From assembly GCA_022509045.1 (NCBI GenBank), contig JAFLTZ010000005.1, forward strand, positions 1 to 48,173: DNA of 48,173 nt. The letters are read 5' to 3'. Positions 1 to 48,173 of this stretch are shown piece by piece. The DNA comes from Muribaculaceae bacterium (GTDB lineage: Bacteria; Bacteroidota; Bacteroidia; Bacteroidales; Muribaculaceae). Under the pieces are notes generated by a model. It had not been told where the DNA came from. It worked only from the letters and a program-made list of their open reading frames with translations, and ran no database searches. The position numbers were made by a program, and so were the translations under genes. The first letter of the stretch is position 1. Every line of letters begins with the position of its first letter.

Positions 1-1
1 C

Positions 2-268
2 GGACGTTTTGGATTCGAGCTTCATTTCCCTTTCATGCTTCAACCTTCTACCACTATATATGGTCTTGCATTTGTTGAAGGTGGTAATGCTTGGACTTCC
101 GTGAAAGATTTTGCTCCGTTTAATATCAAACGTTCTGCAGGTGCTGGGGTGCGTGTATTCCTTCCTATGATTGGTATGATGGGTATTGACTGGGCTTATG
201 GTTTTGACCGCGTATTTGGTGAAAAAGGTGGTAGTCATTTCCACTTCATTCTCGGACAGGAATTCTAA
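2..268 (+). CDS. BamA/Omp85-family outer-membrane barrel, C-terminal fragment
   Basis: This is the 3' end of a gene that begins before the window; the reading frame is open from base 2. The visible 88 or so residues alternate aromatic and hydrophobic residues as in transmembrane beta strands, include a GNAW turn, an AGAGVRVFLP strand and an IDWAYGFD strand, and end in GQEF with a terminal Phe. That pattern is typical of the last strands and the C-terminal sorting signal of BamA/Omp85 proteins, which insert beta-barrels into the outer membrane. Which Omp85 member it is cannot be decided without the POTRA domains. The rmuC gene follows within 15 bp. Confidence 0.75.
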   Translation, partial: GRFGFELHFPFMLQPSTTIYGLAFVEGGNAWTSVKDFAPFNIKRSAGAGVRVFLPMIGMMGIDWAYGFDRVFGEKGGSHFHFILGQEF

Positions 269-282
269 TTGTTTTGTGGCGT

Positions 283-1590
283 ATGACTGTTCCGGTTTTA
301 ATTGTATTTCTAATTTTAGCCTGTGGTGTAATTGGATGGATCTACTATAAGAATCGGCAATTGTCTTTGAAGTTACGTGCTTCTGAAGATAATAATATAA
401 TGTTTAAAACTTCGGTAGAGGCTTTGACCGACAACTTGAATCGAACTCTTCAAGAACGCGACAAGCTCACATTATTAGTGGAACAACTGCGTAGCGATAA
501 CAGCTCAATTAATGTAGAGAAAGCAAAACTTGACGAACGAATATCTTTTCTGAATAATGAAATTATTAGATTGTCAAGTGAAGCTGAAACCCGCTTTAAC
601 AATCTTGCCCAATCCGTACTCGAGAATAAAGCTAAAGCATTCAAAGAATCAAATGAGGCTCGACTATCCGAAATATTGGCTCCATTTAAAGATAATGTTG
701 AAGCTCTTAAGCGAGAAATTAATGAAAAATATGTCACGGAAATAAAAGAACGCAGTGCACTCACTCAACATATCAATTCTTTGATGGAAATGAACCTTAC
801 GCTTGGACGTGAGGCACGTGAATTGTCTGCTGCCTTGCGTGGAAATTCTAAAGTGCAGGGTGATTGGGGTGAGTTTATTTTGAAATCTCTTCTTGAGCGT
901 TCCGGACTCGTTGAAGGCGAAAATTTCAGTGTTCAAGTATCTCGTGATTCTGACGGAGAACTCCTGCGGAATGAGGCTGGAAATATGTTGCGTCCCGATG
1001 TCGTATTATATTTGCCCGATGGTAAGAATTTAGTCATCGACTCAAAAGTATCGCTTACTAATTACATCAACTATATAAATTCTGACGATGATAACGAGCG
1101 GGATAAATTTTACTCTTTGCATCAGCAATCTGTAAAGGCACATATTAACGAATTGAAAACCAAGCGCTATCAGGATTATGTAGGGCATTCCGGAAATTTT
1201 GTCATGATGTTTATTCCCAATGAGGGTGCTTTCCTTGCTGCGCTTAGAAGCTCTTCCAATTTGTTGCAATACGCCTACGATTCTCATGTGATATTGCTTA
1301 GTCCGTCGAATCTTATGGCTACGGTTGAACTGGTTCGACAGATTTGGCAGCATGACAAGCAAACAAAAAATGCTATCGCAATTGCAGAAGAAGCGGGTAA
1401 ATTATATGATAAATTTGTAACCTTCCACGATGACCTTACGAAGATTGGTAAAGCCTTGGAGGTCGCTAATGTGGCCTATGGGGCAAGTGTGAAAAAACTT
1501 TCTTCAGGTACTGGAAACTTATTGGGTAGGGTAGAGAAACTGAAAGAAATGGGAGCTAAAGCCTCAAAATCACTGCCTATGCCTAAGTAA
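283..1590 (+). CDS. rmuC: RmuC-family DNA recombination protein
   Basis: The protein has one N-terminal transmembrane segment (about residues 3-22), a long charged coiled coil (about 25-180) and a conserved C-terminal RmuC domain containing QGDWGEFIL, the stretch PDVVLYLPDGKNLVIDSKVS and MFIPNEGAF. RmuC proteins are thought to limit rearrangements at inverted repeats and have a nuclease-like core; the biochemistry is poorly defined. The ATG at 283 is preferred; a TTG at 274 would add three residues. Its length of about 435 aa is normal. It follows the BamA-type gene closely and is followed by a good promoter for the next gene, so it probably ends its transcription unit. Confidence 0.9.
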   Translation: MTVPVLIVFLILACGVIGWIYYKNRQLSLKLRASEDNNIMFKTSVEALTDNLNRTLQERDKLTLLVEQLRSDNSSINVEKAKLDERISFLNNEIIRLSSEAETRFNNLAQSVLENKAKAFKESNEARLSEILAPFKDNVEALKREINEKYVTEIKERSALTQHINSLMEMNLTLGREARELSAALRGNSKVQGDWGEFILKSLLERSGLVEGENFSVQVSRDSDGELLRNEAGNMLRPDVVLYLPDGKNLVIDSKVSLTNYINYINSDDDNERDKFYSLHQQSVKAHINELKTKRYQDYVGHSGNFVMMFIPNEGAFLAALRSSSNLLQYAYDSHVILLSPSNLMATVELVRQIWQHDKQTKNAIAIAEEAGKLYDKFVTFHDDLTKIGKALEVANVAYGASVKKLSSGTGNLLGRVEKLKEMGAKASKSLPMPK

Positions 1591-1603
1591 AATAGGTTTG
1601 TCT

Positions 1604-1635
1604 ATTGACTTTCGTTCTACAAAATATTATCTTTG
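1604..1635 (+). promoter_or_regulatory. Bacteroidetes-type promoter for the nitroreductase gene
   Basis: The -7 box TATCTTTG at 1628-1635 fits TAnnTTTG exactly, with a -33 TTG at 1605-1607 about 20 bp upstream. The ATG of the downstream gene is at 1663. Confidence 0.6.
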
Positions 1636-1662
1636 TGTTTAATTTGTCAATTTCTATTTAAT

Positions 1663-2217
1663 ATGAATTCATTTCACGATTTATTGATACAGCGCCACAG
1701 TATACGCAAATTTACAAATCAACCCGTTGATTCGGAGCATGTTAAACTTATTCTCGAAGCTGCTCTCATGGCTCCGTCTTCAAAACGTTCTATGCCCTGG
1801 GAATTTCTTGTCGTTGAGGATAAAGACATATTACGGCAAATTAGTAAATGTAGAACAATGGGAACGGTAGCTCTTAATACTTGTCCGCTTGCTATTTTTG
1901 TTATGGCAGATCCGCAAAAGAGTGAGGCTTGGGTAGAGGATGCATCGATTGCTGCCATTCTTATGCAATTGCAAGCAGAAGATTTGGGATTGGGTAGCTG
2001 TTGGATAAACATATATGGAAGATTTACAGCAGATCCTGAAATTACTTCTCAGGATTATATTCGCGAAATTATTGACATTCCGGGTGAACAGCAGATACTT
2101 TGTATTATTGCTATTGGTCATAAGGATGAGGAACGTAAGCCGTTCGACTTATCACGTATAAAATGGGAAAAAGTACACATTCCTACATATTCACAAACCG
2201 ACAACGTTACAGAGTAG
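1663..2217 (+). CDS. Nitroreductase-family flavoprotein
   Basis: A 184-residue single-domain nitroreductase-fold protein, expected to bind FMN and use NAD(P)H to reduce nitro compounds, quinones or related substrates. It has the N-terminal RHSIRKF motif that contacts the FMN phosphate, APSSKRSMPWEF in the cofactor region, and the GLGSCWI segment near the C terminus. The ATG at 1663 is used rather than an upstream TTG at 1633, because homologues begin just before the RRSIR-like motif and 1633 lies on the promoter. Its 3' end overlaps the next gene by 55 bp, which suggests co-transcription. The substrate is unknown. Confidence 0.88.
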   Translation: MNSFHDLLIQRHSIRKFTNQPVDSEHVKLILEAALMAPSSKRSMPWEFLVVEDKDILRQISKCRTMGTVALNTCPLAIFVMADPQKSEAWVEDASIAAILMQLQAEDLGLGSCWINIYGRFTADPEITSQDYIREIIDIPGEQQILCIIAIGHKDEERKPFDLSRIKWEKVHIPTYSQTDNVTE

Positions 2218-2996
2218 CTCTTATTGGTGCCGGTAATGTGGCTTGGCATTTAGTTCCGGCTATTGCTGAGTCACATGATTTAGTCGCTATATATAGTCGT
2301 TCGTATGCGTCTGCCGATGCATTGGCAAAAAAAAACACACAGCTGGGACACTTGGTGGGACAGATAAATTCGTTATCCGGTGTTCAGGAATTTGCCGATG
2401 CAGATATATATATTATTTCTGTATCCGATAGTGCTTTGTTGGATGTTGTAAATCTTATTGAACAAAAAAAACACAATCGTGGGACACTTTTTCTTCACAC
2501 ATCAGGAAGTATGCCAATGAATGTCCTTAGCAATCTATCTGATTGTTATGGCGTGTTTTATCCTTTACAATCTTTCACAAAGTCTGCTGAATTGAATTTT
2601 CGAGAGGTCCCTATATTGATTGAAGCAAACTCTGTAGAACACACACTTGTTCTTGAGAAATTTGCGTCTTCAATCTCTGACACTGTTCTACATATTAATA
2701 GTAGTCAGCGGCGCACTATTCATATTGCTGCAGTTTTTGCATGCAATTTTGCAAATGCATTATGGGACATTGCACATAAACAATTGGAACGTGAGAATAT
2801 CCCTTTTTCAATTCTCATGCCGTTACTTAAAAATACATTGGCAAAATTGTCTGTGATGACTCCTGCTTTAGCTCAAACCGGACCGGCTGCTCGTGGTGAT
2901 AAGGACCTTATGCAATCTCATATCGATTCATTATCAGGAGAAGAAAAAGAAATTTACTCGCTAATCTCAAATTATATTTTAAATCATCGACAATAA
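2163..2996 (+). CDS. Rossmann-fold and DUF2520 domain protein
   Basis: The N terminus carries a dinucleotide-binding fingerprint (VALIGAGNVA, residues 18-27) followed by a Rossmann domain; the C-terminal half is all-helical, as in DUF2520 proteins related to F420/NADP and ketopantoate-type oxidoreductases. Conserved features include SGSMP and GVFYPLQSFTK. The substrate is not known for the family. The only plausible start, ATG 2163, lies inside the nitroreductase gene; no later start leaves the nucleotide-binding motif intact. Two long A-runs (9 and 8 bases near 2327 and 2464) lie inside the gene. It precedes a KdsC-type gene, a common Bacteroidales neighbourhood. Confidence 0.85.
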   Translation: MGKSTHSYIFTNRQRYRVALIGAGNVAWHLVPAIAESHDLVAIYSRSYASADALAKKNTQLGHLVGQINSLSGVQEFADADIYIISVSDSALLDVVNLIEQKKHNRGTLFLHTSGSMPMNVLSNLSDCYGVFYPLQSFTKSAELNFREVPILIEANSVEHTLVLEKFASSISDTVLHINSSQRRTIHIAAVFACNFANALWDIAHKQLERENIPFSILMPLLKNTLAKLSVMTPALAQTGPAARGDKDLMQSHIDSLSGEEKEIYSLISNYILNHRQ

Positions 2997-3003
2997 TATA
3001 TAT

Positions 3004-3528
3004 ATGAGTTCAATTAATTACGATTTATCCAAAATTAAGGCTGTTGCATTCGACGTTGACGGGGTATTGTCTCCATCTACTATACCTTTACATCCGTCAG
3101 GTGAGCCGATGAGAATGGTTAATATTAAAGATGGTTACGCGATACAGCTTGCTATTAAATATGGTTACAAAATAGCGATAATTACAGGAGCTGACACGAA
3201 TGCTTTAAAAGTGAGGTTTGAAGGTTTGGGCGTAAAAGATATATTTCTTAAATCTGCGGTAAAACTGCCTGTTTTGGAATCTTGGATGAGAACAAATTTA
3301 CTTTCGGCCGATGAAGTCGCTTTTGTCGGTGATGATATCCCGGATATTGAAGCTATGAAAGCTGTGGGGCTTTCTGTTGCTCCGGCTGATGCGGCAATTG
3401 ATGTTAAAGAAATTGCTAATTACATATCTCCGGTCATTGGTGGATATGGTGTAGGACGGGATGTGCTTGAACAAATTATGCGTGCTCAAAAACGTTGGTT
3501 GTCAGACAAACATGCGTTCGGTTGGTAA
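3004..3528 (+). CDS. kdsC: KdsC-type 3-deoxy-D-manno-octulosonate 8-phosphate phosphatase (HAD)
   Basis: A 174-aa capless HAD phosphatase. Motif I is FDVDGVLSPS (nucleophile D17, acid/base D19), motif II is IITGAD, and motif IV is GDDIPD (residues 109-114). These and the length match KdsC, which dephosphorylates KDO-8-phosphate in lipid A inner-core synthesis and works as a cytoplasmic tetramer. It starts 7 bp after the DUF2520 gene and is probably co-transcribed with it. Other short HAD phosphatases share the fold, so the substrate is inferred. Confidence 0.85.
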   Translation: MSSINYDLSKIKAVAFDVDGVLSPSTIPLHPSGEPMRMVNIKDGYAIQLAIKYGYKIAIITGADTNALKVRFEGLGVKDIFLKSAVKLPVLESWMRTNLLSADEVAFVGDDIPDIEAMKAVGLSVAPADAAIDVKEIANYISPVIGGYGVGRDVLEQIMRAQKRWLSDKHAFGW

Positions 3529-3561
3529 CTTCTAAGTGAAATATGCAGAAAATTGTGTAAT

Positions 3562-3590
3562 TTTGTTGTATATAGATTATTATTACTTTG
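3562..3590 (+). promoter_or_regulatory. Possible promoter for engB
   Basis: TTACTTTG at 3583-3590 is one base off TAnnTTTG, and TTTG at 3562-3565 sits about 18 bp upstream. The next start codon is at 3617. Confidence 0.4.
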
Positions 3591-3616
3591 CAGATTGAAT
3601 ATTAAGAGATAGGTAT

Positions 3617-4222
3617 ATGTTAATTAAAACAGCAGAATTTAAAATAAGTAATAGTGATGTTACCAAATGTCCTGCAACAAACTTCCCCGAATATGCATTT
3701 ATCGGAAGGTCAAATGTTGGTAAGTCATCGCTAATAAATATGCTCACCGGAAGGAAGTCGCTTGCAAAAACATCTTCAACTCCTGGTAAGACACTTCTAA
3801 TAAATCATTTTTTAATAAACAACAGTTGGTATATAGTTGATTTACCGGGGTATGGCTATGCTGCTCGTAGTAAGTCAAGTCGTGCGGAAATCGATAAAAT
3901 GATAAAGAGTTATATTCTCACTCGGCAAGAAATGACCTCTCTTTTTGTATTGATTGATTCACGACACGAGCCTCAGAAAGTGGATATGGAATTTATTCAT
4001 TGGTTGGGCGAAAATGGTGTACCTTTTGCTATAGTCTTTACAAAACTTGATAAATTAGGTGTTAATGTCGCTAAGCAAAAAATAGAATTGTATAAGCAAC
4101 ATTTGCTTGAAGAATGGGAAGAATTACCGCCAATCTTTTACACATCAAGTGTGGATAATAGAGGTAAGGTAGAATTACTTGATTATATTGATAGCATAAA
4201 CGAACAATTAAAAGAAAAGTAG
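3617..4222 (+). CDS. engB: EngB/YsxC/YihA ribosome-biogenesis GTPase
   Basis: A 201-aa TRAFAC-class GTPase with G1 GRSNVGKSS (30-38), a G2 threonine in the STPGKT segment, G3 DLPGYG (75-80) and G4 TKLD (142-145). EngB assists assembly of the large ribosomal subunit and is essential in many bacteria. Length and motif spacing are normal. recR starts 11 bp downstream and hflX follows, making an engB-recR-hflX run that is probably one operon served by the promoter near 3562-3590. Confidence 0.95.
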
Positions 4223-4233
4223 TCTGTTTATTA

Positions 4234-4860
4234 ATGGAACAAGAGTTTGCTTCTCCTTTGCTTGAAAATGCTGTTAGCGAATTCGCTAACTTGCCTGGTA
4301 TCGGCAGAAAAACTGCATTGCGCCTTGTCTTGCATCTACTTCGGCAGGATGAACAGCAATCAATTGCTTTTGCTGAAGCTATTACTAAACTGCGCACTCA
4401 AATCCGTTATTGTCAGCAATGTCATAATATTTCTGATACAGATGTCTGTCCTATTTGCGAGAATCCAATGCGAGACCATTCTGTGATTTGTGTAGTTGAA
4501 AACGTAAAGGATGTAATGAATATAGAGAACACACACCAGCATTCCGGAGTTTATCATGTGCTTGGTGGGCTCATATCTCCTATGGATGGAATCGGTCCGA
4601 AAGATATAGAGATTGAATCCTTAATAGAAAGAGTAAATAATGGTGGTATTAAGGAAGTGATACTTGCTTTGAGTACAACAATGGAAGGCGATACAACTAA
4701 CTTTTACATTTATCGGCGTTTGCAGGATACTCCTGTAAAAGTTACACAGATTGCGAGAGGAGTATCTATGGGAAATCAACTTGAATATACCGATGAGCTT
4801 ACGTTGGGTCGTTCTATTATTAACCGCACATTGTTTTCTGATTCATTTTCTGCTAAATAA
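4234..4860 (+). CDS. recR: Recombination protein RecR
   Basis: RecR acts with RecF and RecO to load RecA at single-stranded gaps. The 208-aa protein shows the usual order: a helix-hairpin-helix at [12 protein letters not shown] (about 20-31), a four-cysteine zinc site (C60, C63, C72, C75) and a Toprim domain starting at [10 protein letters not shown] (about 89) and running to about 180. The C-terminal segment THGR-like region is replaced by the usual [18 protein letters not shown] stretch. The ATG at 4234 is 11 bp after engB. Confidence 0.96.
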
Positions 4861-4874
4861 CCGACGCTATATCT

Positions 4875-6095
4875 ATGATTGATCAGATTATAAATAAAGA
4901 AATTACCGAGAATGCAGTCCTTGTTGGCCTCATTACGCCACAACAAAATGAAATAAAAGCGAAAGAATATCTTGATGAACTTGAATTTCTCGCTGATACT
5001 GCCGGTGCTGTCACTGTAAAAAAATTCTTCCAACGTTGCGATAATCCTAATCCCCGCACGTTTGTTGGAAAAGGAAAACTTGACGAAATTAGGACATTTA
5101 TCGAGAACAACGAGGTGGGGATTGCTATATTTGATGACGACCTTACTACCAAGCAAGTATCTAATATAGAAAGTGTGCTCAAAGTAAAAATACTTGATAG
5201 AACAAGTCTTATACTCGATATTTTTGCCAAACGAGCGCAGACTGCTAATGCAAAAATGCAGGTAGAACTCGCTCAATATCAATATCTACTTCCTCGACTG
5301 ACTCGTATGTGGACTCACCTTGAGCGTCAAAGAGGTGGTATCGGTATGCGAGGGCCGGGTGAAACGCAGATTGAGACTGACCGTCGTATCATTCTTGATA
5401 AAATTTCTCTGCTCAAAGAGAGGCTTCGTGGATTGGATAAACAAAAAGAGATTCAACGTAAAAATAGAGGAAAACTCACCCGTATTGCACTTGTTGGATA
5501 TACTAATGTTGGAAAATCTACACTTATGAATTTATTGAGTAAAAGTGATGTTTTCGCTGAAAATAAACTCTTTGCCACTTTGGATACTACGGTACGCAAG
5601 GTAATTATTGATAATTTGCCATTCTTGCTGTGTGATACTGTCGGATTCATACGTAAACTGCCAACTCATTTGGTTGAATCTTTCAAAAGCACTCTCGATG
5701 AGGTCCGTGATGCAGATATTCTCGTTCATGTGGTTGATGTTTCACATCCTCAATTTGAAGAACAGATAGAGGTCGTTAATAAGACGTTGTCCGAAATATG
5801 TAATGTTGCTGATAAAGAGCAAATTGTGGTATTTAATAAAATAGATGCATACACTCATGTGCCGAAAGATGAAGATGACCTTACTCCGGTTTTGCGTGAA
5901 AATATACCGTATGATGAACTTAAACGTTCATGGATGTCGCGTATGAATGATAACTGTGTGTTTATTTCGGCTAAGGAGCGCACAAATATTGATGAACTTA
6001 AAACGAAGCTTTATCAAAAAGCAAAGGAAATTCATACCAAGAGATTTCCTTACAACGACTTTCTGTATCACATATACGATGATATCTCTGATTAG
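4875..6095 (+). CDS. hflX: HflX ribosome-associated GTPase
   Basis: HflX splits stalled or stress-inactivated ribosomes. The 406-aa protein has the glycine-rich HflX N-terminal domain (with NPRTFVGKGKLDEI), the linker GGIGMRGPGETQIETDRR, and a GTPase domain with G1 GYTNVGKST from residue 208, G3 DTVGF and G4 NKID. It starts 14 bp after recR. Its stop codon lies one base from the stop codon of the convergent receptor-like gene, with no terminator visible between them, so read-through from either side is possible. Confidence 0.95.
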   Translation: MIDQIINKEITENAVLVGLITPQQNEIKAKEYLDELEFLADTAGAVTVKKFFQRCDNPNPRTFVGKGKLDEIRTFIENNEVGIAIFDDDLTTKQVSNIESVLKVKILDRTSLILDIFAKRAQTANAKMQVELAQYQYLLPRLTRMWTHLERQRGGIGMRGPGETQIETDRRIILDKISLLKERLRGLDKQKEIQRKNRGKLTRIALVGYTNVGKSTLMNLLSKSDVFAENKLFATLDTTVRKVIIDNLPFLLCDTVGFIRKLPTHLVESFKSTLDEVRDADILVHVVDVSHPQFEEQIEVVNKTLSEICNVADKEQIVVFNKIDAYTHVPKDEDDLTPVLRENIPYDELKRSWMSRMNDNCVFISAKERTNIDELKTKLYQKAKEIHTKRFPYNDFLYHIYDDISD

Positions 6096-6096
6096 T

Positions 6097-6741
6097 TCAT
6101 CTTCCGGAGGCTGTAGATTTTTCTATGGTTGAGTCTGTGCTAATAAGTTTTTGTATATCACGTTTTTGGCGTCCCCATTGTAAGTTATATCGGATACTTA
6201 TATAGGGTATGCGCATATTGAGGCGTATGTGCTTTTCGTTTTTGTTCCATCTACTCATTGACATACTGCCCCGATCATATTTACCAAAAGGCATTATGCA
6301 ACCGGTCCCAAATTGCCAACCTTTCCAATTATAATTGAGGTCAATGATATTTAAATCCTCGTCCCATGATAGTTTCTCTCCCATAATGTTGCGTTGAGCA
6401 TGCATATATTGTGCTCCAAATACAAACCCCCAATGCGTAAGTCGAAGGGATGCATTTCCACACCACGAGTTGTTCGTTATTTTATGAATAGTACCCAATG
6501 CCTCATTTACAGACAAAGACGGTATCATTAAATTTGCGAGAAGTTGTATCCCGTTTTTGGAATTGCCACAGGCTCCGTTAGATGGAAAATATACATCCAT
6601 ATCGGCTTTACGTATTATTTGCGAAGCCTCAACTATTATTTCACCCAGTTCTTGAGTTTTTATACTGTCGGTTGTTGTTTCTTGTGCTTTTATTATCTCG
6701 GAGATGATTAGAAATGATAGTAGAATTAGAAAATGTTTCAT
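6097..6741 (-). pseudogene. Outer-membrane TonB-receptor-like protein with the central region missing
   Basis: The 214-aa frame starts with a signal peptide (MKHFLILLSFLII...AQE), then an ELGEIIVEAS segment and a LLANLMIPSLSV segment. These resemble the N-terminal region of large Bacteroidales receptors, where VVV(T/E)A is followed by a plug-like QIP.L.V stretch. At about residue 85 (base 6486) it switches directly to what looks like the extreme C terminus of the same family (GEKLSWDED, WKGWQFGTGC, YNLQWGRQKR). Several hundred residues of barrel would be missing with the frame intact. Such a product is unlikely to form a normal barrel, so it is called a deleted gene. An assembly collapse is also possible. 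The ATG at 6741 precedes the signal peptide. Confidence 0.6.
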
Positions 6742-6781
6742 ACTTTTTGCAGTTAGTTCGTGTCGTTTGTGTATTAGACTA

Positions 6782-6812
6782 AGCGAGCAATGCAAAAGTT
6801 GCACTGCTCGCT
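6782..6812 (-). terminator. Hairpin between the PF04020 gene and the receptor-like gene
   Basis: AGCGAGCA (6782-6789) pairs with TGCTCGCT (6805-6812), and TGCAA (6791-6795) pairs with TTGCA just inside. It lies 31 bp past the stop codon of the minus-strand membrane-protein gene. There is no clear U-run, so the terminator role is inferred from position. Confidence 0.5.
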
Positions 6813-6842
6813 AAATGTTATTGTTTATGTGTTTAACTATGC

Positions 6843-7190
6843 TTAGAACTTTATACCAACAAGTGCTTGAATTATCCAGCATACCACTGCATATATAATG
6901 CTGAATAAAAATGCAGTCCAAAAACCATTCACATGAAACGATGATACGAAGTAGCTTACGAGCATTATCAATAACGTGTTAATGACTAATACGAAAAGAC
7001 CGAGTGTAAGCACCGTAATTGGTAATGATAGTATCATTAATAATGGCTTGATTAGCATATTTACAAGACCTAAAACTATCGCTGTTATTATAGCGCCACC
7101 AAAACTATTAATTGTTACTCCAGGACAAATCCTTGCACTTAAAAACAGTGCCAATGCTGTAAGAAGCAAATTTAGTATTAAAGACCACAT
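6843..7190 (-). CDS. Small membrane protein, PF04020 (phage holin family 4 / YvlD-like)
   Basis: A 115-aa, strongly hydrophobic protein with four predicted membrane segments (about 3-20, 30-50, 55-77 and 88-110). It contains the family signatures LVNMLIKPLLMILSLPIT and TLGLF. Despite the Pfam name, chromosomal members are mostly ordinary inner-membrane proteins of unknown function; nothing here suggests a prophage. It lies 60 bp after the PorT-like gene on the same strand and may be co-transcribed with it. Confidence 0.85.
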   Translation of the reverse strand: MWSLILNLLLTALALFLSARICPGVTINSFGGAIITAIVLGLVNMLIKPLLMILSLPITVLTLGLFVLVINTLLIMLVSYFVSSFHVNGFWTAFLFSIIYAVVCWIIQALVGIKF

Positions 7191-7250
7191 ATCTAAAAAG
7201 TTTTAAATGTTATTTCATTAGTTATAACATTCGTTTTGTGTTTTTGTTCA

Positions 7251-8024
7251 TTAAAAATCATACCCGAGACTCAATGTCCACTCTTTATTTCTTGCTTTTG
7301 CCACATTTTCAAAACCTGAATCATTCCTTGCTATATTCTCAATTCCAGCCATATAATATATAGCTATTGAATATTTGTGTACTATTTTAAATCCGGCTCC
7401 AATTTTGAGACCCCAGTCTTTTGTCTTCATTTGCACATTTTTCATGTCACTGTTGCCGAAGTACGGATATTTGTATATATCCCAACTAACGAAACTGCCC
7501 ACCGGTGCTACCGAAACGGTCGTTTGATTAACTCTCGTATTCCCACCTAATCCTAATGCAAAATATGGTCCTGCTTCCAACTGTAATTGAATTCCTTTGA
7601 TAAGATTCATTTTAAATGAGGCCAAAACAGGGATTTGCAAGTAATATAGTCGGGAATGCTTTTTTACGTATGAGAAATAGCTCGTTTCATCACTCAGTGT
7701 TGTGATATCTGTTCCGTAACTTTTGTTGGAAAAAAATATTCCCGGCTGAAGTGAAAAATATTTCTTGATATTTAAATCTACAACAAATCCGACGTTAAAC
7801 CCATAACCCCAATTTCCTGATGCGTTATACACATCTGTGAACATATCGGAATAATTTGGCGACACATTTGATGATGTAAGCGATGCTCTTACTCCAAGTG
7901 TCAATAATTTTGACGACATCCCTGTATCAAATAAAGTATTGAATTGGGCTTGAGCTTTTTCTGACAGAGTTAGCAACACTGTTAGTGCACTAAAAAAACA
8001 CGCTATAGACCTATATCGAATCAT
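7251..8024 (-). CDS. PorT-like outer-membrane beta-barrel protein
   Basis: A 257-aa protein with a signal peptide ending near AQAQF (about residue 27) and alternating polar/hydrophobic strands: GYGFNVGFVVDLNI, FSLQPGIFFSNKS, LQIPVLASFKM, LQLEAGPYFALGLGG, and a C-terminal WTLSLGYDF ending in Phe. This fits the Bacteroidetes 8-stranded outer-membrane beta-barrel family (PorT-like). The family has no single assigned function; no partner gene is adjacent. Confidence 0.8.
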   Translation of the reverse strand: MIRYRSIACFFSALTVLLTLSEKAQAQFNTLFDTGMSSKLLTLGVRASLTSSNVSPNYSDMFTDVYNASGNWGYGFNVGFVVDLNIKKYFSLQPGIFFSNKSYGTDITTLSDETSYFSYVKKHSRLYYLQIPVLASFKMNLIKGIQLQLEAGPYFALGLGGNTRVNQTTVSVAPVGSFVSWDIYKYPYFGNSDMKNVQMKTKDWGLKIGAGFKIVHKYSIAIYYMAGIENIARNDSGFENVAKARNKEWTLSLGYDF

Positions 8025-8053
8025 TGTATATTATATTGATTGTTTGTATGCTA

Positions 8054-8061
8054 CAAATTTA
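8054..8061 (-). promoter_or_regulatory. Possible -7 box for the PorT-like gene
   Basis: On the minus strand the bases read TAAATTTG, an exact TAnnTTTG match 30 bp before the ATG at 8024. No good -33 box is seen, so confidence is modest. Confidence 0.4.
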
Positions 8062-8109
8062 CGAAAAAAATAGTTTACACTCACCATAAATAATTTTTAT
8101 TGGGCCTAA

Positions 8110-8141
8110 TTGTGGAAATTGAACAAAAATATGTATATTTG
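8110..8141 (+). promoter_or_regulatory. Promoter for sufE
   Basis: The -7 box TATATTTG (8134-8141) matches the consensus, with TTG (8110-8112) about 21 bp upstream. It is divergent from the minus-strand promoter at 8054-8061. Confidence 0.55.
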
Positions 8142-8163
8142 CCTAACAAAAACGTGAAAGTAA

Positions 8164-8595
8164 ATGGAAAGTATTAATGCCGCTCAAGATGAAATTATAG
8201 AGGAATTTTCCGGATTTGACGATTGGATGGATAAATATTCACTAATCATCGAATTGGGTAATTCGCTTGCTCCGATTAAAGATGAATATAAAGTGCCGGA
8301 GTATCTTATTGAGGGTTGCCAAAGTCGTGTATGGCTTTATGCTCAGTTGACAGAGGATAATAAGGTCGTTTTCCAAGCCGACAGTGATGCAATTATTGTA
8401 AAGGGTATTATAGCTTTACTGATTAAGGTGTTGTCTGGCCACACACCCAATGAAATTCTTGATTCAGAACTTTATTTCATTGATGATATAGGCTTGAAAG
8501 AACATCTGTCACCTACACGAAGTAATGGTTTATTGTCTATGGTGAAGCAAATGCGCATGTATGCTCTTGCTTTTAAGTCTAAAATTGAAGTTTAA
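8164..8595 (+). CDS. sufE: SufE-family cysteine-desulfurase partner
   Basis: SufE accepts persulfide sulfur from the SufS desulfurase and passes it on for Fe-S cluster assembly. The 143-aa protein has the key EGCQSRVW motif with the sulfur-accepting cysteine at residue 52 (position 51 in E. coli SufE), and the C-terminal half contains LSPTRSNGL, typical of the family. The rest of the suf operon is not in the window. It has its own promoter just upstream, and the transporter gene follows after 38 bp. Confidence 0.93.
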   Translation: MESINAAQDEIIEEFSGFDDWMDKYSLIIELGNSLAPIKDEYKVPEYLIEGCQSRVWLYAQLTEDNKVVFQADSDAIIVKGIIALLIKVLSGHTPNEILDSELYFIDDIGLKEHLSPTRSNGLLSMVKQMRMYALAFKSKIEV

Positions 8596-8633
8596 CAGAT
8601 AGAAATAATATATTAATCAAATAATTTAATCTT

Positions 8634-10157
8634 ATGTTTTCAAATCAACCTAAAGGGTTAATCCCGGCAGCGCTAAGTAACATGGGCGAACGCTTCGGAT
8701 ATTATATCATGAACGCGGTGTTAGTGCTGTTCCTTTGCTCTAAATTCGGGCTTTCCGAAGAAACAAGCGCCCTCATTTACTCATTTTTTTATGCAGGTAT
8801 TTATTTGTTGAGTCTTGTAGGTGGTATCATAGCCGACCGTACTCAGAATTATAAGGGTACTATTATTCGTGGTTTGGTAGTGATGACTCTTGGATATGTC
8901 ATTTTGGCAATTCCTATTCTCTCCACTTCTAACAATATCTCGTGGTTATTGCCTCTTACATGTTTCGCTCTATTCTTGATTGCTTTCGGTAACGGTTTGT
9001 TTAAAGGGAATCTTCAGGCTATTGTAGGTCAGTTATATGATAACCCGAAATATAGCTCTCAGCGCGACTCCGGCTTCCAGATATTCTATGTATTTATTAA
9101 TATTGGCGGTTTGTTAGCTCCATTTATTGCACCTTTGCTTCGCAGCTGGTGGCTTGGTGTTAATAACCTTACATATAATGCTAAACTTCCTGCTCTTTGT
9201 CACCAATATCTTGGTGGTGCTGATTTTATGGCAGCAGAAGATATGAATAACCTTTCGGCTCTAATCACAGAAACCGGAGGTAATGCTGCAGGTGATATTG
9301 CAGCTTTCTGCTCTCAATATCTTGAAGTGTTTAATACGGGTATTCATTATTCATTTATCGCATCTGTAGCCGCGATGATTATATCACTTGTTATTTTCAT
9401 TGCTGTTAAAAACGGACTGCCAAATCCGGGTAAGAAAGTGAAAGTTGAAAGTTCTACAATTAGTGCAGAAGAAAAAGCTGCGATGGCAAAAGAAATCCGC
9501 CAGCGTTTGGCTGCGTTGTTTGCAGTTCTGGGAGTTGTTATTTTCTTCTGGTTCTCATTCCATCAGAATGGTACATCGCTTTCACTTTTTGCACGTGATT
9601 TTGTTGATACTTCATCCATAGCTCCTGAAATATGGCAGGCTGTTAACCCGTTCTTTGTAATTATCCTTACTCCAATTGTTATGGCGTTCTTTGGATATTT
9701 GAGTGCACGTGGGAAAGAAATTTCAACACCAAAGAAGATTGCATATGGTATGGGATTGGCAGGTCTTGCTTTCTTATTCCTCGCTGTATATTCTTATATG
9801 CAGGGTTATCCATCAGGAACAGATTTCCGTGCAATGGAAAATAGCGCTGCTACTGCATTAAAGGCAGGTCCATGGGTGCTGATATTATTGTATTTCTTCC
9901 TCACAGTAGCTGAGTTATTCATTTCTCCACTTGGACTTTCTTTCGTGTCAAAAGTGGCACCTCAACACATGCAGGGTCTTTGTCAAGGTTTGTGGCTCGG
10001 TGCAACTGCACTTGGTAATCTTTTGCTGTGGATTGGTCCGTTGATGTATAACAAATGGCCTTTATGGGAATGTTGGGGCGTATTCCTTGTTGTATGTTTG
10101 ATTTCTATGGGAGTTATGTTCTCAATGGTTACGTGGTTGGAAAAAGTTTCTAAATAA
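8634..10157 (+). CDS. POT/PTR-family (proton oligopeptide) MFS transporter
   Basis: A 507-aa inner-membrane protein with the 12-14 membrane segments of the POT branch of the major facilitator superfamily. The N terminus has the POT signature region NMGERFGYY (residues 16-24), and FGNGLFKGNLQ and FQIFYVFINIGGLLAPF are typical of the family. The usual ExxERFxYY proton-coupling motif is changed: the first Glu is Asn16. The closest relatives I know of are the Bacteroides proteins annotated as peptide MFS transporters. The substrate is probably di- or tripeptides, but the motif change leaves this open. A strong hairpin follows the stop codon. Confidence 0.85.
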   Translation: MFSNQPKGLIPAALSNMGERFGYYIMNAVLVLFLCSKFGLSEETSALIYSFFYAGIYLLSLVGGIIADRTQNYKGTIIRGLVVMTLGYVILAIPILSTSNNISWLLPLTCFALFLIAFGNGLFKGNLQAIVGQLYDNPKYSSQRDSGFQIFYVFINIGGLLAPFIAPLLRSWWLGVNNLTYNAKLPALCHQYLGGADFMAAEDMNNLSALITETGGNAAGDIAAFCSQYLEVFNTGIHYSFIASVAAMIISLVIFIAVKNGLPNPGKKVKVESSTISAEEKAAMAKEIRQRLAALFAVLGVVIFFWFSFHQNGTSLSLFARDFVDTSSIAPEIWQAVNPFFVIILTPIVMAFFGYLSARGKEISTPKKIAYGMGLAGLAFLFLAVYSYMQGYPSGTDFRAMENSAATALKAGPWVLILLYFFLTVAELFISPLGLSFVSKVAPQHMQGLCQGLWLGATALGNLLLWIGPLMYNKWPLWECWGVFLVVCLISMGVMFSMVTWLEKVSK

Positions 10158-10178
10158 AATAAATAGTAAGCAAATTAT

Positions 10179-10207
10179 GTATGGGCGCGATAACAACGCG
10201 CCCATAT
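10179..10207 (+). terminator. Hairpin between the POT gene and murI
   Basis: TATGGGCGCG (10180-10189) pairs perfectly with CGCGCCCATA (10197-10206) around a 7-base loop. It lies about 22 bp after the transporter stop codon and only 12 bp before the murI ATG, so it could also act as an attenuator or affect murI translation. No U-run follows. Confidence 0.65.
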
Positions 10208-10218
10208 ACATATAAGTT

Positions 10219-11046
10219 ATGGCACAGAATTATTCTCCAATAGGTATTTTCGATTCAGGTTATGGCGGTCTTACCATAATGCGCGAGATTGTCAGGAAAC
10301 TTCCGCAATATGATTATTTGTATCTTGGAGATAATGCTCGTGCTCCGTATGGTAATCGTTCATTTGAGTTAGTATATCGTTTTACTCTTGAAGCTGTTAC
10401 ATATTTGTTTAATCAGGGTTGTGAGTTAGTTATCTTGGCGTGCAATACAGCATCGGCTAAAGCTCTGCGTACCATACAACAGCGAAATTTGCCACTGTTA
10501 GGACCGTCAAAACGTGTGCTTGGTGTAATTCGCCCGACAGTGGAGACTATAGGTTCGATAACCAAAAGTGGAAATATCGGAGTATTAGGCACGGCCGGCA
10601 CTGTGGCAAGTGAAAGCTACACGCTCGAAGCAGGGAAACTGTACCCTAATTATAAGGTATTCGAACAGGCTTGTCCTATGTGGGTGCCTTTAGTCGAAAA
10701 TAGGGAGTATGATTCAGATGGTGCAGATTATTTTATCAATAAATATATTACGCAACTATTGGCCCAATCCTCTGATATCGATACAGTGATACTTGCCTGC
10801 ACGCACTATCCGTTACTTATGGATAAAATACGCAGACGTATGCCTGATAATGTGACATTGCTTGAACAAGGGAGTATAGTAGCAAATTCGCTAAACGATT
10901 ATCTTATTCGTCATCCTGAAATTAAACAACGAATATCAGTTTCTGGTAATAGGCAGTACCTCACTACTGAAAATCCAGAAAAATTTAACGAAATGGCATC
11001 TATATTTATGGGAGACTTTATAGATGCAGAGCATATAGAACTTTGA
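10219..11046 (+). CDS. murI: Glutamate racemase
   Basis: MurI interconverts L- and D-glutamate to supply D-Glu for peptidoglycan. The 275-aa protein has FDSGYGGLTI (Asp12, Ser13) at the N terminus and the two catalytic cysteines, in ACNTAS (C75) and ACTHYPLL (C194). Length and spacing are normal. No promoter is evident between the hairpin at 10180-10206 and the ATG, so expression may depend on read-through from the transporter gene. Confidence 0.95.
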   Translation: MAQNYSPIGIFDSGYGGLTIMREIVRKLPQYDYLYLGDNARAPYGNRSFELVYRFTLEAVTYLFNQGCELVILACNTASAKALRTIQQRNLPLLGPSKRVLGVIRPTVETIGSITKSGNIGVLGTAGTVASESYTLEAGKLYPNYKVFEQACPMWVPLVENREYDSDGADYFINKYITQLLAQSSDIDTVILACTHYPLLMDKIRRRMPDNVTLLEQGSIVANSLNDYLIRHPEIKQRISVSGNRQYLTTENPEKFNEMASIFMGDFIDAEHIEL

Positions 11047-11072
11047 TTGCACCACAAATTATATTACTTTTG
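11042..11072 (+). promoter_or_regulatory. Promoter for the fumarase gene
   Basis: TACTTTTG (11065-11072) matches the -7 consensus and TTTG (11042-11045) lies 19 bp upstream, overlapping the end of murI. The start codon is at 11119. Confidence 0.6.
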
Positions 11073-11118
11073 CACGTCAATTGAATAACAAATTATTAAA
11101 TATATAAAACTAAATATT

Positions 11119-12759
11119 ATGGCAGAAGTTCCAGAATTTAAATATCAGGCACCATTCCCTCTCGGACCTGATGATACGGAATACTACTTGCTTACGAAAG
11201 ATTACGTGAGTATAGGTGATTTTGAAGGTACTCCGGTATTGAAAGTTGCAAAGGAAGGGCTTACCCTTATGGCGAATGCTGCATTCCGCGATGTGTCTTT
11301 TTTGTTGCGTCGCAGTCATAATCTACAGGTTGCTAAAATACTTAACGACCCGGACGCCAGTGAAAATGACAAGTATGTGGCTTTGACTTTTTTGCGTAAT
11401 GCCGATGTGTCTTCCAAGGGGAAACTTCCACTTTGTCAGGATACAGGTACTGCAATTATCCATGGTGAGAAAGGACAACAAGTATGGACAGGGTATTGTG
11501 ATGAAGAAGCCTTGTCACTTGGTGTGTATAAAACATATACAGAAGAAAATCTGAGATATTCGCAAAATGCCCCACTTGATATGTATAGCGAGGTTAACAC
11601 AAAGTGTAATCTTCCGGCGCAAATAGACATTGAAGCTACAGAAGGAATGGAATACAAATTCCTCTGTGTAACCAAAGGTGGTGGTTCTGCTAATAAAACC
11701 TATCTTTTCCAAGAAACTAAAGCTCTCCTCAATCCGGCAACATTGGTGCCATTCCTTGTTGAGAAGATGAAAACCCTTGGAACTGCTGCGTGTCCACCAT
11801 ATCACATAGCATTTGTTATCGGAGGCACGTCTGCTGAAAAGAATTTACTGACAGTTAAACTTGCATCTACACATTACTATGACAGTCTGCCCACAACAGG
11901 CAATGAATATGGCCGTGCTTTTCGAGATGTAGAACTTGAAAAGAAAGTGCTTGAAGAGGCCTATAAAATAGGGTTGGGTGCACAATTTGGTGGTAAATAT
12001 TTTGCTCATGATGTTCGTATAGTTCGCTTACCGCGCCATGGGGCTTCGTGCCCGGTAGGTATGGGTGTAAGTTGCTCTGCAGACCGTAATATAAAATGTA
12101 AAATCAACAAAGATGGTATATGGATTGAGAAACTCGATACAAATCCTGCTGAGTTGATACCTACTGAATTGAGAAATGCAGGAGAAGGTGAAGTTGTAAC
12201 AATTAACCTTGACCAGCCGATGTCGGAAGTTCTCAAAGAGTTGAGTAAACATCCTGTATCTACACGTCTGTCGCTAAATGGTACTATTATTGTTGGGCGA
12301 GATATAGCTCATGCCAAACTTAAAGAACGTCTTGACAAAGGGGAAGACCTTCCAGAGTATATTAAAAATCATCCTATATATTATGCAGGTCCTGCAAAAA
12401 CACCGGCAGGTATGGCATGTGGCTCAATGGGTCCGACAACAGCCGGACGTATGGACCCGTATGTTGACTTGTTCCAAAGTCATGGAGGAAGCATGGTAAT
12501 GCTCGCAAAAGGTAATCGTAGCCAGGCTGTTACTGACGCATGTAAAAAACACGGAGGTTTTTATCTTGGCAGTATTGGCGGTCCGGCTGCAATTCTTGCG
12601 CAGAATAACATTAAGAGCATAGAGTGTGTAGAATATCCGGAACTCGGTATGGAGGCAATCTGGAAAATTCAGGTGGTAGATTTCCCTGCGTTTATTCTTG
12701 TAGATGATAAAGGAAACGATTTTTTCACCCAGATAAAACAAATGTGCCCATTTAAATGA
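11119..12759 (+). CDS. Class I (iron-sulfur) fumarate hydratase
   Basis: This enzyme interconverts fumarate and malate using an oxygen-sensitive 4Fe-4S cluster, in the reductive branch of anaerobic metabolism. The 546-aa length is that of the two-domain FumA/FumB type. Three cysteines at residues 106 (PLCQDTGTA), 225 (ACPPYH) and 319 (GVSCSAD) line up, one residue shifted, with the cluster ligands of E. coli FumA. The C-terminal part has GPTTAGRMD and [19 protein letters not shown]. It is probably monocistronic, with its own promoter and a hairpin after the stop codon. L-tartrate dehydratase is related, but fumarase is much more likely. Confidence 0.94.
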
Positions 12760-12781
12760 TAAATGTTAAATTATAATTGTG

Positions 12782-12816
12782 GTGGCGGGATTCTCATTAT
12801 GGAGCAATTCCGCCAC
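12782..12816 (+). terminator. Terminator-like hairpin after fumarase
   Basis: GTGGCGGGA (12782-12790) pairs with TTCCGCCAC (12808-12816), with one G-U pair. It lies 23 bp past the fumarase stop codon. Confidence 0.65.
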
Positions 12817-12866
12817 TTGTTTATGATTGTTTATATGGCAAATATATAAAAAATGGAATAAGAGTT

Positions 12867-12897
12867 TTTGATGTGTATAAGTTTATAGTTATCTTTG
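12867..12897 (+). promoter_or_regulatory. Promoter for the tat genes
   Basis: TATCTTTG (12890-12897) is an exact -7 match with TTTG (12867-12870) 19 bp upstream. The tatA start is at 12958, giving a leader of about 55 bases. Confidence 0.65.
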
Positions 12898-12957
12898 CAT
12901 AATAAAGAGTGGCAATTACTGCTTTATCAATGAATAAATTTTAACATATAATATATT

Positions 12958-13191
12958 ATGCTTACATCAAATTCAGTTTTATTATTTCTCGGGAATCTTG
13001 GTACAGGAGAAATTATTCTTATAGTGTTGGTAGTATTATTGCTGTTTGGAGGCAAGAAGATTCCTGAATTGATGCGTGGTATGGGAAAGGGTGTTCGTAG
13101 CTTCAAAGAGGGGATGAGCGAGATCTCGGAAGAAATCAACAAACCTGTTGAGGAGACTCCCAAAAAAGATAATAAAGAAGAAAATAAATAA
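12958..13191 (+). CDS. tatA: Twin-arginine translocase subunit TatA/TatE
   Basis: TatA oligomers form the transport element of the Tat pathway, which exports folded proteins. The 77-aa protein has a short periplasmic N terminus, one membrane segment (about 15-32), the hinge [20 protein letters not shown] with the FG and the amphipathic helix, and a charged lysine/glutamate-rich tail. There is no separate tatB; Bacteroidetes often use only TatA and TatC. tatC follows after 90 bp. Confidence 0.92.
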
Positions 13192-13281
13192 TAAATTGAT
13201 AAGGTTGCAACTTTTTGCAGCTACAATAAGTCAGATATAAGAGCGAGACTGTATAAGTCGGTAGTTCTTTAATCATTAGAA

Positions 13282-14154
13282 ATGACTATGAGTGAGAACG
13301 GTTCGTTGCGCGATGAGGATGTTCTTGAAAAGATGTCGTTTTGGGATCATGTATCGGCTCTGAGGAGTATGATATTGAAGGTGTTTGGTGTAGTGATTGT
13401 TCTATCCCTAATATTCTTCGCCATTATGCCTGATTTGTTCGACTTGGTGATATTGGCTCCTTGTCGGTCCGATTTCTTTCTGTACCATCTTTTAGGCAAA
13501 GTGATACCGTACTTTGCGGCAGGAGCCGCGGATGGCTCAGAGTTGGTTGTTAATATGATTAACATCCAATTGACATCGCAGATTCTTATTCATATGACCA
13601 CTTCTTTTTGGTTGGGAATAATATTCTCGTTCCCTTTCATTATATATAGTATATGGCAATTTGTGAAACCTGCATTATATGATAATGAGCGAAGAGGTAT
13701 CAAGAAGGTTTTTCTTTTTGGGAATTTTATGTTTTACCTTGGAGTCACAGTTGGGTACTGCATAGTGTTTCCGTTTTCACTCCGTTTTTTGGCAGGATAC
13801 CAGGTGAGTGAAATGGTTCCAAATCAGATATCGTTAACATCGTATATGGATAACTTTTTGATGTTGGTATTCACGACCGGATTAATGTTTGAATTGCCAC
13901 TTGTGGCGATGATGCTGTCAAGAGCGGGTGTTCTGACACGTAGTTTCTTCAATAAATATAGGCGACACGCGATAGCAATACTAATGATAATTGCTGCGAT
14001 TATCACACCCGCCGACCCGTTTAGTATGGTGGTGTTATTCATACCTCTATATTGTTTATGGGAACTGAGCAGTTTCTTTGTGAAGCCTGCACTTAAGTTG
14101 GAAGACAGTGGAGATTCGCGTGCGGCAGTTGAACCGACTCAAAAAAATAATTAA
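13282..14154 (+). CDS. tatC: Twin-arginine translocase subunit TatC
   Basis: TatC is the receptor for twin-arginine signal peptides. The 290-aa protein has six predicted membrane segments and the family features MSFWDHVSALR near the N terminus and FELPLVAMMLSRAGVLT in the second half. A periplasmic loop insertion after the first segment (about 50-85) is seen in Bacteroidetes members. ATGs at 13282 and 13288 are both possible starts. It pairs with tatA upstream. Confidence 0.93.
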   Translation: MTMSENGSLRDEDVLEKMSFWDHVSALRSMILKVFGVVIVLSLIFFAIMPDLFDLVILAPCRSDFFLYHLLGKVIPYFAAGAADGSELVVNMINIQLTSQILIHMTTSFWLGIIFSFPFIIYSIWQFVKPALYDNERRGIKKVFLFGNFMFYLGVTVGYCIVFPFSLRFLAGYQVSEMVPNQISLTSYMDNFLMLVFTTGLMFELPLVAMMLSRAGVLTRSFFNKYRRHAIAILMIIAAIITPADPFSMVVLFIPLYCLWELSSFFVKPALKLEDSGDSRAAVEPTQKNN

Positions 14155-14201
14155 AATACAGATAGTACAAGTTGTCAATAATAACTAAAATTAGCAAAAC
14201 T

Positions 14202-14546
14202 ATGGATGCCAAAAAAGTTGATTTATATATGCTTACGAATTCCAAATATTTTCCAATGGAGATGTTGCCTTATGTAAGACAACGATTGGAAACTTTGGAT
14301 GAAACTCAGGCTACAGCTGCTATGTATATGCAATTTAAGGATCCCACAGTGGCATTGATTGTGTCAATATTGGCGGGGACTCTTGGAGTGGATAGATTTT
14401 ATATAGATGATATCTTGTCGGGTGTTTGCAAGCTAATCACCGGTGGCGGTTGCGGTATATGGTGGTTTGTTGATATGTTCCTGATACAGAATGCTACACG
14501 TAAAAAGAATTTAGAGAAATTTATACAAGCAACGCAATTATACTAA
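14202..14546 (+). CDS. TM2-domain protein
   Basis: A 114-aa protein with a charged N-terminal half and a C-terminal TM2 domain: two membrane helices separated by a short loop, with the signature GVDRFYIDD, LSGVCKLITGGGCGIWWFVD and a basic tail. TM2 proteins are widespread and mostly of unknown function. The ATG at 14202 is used; a TTG at 14172 would add ten residues. It follows tatC by 47 bp and may share its transcript, ending at the strong hairpin at 14584-14629. Confidence 0.85.
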   Translation: MDAKKVDLYMLTNSKYFPMEMLPYVRQRLETLDETQATAAMYMQFKDPTVALIVSILAGTLGVDRFYIDDILSGVCKLITGGGCGIWWFVDMFLIQNATRKKNLEKFIQATQLY

Positions 14547-14583
14547 TATTAAATTGATTTAAATTATTTTAGTTTATAGTTAG

Positions 14584-14629
14584 TTAATGCAGAATCCGGT
14601 TCTCAAGAAAGAACCGGATTCTGCATTAA
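14584..14629. terminator. Bidirectional terminator between the TM2 gene and fabD
   Basis: A perfect 20-bp inverted repeat (left arm 14584-14603, right arm 14610-14629) with a 6-base loop separates two convergent genes, and T-rich/A-rich bases flank it. It would stop transcription from both sides. Confidence 0.85.
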
Positions 14630-14656
14630 TATGGTTTTTGAGCAGTAAAATCTCGG

Positions 14657-15538
14657 TTATTGCATACCTGAAGTGATAATGTCGCGAGATATTTTCTTTA
14701 CCAAACCTTGCAGCACATTGCCAGGACCGAGTTCAACCACTTCAGTGAGAGCACCTTCACTGATCATGTTTTGAATACTTTGAGTCCATTTTACAGGAGC
14801 TGTGAGTTGAGCTATAAGATTAGCCTTAATTTCGGAAGGGTCGGTGTGAGGTTTTGCATCAACATTTTGATAAATGGGGCAAACAGGTGATTTGAATTCT
14901 GCTTTTTCAATAGCTTCTGCAAGGCGAGTGTGTGCGCTTTGCATGAGAGGAGAGTGGAATGCTCCGCCAACCTTGAGTTTTAAAGCACGTTTAGCCCCTG
15001 CTGCAAGAAGTTTTTCGCAGGCAGCATCAACCCCGGAAATTGTTCCGGAAATAACTATTTGTCCCGGACAATTATAGTTGGCTGGCGCTACTATATCGTT
15101 GATTGATGCACAAATCTCTTCAACAGTTTCATCCGGTAAAGCAAGCACAGCAGCCATTGTAGATGGCGTTTCTTCACACGCTTTTTGCATAGCTTCAGCG
15201 CGAGTTGCAACAAGTCGCAAGCCTTCTTCAAAAGATAAAGCACCGGCTGCAACTAAGGCAGAAAATTCACCCAGAGAATGTCCTGCAACCATGTCAGGTT
15301 TAAATTCATCTCCGAGAGTCTTTGCAAGAATAACTGAGTGTAGAAATATAGCAGGTTGTGTAACTTTTGTTTGCTTTAGGTCTTCTTCAGTTCCATTAAA
15401 CATGAGGTCGGTGATTCTAAAGCCTAAAACTTCATTGGCTTTTTCAAACATATCGTGGGCCTCTTTGTTATTGTCGTATAAATCTTTGCCCATTCCTACG
15501 AATTGAGCACCCTGACCGGGAAAAACATAAGCTTTCAT
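14657..15538 (-). CDS. fabD: Malonyl-CoA:ACP transacylase
   Basis: FabD loads malonate onto acyl carrier protein for fatty-acid synthesis. The 293-aa protein starts with the FPGQGAQFVGMG motif, has the nucleophile serine at residue 88 in GHSLGEFSALVAAG and the catalytic histidine at residue 195 in GAFHSPLM. Length is normal. It stands alone here, convergent with the TM2 gene, and its upstream side faces the 555-bp non-coding stretch. Confidence 0.95.
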   Translation of the reverse strand: MKAYVFPGQGAQFVGMGKDLYDNNKEAHDMFEKANEVLGFRITDLMFNGTEEDLKQTKVTQPAIFLHSVILAKTLGDEFKPDMVAGHSLGEFSALVAAGALSFEEGLRLVATRAEAMQKACEETPSTMAAVLALPDETVEEICASINDIVAPANYNCPGQIVISGTISGVDAACEKLLAAGAKRALKLKVGGAFHSPLMQSAHTRLAEAIEKAEFKSPVCPIYQNVDAKPHTDPSEIKANLIAQLTAPVKWTQSIQNMISEGALTEVVELGPGNVLQGLVKKISRDIITSGMQ

Positions 15539-15570
15539 AAAAAATATAAATTAATTAACTAAAATTTCAA

Positions 15571-15603
15571 CAAATATAACATTAAAATTTGAATTACCTG
15601 CAA
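15571..15603 (-). promoter_or_regulatory. Possible fabD promoter
   Basis: On the minus strand TATATTTG covers 15578-15571 and TTG covers 15603-15601, about 22 bp further upstream. The ATG is at 15538. Confidence 0.4.
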
Positions 15604-15650
15604 TTGACAATGCAAAAATAGAAGATAAGTCAATCGAGTGTTCTATTTGT

Positions 15651-15847
15651 TGTCCCAAAAGTGTCCCACGAGTGTGTTTTTTTTACACGCAGTTTGATGA
15701 TTGTTGTAATCTATATCTATTTATGCTTGTTTTAGCTTTGAATTAAAGTCATATTAGCTAATTTTGTGTTAATTTGTTATTTCGGTGCGTTCCAAGGTGG
15801 TGTCCCAAAGGTGTCCCATAAAAGTGTCCCACCGTGTGTTTTTTTTA
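15651..15847 (+). repeat. Two GTGTCCCA repeat blocks ending in GTGTG-T8-A
   Basis: Block 1 has TGTCCCA at 15651 and GTGTCCCAC at 15661, then GTGTG plus eight T and an A (15672-15685). Block 2 has GTGTCCCA at 15800 and 15811 and GTGTCCCAC at 15824, then the same GTGTG-T8-A (15834-15847). So five short direct repeats are arranged as two related modules about 140 bp apart. The order suggests a duplicated multi-site protein-binding element; its function is unknown. Confidence 0.7.
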
Positions 15848-16030
15848 TTCCTCAAATTTACACTATCCTATGTAAAGATACTATATTATTTTGTGTTTGT
15901 CAATTGTGTTGGTTTAATTTAACGTTACGAAAGTATTGTTAAAAATTATTAACAATTAGGGGTGGGGGATTGCATATGATGCGGTGCTGGAATTGTGAAG
16001 GCATTTTGGCACAATAAAAATCACCAAAAA

Positions 16031-16063
16031 TTTGCAAACTACAAATTCTCTGCATTATATTTG
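16031..16063 (+). promoter_or_regulatory. Promoter for the lipoprotein gene at 16094
   Basis: TATATTTG (16056-16063) matches the -7 box and TTTG (16031-16034) lies 21 bp upstream. Confidence 0.6.
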
Positions 16064-16093
16064 CAATACAGATATTAATAATCAATTAATTTT

Positions 16094-16705
16094 ATGAAAA
16101 ATTTATTTCTACTTGTATTTTTAGCTTGTTTATTTTTAGGATGTTCGAGATTCCGTAATGATGAACAATTAACTATGAGCCATAAGGAATCTGTAGTATG
16201 TGATTCTATTACTTTAATTCAAGAACAAGATAGTATCCCACGTATTAATCTAGCAGCTCTTGAGAGAAATGGAAATTATAAATTCTTGATGAATAGAAAT
16301 ATCGATAGAATGAATATTGTAAATCTTCCTGACAAAATAATAATTATGTTTTTATCTACAGATAGTACGAATATTATAAAACATGAGTGGTATTCTTCAA
16401 TATCGGATTCTCTTATAACTGAATATATAAACTGCAATAAAGCTAATGCTATTATAATAAGCAAGCTTAATAATGACTATAAACACCTCTCATTTACCCG
16501 AGATTTATTATTTACTCATTTATCAGATTCTTTAATTAACCGTTATGATGTAACAAACATATTTTTTGATTCGGCCCACGGTGACTCTATAACCTTATCT
16601 ATTGGCTCTTACATATACGACACAGATTTAGGATATACATTCCTATATCACTATCCTGAACAAACAGATACAATTGAATGGTATGATAGCTCTAATGCAT
16701 ATTAA
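16094..16705 (+). CDS. Unrecognised lipoprotein
   Basis: I do not recognise this 203-aa protein. It has a lipoprotein signal peptide with a lipobox ending in LFLGC (Cys19), so it should be lipidated and exported. The mature part is rich in Ser, Asp, Asn and Ile with no motif I know. The gene is AT-rich compared with the flanking housekeeping genes and has its own promoter. It is the first of three unrelated exported unknowns in this island, each followed by a short sequence resembling ATGACCCTAT. Confidence 0.7.
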   Translation: MKNLFLLVFLACLFLGCSRFRNDEQLTMSHKESVVCDSITLIQEQDSIPRINLAALERNGNYKFLMNRNIDRMNIVNLPDKIIIMFLSTDSTNIIKHEWYSSISDSLITEYINCNKANAIIISKLNNDYKHLSFTRDLLFTHLSDSLINRYDVTNIFFDSAHGDSITLSIGSYIYDTDLGYTFLYHYPEQTDTIEWYDSSNAY

Positions 16706-16789
16706 TTAAATGACTGAAAAATGAAATTTACACTTGAGCTTTAATTAATTATGTGCTTTCTCTCCAACAATATATATCAAAAGAATTTC

Positions 16790-16800
16790 ATGACCCTATA
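16790..16800 (+). repeat. Short ATGACCCTAT copy
   Basis: ATGACCCTATA here matches the first ten bases of the relic starting at 18736 and, with one change, the relic at 17530. It may be the shortest of three remnants of the same gene start. At this length chance is a serious alternative. Confidence 0.3.
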
Positions 16801-16811
16801 ATTAATAGAAA

Positions 16812-17459
16812 ATGAAACGATTATCTATATTTTTAGTATTATTAGGCTTACTATTTTTTACTATTCGAGCAAGAGTTATAGTGAACGACCACCATAAGCT
16901 TTCAGTTTTGTATAGTGCTTTCTTGGCAGAAGCAATATTATCTTTAAATAATGGGCAAGATATTATTAAAAACTTACTTTCGGAAACTTCTGATGAATTG
17001 TCATCCACCCCCAAAATATCCTTACTCTATGAATATGATGTAGAGAAAGATACAATTTTTTATTATAAGGAAAGTCAATTATATATGATTAATGAATCGC
17101 AGTTAGACCCTCTTGTTTTTGCTGTTGATTCTCTAATTAAACTTTCTATAAAACAAAATGGAGTATTAATGCCTTATTTTATCAATCCTGATGCGTATAT
17201 ATCAAACACAGGGAAGCCCTATACATCTATTCTCGCTCCATATTCCTCATCATTTTTTCAAGATCAATGGAAAAAAGAGAAAGAATCTAATAATAATTTA
17301 AATCCAATAGATTTTATTCATAGGTGGATTTTCAAGATAAAAAATACGCCATTAACAATATACAAAGTAGATACATTGCCAACTAAAAGAAATCTTCATG
17401 AATGGAAAGATAGTGTAAGAAAACTTCCACGCGAAACTATCCGCTTAAATTTACAATAA
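16812..17459 (+). CDS. Unrecognised exported or membrane-anchored protein
   Basis: A 215-aa protein I cannot assign. The N terminus (MKRLSIFLVLLGLLFFTIRA) is a signal peptide or single membrane anchor; no lipobox is seen. The rest is hydrophilic and contains an ILAPYSSSFFQDQW segment and a basic C terminus. No catalytic motif is apparent. It lies 106 bp after the lipoprotein gene and may be transcribed with it; codon use is AT-rich like its neighbours. Confidence 0.65.
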   Translation: MKRLSIFLVLLGLLFFTIRARVIVNDHHKLSVLYSAFLAEAILSLNNGQDIIKNLLSETSDELSSTPKISLLYEYDVEKDTIFYYKESQLYMINESQLDPLVFAVDSLIKLSIKQNGVLMPYFINPDAYISNTGKPYTSILAPYSSSFFQDQWKKEKESNNNLNPIDFIHRWIFKIKNTPLTIYKVDTLPTKRNLHEWKDSVRKLPRETIRLNLQ

Positions 17460-17529
17460 CAGTTTTTCTTCTCTCTTCGTGGGACACCTATTGGAACAAC
17501 GAAAATTCAATAACAAAGAACAGAAATTT

Positions 17530-17646
17530 ATGACTCTATCACAGCACTATAGAATATTAATCTCGGCATTATTGCTCGTGGCTGCATCCTTTGCCGCCAC
17601 CGCCAATAACGTTATCACAGTATCTGTTAGTAATAATCAAGTATGA
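17530..17646 (+). pseudogene. Relic: signal peptide of a broken gene
   Basis: A 38-codon frame starting MTLSQHYRI, followed by a good signal peptide (ILISALLLVAASFAATA) and cut by TGA a few residues after the predicted cleavage site. Its GC-rich codons in the signal peptide stand out from the AT-rich surroundings. The same first seven codons recur at 18736. This looks like the 5' end of a destroyed secreted-protein gene rather than a functional small gene. Confidence 0.5.
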
Positions 17647-17929
17647 TATACTTATATTAATCTGTATTCTGCTCAGAAATAAAAAATAATATTATAAAAG
17701 GGCCTTCAAAAGTTGTAGTACCTGTTTTTGAAGTTGCTATCACAATAATATAAGCAAACAAAGTATTAATGCTAGAATTGGAAAAGAAAATTCCGAACGG
17801 TCAGGAATACAATTTCATGTTAAAGGAGCTACTGATGGTTGCCTATTAAGCATCGGATTAAATGACTTCATATCACTGTCCAAAGAAATACGTAATGATT
17901 TACTAAATCTAGTAAAGCAGCACAAATAG
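17647..17929 (+). pseudogene. Relic coding sequence with frameshifts
   Basis: Between the relic start at 17530 and the next intact gene two short open frames follow each other. One (ending at about 17755) includes KGPSKVVVPVFEVAIT; the other (17732-17929) includes FHVKGATDGCLLSIGLNDF and ends NLLVKQHK-like at a TAG. Neither has a plausible start codon. Together they look like one or more decayed genes. I cannot name the parent family. Confidence 0.4.
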
Positions 17930-18022
17930 CTTTTATTAATGATATAAAGAAAATGCTATCAGAAGACAATAAAAATAAATTCAATTCAAATATTATTGTT
18001 ACTTTTAAACAAGTTTATAACA

Positions 18023-18709
18023 ATGAATAAAAATATTATACTTCTATTATTAGTACCTCTATTCCTAAATGCAGAAATAAGAATCAATCCCGAGGTTGAA
18101 AGTGTCTTTACGCAATCTCCATTGATTATTTCAAAAAAAATCGAATCGGATAGTGGATTTAATAACTTATTGAATAGATATCTACACTTATGCCTAATAG
18201 GTGAAGATATAAACGGTCTTAATCAAGATTCGTTGTTGCTTTTATTTAAACGTCCGTCATTCACAAATTTGTCTTTCAAGCTTTTATCTTCTAAGGATTT
18301 CTTAAAGCAAATTAATGTATTTTATCCTAAAGAACAATTTGAGCGTCTTGATGAGTATTCAGTCAATATATTATATAAGTGCTTTGACTCAAATACGGTA
18401 TATTCTATAACTGATAGCTTGTTAAAGGTTGATAATGATAAAGGTCTTGTAGCATTATGGGAAAAATGCAATATACATAAACTTAAGAACTATGATTTAT
18501 ATAAACAACGAGTAATAAATAGTAAACGAGTATATGACCTCATAATGTTAGTTATTATTAATCATAATAGTAAAAACTACGGAGAAAGGGATATATTGAT
18601 GGGATATTTAAGAAAAATAGACAAACAGATTTTCAAACAGCTAAAGGACCTTTTTCATGAAGAAGACTTTATAGATTACCCGACATATTTATTTGAACTT
18701 ATATTATAA
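18023..18709 (+). CDS. Unrecognised exported protein
   Basis: A 228-aa protein not recognised by me. The ATG at 18023 gives a classic signal peptide (MNKNIILLLLVPLFLNAE); an upstream TTG at 17996 is less likely. The mature part is helical-looking and rich in Lys, Leu and Asn without obvious catalytic motifs. Like the two preceding unknown genes it is AT-rich and exported, and it is followed by another MTLSQHY relic and a hairpin. Confidence 0.65.
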   Translation: MNKNIILLLLVPLFLNAEIRINPEVESVFTQSPLIISKKIESDSGFNNLLNRYLHLCLIGEDINGLNQDSLLLLFKRPSFTNLSFKLLSSKDFLKQINVFYPKEQFERLDEYSVNILYKCFDSNTVYSITDSLLKVDNDKGLVALWEKCNIHKLKNYDLYKQRVINSKRVYDLIMLVIINHNSKNYGERDILMGYLRKIDKQIFKQLKDLFHEEDFIDYPTYLFELIL

Positions 18710-18735
18710 TTTGTTAAAAACAGAAGTAACATAAT

Positions 18736-18828
18736 ATGACCCTATCACAGCACTATAAAATACCGTTCCTGTTAAATCTGTTCAGACATTATCCGAAAAT
18801 TGCAACCAATATCCTAATATATTCTTAG
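18736..18828 (+). pseudogene. Second MTLSQHY relic
   Basis: A 30-codon frame that starts MTLSQHYKI, sharing about 24 bases with the relic at 17530, then diverges and runs into the hairpin at 18804-18838. It is most simply a truncated duplicate of the same gene start. Confidence 0.45.
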
Positions 18829-18838
18829 GATATTGGTT
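18804..18838 (+). terminator. Perfect 14-bp hairpin
   Basis: AACCAATATCCTAA (18804-18817) pairs with TTAGGATATTGGTT (18825-18838) around a 7-base loop, followed by TGTTG. It separates the unknown-gene island from the EEP gene. Confidence 0.7.
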
Positions 18839-18867
18839 TGTTGTGGCGAGAGGAACGGCGGAATTAA

Positions 18868-18899
18868 TTTGTGGGAGTCGTAGTTATTAGGTAATTTTG
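18868..18899 (+). promoter_or_regulatory. Promoter for the EEP-family gene
   Basis: TAATTTTG (18892-18899) fits the -7 box; TTTG (18868-18871) is 20 bp upstream. Confidence 0.6.
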
Positions 18900-18923
18900 C
18901 AGTAAAATAATTATTTTGCAGTG

Positions 18924-19742
18924 ATGAGAATATACGGATTGTTATATGCTTTAGTAATAAGCGTGATATGTGCTTTTGCGGTAGATGCGCAGAGCGATAC
19001 TATAAGAGTGAGAATGATGTCGTATAATTTACGGTTTGGAGAACTTGCCACTCTTGACGAGATAGGGATGCACATAAAATCGTTTAATCCTGATTTTGTG
19101 GCACTTCAAGAAGTGGATGTAAATACAAATCGCGATATGGCAAAGCATCAGAATGGGAAAAATTTTGTTGCCGAATTATCGAAGAGTACGGGAATGTTTG
19201 CATCATTCGGAAGAGCAATTGATTTAGGCAAAGGCTATTATGGTATAGCCATATTATCGAAATATCCGATAATAAAAACAGAAACTATGATGTTGCCTAA
19301 TCCGAGTAATACGGAACAAAGGGTGCTTCAGTATGCATGGATAGATATGGGATTAGGTGATACAATAGTAGTGGCAGTAACGCATCTGTGTCATTTAAAA
19401 GAGGATTCACGATTGGAGCAAGGTAAATCGATAATCAAACGCCTTGCTGAAATAAAATATCCGCTTCTTATTGGTGGCGACTTTAATACAGAACCAAATA
19501 CACCTGTGTATAATGAATTCATAAAAAATAATTGGAAGGAAACATCAGGTTATGAATGTACATGGCCGGCATGGAATCCAAAAGAAAAAATAGATTTCAT
19601 ATTTGCATATCCTGCAGAAAAATGGAAATTGCTGAGAAATTATACGATACCTTCGTGTTTGTCCGACCATTTGCCAATAGTAGTGGATTTGGAATATTTG
19701 TCCGCGAAATCAGGCAGTGCGGGCCGTATTTTACATGAATGA
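18924..19742 (+). CDS. Exported endonuclease/exonuclease/phosphatase-family enzyme
   Basis: The protein (about 272 aa) has a signal peptide ending near VDAQS and then a full EEP fold: MSYNLRFGE, LQEVD (metal-binding Glu), GGDFNTEPN (Asp/Asn pair) and SDHLPIVVDL at the C terminus (catalytic His). The fold is shared by DNase I, sphingomyelinases and inositol phosphatases, and the periplasmic Bacteroidales members have varied or unknown substrates. An ATG at 18924 is chosen over the adjacent GTG. It has its own promoter. Confidence 0.85.
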   Translation: MRIYGLLYALVISVICAFAVDAQSDTIRVRMMSYNLRFGELATLDEIGMHIKSFNPDFVALQEVDVNTNRDMAKHQNGKNFVAELSKSTGMFASFGRAIDLGKGYYGIAILSKYPIIKTETMMLPNPSNTEQRVLQYAWIDMGLGDTIVVAVTHLCHLKEDSRLEQGKSIIKRLAEIKYPLLIGGDFNTEPNTPVYNEFIKNNWKETSGYECTWPAWNPKEKIDFIFAYPAEKWKLLRNYTIPSCLSDHLPIVVDLEYLSAKSGSAGRILHE

Positions 19743-19794
19743 AATAATGTGAAAATTTGGTAATATGATGCAGATTTTACAGTAGAAAATTTTG

Positions 19795-19802
19795 TAAATT
19801 TG
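19795..19802 (+). promoter_or_regulatory. -7 box for the PurF-like operon
   Basis: TAAATTTG matches TAnnTTTG 24 bp before the ATG at 19826. The -33 region is weak. Confidence 0.45.
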
Positions 19803-19825
19803 CAGCATAAAATAAAAAGTTGCAT

Positions 19826-21235
19826 ATGGGAGGTTTTTTTGGAGTGGCAGCTAAGAAAAGTTGCCGAACAGATTTGTTTTATGGGGTTGATTATAACTCG
19901 CATATGGGTACCCGTAGAGCAGGTATGGTGACATACGACAATGAAAATAAATTATTTTGCCGTTCAATACACTCGCTTGAGAGTACATATTTTCGAACCA
20001 AATTTGAGAGTGAATTGCCTAAATTTAAAGGTGAAAATGGTATTGGCGTAATTAGCGATACAGATCCGCAACCAATAGTGATTAATTCGCATTTGGGAAA
20101 ATTTGCAATTGTAACTGTAGCCAAAATATGCAATATCGAGGCCTTAGAGAAGGAATTGCTTGACTCGGGAGTGCATTTTGGAGAACTTAATTCCGGGAGC
20201 ACAAATCAAACAGAGCTTGTAGCTCTTCTCGTGAATGCGGGCAAAACCTTTGTGGAAGGCATAGAAAATGTATATAATAAGATAGAAGGTTCATGCTCAA
20301 TACTTATTCTAACAGAAAAATCGGTTATAGCAGCCCGCGACCGACTTGGCAGAACTCCAATAGTAATAGGTCATAAAAATGGAGCGTATGCGGCGACATC
20401 GGAATCTACGGCATTTTCGAATCTTGATTATGAAATATTGAGAGAATTAGGACCCGGTGAAATTGTAGAATTTACCGCAGAAGGCCTTACCCAACTTAAA
20501 GAACCAGGAGAGGAAATGCAAATATGCTCATTCCTATGGGCTTATTACGGATTCCCTACTTCAATATACGAAGGTAAAAATGTGGAAGATGTGCGTTTTA
20601 CATCCGGGTATGATATGGGACAGAAAGACCAAACCGAGGTGGATTGTGCTTGTGGAATACCAGATTCAGGCGTTGGTATGGCTCTTGGATATGCGGCGGG
20701 CAAGGGTGTGCCATATCATAGGTGTATATGTAAATATACTCCGACATGGCCTCGCAGTTTTACTCCGAGTGACCAGTCTATGCGATCACTTGTTGCAAAA
20801 ATGAAACTTGTGCCTAATAAAGCTATGTTAAATGGGAAGAGAGCAATTTTTTGTGACGATTCCATAGTTCGCGGCACGCAACTAAACGATAATGTAAAAG
20901 TGCTATTTGACTGTGGCGCAAAAGAAGTGCACATGCGCATAGCATCGCCACCACTGATTTATGGTTGCAAATATATAGGATTTACGTCCTCAAAATCAGA
21001 CATGGAACTGCTAACACGCAGAGTGATAGAAGAACTTGAAGGGGATCCTAATAAAAAACTTGAAGCATACGCAACCACCGATTCACCGGAGTATAATGCA
21101 ATGGTAGAAAAAATCAGAGAACGTTACGGACTCACATCGCTTAAGTTTAACTCGATAGAAACATTAGTTAAGGCGATAGGTTTGCCGAAATGCAAAGTGT
21201 GTACGCATTGTTTCGATGGAACAAGCCATTTCTAA
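19826..21235 (+). CDS. PurF-like amidophosphoribosyltransferase paralogue without the N-terminal cysteine
   Basis: A 469-aa protein with an N-terminal Ntn-type domain and a C-terminal phosphoribosyltransferase domain carrying the PRPP loop FCDDSIVRGTQL. In true PurF the second residue is the glutaminase cysteine (MCGI...). Here the protein begins MGGFFGVAAKK, and the QHRGQE-like region reads SHMGTRRAG, so glutamine hydrolysis by the usual mechanism is not expected. Similar second copies occur in Bacteroidetes and are commonly annotated as amidophosphoribosyltransferase. A CKVCTHCF cluster ends the protein and might bind metal. The zinc-transporter genes follow after 19 bp. Confidence 0.82.
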   Translation: MGGFFGVAAKKSCRTDLFYGVDYNSHMGTRRAGMVTYDNENKLFCRSIHSLESTYFRTKFESELPKFKGENGIGVISDTDPQPIVINSHLGKFAIVTVAKICNIEALEKELLDSGVHFGELNSGSTNQTELVALLVNAGKTFVEGIENVYNKIEGSCSILILTEKSVIAARDRLGRTPIVIGHKNGAYAATSESTAFSNLDYEILRELGPGEIVEFTAEGLTQLKEPGEEMQICSFLWAYYGFPTSIYEGKNVEDVRFTSGYDMGQKDQTEVDCACGIPDSGVGMALGYAAGKGVPYHRCICKYTPTWPRSFTPSDQSMRSLVAKMKLVPNKAMLNGKRAIFCDDSIVRGTQLNDNVKVLFDCGAKEVHMRIASPPLIYGCKYIGFTSSKSDMELLTRRVIEELEGDPNKKLEAYATTDSPEYNAMVEKIRERYGLTSLKFNSIETLVKAIGLPKCKVCTHCFDGTSHF

Positions 21236-21254
21236 AATTGCGTTTCAACGGTTT

Positions 21255-22157
21255 ATGAATATCAGTAAGTTCACAAAGAAGATTGCATTGGTCGGCGTTA
21301 TTGTTGTGGGGATGATATTCGTGTCGTGCGTATCAACACACGAAAGCAAGCCTACTGTGGCTGTGAGTATTCTGCCACAAAAGTATCTGTTGGAGAGATT
21401 AGTGGGTGATAAATATAATGTCGTAAGTTTATTACCGCAAGGGACAAATCCGGAAACGTTTGAGCCGAATGCATCCAATCTTATTGAACTTGAAACGAGT
21501 GACGCTTATTTTAAAATAGGAAATATTGGTTTTGAAAATGCCCTAAGTAGCAGACTAAAATCTAACAATCGAGAACTGGCCATATTTGACAATTCTAAGG
21601 GAATTGAGTATATAACAGACTCTCATGATTTAAATCATGAAGAATATGAGGGTGACGACCACCAGCATCATCATGAAATAGATCCACATGTGTGGAGTTC
21701 GGTGCGTAATGCTCGAATAATAGCTGCAAATATGCTCGAAGCATTAAAGGTTATTGATTTCCCCAATGCAAATGTGTATGAGTCTAATTATAAAAACCTG
21801 ATGGATAGTCTCAGCGTGCTTGATGAAAAGATAAAGTGTATAATTAATCCGATGCAAGGGCGTAAGTTTGCGGTATGGCATCCCTCGTTAAGTTATTTTG
21901 CTCGGGATTATGGATTAGAGCAGGTGAGTCTGCAAACTGCGGGGAAAGAAGAGTCAATAAAAGGATTGAAAGCAAAATTTGATATTATGACTTCTGATTC
22001 AATAAGAGTTTTTTTATATCAGGCGGAATTTGACAGCAGGCAGGCTGACGCCATTGCATCACAATTATCAGTACCCGCAGTGTCGATAAATCCTATGAAC
22101 GAGAACTGGGCGGAAGAATTAATCCATACAGCAAATGCAATTGCCGGATGTAAATAG
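21255..22157 (+). CDS. Zinc/metal ABC transporter substrate-binding lipoprotein (ZnuA-like)
   Basis: A cluster A-I metal-binding lipoprotein of about 300 aa that would capture zinc or manganese. Starting at ATG 21255 it has a lipoprotein signal ending in IFVSC, the first metal-site region LLPQGTNPETFEPNAS, a histidine/acid-rich flexible loop (HHHEIDPHVW region) typical of zinc-type members, the WHPSLSYFARDYGL segment and a C-terminal QAEFDSRQAD segment. The first canonical histidine (usually in GxxPHxYEP) appears as Glu/Thr in NPETFEP, so metal geometry may differ. The stop overlaps the ATPase gene by 23 bp. Confidence 0.85.
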   Translation: MNISKFTKKIALVGVIVVGMIFVSCVSTHESKPTVAVSILPQKYLLERLVGDKYNVVSLLPQGTNPETFEPNASNLIELETSDAYFKIGNIGFENALSSRLKSNNRELAIFDNSKGIEYITDSHDLNHEEYEGDDHQHHHEIDPHVWSSVRNARIIAANMLEALKVIDFPNANVYESNYKNLMDSLSVLDEKIKCIINPMQGRKFAVWHPSLSYFARDYGLEQVSLQTAGKEESIKGLKAKFDIMTSDSIRVFLYQAEFDSRQADAIASQLSVPAVSINPMNENWAEELIHTANAIAGCK

Positions 22158-22845
22158 TAAGAGTTACATCATCAGATTAGGGCATGTAAATGTGAAATTT
22201 GATGAAAAAGAGGTACTTTCTGATGTATCGTTAGATGTTAGAAAGGGGGACTTTATAGCTATAACAGGTCCAAATGGTGGCGGAAAAACGACACTGTTGC
22301 GTGTAATTTTGAAATTACTTAAACCGGTATCCGGAAGTGTTGAGTATTATAAAGAGGGTGAGATTGTAGAAAAACTCTCAGTTGGGTATCTGCCGCAGAA
22401 AAATATGATAGACAGCCGTTTCCCGATATCAGTGAAAGATGTTGTCCGCTCAGGATTGATGCGTGATAATGGATTATTTGCTCGAATAAGTAAAGAGGAT
22501 ATGTATCGTGCGGACATGATGATAGAACAGCTCGGGCTTGCGAAACATGCAGAACAGACGCTTGGCACACTTTCGGGAGGGCAAATGCAACGTGCATTAC
22601 TTGGTAGGGCCCTGATATCAACTCCCGAAGTAATAGTGCTTGATGAGCCACTATCGTATGTGGATAAACAATTCGAGAATCAGATATATAAAACAATCAG
22701 TGATATTGCGCCCAATTCAACGATTTTGTTGGTGTCGCATGAAATGACCTCGATAGCACCCATGGCAAATCGCCATATAATAGTAGATAGGACAATACAT
22801 AATTGCCACGCATCGCATCATTTTGTGATCTCAGAGTGTGATTAA
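22135..22845 (+). CDS. Metal ABC transporter ATP-binding protein (ZnuC-like)
   Basis: A 236-aa ABC ATPase with Walker A GPNGGGKTT, Q-loop YLPQKN, signature LSGGQMQR, Walker B VIVLDEP and the switch histidine in LVSHE. It overlaps the binding-protein gene by 23 bp and so is surely coupled to it. No permease gene follows, although metal ABC operons normally contain one; the permease must be elsewhere or absent. The start ATG at 22135 is inside the upstream gene. Confidence 0.88.
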   Translation: MQLPDVNSKSYIIRLGHVNVKFDEKEVLSDVSLDVRKGDFIAITGPNGGGKTTLLRVILKLLKPVSGSVEYYKEGEIVEKLSVGYLPQKNMIDSRFPISVKDVVRSGLMRDNGLFARISKEDMYRADMMIEQLGLAKHAEQTLGTLSGGQMQRALLGRALISTPEVIVLDEPLSYVDKQFENQIYKTISDIAPNSTILLVSHEMTSIAPMANRHIIVDRTIHNCHASHHFVISECD

Positions 22846-22915
22846 ACACAGAGATGATGAGTTGTATATACAAAAATACCTATTTTTTGTGATTCCTCTT
22901 TAACAACCTAATTAG

Positions 22916-22923
22916 TAATTTTG
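22916..22923 (+). promoter_or_regulatory. -7 box for the hemerythrin/regulator pair
   Basis: TAATTTTG matches the -7 box 22 bp before the ATG at 22946. The -33 spacing is poor. Confidence 0.4.
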
Positions 22924-22945
22924 CAGTGTAATTAGTGAATGCGTG

Positions 22946-23650
22946 ATGAAAACTACTCATAAATATTCTTCTACAGATAAATTATGTAATCTTATATGCG
23001 ATAATTATTCGCTGCTGATGGTATTAAACAGATTTGATTTGCCGTTGGGATTTGGTGATAAAACGGTGCAGGAGGTGTGTGACCTTCATGGTGTGCATTG
23101 TGGGACATTTTTAGCTGTGGCAAATTTTATTACGGAGAACGACTACACATACGGGATAGCACGCAGCGATATATCTGTGGAGGCAATGATGAAATATCTA
23201 AAAAATGCCCATACATATTTTCTTGATTTTAATTTGCCGGAAATACGCAGAAAATTAATAGAGGCAATAGATTTTTCAAGTAATGACAGGGTTTCTATAT
23301 TGATTCTGCAATTTTTTGACGAATATGTGAACGAAGTGCGAAAACACATGGAGTATGAAAATAAAAATGTGTTTACGTATGTGGAGAAATTGCTTGCAGG
23401 ACAGAATGATACATCGTTCAAAATATCGCTATATGCGAGTAAACATGAGCAAATAGATGATACTCTCACAGAGCTTAAAAATATAATTATCAAGTATTAT
23501 CCGGAGAAAACAAATAATAATTTGCTAAATAATGTGCTGTTTGATATTTTCAACTGTGAACAAGATTTGGCATTACATTGTCAGGTGGAAGATTATCTGT
23601 TTGTACCGGCTGTATCTGACCTTGAATTAAACTTATATACCAATGAATAA
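22946..23650 (+). CDS. RIC/ScdA-like hemerythrin-domain protein
   Basis: A 234-aa protein resembling iron-sulfur cluster repair proteins (RIC, YtfE, ScdA). The N-terminal 60 residues look like the DUF542 segment, though its CxxC-like motif is not obvious. The rest is a hemerythrin-type four-helix bundle with candidate diiron ligands at His89, His134 and Glu138 (HMEYE), His167 (SKHEQ), and His201 with Glu205 (LHCQVED). RIC proteins repair or donate iron to damaged clusters after nitrosative or oxidative stress. It overlaps the following LuxR-type gene by 8 bp, a pairing I know from other Bacteroidales. The first start option GTG 22943 adds one residue. Confidence 0.75.
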   Translation: MKTTHKYSSTDKLCNLICDNYSLLMVLNRFDLPLGFGDKTVQEVCDLHGVHCGTFLAVANFITENDYTYGIARSDISVEAMMKYLKNAHTYFLDFNLPEIRRKLIEAIDFSSNDRVSILILQFFDEYVNEVRKHMEYENKNVFTYVEKLLAGQNDTSFKISLYASKHEQIDDTLTELKNIIIKYYPEKTNNNLLNNVLFDIFNCEQDLALHCQVEDYLFVPAVSDLELNLYTNE

Positions 23651-24269
23651 CAGGGATAGGGTGGCATTGAAGGTGGTTGTAGCATCGAATGCGGTGATCT
23701 TGCGTACCGGAGTAGTGTCGGTGCTTAAAAGGATTCCAGATATGGCAATTCATCCAATCGAAGTAGATAATTATGAATCGCTTGCTAATTGTGTAAATAT
23801 GCAAAGACCGGATGCTGTAATAGTGGATGTGCTTTTTGACGGATGGTTTGATGTGGCAAAATTCAGAACCAATATCAAAGTTGAAGCTATAAAAATGATA
23901 GCATTGGTTGGCGGTGCAATGGCGCCCGGCGCATTGAAAGACTATAATTATGTTATGGGGATTCGTGATGATAATGATGCTATATCTAAGATTTTTGCAG
24001 AAATTATATCCGCTTCTGACGATGAAGATGTGAGTGGCAGTAATAGTGAAAACACTTTGAGTGTGCGAGAAAAAGAAGTAGTAGTGTGTGTTGTGAAAGG
24101 GATGACAAATAAAGAAATTGCAGATAAATTATTTATTAGTGTACACACAGTTGTAACTCACCGGCGAAATGTGGCTCGAAAGCTACAGATTCATTCTCCG
24201 GCAGGCCTGACAATTTATGCAATAGTCAACAAACTTGTTGAACTTGACGAAATTAAGCACATCATATAG
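23643..24269 (+). CDS. LuxR-type DNA-binding regulator with a degenerate receiver
   Basis: The C-terminal 65 residues form a LuxR/NarL helix-turn-helix (LSVREKEVVVCVVKGMTNKE, HTVVTHRRNVARKL). The N-terminal 130 residues look like a response-regulator receiver, with an Asp at the expected phosphorylation strand (AVIVDVLF), but the acidic pair normally at the first strand is missing (VVVASNAV). So phosphorylation by a kinase is doubtful. It overlaps the hemerythrin gene by 8 bp and may sense or report the same stress. No kinase gene is adjacent. Confidence 0.82.
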   Translation: MNNRDRVALKVVVASNAVILRTGVVSVLKRIPDMAIHPIEVDNYESLANCVNMQRPDAVIVDVLFDGWFDVAKFRTNIKVEAIKMIALVGGAMAPGALKDYNYVMGIRDDNDAISKIFAEIISASDDEDVSGSNSENTLSVREKEVVVCVVKGMTNKEIADKLFISVHTVVTHRRNVARKLQIHSPAGLTIYAIVNKLVELDEIKHII

Positions 24270-24286
24270 CCGAAATATTAATAATA

Positions 24287-24320
24287 ACACCGAGGTCAAT
24301 ATACTAATTGACCTCGGTGT
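24287..24320. terminator. Bidirectional terminator between the LuxR-type gene and serA
   Basis: ACACCGAGGTCAAT (24287-24300) pairs perfectly with ATTGACCTCGGTGT (24307-24320) around a 6-base loop, between convergent genes. Confidence 0.85.
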
Positions 24321-24343
24321 CTTATTTGGAGAATCGTTGTAGA

Positions 24344-25261
24344 TTATTTATTTACTCGGAATTTTTCTACACCATTGTGTAAAAATTCTTCAACCTGACG
24401 AGCAGCAGCAATTCCTGCATTGATATTAGCTTCGGCTGTCTGAGCACCCATTTTCTTTGGAGTGTAGAATACTCTGTCCCCGGCAACTTCGGTTATAGCC
24501 TCAGCCATGTCGGGTTTAACATCGGCAACGTAACGAATATCCTTTCTGGAATTTAGGGCTTTAATAAGACTTTCTTCATCAATAATTTCTTTGCGAGCAG
24601 TATTGATGAGAGTGCCATTGACAGGCATTTTCTCAATTAAAGCGGCGTTTACGCTCTTTTTCGTTTCGGCAGTAGCCGGAATGTGGAGTGATACGAATTG
24701 ATTATTGGCATAAAGTTCGTCAACATTGTGAATTGGCATAACGCCATCTGCAATAAGTACATCGTCGGAAACAAAAGGATCGAGTGCACTTACTTTCATG
24801 CCAAAACCTTTGGCAATCCGTGCAACATTACGTCCTACCTGACCGTAAGCATGAATACCCAAAGTTTTATCTTTCAATTCAAATCCGGATGTGCCATCAT
24901 ATCTGTTGCGAGCCATCAAAATGAGCATGCCAAACACGAGTTCGGCCACAGCATTTGAATTTTGCCCCGGAGTGTTCATTACGCAAACACCATTTTGGGT
25001 GGCTGCATTGAGGTCAATATTGTCATAACCGGCACCAGCGCGGACTACAATCTTGAGATTTTTTGCGGCATTCAATACCTCGGCGTCAACAATGTCACTG
25101 CGAACAATGAGAGCATCAACATCGGCTACTTTAGCAACAAGGTCGCTGTGCGTGCCCTTTTCAAGGAGTTGCAGTTCATCACCGTATTCGCTGATGACTT
25201 TTGCTATCCCGTCAACAGCAGTTTTAGCAAAAGGTTTTTCAGTAGCAACTAATATTTTCAT
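24344..25261 (-). CDS. serA: D-3-phosphoglycerate dehydrogenase, short lysine-type
   Basis: SerA oxidises 3-phosphoglycerate in the first step of serine synthesis. The 305-aa protein has the NAD-binding motif GQVGRNVA (140-147), GYDNIDL, and catalytic Arg223 in NTARKE. It lacks the C-terminal ACT or intervening domains of long SerA forms. Where most members have TPH, it reads TPKK (267-270), so lysine replaces the catalytic histidine. A lysine-type class like this is, from memory, known from Bacteroides and Entamoeba. It lies 12 bp after serC, in the same probable operon. Confidence 0.92.
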   Translation of the reverse strand: MKILVATEKPFAKTAVDGIAKVISEYGDELQLLEKGTHSDLVAKVADVDALIVRSDIVDAEVLNAAKNLKIVVRAGAGYDNIDLNAATQNGVCVMNTPGQNSNAVAELVFGMLILMARNRYDGTSGFELKDKTLGIHAYGQVGRNVARIAKGFGMKVSALDPFVSDDVLIADGVMPIHNVDELYANNQFVSLHIPATAETKKSVNAALIEKMPVNGTLINTARKEIIDEESLIKALNSRKDIRYVADVKPDMAEAITEVAGDRVFYTPKKMGAQTAEANINAGIAAARQVEEFLHNGVEKFRVNK

Positions 25262-25273
25262 GACTACACAGAA

Positions 25274-26341
25274 TTAATGGTTCTTTTGGAATTCTTTCAT
25301 TGCATCAACCAATACTTTTACGCTATCAATTGGAAGCGCGTTGTATAGAGAAGCACGGAAACCACCCACACTTCTGTGTCCTTTAATACCAACGATACCT
25401 TTTGTAGAAGCAAAGTCGATGAATTCTTTTTCAAGTTCTTTGTATTCCGGAGTCATAACGAAGCAAACGTTCATGATGGAGCGGTCTTCGGGAGCTACAG
25501 TGCCTACAAACATTGGATTGCGATCGATTTCGTCGTAGAGAAGAGCAGCTTTTTCTTTACCCATAACTTCAATCTTTTCAACCCCACCAAGTTGTTTATA
25601 CCACTTGAGAGTTTGGAGAGCAGAGTAAATAGGTAATACCGGAGGTGTATTGAACATAGAGCCTTTGGCTGCGTGTGTGCGATAGTCGAGCATTGTAGGA
25701 ATAGCGCGAGATACTTTTCCGAGTGCATCTTCTTTAACAATTACAAATGTAACGCCAGCCGGAGCAACATTCTTTTGTGCACCGCCATAGATGAGGTCGT
25801 ATTTCTTGATGTCGATAGGACGGCTGAAAATATCGCTTGACATATCAGCAACCAAACGAACAGGAACATCAAGGTCTTTTCTCAATTCAGTACCATATAT
25901 GGTGTTGTTTGTAGTAACGTGAAGATAGTCAAGGTCGGTAGGAACATTATATCCCTTAGGAACATAAGTGTAATTTGCATCTTTTGAAGAAGCAAGAACT
26001 TCTACATTGCCAAATAATTTAGCTTCTTTGATGGCATTTGAAGCCCACACGCCAGTGTCAACATATCCGGCTTTGTTTTGCAACAAATTGTAAGGAACCA
26101 TACAGAATTGCAAAGAAGCACCACCACCAAGGAATAATACGTGATAACCTTCAGGCACATCAAGTAGATCCTTGAAAAGCTGCGCAGCCTCTTCAATGAC
26201 AGCTGTAAATTCTTTACTACGGTGTGAAATCTCAAGAATTGAAAGTCCAGTTCCGGCAAAGTCGCGGATGGCTTCTAATGTGTTGTCTAAAGTGTAAGCA
26301 CTTAGAATACACGGTCCTGCATAAAAATTATGCTTTTTCAT
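25274..26341 (-). CDS. serC: Phosphoserine aminotransferase
   Basis: SerC converts 3-phosphohydroxypyruvate and glutamate to phosphoserine, the second step of serine synthesis, and also acts in vitamin B6 formation. The 355-aa class V aminotransferase starts at [11 protein letters not shown] and has [10 protein letters not shown] and the PLP-lysine segment [12 protein letters not shown], and ends with [17 protein letters not shown]. The ATG at 26341 is chosen over a non-ATG at 26350. It is 12 bp ahead of serA and 29 bp after the MFS gene. Confidence 0.96.
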
Positions 26342-26370
26342 GTGAATCAATATTAAAAATTTATTACTGT

Positions 26371-27792
26371 TTATTTAATGTTTGGTTGTTCCAATCCATA
26401 ACCGCGTTTAGCATCAAGAGCTTTAAGCCAAATGCCAAAAATAAGAGCCAAAATACCCAGTGAAGCAAACAGCAACATTGGCATTGTGTAGTTGTATTCA
26501 AGCGGATTTTCCACTCCCGGATTTGATGCACTCAATACACTACCAATAATCATAGGGAATGCGTACAGACCAATGTTCTGAATCCAGAAAATTACTGCGT
26601 ATGCCGAGCCAAGCAACTTTCCATCCACTAATTTGGGGACAGAAGGCCATAAAGAAGCCGGCACAAGTGAGAATGAGATACCAAGCAAAACAATAGCAGC
26701 ATACGCTACAATAGCAGATTGAGTTGCCGGGAGCACAAAAGCAAATGTTAAGTGACAAATAATCATCAAAAGAGCACCAAATATAAGCATTGTAGCTCCT
26801 TTGCCTTTTCTATCGAGATAGTTACCGAGGAATGGCGTAATGGCAGCAGCCCCAAGCGGGAATACAAAAAAGATTTGCCCAGCCTGTTCTGCAGTAATAT
26901 GCAGATTGCATTGAAGCATATTATTAGCGTATTTCTGGAATGGGAAAATTGCGGAATAATAAAGAACGCAAAGTAATGCAACAATCCAAAATACTTGTGA
27001 TGTGAAAATATATTTTAAATCGCTAATCTTGAATGGATCGTCTTTTTCTTCGGTGTTTCCAAGTTGCGATTCAAGTTTTTTATCCATTAAAGAATAAACA
27101 ATAAAGCAAATTAGTCCGATGAGAAGTAATAATACGGCCAAACCTACAGGACGTGCTACATTGATTTGGTTATGAAGCGCGGCAATAAAAGGAGAACCGA
27201 GGAATACCACAGCTACACCTACGCGGGCTATTGCCATCTCTATACCCATAGCAAGCGCCATTTCCTTACCAGCAAACCATTTTACAATACCACGTGAAAC
27301 GGTGATACCGGCCATCTCTACCCCGCAACCAAAGAACATAAACCCAATTGCGGAAAGTTTAGCTGATGCCGGCATTCCTTTATAGAATGGAGTAACATTC
27401 CACCATTCGTCGGGCAGGTTAAGAAAATTATTTATAAAGTTTTCTAATGAGCTTCCGGCAAAAGCTTGTGTGAGTGCATAATAGTTGATAAATGCACCGG
27501 CAAGCATAACAGAACCTGATAAAATTGCAGTGAATCGTACCCCCATTTTATCAAGTATGATTCCGGCAAAAATTAGAAAAAACACAAATACATTTAAGAA
27601 TGTTTCAGATCCTGCGAATCTACCATAAGCGACCGGATCCCATCCGAGAGATTCTTTTAGATTGGCTTGAAGAGGCGATAGCACATCCATAAAGATGTAT
27701 CCGAAAAACATTGCTGAAGCTAAAAGCACTAATGCGGTCCATCGTGCCCATGATTTCTCTTTCAGCGAGGTGACAGTTTGTTCCAAACTCAT
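26371..27792 (-). CDS. MFS transporter, probable MFSD1-like type
   Basis: A 473-aa membrane protein with about 12 predicted segments, a loop between segments 2 and 3 carrying DKMGVRFTA (the MFS GxxxDRxGRR-type motif), and a second-half equivalent [12 protein letters not shown]. The N terminus is cytoplasmic. The sequence resembles Bacteroidetes MFS proteins related to MFSD1/NarK-like groups; the substrate is unknown. Position as the first gene of the apparent MFS-serC-serA operon hints at an amino-acid or carboxylate substrate, but that is a guess. Confidence 0.82.
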
Positions 27793-27831
27793 TTTCGTAA
27801 AATTGTTATTTTATATGTTAAATATTTCTTA

Positions 27832-27862
27832 CAAATATACGATTGTAGTTTGAATCGTGCAA
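27832..27862 (-). promoter_or_regulatory. Promoter for MFS-serC-serA
   Basis: On the minus strand TATATTTG covers 27839-27832 and a TTG covers 27862-27860, 20 bp upstream. The first ATG is at 27792. Confidence 0.6.
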
Positions 27863-27879
27863 CGATTTAGATATAAAAA

Positions 27880-27916
27880 ATTACTGCCGAAAGCCATGGT
27901 AGCTGACGGCAGTAAT
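27880..27916 (-). terminator. Terminator of the bat operon
   Basis: ATTACTGCCG (27880-27889) pairs with CGGCAGTAAT (27907-27916). It lies 18 bp past the batE stop codon and upstream of the MFS promoter; it is followed by an A/T-rich tail on both sides. Confidence 0.75.
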
Positions 27917-27933
27917 AAATATGGTTGGAAACA

Positions 27934-28728
27934 CTAAATAATATCAATATTGGTCTTGTTTATCCATGCTCGGTGTGTGTCGTCGGCTTTAACGTCAAAC
28001 CATACATTTTCAATATCTCCGGATTTTGTCACAACAGAATCGAGAATGTAAATTTTTGTTCCTTCATTCAGAATAAATGCTTCCTCACTCTTGTCTTTTG
28101 GTACGCGTGGTGAGGTGCTTAACGTAGCTGACGATACAGTGATTATGGCATAGCGCTTTTGTGAAATCTTTTTATAAGATTTGTATGCAAAACAATTTGT
28201 AAAAATGGTCAGAATAAGCAATACAATACCCCCAAAGAATCCTATTTTACGAAACAAAACATTGCCTGAGAATACGTAAATAGCAATTGCGCTCAACATT
28301 AATATAAACAAGACGATTGCGGTTGTTGCCCACGCATTAGATGACATGGTGTTAATAATTGAGTTTATCATTTGACCGATTATGTTTGTTTCATCAACGT
28401 TTGTATTATCGGTAATGCGATTGTTTACAAATTCGAGATTCTGCCGAGCGTAATCATTAGCAGGATTGATGTTAAGTGCCCTTTCGTAATATAGAATAGC
28501 TTTGCCATTTTTCCCCATACGATAATAGCAATTTCCAATATTGTAAAATAAATCGCTTGAGATGCCTTCCTCCTCTGCCGCTTGCAAATATAATGACAGA
28601 GCTTCAGAATAGTTGTCGGCAGTATATGCCTTTTCAGCTTGTTCTATAAGAGACTGCGCTTGAACATGTAGCGAAACAATTGATATTGTCAACGCAACCA
28701 ATATGTTACATATAGTAGTTTTCATCAT
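27934..28728 (-). CDS. batE: BatE-type TPR/SH3 protein
   Basis: The last gene of the bat operon. The 264-aa protein has a signal peptide, a TPR array (about 30-100, including YYRMGKNGKAILYYERAL and NPANDYARQNLEFV), one or two membrane segments near the middle (about 135-190) and a C-terminal SH3-like domain ending in HRAWINKTN. BatE is assigned by operon position and domain order. The ATG overlaps the batD stop in an ATGATGA arrangement. Confidence 0.88.
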   Translation of the reverse strand: MMKTTICNILVALTISIVSLHVQAQSLIEQAEKAYTADNYSEALSLYLQAAEEEGISSDLFYNIGNCYYRMGKNGKAILYYERALNINPANDYARQNLEFVNNRITDNTNVDETNIIGQMINSIINTMSSNAWATTAIVLFILMLSAIAIYVFSGNVLFRKIGFFGGIVLLILTIFTNCFAYKSYKKISQKRYAIITVSSATLSTSPRVPKDKSEEAFILNEGTKIYILDSVVTKSGDIENVWFDVKADDTHRAWINKTNIDII

Positions 28729-30572
28729 TTCTTTTTAGTATTTTCCAATTTATCCATAACGTCACTTGCTTGCTCATAAATACTTTCCATCTGATCATTC
28801 GATTGTGACGGAGCATATTGAGCAAATTCGCATTCATCCAAAATATTGATTATCTGAGACGTGAGTTCCTGTGATGCGCCATAATTCAGTAGCTCGGTTT
28901 CAATATTCTCTTTGTTAAGTCCGGACACAGGGATGTGTAGTTTATCACTCAAATATCCCCAAATGGCTTTCAACATTTCCGCATAGAAAGCATTGTTATT
29001 GCCGGATTCCATATATGTCTTTGCTGTCTTGAGTCGTTTTTTCGCAATTTTACCTGCTTTCTTGGTGCGCATTAGCTGTACGTTAGATCTATTCTTCAAA
29101 GTCTTACGATACGCAAACATAATAACGCATAAGATAAGAGTCGGTATAATATACCATAACCAATAGGTCGAAGATGATACAATTAATTTATGCGATTTGG
29201 TTAGATATAGATTTCCTGTGCGTATGTGCAAGATGTCTTTATTTTTCTCTACGATATCCGATTTGTTGATTGCAACAGAGGAAGTCGAAGCAGAGGCTGT
29301 GCCTTTTTCTACACTAACATTTGATTCGGTAGTGGATAAAGTAACATATTTCTTTGAAGCTGTATCGAAATATGAAAATTCTATTGCCGGAATTTTATAT
29401 TGCCCATCATATTGTGGGATGAAAGTGTATTCCCATTTTTGAGTACCTGTCATGTTGTTGCCGGATATCGATACATTATTTGTGTTTTGAGGATCATAAA
29501 CCTCAAATTGCGATGGGAAGTCAATGGAAGGAGCGGTAATGAATTTGATATTTCCGGTTCCGCTTATTGATAAAGTATAGGTAGCCGCCTCATTCGTTTT
29601 AAACTTATCGGTGTTTAATTTGCCTGCAATCTTGAAATTGCCTACCGCACCGGTAAATGAGTTCGGTTTTGGCGTAGGTAATGGTGTTACGTTAAGCGAA
29701 GCTTGATTTGATTGTACTTTGATTTGTTTTTCGACCGGGGTGCGTATCATGCCGAAGAACGAATTTGCTTCTTCATACTGAATAACCGCTACATCGTAGC
29801 TACCGGATGTGATGGTAAGTTGTCCGGATTGTTGCGGATATAGGATGTATTTGCGTAGTTCAGCAACCATATAGTTTTGCCCATTATAGTGCTCAATTTC
29901 ATTTAAGTTGGCATTGTTGGGCATTTCTTCTATTAAAAATCCATTGAACGATGGTTGTTGAGTGCTCATGAAAGAGCTAATCTGGTATTTTGTGTATAGC
30001 TTTATTGAGCAGATAAGTGCTTCTTGTTCATATACATGAGATTTGCTTAAATTGATTCGTACGAAAATATCGTTGGCTGTAACTGCTTGTCCGGCTCTTT
30101 GACTGTTCACGTTGTCAATCTGCACGGATTGGGATTGGTTGCCGCTATTTTGAGCTGATTGGTCGGGTGGCAATATTTCGATGGAAAATGATTTGCTTTT
30201 CATCGCTTTGCCATCAACCATAACAGTGGCAGGTTCTACCGTATATTTCCCTGCTTTTACAGCACGATATGTATATGTGTATTGTTGGGTGTAGGAACTT
30301 GTGGTTTTACCGTTTCTGATTTCCATGCTTCGCGAAGTGCTCGTGGCAGGACCGTAAAGAAGGGTAGCACCCTCGATTTCAGCAGCCTTGATGCTTGAAC
30401 CTTCGGCATTCTGCAGAATATATGATATCTTAAACTGGTTTCCTTCAACTACTTGTCGAGGAGCATTGACCGTAAATGACACATCGGAAGCATGTGCGGG
30501 TGTTACGCATGCAACAAATGCTATTAGTAAAAGTTTTACAATTGATGCTTTATATAAGTATATACTTCTCAT
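28725..30572 (-). CDS. batD: BatD, large envelope protein of the bat operon
   Basis: BatD proteins have a signal peptide, several immunoglobulin-like beta domains in the periplasm, a C-terminal membrane helix and a cytoplasmic helical tail. This 615-aa copy fits: signal ending in AHASD, FTVNAPRQVVEGNQFKISY as the family's opening strand, a membrane helix near residues 470-490, and a charged C terminus with ANAFYAEMLKAI-like helices. The function is linked to envelope stress and oxygen tolerance in Bacteroides fragilis. It overlaps batE by 4 bp. Confidence 0.92.
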   Translation of the reverse strand: MRSIYLYKASIVKLLLIAFVACVTPAHASDVSFTVNAPRQVVEGNQFKISYILQNAEGSSIKAAEIEGATLLYGPATSTSRSMEIRNGKTTSSYTQQYTYTYRAVKAGKYTVEPATVMVDGKAMKSKSFSIEILPPDQSAQNSGNQSQSVQIDNVNSQRAGQAVTANDIFVRINLSKSHVYEQEALICSIKLYTKYQISSFMSTQQPSFNGFLIEEMPNNANLNEIEHYNGQNYMVAELRKYILYPQQSGQLTITSGSYDVAVIQYEEANSFFGMIRTPVEKQIKVQSNQASLNVTPLPTPKPNSFTGAVGNFKIAGKLNTDKFKTNEAATYTLSISGTGNIKFITAPSIDFPSQFEVYDPQNTNNVSISGNNMTGTQKWEYTFIPQYDGQYKIPAIEFSYFDTASKKYVTLSTTESNVSVEKGTASASTSSVAINKSDIVEKNKDILHIRTGNLYLTKSHKLIVSSSTYWLWYIIPTLILCVIMFAYRKTLKNRSNVQLMRTKKAGKIAKKRLKTAKTYMESGNNNAFYAEMLKAIWGYLSDKLHIPVSGLNKENIETELLNYGASQELTSQIINILDECEFAQYAPSQSNDQMESIYEQASDVMDKLENTKKK

Positions 30573-30594
30573 TTCAGATTGACGAAATTATATA

Positions 30595-31410
30595 TTACCA
30601 CTGGTTTTTAATCCTTACGCGTTGTTGTTCTTGTTCTTTGGCTTTTTGAGCATTTACTTTTTGCTGAGTAGTTCGCTCATTGTTTTGTACGGCATTCAAG
30701 ATTTGTTCAGAATTGTCGGGAGCTGCAGATTGTTGCTGCTGTTGCTGCCGGTCGTCATTCTTTTGTTCTTGATTTTGGTTTTGATTCTGATTATCTTGTT
30801 GCTGTTCTTGATTGTCCTGCTGTTGCTGTTGTTGCTCCTGTTGTTCTTGTTTTTGATCTTGTTTGTTGTCCTCTTCTTGATTTTGGTCTTGATTTTGGAG
30901 CATTTTCTGAGCCAATCTCAAATTATCACGAGCTTCATCATCGTTTGGATTGATACGCAACGTATTTTTATACATTTCGATGCTTTGTTCATATTGTTGG
31001 CTGTTAAACGCAATATTTCCAAGATTGTAAAACGCTTTTGATAAAAGCGGGCGATTTTTGCTAATTGATACGAGATTTTTCAGAATTGAATCTGCCTGAT
31101 GTGTGGTGCTTGCCGGATTTTGTGGATTATCATCAGGACCGGCTTGCCGGATGAGAGCCAATGCAAGATTATATTGCCCTATTTCGGAGTCGGCATTTGC
31201 AGCTATGGCTTGTCGATATTTCACTTCAGCGTCAACATAGTTTTTTTTGGAATAAGATTTATTGCCTTCACGTATCAAATTCCGCTCATCGTGTGTGGTT
31301 GGCACCAGGACGCTTACGGGCATATCTTGTGAGAATATATCCACCGGAAAGACGGTTGATATCAGTGCCAAAAGTGCAAATTTCAGAATGTTAATATAAA
31401 ATTTATGCAT
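30595..31410 (-). CDS. batC: BatC, TPR protein with a glutamine-rich tail
   Basis: A 271-aa exported TPR protein. After the signal peptide come TPR units (YSKKNYVDAEVKYRQAI; YNLGNIAFNSQQYEQSIEMY; RINPNDDEARDNLRLA) and then a long Gln/Asp/Asn/Glu low-complexity tail (about residues 165-255) that ends in basic residues. TPRs probably scaffold the VWA proteins BatA and BatB. The 5' end overlaps batB by 8 bp; batD starts 22 bp on. The repetitive tail is a likely hotspot for length change. Confidence 0.9.
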   Translation of the reverse strand: MHKFYINILKFALLALISTVFPVDIFSQDMPVSVLVPTTHDERNLIREGNKSYSKKNYVDAEVKYRQAIAANADSEIGQYNLALALIRQAGPDDNPQNPASTTHQADSILKNLVSISKNRPLLSKAFYNLGNIAFNSQQYEQSIEMYKNTLRINPNDDEARDNLRLAQKMLQNQDQNQEEDNKQDQKQEQQEQQQQQQDNQEQQQDNQNQNQNQEQKNDDRQQQQQQSAAPDNSEQILNAVQNNERTTQQKVNAQKAKEQEQQRVRIKNQW

Positions 31411-32458
31411 TGTTTTGATTTTCAGTTTTAGTGGAGAAGAATGTTATATTCTTGAGCCAAGAGATTTTACTTTCAAGTATAAATATTTCAGCGATAAGGA
31501 GGAACAAGGCAATCCAAGCGAAAATAGGGAATTGCTCATTATGCTTGCTGTAAACAACCTTTTCCATATCGGATTTCGCAAGCGATTTGAGTTGATTGTC
31601 AATTACATTCACAGCGTTGTTATCATTGCCTGAAACATAAATTCCACCTCCGGATTGAGCAATATTCTGAGCCATTTCCTCATTCAAATAAGTGGTTACC
31701 GGTTGCCCGTTTTCATCTTTCAGAAAAGCTCCAGGTCCGCCAAGAGGTATGGGTGCTCCTTTAGTAGAGCCTACTCCAATCACATTTATTTGAATCCCAC
31801 GTTTTTGAGCTTCTTTTGCCATACCTATAGCATCGTCCTCATGGTTTTCACCATCGGTGATTACAATAATGGTTTTTTGAGACTCTTCGTTGGGGGTGAA
31901 TGAATTCATGGCTAATTTTATAGCAGCCCCTATTGCGGTTCCCTGTGTAGATACCATGTTTGTGTTTATGCTGCTCAAAAACATCTTTGCTGAAACAAAA
32001 TCAGATGTTATGGGAAGTTGTGTATAGGCATTTCCGGCAAATACTATGAGCCCAACTTTGTCGTTGTCGAGTTTGTTGATGAGTTTTTCGAGCATCAATT
32101 TCGATTTTTGCAGGCGCGACACACTTGATGACTGGTCGGTAGAAGATGCGAGCATGGAATTTGAAACATCGAGTGCAATCATAACTTCAATACCCTTGAC
32201 TTGCACAATTTCTTCTTTAGAGCCGGCACGCGGGCGCACAATAATTATTATTATCATAAGGAGAGCCAGCAATAGCACTGTAATTCTTATCCATGGCTTG
32301 TATTTCGATACTTCCGGCATCAATGGTGCGAGTATCGAGATATCTCCATAGCGGTTCAGCGCTTTTTTGCGAGCGAATCGTGCAAATAAAAACAACAAAA
32401 ATGCTGCAGGTATAAGCACGAGTAAATATAGAGCTTGCGGATTAGCTAAACTAAACAT
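31403..32458 (-). CDS. batB: BatB, VWA-domain membrane protein
   Basis: A 351-aa protein with two N-terminal membrane segments, a von Willebrand A domain with an intact metal site (LDVSNSMLAS; TDGENHEDD) and a C-terminal membrane helix (FPIFAWIALFLLIAEIFIL region). The VWA domain should lie in the periplasm and bind a partner through a divalent cation. BatB is assigned because it is the second tandem VWA gene. It starts 34 bp after batA. Confidence 0.92.
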   Translation of the reverse strand: MFSLANPQALYLLVLIPAAFLLFLFARFARKKALNRYGDISILAPLMPEVSKYKPWIRITVLLLALLMIIIIIVRPRAGSKEEIVQVKGIEVMIALDVSNSMLASSTDQSSSVSRLQKSKLMLEKLINKLDNDKVGLIVFAGNAYTQLPITSDFVSAKMFLSSINTNMVSTQGTAIGAAIKLAMNSFTPNEESQKTIIVITDGENHEDDAIGMAKEAQKRGIQINVIGVGSTKGAPIPLGGPGAFLKDENGQPVTTYLNEEMAQNIAQSGGGIYVSGNDNNAVNVIDNQLKSLAKSDMEKVVYSKHNEQFPIFAWIALFLLIAEIFILESKISWLKNITFFSTKTENQNNA

Positions 32459-32492
32459 ATTTAATTTTTATAAGTCTTTTTTACAAATCATA

Positions 32493-33482
32493 TTATGGTA
32501 TGGTGCGCAATATTGTATAGCGAGCTAACAATTCTACACACAGTAAAAGTAGTAGTATCACTGCCCACGGCATGTAGTTGTCTTCCGTTTTGGAGTATTG
32601 CTTCACATCCATCTGAGTTTTTTCGAGTTTGTCAATTTCTTCAAATATTGCCTTGAGGGTGTTTTTATCAGTGGCTCTGAAATATACTCCACCGGTAACG
32701 GCAGCTATTTTTTTGAGAGTTACTTCGTCAATCACAACCGGCATCCGTTGATATTCCATTTGACCATACATGTTTATACCCACAGGAAACTCGGCTTCGC
32801 CGTTTGTGCCAACACCAATTGTATATACTTTGATACCCAATTTTTTTGCTATCTCAGCGGCGGTTAGCGGCGCCACCGTCCCGGTGTTGTTAGAACCATC
32901 GGTGAGCAAAATGATACTTTTTGATTTTGCTTTGCCGTCTTTTATCCTATTTATTGCGGTAGCAATACCATCACCTATGGCAGTGCCATCCTCCAGCATA
33001 TTCATTGATATTTCCTGAATATAGTTTGACAACACAGCTTTATCAGTAGTCATAGGAACGAGGGTGAAACTTTCACCTGCAAATATCACAATGCCTATAT
33101 TATCTGTTTCTCTGCCGATTACAAATTTTGCGGCAACATCTTTAGCAGCTTCAAACCGGTTAGGGCGGAAATCTCGTGCAAGCATACTTGACGATACGTC
33201 CATAGATATTACTATATCAGTACCTTCAGTTTCCGATGTCTGCCAGCTGTCGCGAGTTTGCGGTCGGCAAAGGATGATAATAAGGCATCCGATAGCCACA
33301 AGCCGCATAATAAACAATCCATGACGCAAATACACCTTCCACGATGTGCCTCTCTTATCGAACGGCAGGGTAGAAGATACGGTTATTGTTGGGTCGGCCT
33401 TTTTATATTTCAGAATATACCAGGCTATAATTGGTATATATACTATAAAGAGCCAAAGTAATTCAGGATTAGCTAATATCAT
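32493..33482 (-). CDS. batA: BatA, VWA-domain membrane protein
   Basis: A 329-aa protein with N-terminal membrane segments, a VWA domain with MIDAS residues in MDVSSSMLARD and LLTDGSNNTG, and a C-terminal membrane helix (WAVILLLLLCVELLARYTIL). It is paired with batB in the usual order. BatA and BatB are thought to form a complex with the other Bat proteins under control of the MoxR ATPase. Its start overlaps the preceding gene by 4 bp. Confidence 0.93.
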   Translation of the reverse strand: MILANPELLWLFIVYIPIIAWYILKYKKADPTITVSSTLPFDKRGTSWKVYLRHGLFIMRLVAIGCLIIILCRPQTRDSWQTSETEGTDIVISMDVSSSMLARDFRPNRFEAAKDVAAKFVIGRETDNIGIVIFAGESFTLVPMTTDKAVLSNYIQEISMNMLEDGTAIGDGIATAINRIKDGKAKSKSIILLTDGSNNTGTVAPLTAAEIAKKLGIKVYTIGVGTNGEAEFPVGINMYGQMEYQRMPVVIDEVTLKKIAAVTGGVYFRATDKNTLKAIFEEIDKLEKTQMDVKQYSKTEDNYMPWAVILLLLLCVELLARYTILRTIP

Positions 33483-34531
33483 AAGTCACCTGTTTGTTTT
33501 TCTTGTGATACATTTGGTTGTGCATCCGACTCAGGAGAAACCTTTCCGGTAGTTGCTTCATCGGCAACAACTTCCGGTTCAGGTTTTGTATCGTTCACAA
33601 ATTTTTCTGCACGATTCCATGATGCTTCATTATCATCGGGGAGAGGACGCATATTAGCGAATTTTACAAAATCTGCTATTTCAAGAATCTGTTTCATCTG
33701 TTGATTCACAGCTCTTGTCTCCTCGTTTCTTTTCAATGTGTCAATGATTTGAGTTGTGGTCATTTCCACTGCATTAATTCCGAATCTGCGGTCGATATAT
33801 CGACGGAGAATATCTGTAAGGCGAGTGTAATATTCTTTATCCTGTCCGGCTTGCCACAATTTTGCGGCTTTCAAAGCGCCAAGTGCTTCAATAGCTTCTT
33901 CATATGGTGGCAGGAGTGGTATTTCTGATAACACTTCGGTTTCATTGGGTTTTCTGCGTGTGAAATAATAACAGCACCCGGCGATTATCAATAATATAAC
34001 GAGCAGTATGTATTTCCAATAATAGTAAATGAAGTCCGGTATGAAATCGAAAGGATTAAACGGCACTCCTTCTTTATCTTTGAATCCGTGTATAGTAGCA
34101 AGTGAATCTACATCTACAGGAATAACTTTCAATGCCAATTCATTAGAGAAAACAGTATCTTTCCCGATTATATATTTTGCTGCCGGTATTTCCCAAATAC
34201 CAGAGTCAAAAGCCTGGATAATAAGTGACTTGTGAATTTCCTCCCGGTCATTTTTCAAATCGGTAGTGTCATTGTCCTTGATGAGGGCAATTTCGACGTG
34301 AGGAGCCAATTCGCGAGGATTGTCGATTTCTATAATGCCGTCAACACCCTTATCCTGAATGATTTGATAATGCAAAACAGTCTGTTTGCCCATCAAGATT
34401 ACTAAAGAATCGATGCTGGCATTAAAAGTCACATTGGGTTGCGCGCTGATATTTCCGCATATTCCGAATGTGAAAGCGGTAAATATAGCTGAAGTCGTGA
34501 TTTTTCGTATTATGGATTTAATCTTTATCAT
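33479..34531 (-). CDS. Bat-operon membrane protein of unknown function
   Basis: A 350-aa protein that sits between the DUF58 gene and batA, as in other Bacteroidales bat clusters. It has a signal peptide ending near ISAQP, a periplasmic beta-rich part (about 32-165), one membrane helix (about 172-190, YILLVILLIIAGCCYYF) and a cytoplasmic helical region containing RLTDILRRYIDRRFGI. The order resembles a small BatD or DUF4381-like protein. It overlaps both neighbours by 4 bp, so translation is coupled. The specific role is unknown. Confidence 0.82.
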   Translation of the reverse strand: MIKIKSIIRKITTSAIFTAFTFGICGNISAQPNVTFNASIDSLVILMGKQTVLHYQIIQDKGVDGIIEIDNPRELAPHVEIALIKDNDTTDLKNDREEIHKSLIIQAFDSGIWEIPAAKYIIGKDTVFSNELALKVIPVDVDSLATIHGFKDKEGVPFNPFDFIPDFIYYYWKYILLVILLIIAGCCYYFTRRKPNETEVLSEIPLLPPYEEAIEALGALKAAKLWQAGQDKEYYTRLTDILRRYIDRRFGINAVEMTTTQIIDTLKRNEETRAVNQQMKQILEIADFVKFANMRPLPDDNEASWNRAEKFVNDTKPEPEVVADEATTGKVSPESDAQPNVSQEKQTGDL

Positions 34532-35403
34532 TTTATACCGCGTTTTTTAAAGAGGCTCATAAGAGCTTTCACATAATCTTCGTCGGTGGCAATCGAAGCA
34601 ATCTCCACATTGCATCGTTGTGCTGTTATGTTCATATTTAACTGGCGTTCATACCACCATTTATTATATGATTTCCTGACAGCAGCCGATGAAGTATCTA
34701 TCCATTTATCGGTTCCGCGTTCGGCATCAGTCATTTTTACCAACCCGACATCGGGCAAACTCGTTTCTCGCTTGTCATATACTTGAATTGCAGTAACATC
34801 GTGTTTGCGGTTGGCTATCGAAAGAGGCTGGTAAAAATCCTTAGCATCGATAAAATCAGAAATCAGGAAAGTGGTACAGCGTTTTTTAAGTGCTGTGGTG
34901 AGATATTCCAGTACATTACCAATATCGGTGTTGGTGCTTTCCGGAGTAAAATCAAGCAATTCTCTGATAATGTGCAATATGTGCTTGCGGCCTTTCTTCG
35001 GGGGCATAAATTTTTCAATTTTGTCTGAGAAGAAAATCACACCGATTTTATCATTGTTTTGAATTGCTGAAAAAGCTATTGTTGCGGCAATTTCTGCCAT
35101 CATCTGTTGCTTTGATTCGCCGGTGGCTCCGAAAATGCGGCTCCGCGACACATCCACCAAAAGCATTACAGTGAGTTCTCGCTCTTCCTCATATACTTTC
35201 ACATACGGATGGTTTTGGCGAGCCGTCACATTCCAGTCAATGTCGCGTACATCATCGCCATATTGATATTCCCGCACCTCCGAGAAAGTCATACCCCTCC
35301 CTTTGAAAGCAGAGTGATACTCACCCGCAAAAATGTTTTGCGAGAGTCCGCGAGTTTTTATCTCAATTAATCTTACTTTTCTTAGTAATTCGTTGGCATC
35401 CAT
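34528..35403 (-). CDS. DUF58-domain protein of the MoxR/Bat cluster
   Basis: A 291-aa soluble DUF58 protein with the family hallmark GDDVRDIDW near residue 50 and a VWA-like core whose first metal motif DVSRS follows LTVMLLV. DUF58 proteins almost always sit next to MoxR ATPases and probably are their direct partners. It starts 60 bp after moxR and overlaps the next gene by 4 bp. No membrane segment is present, unlike longer DUF58 forms. Confidence 0.93.
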   Translation of the reverse strand: MDANELLRKVRLIEIKTRGLSQNIFAGEYHSAFKGRGMTFSEVREYQYGDDVRDIDWNVTARQNHPYVKVYEEERELTVMLLVDVSRSRIFGATGESKQQMMAEIAATIAFSAIQNNDKIGVIFFSDKIEKFMPPKKGRKHILHIIRELLDFTPESTNTDIGNVLEYLTTALKKRCTTFLISDFIDAKDFYQPLSIANRKHDVTAIQVYDKRETSLPDVGLVKMTDAERGTDKWIDTSSAAVRKSYNKWWYERQLNMNITAQRCNVEIASIATDEDYVKALMSLFKKRGIK

Positions 35404-35463
35404 TATGATAATGCAAAATGGGGGAGTGATTACGAAAAATTATTGCGACATTTTTGCAAAGGC

Positions 35464-36459
35464 CTAAGGCACAGCAATTTTGTCGAGGATTTCGCTTACG
35501 ATTTCATCGGCATCAATGTTGTTGGCTTCAGCTTCGTAGCTGAGACCGATACGGTGGCGAAGCACGTCGTGGGCCACAGCACGCACATCTTCAGGAATTA
35601 CGTATCCGCGACCTTTTAAGAATGCAAACGCGCGGGCAGCAACGGCAAGCGATATCGATGCACGTGGCGATGCTCCAAATGATATAATGCTGCTCAAGTC
35701 GCTCAATCCGCAGTCGGCGGGGAAGCGTGTGGCAAACACTATATCCACTATATATTTCTCTATCTTTTCGTCAATGTAGATTTTCTTGACTATTTCACGT
35801 AGCTCAAGAATTTCGTTCGTGCTTACAAGTGCATTGATTTGGCGAGCTGCATCCTGAATATTTTGGCGGATAATGAGCTTTTCTTCTTCTTTGTTTGGAT
35901 ATCCGATAACCACTTTCATAAGGAAACGGTCCACTTGTGCTTCCGGAAGAGGATATGTTCCTTCTTGTTCGATTGGGTTTTGGGTTGCCATCACAAGGAA
36001 AGGTTTATCAAGTTGGAAAGTGGTATCGCCAATTGTTACCTGGCGTTCCTGCATGGCTTCGAGTAAAGCACTCTGCACCTTTGCCGGAGCACGGTTGATT
36101 TCATCGGCAAGTACGAAATTTGCAAATACCGGTCCTTTTTTTACTTCAAATTTTTCTTTTTGAACGCTATAAACCATTGTACCAATCACATCGGCAGGGA
36201 GTAAGTCGGGAGTAAATTGGATACGGCTGTATTTTGCATCGATAAGTTGAGCCAATGTCTTTATTGCAAGTGTCTTTGCCAATCCAGGCACACCTTCGAG
36301 CAGAATATGACCGTCGGCAAGAAGAGCTATCAATAGTGAATCTACAAGATGCTTTTGCCCTACGATGGTTTGGTCCATTCCTTGTGTGATTATTTTCACA
36401 AATCCGCTTTTACTTTCAATGAGGTTGTTCAACTCTCGAATGTTTACTGCTTCACTCAT
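35464..36459 (-). CDS. moxR: MoxR-family AAA+ ATPase
   Basis: The first gene of the bat operon. The 331-aa AAA+ protein has Walker A GVPGLAKT (about 56-63), Walker B LADEINRAPAKVQSALLEAM, sensor 1 ATQNPIEQEGTYPLPEAQVD, and an arginine-containing lid domain. MoxR ATPases act as chaperone-like activators for VWA proteins, here probably BatA, BatB and the DUF58 protein. Length is normal. A -7 box lies about 57 bp upstream. Confidence 0.95.
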   Translation of the reverse strand: MSEAVNIRELNNLIESKSGFVKIITQGMDQTIVGQKHLVDSLLIALLADGHILLEGVPGLAKTLAIKTLAQLIDAKYSRIQFTPDLLPADVIGTMVYSVQKEKFEVKKGPVFANFVLADEINRAPAKVQSALLEAMQERQVTIGDTTFQLDKPFLVMATQNPIEQEGTYPLPEAQVDRFLMKVVIGYPNKEEEKLIIRQNIQDAARQINALVSTNEILELREIVKKIYIDEKIEKYIVDIVFATRFPADCGLSDLSSIISFGASPRASISLAVAARAFAFLKGRGYVIPEDVRAVAHDVLRHRIGLSYEAEANNIDADEIVSEILDKIAVP

Positions 36460-36515
36460 AATATAGTGTATTAATTGTATTGTATTTCAGTTTTTGTCGG
36501 AAAGTTTTCCACATG

Positions 36516-36523
36516 CAAAATTA
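36516..36523 (-). promoter_or_regulatory. Possible -7 box of the moxR/bat operon
   Basis: TAATTTTG on the minus strand matches the -7 consensus 57 bp before the moxR ATG. No clear -33 box was seen. Confidence 0.35.
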
Positions 36524-36625
36524 TCACAATCGGATGACATGTGTTAATTTTAAACGTTAAAATTATTTATAATCGTTTAATAGTTATAAATAAATGCAGT
36601 TTTTTTGCTGCATCCGGCAGCTGCT

Positions 36626-37708
36626 TTAATCGAATTGTTCCTTTATTTCGGCTGCAATTCTTTGGGCCTGAGCTATGCTGGCGCTGCTGTTTTTGTCTAT
36701 ACCGTATTTCTCGGCATCAGGAATCACAACCACTGTGCCGGGAGCTATATTATTGGGGTTGTTAATTATATTCTTGTTTTCCATATAGATATACACCCAA
36801 AAGTTGAAATTTCCGTAATATTTGCGAGCCATAGTGGTGAGGAAACGTGTGCGTCCCACTGTGTCGGTAACCACTGTGTTGTCGGTTTGCAGTTGCTGTG
36901 TGTCGATATTCGATTCACTGCTGATATTAGCTGTAATTGTGTCTGCGGCAGTGTCAATGTCTGTTGCAATAACTTCGGTGGAGGCTAAATTGTCCTTTAT
37001 CCCCGGGATATTGCCATCAAAATAAACCAGAGCTACATACGCTGCAGCGACTCCGAGAATAAATCCGCAAACAATGCCCCAAATTAGGTTGCGTTTGGAA
37101 TGGTTACAGTCCGAATCATCGTCGGTTTCGTATATTTCCGGATTATTATCTGTGTCGTGGACTTGTTCGGTTGGAACTTCCGGCTCTTCGGGCTGTTCGG
37201 TTGCTGCATCTTCCGACGGCACTGCTACCATTTCCTCGAGGTGCTCCGTAGGAGTTTCGATATTGTCGGGTACGATAGGAGTGGCAATGATTTCTTCGGT
37301 GTCAGTTGTATCCTGTCCCGACTCTTGAGCGGGAGGCTCCGGTGTTTGTTCATCGGTTTTGTCCGATAGCATTTCATCGGTAATCGAATCGTCGATTTCA
37401 ATAGTCTCAAATTCGGCAAATGCTGAATTCACAGCCTGAGCCATCGACTTTTCAACCGTTAATGTGACTTTGCGATAGCTTGGAATTTCAATTTCTTCAC
37501 CGGTGTTTACGTCAATGCTTTTACGGGCATCTACTACAACACATTTAAATACACCTAACCCGGCAATTTTTATGCTTTCATTGTTTAGCAGCGAAGTGAG
37601 CAGAGTGTCAATCAAATCTTTTATGAAAGATTCGCAAATTTTTTTCTGCATGCCGGTTGTTTCAGCCAGCATTTCTACTAATTCCGGTAAAGTAATTTTT
37701 TTATTCAT
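36626..37708 (-). CDS. HU-like domain fused to a transmembrane helix and LysM-like domain
   Basis: A 360-aa protein with three parts. Residues 1-100 form an HU/IHF-like DNA-binding domain (IKIAGLGVFKCVVVDARKSI; GEEIEIPSYRKVTL). Residues 100-205 are an acidic, Pro/Thr-rich linker. A single membrane helix (207-231, LIWGIVCGFILGVAAAYVAL) follows, and residues 285-331 form a LysM-like domain (ARKYYGNFNFWVYIYMENK; IAPGTVVVIPD). The HU part should be cytoplasmic and the LysM part periplasmic, which would allow contact with both DNA and peptidoglycan. Related HU-annotated proteins occur in Bacteroidetes; their role is not established. It starts 37 bp after a plain HU-like gene. Confidence 0.85.
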   Translation of the reverse strand: MNKKITLPELVEMLAETTGMQKKICESFIKDLIDTLLTSLLNNESIKIAGLGVFKCVVVDARKSIDVNTGEEIEIPSYRKVTLTVEKSMAQAVNSAFAEFETIEIDDSITDEMLSDKTDEQTPEPPAQESGQDTTDTEEIIATPIVPDNIETPTEHLEEMVAVPSEDAATEQPEEPEVPTEQVHDTDNNPEIYETDDDSDCNHSKRNLIWGIVCGFILGVAAAYVALVYFDGNIPGIKDNLASTEVIATDIDTAADTITANISSESNIDTQQLQTDNTVVTDTVGRTRFLTTMARKYYGNFNFWVYIYMENKNIINNPNNIAPGTVVVIPDAEKYGIDKNSSASIAQAQRIAAEIKEQFD

Positions 37709-37745
37709 TGTCAGGGTAGAGTAGCGGTTGATATGATATTAGTTT

Positions 37746-38024
37746 TTAATACTCGCGCAGTTGTTTTTTCAGTACGGAACTCATCTTAAAAGTGAGGACT
37801 ACCTTTGGAGGAATCAGAATGCGTTTGCCGGTAGAAGGGTGCACGGTTATTCTTTCCATTCGTTTGCGAGGCTCAAATGAGCCGAAACCGGGAATGGAAA
37901 TTGTGTTCATTGCGCTGCATTGATTCTTTATTACGGAAACAAAGCCGTTTAGGAGTGTTTCAGTGTCCTTTGATGAGCGACCGGAGCGGTCGGCAAGAGC
38001 TCGTATAAGTTGTTTACTATCCAT
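37746..38024 (-). CDS. HU-family DNA-binding protein
   Basis: A 92-aa single-domain protein of the HU/IHF type, with the dimerisation helices at the N terminus and the beta-arm region ISIPGFGSFEPRKRMERITVHP, then IPPKVVLTFK. It probably bends or compacts DNA as a dimer. It precedes the HU-LysM gene by 37 bp, and the two are probably co-transcribed. The nearest -7 box is only about ten bases before the ATG. Confidence 0.9.
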   Translation of the reverse strand: MDSKQLIRALADRSGRSSKDTETLLNGFVSVIKNQCSAMNTISIPGFGSFEPRKRMERITVHPSTGKRILIPPKVVLTFKMSSVLKKQLREY

Positions 38025-38032
38025 AACTATGA

Positions 38033-38040
38033 CAAAGATA
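38033..38040 (-). promoter_or_regulatory. -7 box close to the HU start
   Basis: TATCTTTG on the minus strand is an exact match ending 9 bases before the ATG at 38024, which would give an almost leaderless transcript. The -33 match is weak (TCTG). Confidence 0.4.
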
Positions 38041-38094
38041 CAAAAAAATGGCTAATAGCAGAGGTGTAATATGAATTTATTTATTCCTGACAAA

Positions 38095-38132
38095 AACAAT
38101 CCCCAACCTTTTATCGAAGATTGGGGATTGTT
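38095..38132 (-). terminator. Terminator after the large lipoprotein gene
   Basis: AACAATCCCCAA (38095-38106) pairs with TTGGGGATTGTT (38121-38132), flanked by A- and T-rich runs. It is 23 bp past the stop codon of the minus-strand lipoprotein gene at 38155. Confidence 0.8.
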
Positions 38133-38154
38133 TAAATATTTAATATCAAACAGA

Positions 38155-39762
38155 TTATCTTGATGGAGGTGTGAATTTGAATATCTTTACACCTGCCTGA
38201 CCGTATGCTACAGTTATTAGACGATCCGGGCATTTCCCTGTGTATGTATCTGTTTTATATACAGTAACGTAGTTGGCAGATGCATCACCTTCCTCGAATG
38301 CACTATATTCTGCTACTTTTTCAAGAGTTTTTCTATCAAGGATAGTGAGGCAAGCGCCATTAGCTACATATATGAACCCATCATTATAATTTTCAAGATC
38401 CTCAACGAAAACACCATTTACAGGACGAGAGCCAGTGCCATCTTTTTTGTCAGAGAATTTTATTGTTTTTTCAGATGGTCCGCTAATATATAGACCACCT
38501 TTACCTAAACACGCATATAATATGCCATTCAGATTAGCAAGAACATTCTTGCCATCAATTGGGCAAATATTTCCATCAGTTTTGAATTGATTTGTACCCA
38601 AAGACCATGTTGTAATGTCAAATCCGGATGTATTATATATAGCTGCTCCGCCACCACTGGTATTCATTCCACAGAGTGTACCATCACCAGCATTCATGCT
38701 GAAATTGATGATGCTTGCAGGAAGGGCTGTTTCTCCATCATATGTCTCTGGGAATGGCTGTGTCATATAAAGGAATGAAAAGCCGGATCCATAAACCGGA
38801 TAATAATGGCATAAATGTTTAGCAGAACCGGGAGTTCTCACAAAATAAGTGGTATTCTCGATAGGCTTATAGTCTTCAGTACTAACATTATTGATCGGTG
38901 AAAACAAGTCTTTATCATTTCTTGCATTCAGTACAGCAATACCTTTGCGTGTGGCAAGATAATAATAGTCATATTTTCTAAGCACGCAGTTAACATCTCC
39001 GGCATCTTCATCTCCAAGTGGCATAAGTGTACCATCGTCTTTAGTAACACTTTCATCAGTTATCTTTTCTCCTGTAAGCACTGTTGAATAGTCAATTTTT
39101 CCTTCTTCGAGATTTAATTTTGCTATGATAGCAGCTGTATTTGGCTCACCGCCTTCTTTTTTTGATGGCTCTGATTTGTGACCAACTGCAATAATACGAG
39201 TTCCATTGTCTGTACCTTTGTATACACCGCTGTTATCACTGTTGCTCAAATCATCGAAATATAAATGATTGAAGTCGAAATCTAACTTTGATGGGTCCTC
39301 AGACATATATACTTTATCTACTGTCGGCTTTCCTTCAGCGTCAAGAGTGAATGTTTCGATATAACCGGATGTCTCATCAGTTTGTTTTGTGTTGTAGTTG
39401 TTACCTTGCATGTGGTAAGTAACATAGTATTTACCTGTGTTTTTATCATAATAAACACAAGTTGCCGACAGGTAGCGACCATCGTTACCTTCTTTTTCGA
39501 ATCCTGTTATTTTGCCCTCTTTAGAAAGGTTGTCTATTGTAGCAAATAAGGTAAGTTCTCCAGGATTGGGGTACGCTCTCGTTCCGATAACGTTTACGCG
39601 GCTTTGTGAAGATTTGAAAGAAGCCAAGTTTGCTGTTTTCAAGGTTATTTGTTCAACATTTTCGTTGCCCAATTCATCACTGTTACCCGGTGTGATTGTA
39701 TCGTCGGAACAAGATGCAAGATACAATGCAAATGCCGGCAATAGATAAATTAATCTCTTCAT
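38155..39762 (-). CDS. Large surface or periplasmic lipoprotein, probably beta-propeller-like
   Basis: A 535-aa protein with a lipoprotein signal peptide (lipobox LASC, followed by SDD, which in Bacteroidetes favours surface export). The body has repeated beta-rich units with features such as GKYYVTYHMQGNNYN, NGTRIIAVGHKSEP, YYLATRKGIAVL, GLYISGPSEKT and DGFIYVANGACLTIL, which suggests a propeller of six or seven blades. I do not recognise a family. It is transcribed alone, between a terminator and its own upstream -7 boxes. Confidence 0.8.
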   Translation of the reverse strand: MKRLIYLLPAFALYLASCSDDTITPGNSDELGNENVEQITLKTANLASFKSSQSRVNVIGTRAYPNPGELTLFATIDNLSKEGKITGFEKEGNDGRYLSATCVYYDKNTGKYYVTYHMQGNNYNTKQTDETSGYIETFTLDAEGKPTVDKVYMSEDPSKLDFDFNHLYFDDLSNSDNSGVYKGTDNGTRIIAVGHKSEPSKKEGGEPNTAAIIAKLNLEEGKIDYSTVLTGEKITDESVTKDDGTLMPLGDEDAGDVNCVLRKYDYYYLATRKGIAVLNARNDKDLFSPINNVSTEDYKPIENTTYFVRTPGSAKHLCHYYPVYGSGFSFLYMTQPFPETYDGETALPASIINFSMNAGDGTLCGMNTSGGGAAIYNTSGFDITTWSLGTNQFKTDGNICPIDGKNVLANLNGILYACLGKGGLYISGPSEKTIKFSDKKDGTGSRPVNGVFVEDLENYNDGFIYVANGACLTILDRKTLEKVAEYSAFEEGDASANYVTVYKTDTYTGKCPDRLITVAYGQAGVKIFKFTPPSR

Positions 39763-39821
39763 AATGAATTTGTTAATTAATTGTTATGTAAATTTTGTTA
39801 TTTGCTGTATAAAAGTCGGTA

Positions 39822-39829
39822 CAAATTTA
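39822..39829 (-). promoter_or_regulatory. Possible -7 box for the large lipoprotein gene
   Basis: TAAATTTG on the minus strand, 60 bp before the ATG; a second match (TATTTTTG, 39840-39833) lies just upstream. Neither has a strong -33 box. Confidence 0.35.
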
Positions 39830-39879
39830 CAACAAAAATATGGAAATGTGGATGTTAAAAAATGTTAAACATTTTATTA

Positions 39880-40710
39880 TCACTCAGTACTCCTGATGCA
39901 ATCTGTTTCAATAGTGATTAATTTCTGCTTGAAAAGAGCCCCAATAGCTTTTTTAAAATCTTTTTTACTGCATCCCAACATGCGGTTAATCACGTCGGGC
40001 GACGAATGGTCGCTCACGTGAAGTACTCCGCCTGAATTGCCGAGCATCGACATGATTTTCTCGGAAATATCCTTTGTGCGGTCGCTTACATGTCCGCCAA
40101 GAGTCAAATCTATTTTACCGTCGTCGCGCACGCGCTTCACCCGCGCCTGATATCGTTCGCCGATATTGAGTTCGTGAGGCAATTCGTTGAAGTATAACAT
40201 TCCGGAATGAAGATTATCCACAATCACCTTGAATCCCAAATCGGTACGCTGCCACACTAAAATATTGGTAACATCACCCACTTTATAGTGAGGCACCACA
40301 TTATTAAGAAACTTTTCGAGTTTGGCGCTCGCCACTATTCTGCCGGTGTTGTCGTCGAGGTACACATATAATATATACCATCGGTCCGGCTTGAGGCGCA
40401 ATTTTTGTTCGCTAAACGGCACAAGCAACTCCTTAGGCAACCCCCAATCGGCAAAAGCTCCAACAGCATTGACCCCGGTGATTTTTAACTGAGCAAAATC
40501 GCCAACCATGGCAAATGGAGTTGTGGTGGTGGCAACCGGACGGTCTTCGGAGTCACGGTATAAAAACACCGAGATTTTATCTCCGATTTTCATGTCCTGG
40601 GTGACATAACGGGAGGGTAGTAGTACCTCGAGATTTTCATCATCTTTTAAATACAATCCATAATCGCTTGTGCGAGATATCGTTAATATGTTTTGCTGTC
40701 CTATTTTCAT
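39880..40710 (-). CDS. CvfB-like S1-domain RNA-binding protein
   Basis: A 276-aa protein with the CvfB/YitL layout: several S1-like OB domains in the first 210 residues (YGLYLKDDENLEVLLPSRYV; GAFADWGLPKELLVPFSEQ; LGFKVIVDNLHSGMLYFNEL; DGKIDLTL) and a C-terminal winged helix (SSPDVINRMLGCSKKDFKKA). CvfB was linked to virulence-factor expression in Staphylococcus and binds RNA. It has no partner genes on its strand here. Length and order match the family. Confidence 0.9.
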   Translation of the reverse strand: MKIGQQNILTISRTSDYGLYLKDDENLEVLLPSRYVTQDMKIGDKISVFLYRDSEDRPVATTTTPFAMVGDFAQLKITGVNAVGAFADWGLPKELLVPFSEQKLRLKPDRWYILYVYLDDNTGRIVASAKLEKFLNNVVPHYKVGDVTNILVWQRTDLGFKVIVDNLHSGMLYFNELPHELNIGERYQARVKRVRDDGKIDLTLGGHVSDRTKDISEKIMSMLGNSGGVLHVSDHSSPDVINRMLGCSKKDFKKAIGALFKQKLITIETDCIRSTE

Positions 40711-40828
40711 CAGGTGAAATACAGTTTAGTGTAATTAATACGCGAATATCGGCAATATTTTTATAACGAAGAACTTTTCCCAATGAAAAATAAATATTAC
40801 TTTTATAGCAGAATTTACAAATAGAGGA

Positions 40829-41671
40829 ATGAGATACTTTTTCAGGACACTAAGTGCAGTAGTTTTAATTTTGCTAACGACACTAAGCGGATGCAAAATG
40901 TTTACCGGCGCGGCATCGGGTGAGTCTGGTGTGCAGATTGAACAATATGAAGCAGAAGAATCGGTTGTTATAAATTCGCATACCGGAAAAATATTAAAAA
41001 CATCAGTGGCGCTATCGGTGCCTGTCGGCGATAAGCAAGACGAGAAGTATGTATCGCTGTATAGAGCATATAGCGGTTTTTTGTTTGATACCGATACGGT
41101 AGAAGAAGTCAATGCCGCGGAACTTCCTGACAAGGTGTTGTCGTATATACGAAATCGATTTGCCGACATTGATGCTCCCCGATATCAAGAAGGTGATTCA
41201 ACAAATAGTTACGAAGACAGCGTTGATATTGACTATGTGCTCACCACTGCGGTGATATATAACGAAAACGATATATTTTCTTTGTGTAAAACGGTTGCTA
41301 CCAAATATATGGCGGGCGATTCCATTCAAGAAAAATATTATTTTAACTACGATATAGCCCACGGAAAAGTAATAGATATCTATTCATTGTTCGGTGAGGA
41401 AAATATTGAACCACTGACATCGCTTTTACGGCGGCAACTTATGGAACAAAACAAAGTTCACAGCGAACAGCAACTATATGATATGGGGTTTTTCAATCTC
41501 GACAATATGATGCTCAGCGGAAATTTCACGTTTACACACACCGGTGTAATGTGGGTATATCGTCCGCTTGAACTTGGATGCTATGCACTCGGGAATGTGC
41601 AGATAGAATTGCCATACTCCGAATTATTACCATATACAATATCGGATGAGATTGATATGTCGAAATTATAA
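40829..41671 (+). CDS. DUF3298/RsiV-like lipoprotein
   Basis: A 280-aa lipoprotein with a lipobox ending in TLSGC (Cys22). The second half resembles DUF3298 of RsiV-type proteins: FNYDIAHGKVIDIYSLF, then FTFTHTGVMWVYRPLELGCY, ALGNVQIELPYSELLPY. RsiV binds lysozyme in Bacillus, but most Bacteroidetes members are uncharacterised. It precedes rsmG by 15 bp and is probably co-transcribed with it. The start ATG at 40829 precedes a normal lipoprotein signal. Confidence 0.8.
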   Translation: MRYFFRTLSAVVLILLTTLSGCKMFTGAASGESGVQIEQYEAEESVVINSHTGKILKTSVALSVPVGDKQDEKYVSLYRAYSGFLFDTDTVEEVNAAELPDKVLSYIRNRFADIDAPRYQEGDSTNSYEDSVDIDYVLTTAVIYNENDIFSLCKTVATKYMAGDSIQEKYYFNYDIAHGKVIDIYSLFGEENIEPLTSLLRRQLMEQNKVHSEQQLYDMGFFNLDNMMLSGNFTFTHTGVMWVYRPLELGCYALGNVQIELPYSELLPYTISDEIDMSKL

Positions 41672-41686
41672 TACAATATTAAAGAC

Positions 41687-42310
41687 TTGGACGAAATACT
41701 GAAATATTTTCCTGCGCTATCCGACCTGCAGCGCGAGCAATTTGCTCAGCTCGGCGAACTATATCCGCAATGGAATGATAAGATCAATGTGGTTTCACGG
41801 AAAGATATTGATAATCTGTATGTGAATCATGTGCTGCACTCGCTTTCGATAGCCAAATTTATAACCTTTGCTCCAGGGAGCAATATACTTGATTTAGGCA
41901 CGGGAGGAGGATTCCCCGGAATACCTCTTGCTATATTATTCCCTGATTCGCAGTTCTTGTTGGTAGATAGAATCGGAAAAAAGTTGACGGTGGCATCAGA
42001 TATAGCTGCTAAAACAGGCGTTAGAAATGTGGCTACCTTTCACGGAGATATAAAAGAGGTGAAGGGCGAATTTGACTTTGTAGTCAGCAGGGCAGTGATG
42101 CCGGCGGCGCCGTTATTCAGCCTTTCACGTCGGTTGATATGCCGGAAGAATATAAATTCCATGCGCAATGGGCTTATAATGCTGAAAGGAGGTGACCTTA
42201 CAGAGGAACTTGGCGAATTGAAGAGGATAAATCTTTTTGTGCAGGATTTAAGCCTGTATTTTACGGAACCATTTTTTGATACAAAGAAGATTGTCTATAT
42301 ACCTGTTTAA
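41687..42310 (+). CDS. rsmG: 16S rRNA (guanine-N7) methyltransferase RsmG
   Basis: RsmG methylates G527 of 16S rRNA and its loss gives low-level streptomycin resistance. The 207-aa protein has the SAM-binding motif LDLGTGGGFPGIPLAI and the downstream VVSRAVMP and MLKGG segments. The start is unusual: the first ATG in frame is at residue 140, and the preceding gene's stop codon lies in the same frame just upstream, so TTG 41687 (or ATT 41678) must be used. The MBL gene follows within 5 bp. Confidence 0.94.
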   Translation: MDEILKYFPALSDLQREQFAQLGELYPQWNDKINVVSRKDIDNLYVNHVLHSLSIAKFITFAPGSNILDLGTGGGFPGIPLAILFPDSQFLLVDRIGKKLTVASDIAAKTGVRNVATFHGDIKEVKGEFDFVVSRAVMPAAPLFSLSRRLICRKNINSMRNGLIMLKGGDLTEELGELKRINLFVQDLSLYFTEPFFDTKKIVYIPV

Positions 42311-42314
42311 CAAT

Positions 42315-42956
42315 ATGAAAGTAGCACGTTTTACGGTTAATTTTTTTGGAGAAAATACCTATATATTGTGGGATGATGTTACGCGTGAAGCTGCAATAAT
42401 AGACCCCGGTATGTTGAAAAGCAAAGAGTTTGAGACAATAGATGATTATATAGCAAAAAATCATCTGAAACTCAAATATATGCTATTAACGCATCTACAT
42501 TTGGACCACTCGTTTGGCGTGAAATATATAACTGATAAATACGGACTGAAACCGCTATGCTCGGAAGAAGAAAATGTATTGGGCGCGAATATTCCGCAGC
42601 AAGTAGCTAATTTTCATCTGAAAGTAGATGCGCAACCGGTAATTATAGAAAACGGATTGCGTGATGGCGACACACTATATGTAGGTGATGAGGCGATAAA
42701 CGTAATACAGATTGCCGGACATTCGCCTGGAGGACTTGTGTATTATTGCCCGGAATCATCGTTTGTGATAACCGGGGATGTGCTTTTCAAAGGAAGTATA
42801 GGTCGTACAGATTTATACGGCGGGAATTTGAATTCATTACTTAATGGTATAAAAGAAAAGCTGTTTACACTTCCGGATGAGACATTGGTGTGTCCCGGAC
42901 ATGGTGATAGCACAACAATAGGCGACGAAAAAGATAGCAATCCGTACTTTAAATAG
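42315..42956 (+). CDS. MBL-fold metallo-hydrolase (glyoxalase II-like)
   Basis: A 213-aa metallo-beta-lactamase-fold enzyme with the metal motif LTHLHLDHSFG (HxHxDH), a further histidine in AGHSPGG, the Asp in VITGDVLF, and the last histidine in CPGHGDST. This set is typical of the small YcbL/glyoxalase II-type hydrolases; the physiological substrate is unknown. ATG 42315 is preferred to an upstream ATG at 42276 that would overlap rsmG. Confidence 0.88.
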   Translation: MKVARFTVNFFGENTYILWDDVTREAAIIDPGMLKSKEFETIDDYIAKNHLKLKYMLLTHLHLDHSFGVKYITDKYGLKPLCSEEENVLGANIPQQVANFHLKVDAQPVIIENGLRDGDTLYVGDEAINVIQIAGHSPGGLVYYCPESSFVITGDVLFKGSIGRTDLYGGNLNSLLNGIKEKLFTLPDETLVCPGHGDSTTIGDEKDSNPYFK

Positions 42957-43039
42957 AGGCTTTATTTCAATTTTTTTGCAAGTTGCATGTAGAAAAATAG
43001 GTTTTTTAACAGATTTGTGCAAAAAAAAGATAAAAGTTA

Positions 43040-43069
43040 TTGTGTATATAAAAAATATGAGTATATTTG
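43040..43069 (+). promoter_or_regulatory. Promoter for the histone H1-like gene
   Basis: TATATTTG (43062-43069) is an exact -7 box with TTG (43040-43042) 19 bp upstream; the ATG is at 43116. Confidence 0.65.
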
Positions 43070-43115
43070 TGGCTTAATAGTTAATACAATCAATAATCAT
43101 AATCTAACCAAAAAA

Positions 43116-43292
43116 ATGAAAGAATTATTAGAAAAAGCAGCAGTTATCATCGCTGCATTTGAAAAAGACGCTAAAGCTCAGTTGGAAAATGGTAACAAAG
43201 CAGCAGGTACACGTGCACGTAAAGCTTCTTTGGAACTTGAAAAATTAATGAAAGAATTCCGTAAAGCTTCTTTGGAAGCCGCTAAAAAATAA
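43116..43292 (+). CDS. Histone H1-like (Hc1) nucleoid protein
   Basis: A 58-aa, lysine- and alanine-rich protein. It ends TRARKASLELEKLMKEFRKA and SLEAAKK, matching the Bacteroidetes histone H1-like Hc1 family known from Chlamydia. Such proteins probably bind DNA and affect nucleoid compaction. The ATG at 43116 follows an A-run and gives the conserved MKELLEKAA start; the much longer upstream frame is not needed. It has its own promoter and terminator, so it is a small independent unit, likely well expressed. Confidence 0.88.
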   Translation: MKELLEKAAVIIAAFEKDAKAQLENGNKAAGTRARKASLELEKLMKEFRKASLEAAKK

Positions 43293-43323
43293 TTAAACGG
43301 TATTTTTTTGATTACGAATTTAG

Positions 43324-43356
43324 AGCCGAGGTTTTACATATTCCTCGGCTTTTTAT
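43324..43356 (+). terminator. Rho-independent terminator of the Hc1 gene
   Basis: AGCCGAGG (43324-43331) pairs with CCTCGGCT (43343-43350), followed by TTTTTATT. Confidence 0.85.
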
Positions 43357-43374
43357 TAATAAAATGCATATAAA

Positions 43375-44070
43375 ATGATTGAATATCTGAATTCTATCGA
43401 TACGGAATTATTGCTTTATATCAACTCGTTACATAATGCGTATTTAGATAGTTTTATGTATCTTGTATCCGGTAAATGGGTGTGGATGCCGATGTATGCT
43501 TTAATTCTGATTGCTATGATTCAGAAAAATTGGCGGCAAGCGCTGTTTGTTCTCCTAATTGCCGTGTTGGCAATTGCAATAGCCGACCAGATTTCTTCCG
43601 GTATTATAAAGCATAGTGTGGAGCGACTTCGTCCGACACATGAACCTGCGATTGCCAACTTAGTGCATGTGGTAAAAGAATATCGTGGTGGTAGATTTGG
43701 GTTTGTTTCGAGCCATGCCGCCAATACGGTAGCATTTGCTTTGCTGTTCTCGTTGCTTTTCCGCAACAGGTGGTTTTCGCTATCAGTAGCCGCATGGGCA
43801 GCATTGGTGATGTATAGCCGGATGTATCTCGGTGTTCATTATCCGGGGGATATATTGGGCGGCATTGTAGTGGGTGCAGTTAGCGGCATTATATGCTATT
43901 ACGCATATACGTATATTGCAAGGAATGCTTCTCATAATGAAAAATTATATTGGATGAAAGCCAATAACTGGAATAATCCGGTTATAGCCATGCAAACATC
44001 AAATGCATTGGCAATAATTATTGTGGTTATGTGCTTGATACTTACTGTGTTGACGTTTTTTATGTTTTAA
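43375..44070 (+). CDS. PAP2-family membrane phosphatase
   Basis: A 231-aa membrane protein with five to six segments and the PAP2 motifs KHSVERLRP, SSHAANT (Ser-His with the active-site histidine) and SRMYLGVHYPGD. PAP2 enzymes dephosphorylate lipid substrates such as undecaprenyl pyrophosphate or phosphatidic acid, or act on lipid A. The substrate cannot be decided from sequence. It stands alone after the Hc1 terminator. Confidence 0.9.
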   Translation: MIEYLNSIDTELLLYINSLHNAYLDSFMYLVSGKWVWMPMYALILIAMIQKNWRQALFVLLIAVLAIAIADQISSGIIKHSVERLRPTHEPAIANLVHVVKEYRGGRFGFVSSHAANTVAFALLFSLLFRNRWFSLSVAAWAALVMYSRMYLGVHYPGDILGGIVVGAVSGIICYYAYTYIARNASHNEKLYWMKANNWNNPVIAMQTSNALAIIIVVMCLILTVLTFFMF

Positions 44071-44083
44071 AACATATTTTTAT

Positions 44084-44115
44084 TTTGCTAAAATATTTTG
44101 TTTTCTCGTACCTTG
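44084..44115 (+). promoter_or_regulatory. Possible promoter for the small HTH gene
   Basis: TACCTTG at 44109-44115 is one base short of TAnnTTTG, with TTTG at 44084-44087 about 21 bp upstream. Confidence 0.35.
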
Positions 44116-44168
44116 ATTGTAAATTAGCAGAAAATAATTATTAATAATTTAAAAATTCATAAACAACC

Positions 44169-44426
44169 ATGTCGAAAATTATTTCATTTAATGAACTTCG
44201 TCGAATTAAAGATAGCTTACCTGATGGATCTATGCATAAAATTGCAGATCAGTTAAATGTGACTGTTCAAACAGTGCGTAACTATTTTGGTGGCAGTAAC
44301 TACGAATTTGGTAAAAATCAGGGCGTTCATATTGAACCGGGACCTGATGGGGGTATAGTTGTTCTTGATGATACTACCATTTACGATATGGCAATTCAAA
44401 TCCTCGAGGAACAAAATTCAAAATAA
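44169..44426 (+). CDS. Small helix-turn-helix DNA-binding protein
   Basis: An 85-aa protein with an N-terminal helix-turn-helix (SMHKIADQLNVTVQTVRNYF, residues 21-40) followed by GGSNYEFGKNQGVHIEPGPD and a C-terminal helix. Near-identical small proteins occur across Bacteroidales and are annotated simply as DNA-binding; the target genes are unknown. It sits alone, with a possible hairpin after it. Confidence 0.8.
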   Translation: MSKIISFNELRRIKDSLPDGSMHKIADQLNVTVQTVRNYFGGSNYEFGKNQGVHIEPGPDGGIVVLDDTTIYDMAIQILEEQNSK

Positions 44427-44458
44427 AAAACAAAATTCAGCTGAAATGAAAAATAGAA

Positions 44459-44486
44459 GGGGCTGCAATAACTGTTTGCAGTCCCT
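44459..44486 (+). terminator. Hairpin after the small HTH gene
   Basis: GGGCTGCAA (44460-44468) pairs with TTGCAGTCCC (44476-44485) with one bulged T. It is between the HTH stop codon and the next ATG at 44519; there is no U-run, so it may also be a leader structure of the downstream gene. Confidence 0.45.
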
Positions 44487-44518
44487 GACTATATGTATAT
44501 GAAATAGATAACAAAAAT

Positions 44519-45601
44519 ATGAAGATTGTCAGATATTTAATGGGAGCATTGTTGATTCTTGGGAATGCGGTATCGGCATATCCTTGTACATCGGCAATTA
44601 TTTCAAGCTCTGTGTCGAAAACGGGGCGTCCTATATTGTGGAAACACCGCGATACAGGAGAAGAAAATAACAAAGTGGAGCGTATAGAAGCTACAGAATC
44701 AACGATGGCCTATGTGGCACTTTATAATGCATCGGATTCTGCATGTTCAGAAGCATGGATGGGAATGAATAGTGCCGGTTTTGCCATTATGAACACCGCT
44801 TCATATAATCTGAAAAATGATACTGTAAACATTATGGATGGTGAAGGACTGATAATGGCGGAGGCTCTTGGCGTGTGTGTTACGGTAGATGATTTTGAAA
44901 AATTTCTCATTGCGCACTCAAAACCACTTCATGTAGAAGCCAATTTCGGAGTAATAGATGCAGAGGGTAATGGTGCATATTTCGAGACTGACAACTACGC
45001 ATTTCAGCGATATAATCTGAGTGATTCACCTTCGGGAGTGCTTATTCGCACTAATTATTCACATTCAGGGCGCAAAGATGAGGGATACGGATATATTCGT
45101 GAAGTGAATGCACATTATTTTTTAGATAAAGCGGCAGTAGAGAAAAATGTGTCGCCTGAATTCCTTACGGAAACCGTTTCACGCACATTCTATCATTCTG
45201 TTTTTGAGAAAGATTTCACCAACAGTGGAGAATCTTGGATTATCGATCAGGATTTTATTCCACGGTACACTTCTACGGCAACTTGTGCAATAGAAGGCGG
45301 AACATTTCCGGTGATGTGGATAGGTATTGGTTATCCTCCGGCAAGTGAAATCAGGGCTGTGACAATGAATGCGCCTGTGCCGTCGGAACTGCGCGGCACG
45401 CTTCCGAACGGACATTCACCACTTTGCGACGCAGCCGTGGACGCAAAACACCGTGCATTTAAAATCAGTAGAGGTAATGGAGAAAAGTACATTTATTTGC
45501 CTGTTCTTTACAACAAATCGGGGGATGGTGCGGCTCAGATAGCGAAAAAGAAAAATCAGAAATACTACAAATCAGCAAGAAAAAGGTTAAATGCTAAATA
45601 A
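44519..45601 (+). CDS. Exported C45/choloylglycine-type Ntn hydrolase
   Basis: A 360-aa protein with a signal peptide and, right at the expected mature N terminus, Cys23 in the sequence YPCTSAIISSSV. Ntn hydrolases of the C45 and choloylglycine (bile-salt hydrolase) groups use an N-terminal Cys exposed by processing, with a following SKTGRPILWKHRDTGEENN-like segment where other members have a TxDGxxxxGRxxD pattern. Here it matches well. It would cut amide bonds in the periplasm or at the surface. The substrate (bile amides, N-acyl amino acids, peptides) is unknown. DUF486 follows after 8 bp. Confidence 0.82.
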   Translation: MKIVRYLMGALLILGNAVSAYPCTSAIISSSVSKTGRPILWKHRDTGEENNKVERIEATESTMAYVALYNASDSACSEAWMGMNSAGFAIMNTASYNLKNDTVNIMDGEGLIMAEALGVCVTVDDFEKFLIAHSKPLHVEANFGVIDAEGNGAYFETDNYAFQRYNLSDSPSGVLIRTNYSHSGRKDEGYGYIREVNAHYFLDKAAVEKNVSPEFLTETVSRTFYHSVFEKDFTNSGESWIIDQDFIPRYTSTATCAIEGGTFPVMWIGIGYPPASEIRAVTMNAPVPSELRGTLPNGHSPLCDAAVDAKHRAFKISRGNGEKYIYLPVLYNKSGDGAAQIAKKKNQKYYKSARKRLNAK

Positions 45602-45609
45602 GTGTAGGT

Positions 45610-45993
45610 ATGCTCACACGAATTCTTATTACTGTAGGTTTGTTGATAATATCTAATGTTTTCATGACTTTTGCATGGTATGGACATCTGAAGTTACAAC
45701 AAGCAGGCATAAGTTCAAATTGGCCGCTATATGTGGTTATTTTGGTTTCCTGGGGTATTGCTTTGGCCGAATATTCTTTTCAGATTCCTGCAAATCGGAT
45801 AGGATTTGTGGAAAATGGAGGACCATTCTCATTAATGCAGCTTAAAGTGATTCAGGAGTGCATCACATTGGTAATATTTACAATATTCACAATCGTGTTT
45901 TTTAAAGGCGAACAATTGCACTGGAATCATTTTGTGGCTTTTTTGTTGATTATAGCAGCGGTATATTTTGCTTTTTTGGATACAAACAAGTGA
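45610..45993 (+). CDS. DMT-family membrane protein (DUF486)
   Basis: A 127-aa protein with four membrane segments and the family signatures FMTFAWYGHLK, SWGIALAEYSFQIPANRIG and MQLKVIQECITLVIF. DUF486 members belong to the drug/metabolite transporter superfamily but have no defined substrate. Starts 8 bp after the hydrolase gene and ends one base before the next ATG, so the three genes may form an operon. Confidence 0.9.
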   Translation: MLTRILITVGLLIISNVFMTFAWYGHLKLQQAGISSNWPLYVVILVSWGIALAEYSFQIPANRIGFVENGGPFSLMQLKVIQECITLVIFTIFTIVFFKGEQLHWNHFVAFLLIIAAVYFAFLDTNK

Positions 45994-45994
45994 T

Positions 45995-46477
45995 ATGGAT
46001 GATATTCGAATAAGTGCGTCGTCATATGGCTGGTATGTAATAAAGGAATATCTCAAAAATAACTCATGGTGGGTGATACTCCTGATAATTTGCACAGCCA
46101 TAGCGTCGTTATTCGATTACAAATATATATTATTGGCATTTATGATTATACTCGTTGTGGTGCCGATGATTATGTCGATTGTATATTTTAAATATGTATT
46201 GCACCCGCTTGCGAGATATTCGATACTCCCGAAAAGCATGATGTTTGATATAAATGCAGAAACTATTGATATTGACATTCAAGATGCAGAAGGAAATGTG
46301 ACAGAATCTGTTCACTATACATTGGATGATTTTGATTCATTAAACGTAGATTCATCATTTTTGGCACTTCGCTACCGAGAATCGAAATATATTTATCTTG
46401 TATTGCCGCTAAAATCACTTTCAAACGATGTAATTTCATATATGGTAAGTAAATACATTCCATCGGTATTGAATTAA
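45995..46477 (+). CDS. Small membrane protein, YcxB-like
   Basis: A 160-aa protein with two membrane segments near residues 30-65 (WWVILLIICTAIASLF; ILLAFMIILVVVPMIMSIVYF) and a C-terminal soluble part with LDDFDSLNVDSSFLALRYRES. This order resembles YcxB-like proteins, whose role is unknown. ATG 45995 is preferred; it starts one base after the DUF486 stop codon. Assignment is tentative. Confidence 0.65.
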   Translation: MDDIRISASSYGWYVIKEYLKNNSWWVILLIICTAIASLFDYKYILLAFMIILVVVPMIMSIVYFKYVLHPLARYSILPKSMMFDINAETIDIDIQDAEGNVTESVHYTLDDFDSLNVDSSFLALRYRESKYIYLVLPLKSLSNDVISYMVSKYIPSVLN

Positions 46478-46481
46478 TTAC

Positions 46482-46489
46482 TAAATTTG
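46482..46489 (+). promoter_or_regulatory. Possible -7 box for the dedA-rpe genes
   Basis: TAAATTTG 21 bp before the ATG at 46510; no well-placed -33 box. Confidence 0.35.
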
Positions 46490-46509
46490 CAGAATAAAAT
46501 GGTTGATAT

Positions 46510-47160
46510 ATGAATGTTTTAGCAATATTTCAATGGTTTGAACAACATATCAATTACTGGACTATAACGTTTTTAATGACCATAGAAAGTTCGTTTATTC
46601 CGTTTCCGTCGGAGGTCGTGGTCCCTCCGGCTGCATATTTTGCGTGCGAAAACTCAGAATTAAATATATGCTTGGTGGCGCTCTTTGCAACAATCGGAGC
46701 CGTGTTGGGTGCTACTGTCAATTATTTTCTGTCGTTATGGATAGGACGTCCGTTGGTGTATAAATTTGCAAATAGTCGTTTCGGGCATATATGTCTGATA
46801 AATCAGAAAAAAGTGGAACAGGCCGAAGCCTATTTCGATAGGCACGGGGTCATCTCCACGTTTATTGGTAGATTAATACCCGCAGTGCGCCAATTGATAT
46901 CTATACCGGCAGGATTGGCACGTATGAATTTTGCTAAGTTTGTACTTTATACATCACTTGGAGCGGCTATATGGAATGTTGTGCTTTGTATTCTCGGATA
47001 TTGGTTGCACACGTTTGTGCCACGTGATGAACTATTTGCCCAAGTAGAACATTATAATTCATATTTGAATTATGGAGGATATGCCCTCGGTGTGATTATT
47101 GTTATGTTTATTGCATACAATTTATTGAAAAAACAACCAAAACAAGATACTGGATCATGA
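46510..47160 (+). CDS. DedA-family membrane protein
   Basis: A 216-aa SNARE-associated/DedA (VTT) protein. It has the N-terminal re-entrant region FIPFPSEVVVPPAAYFA, the conserved GRLIPAVRQLISIPAGLARM segment with catalytically important arginine, and several membrane helices. DedA proteins are implicated in lipid-carrier flipping (undecaprenyl phosphate or phospholipid), membrane potential and drug tolerance. The rpe gene overlaps its end by 4 bp (ATGA). Confidence 0.9.
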   Translation: MNVLAIFQWFEQHINYWTITFLMTIESSFIPFPSEVVVPPAAYFACENSELNICLVALFATIGAVLGATVNYFLSLWIGRPLVYKFANSRFGHICLINQKKVEQAEAYFDRHGVISTFIGRLIPAVRQLISIPAGLARMNFAKFVLYTSLGAAIWNVVLCILGYWLHTFVPRDELFAQVEHYNSYLNYGGYALGVIIVMFIAYNLLKKQPKQDTGS

Positions 47161-47801
47161 TAATTTCTCCCTCATTACTTTCGGCTGATTTTGGAAATCT
47201 GAATGCTGATATTGAAATGATAAATAGTAGTGAAGCCGACTATTTGCATATCGATGTGATGGATGGCGTGTTTGTGCCGAATATATCATTTGGCTTTCCT
47301 GTGCTTAAGTATGTAAAAGCTGCGACTAAAAAGCCACTCGATGTGCATTTAATGATAATAGAGCCGCAAAAATTTACTGCGGAGGTGGCTGCTACCGGTG
47401 CTGAAATTATGACAGTCCATTACGAAGTATGTAATCACCTTGACAGAGTGATTCATCAAATTCATGAGGCAGGAATGAAAGCTGGAGTGTCTCTTAATCC
47501 GGCGACACCGGTCGGTATGCTCAAAGATGTGATATCTGATATTGATGTGGTATTGCTTATGTCGGTAAATCCTGGTTTTGGCGGACAGAAATTTATTCCA
47601 TACGTTCTTGACAAGGTAGCAGAATTGCGAGCAATGATTGATAATGCCGGAGCGAAAACTATTATAGAGGTTGATGGGGGTGTAAATCTTAAAACAGGAG
47701 CACAACTTGCGGCTGCCGGGGCAGATATGCTTGTGGCGGGCAATTTTGTTTTCAGTGCCGAGAATCCGATTGCAACAATCGCAGAACTAAAAAAATTATA
47801 G
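47157..47801 (+). CDS. rpe: Ribulose-phosphate 3-epimerase
   Basis: Rpe interconverts ribulose-5-phosphate and xylulose-5-phosphate in the pentose-phosphate pathway. The 214-aa TIM barrel has SLLSADFGNL, the metal-site motif HIDVMDGVFVPNISFG, HLMI, VNPGFGGQKF and EVDGGVN. Length is normal. Translationally coupled to dedA by an ATGA overlap. Confidence 0.96.
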   Translation: MIISPSLLSADFGNLNADIEMINSSEADYLHIDVMDGVFVPNISFGFPVLKYVKAATKKPLDVHLMIIEPQKFTAEVAATGAEIMTVHYEVCNHLDRVIHQIHEAGMKAGVSLNPATPVGMLKDVISDIDVVLLMSVNPGFGGQKFIPYVLDKVAELRAMIDNAGAKTIIEVDGGVNLKTGAQLAAAGADMLVAGNFVFSAENPIATIAELKKL

Positions 47802-47864
47802 TCAATAAAACTTATATTGATATTTCGTGTTATATTAATAAAGACAAAATACAATATAATTATT

Positions 47865-48161
47865 ATGGCACAGTTTGAAGAATTAATAAAAGGGGATAAG
47901 CCGGTATTAGTTGATTTTTTTGCAACTTGGTGTGGTCCATGCAAAATGATGCATCCTATACTTGAAGAGTTAAAATCAAAAGTGGGGGATAAGATGAAAA
48001 TAATAAAAATAGATATTGATGAGTGTAGAGAGTTGGCTGATGACTACGATGTACAGGCTGTTCCGACTCTCATGCTTTTTAAGGATGGCAAAACAATGTG
48101 GCAACACACTGGAGTTCGAACGGCTAATGATTTATATAGCGAAATAGAGAAATTTCTATAA
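47865..48161 (+). CDS. Thioredoxin
   Basis: A 98-aa thioredoxin with the WCGPC active site at residues 25-29 (FFATWCGPCKM), the cis-proline region VPTLMLFKDGK, and a normal length. It reduces protein disulfides in the cytoplasm. ATG 47865 gives the standard MAQFEEL start; the longer frame from 47817 would add a non-conserved tail. The gene ends 12 bp before the window end. Confidence 0.93.
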   Translation: MAQFEELIKGDKPVLVDFFATWCGPCKMMHPILEELKSKVGDKMKIIKIDIDECRELADDYDVQAVPTLMLFKDGKTMWQHTGVRTANDLYSEIEKFL

Positions 48162-48173
48162 TTAAATATTGGC

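Follow-up and report, generated by a model that had tools for sequence, protein, structure and literature searches.

Proteins of the HU/IHF family grip DNA by two β-arms whose tip prolines intercalate, and HU domains of the CCDC81 type have been proposed to serve as protein–protein modules. A 2017 paper by Burroughs, Kaur, Zhang and Aravind (Cell Cycle 16:1093) is said to describe HU-CCDC81/TM/SPOR proteins of Bacteroidota. Paired subunits are found in the IHF αβ dimer and the HU αβ dimer of E. coli, and single-chain IHF unites such a pair in one polypeptide. In FimV, a related LysM has been shown to attach to peptidoglycan and to determine where the protein is located (PMC12918733). Here we compare with these systems a gene pair located in a window of 48,173 nucleotides, the whole stretch analysed, from the Muribaculaceae contig JAFLTZ010000005.1. 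The pair encodes a membrane-tethered HU-LysM protein of 360 residues (36626–37708), delimited from the list of open reading frames, Pfam, NCBIfam and its relatives, and a free HU-family protein of 92 residues (37746–38024); both lie on the minus strand, as do all other genes and protein segments of the window given below.

An earlier note on this DNA had read the longer protein as an HU/IHF-like domain, an acidic linker, a single membrane helix and a LysM-like domain, and each of these parts is confirmed. The HU domain (residues 5–96; 37421–37696) matches Pfam model PF00216 above the cut-off (2e-17, residues 8–94), and an AlphaFold2 model built from seven sequences gives residues 7–98 the two N-terminal helices, three strands and C-terminal helix of the HU fold, with an arm. 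Structural comparison of this part returns HU/IHF chains in both Foldseek (E about 1e-6) and VIA-align (Z 8–9); with the full model, only HU chains are among the best 50 Foldseek matches listed, and the LysM match came from VIA. Just C-terminal of the HU fold, residues 94–105 (37394–37429) carry the motif N-x-x-F-x-x-F-E, in which N94, F97 and F100 are invariant. This stretch has low confidence in the monomer model. Together with the LysM domain it is the best-conserved part of the tethered protein, and it is likely to be a contact site for the partner or a client. The acidic linker that follows (residues 106–205; 37094–37393) is unstructured and of low confidence in the model, and probably disordered. 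It leads into the single membrane helix (residues 207–230; 37019–37090), and exactly one hydrophobic segment is present in 60 of the 62 relatives checked. Basic residues (K-R) precede this helix, which by the positive-inside rule would place the HU domain inside and LysM outside, the topology that the note had put forward.

The C-terminal part has a LysM fold (residues 280–332; 36713–36871). It is matched by the LysM half of the NCBIfam protein model PRK11198 (residues 264–332, 6.7e-7), as are 30 of 32 relatives, and residues 280–329 are predicted as β-α-α-β with a pLDDT of about 90. It can be superposed on the LysM domain of Kbp from E. coli (VIA Z 8.0, 64 residues, 2.1 Å) and on a Kbp sensor structure (1.1 Å over 54 residues), and in a search of PDB sequences a family profile picks up IHF (4e-12) and Kbp (2e-10). 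The N-terminal motif of the family LysM is divergent, and the Pfam model PF01476 does not call the domain in the 360-residue protein; among 32 members it gives only one match, at E 0.03, and one relative reaches 0.003. Kbp (YgaU) is the closest solved LysM by both sequence and fold; it differs from the present protein in being a cytoplasmic BON-LysM protein known for potassium binding, and the LysM fold is therefore no proof of glycan binding. The same LysM subtype terminates a β-barrel/OmpA-like envelope protein (L111:4995–6626), which supports a periplasmic role for this type of LysM. Beyond LysM, the model ends in a further helix (residues 342–359; 36632–36685) that is kept in most Bacteroidales relatives.

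The free HU protein (PF00216, 1.2e-23) has a net charge of +10 and an arm tip, HPSTG, that includes the proline. The note had proposed it as a heterodimer partner and had called for the conservation of the pair to be examined in Bacteroidales. Among 62 loci of this order, the partner-type HU gene lies directly upstream of the tethered gene in all 56 unfused cases, and in the other six (L105, L107, L117, L122, L123 and L129, from four family groups) it forms the N-terminal part of the tethered protein, giving two successive HU domains followed by the membrane helix and LysM. One partner match, that of L044, is partial owing to the placement of the ORF start. In another class of the phylum the partner HU is upstream in 10 of 10 LysM-type loci. 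Furthermore, the partner and tethered frames overlap by 4, 8 or 11 bp in most Bacteroidales loci, a sign of translational coupling; at 36626–38024 the two genes are separated by 37 bases. Adjacency, frame overlap and fusion make a heterodimer, as in IHF, the natural reading, so that the two chains likely form one, and the fused proteins resemble a single-chain dimer. A genome with a split pair (L110) has in addition a degenerate copy in which tandem HU domains are followed by a K/E-rich linker of great length (L130:3324–5210).

The family comprises these 62 loci, which represent at least 20 family groups of Bacteroidales, and the 10 loci from the other class. A single-sequence search detected the protein in 39 of 60 near relatives; for the order as a whole, 247 genomes were searched with a profile and the loci were then read, and at least 20 of about 120 family groups proved to have the complete architecture. 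The relatives that bear names are MAGs assigned to Bacteroidales and Muribaculaceae. Outside the order, a class-level sample yielded no family member and suggested a restriction to Bacteroidales, which was overturned when a phylum-level sample found the family in another class. Two loci of SPOR type (L126 and L127), the OmpA-LysM locus L111 and the degenerate tandem copy L130 are not included in the counts. Since dozens of genomes share this architecture, a chance fusion or a frameshift artefact is ruled out. NCBIfam and Pfam contain no model describing the HU-TM-LysM family as such, and a literature search found no paper on an HU-TM-LysM protein, although the 2017 HU-CCDC81 paper, which is cited in PMC12218091, may mention LysM forms.

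Whether the pair contacts DNA was judged from its arms. The arm of the tethered HU (residues 55–82; 37463–37546), placed by alignment to E. coli HU-β, is of normal length (28 residues). Among the ten contact positions taken from E. coli HU-β (K3, K53, R55, R58, R61, P63, K67, R80, K83 and K86), it keeps only R58 (here R62) and K83; the tip proline P63 is replaced by V67, and the domain has a net charge of −1. The tip proline and most of the basic arm and saddle residues expected of a DNA-bending HU are lacking in the tethered chain and present in the partner, which keeps the P63 proline and most basic contact positions. Any grip of the pair on DNA would probably be supplied mostly by the partner. 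Across Bacteroidales, the tethered arm is full-length in 38 of the 62 loci, where it is conserved in length and sequence, and missing or shortened in 24, where the tethered HU part averages a net charge of −4.1; the tip proline is absent from nearly all tethered HUs of the order. In a model of one such arm-less HU the fold of the body is intact and lies within 1.4 Å of HU chains from the PDB. The partner changes along with the tethered arm: its R58 is kept in 37 of 38 loci with a full-length tethered arm versus 2 of 23 with a shortened or missing one, its P63 in 38 of 38 versus 8 of 23, and its mean net charge is +6.2 versus +0.2. Most of the 24 reduced-arm loci sit in one clade, and the tree requires at least six changes. 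Only three independent pairs have good support; all three point the same way (sign test p 0.25), and the evidence for a joint decay of the arm in the two subunits is thus suggestive, not conclusive. The situation is reversed in the other class, in that the tethered HU has the canonical tip NPQTG (GVNPQTGE) and the partner arm is divergent; arm-bearing pairs therefore always keep at least one proline tip. The same reversal relative to other Bacteroidales is seen in L124 and L125, where the tethered HU has a canonical GRNPxTG arm and the partner an odd one.

The note had further suggested that the tethered HU would bind DNA and could anchor the nucleoid, and for this part the case is weak. The arm is present; the tip proline and most DNA-contacting basic residues are not, and 24 of 62 relatives have lost or shortened the arm while keeping everything else. 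Arm loss on this scale means that whatever the family conserves can do without DNA binding, and its conserved core does not lie in nucleoid anchoring. For the pair at 36626–38024 a nucleoid anchor is plausible. We give a probability of roughly 55% to the following reading: the two genes would make a heterodimeric HU that spans the envelope by way of one subunit, with one chain free, basic and with a normal arm tip, and the other anchored in the inner membrane and continuing into a periplasmic LysM. The HU dimer would be cytoplasmic, leashed by the flexible acidic linker, and LysM would grip the glycan strands of peptidoglycan and so hold the dimer at the envelope. In this lineage, with both arms present and a strongly basic partner, the dimer most likely would still touch DNA and fasten a portion of the nucleoid to the wall; in several relatives, where arm features are lost in both chains, it most likely would only hold proteins. 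The safest statement is that of a two-subunit HU unit at the inner membrane which reaches into the wall. As a tentative evolutionary account, which we hold to be possible without favouring it, a conserved HU heterodimer across the envelope, present in two classes of Bacteroidota, would tie chromosomal DNA to peptidoglycan; its hold on DNA would have been lost several times, in parallel in the two subunits, with tether and partner retained, so that a nucleoid anchor became a pure protein scaffold.

The same arm data bear on a different proposal, that the HU dimer makes protein–protein contacts alone and that the pair is a wall-anchored cytoplasmic scaffold, which binds its client through N-x-x-F-x-x-F-E and no DNA even at this locus. 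The frequent loss of the arm with a net negative HU part, the near absence of the tip proline in Bacteroidales, the retained body fold of the arm-less HU and the strongest conservation falling on the post-HU motif and LysM would all fit such a scaffold. We nevertheless regard it as unlikely for the present pair, since the arm is maintained in length and sequence at 38 loci, the partner is basic with a proline tip exactly at those loci, and members of ancestral type in the other class have a canonical arm. 

The neighbourhood raises another alternative. Downstream lies a conserved gene for a MoxR-type AAA ATPase (35464–36459; PF07726, 5e-67), the first of a cluster whose remaining members (28725–35403), assigned by domain matches and comparison of neighbours, encode DUF58, BatA/BatB-like VWA, TPR and BatD proteins; in Bacteroides this set is known as the aerotolerance (Bat) operon. 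A membrane-bound regulator of ToxR/CadC layout, in which LysM senses wall fragments or the state of the wall while genes in the vicinity, for instance moxR-bat, are under the control of the HU dimer, would account for a DNA-binding-type domain inside, one membrane helix and a ligand-type domain outside, as well as for the conserved moxR-DUF58-bat neighbourhood. Against this, HU/IHF proteins rarely act as stand-alone regulators, arm-less members could not bind DNA, and the bat cluster is absent next door at many pair-bearing loci. In an initial comparison of 27 loci MoxR is present at 21, and it is absent from those of the other class, which implies that the HU pair either predates the bat linkage or does not depend on it. 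We consider a regulator very improbable. Slightly less probable still is a chromosome-partition or division factor at the pole or septum, a LysM counterpart of HU-TM-SPOR that would anchor the nucleoid only during segregation. The same genome does carry the SPOR counterpart, and in some contexts the pair follows likely ftsY and rimO genes (identified by eye); such a factor would, however, be a special case of the trans-envelope heterodimer rather than an exclusive alternative to it. A gene inserted upstream of the pair (38155–39762) encodes a 535-residue protein that begins like a lipoprotein and matches no Pfam model; it was not seen adjoining the pair in relatives. A terminator-like hairpin (38097–38123) lies upstream of the partner gene, behind this preceding gene, in a scan in which such sites were no more frequent than in shuffles.

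Little is known about how nucleoids are attached to the envelope, particularly in Bacteroidales of the gut, and a small conserved two-gene unit with a DNA-type domain inside and a wall-type domain outside is directly testable. Moreover, arm-bearing and arm-less lineages provide a natural experiment that can show if contact with DNA is what matters, and they indicate that annotation of an HU domain should not be read as DNA binding.

Among known systems, the nearest design is the tandem HU-TM-SPOR of the HU-CCDC81 proteins, in which cytoplasmic HU domains are likewise joined through an acidic linker and one membrane helix to a peptidoglycan-type domain outside, with tandem HU domains in one chain as in the fused HU-HU-TM-LysM relatives. 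They differ in that SPOR takes the place of LysM and the HU arms are absent. The 360-residue protein ends in LysM instead of SPOR, scores 17.9 of 35 bits with PF18175, the model of the second HU (below the cut-off), and does not match PF18174, that of the first HU. The same genome (G000) encodes a separate 315-residue tandem HU-CCDC81 protein with a membrane helix and a SPOR-like C-terminus (L152; C23:2303–3250), found through PF18174, a model present in 217 of the 247 genomes of the order. Membership in the HU-CCDC81 group is therefore ruled out, and the separate HU-SPOR and HU-LysM genes of one genome represent paralogous systems. The family shares with the IHF and HU αβ dimers and single-chain IHF the HU fold, paired subunits and natural single-chain versions; it departs from them in the tethering of one subunit to membrane and wall and in the degeneration or loss of the arms. 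The closest functional analogy would be the polar organisers HubP/FimV, in which LysM fixes a cytoplasmic organiser to peptidoglycan and which also combine an outside LysM with one membrane helix, a long acidic cytoplasmic region and a client-binding cytoplasmic end (PMC12918733). In HubP/FimV, however, the chain order is reversed, a signal peptide is present, a TPR/FimV domain stands in place of HU and there is no HU partner gene, whereas the present protein begins with HU and has no TPR match. Overall, the HU-TM-LysM pair belongs to neither HubP/FimV nor HU-TM-SPOR.
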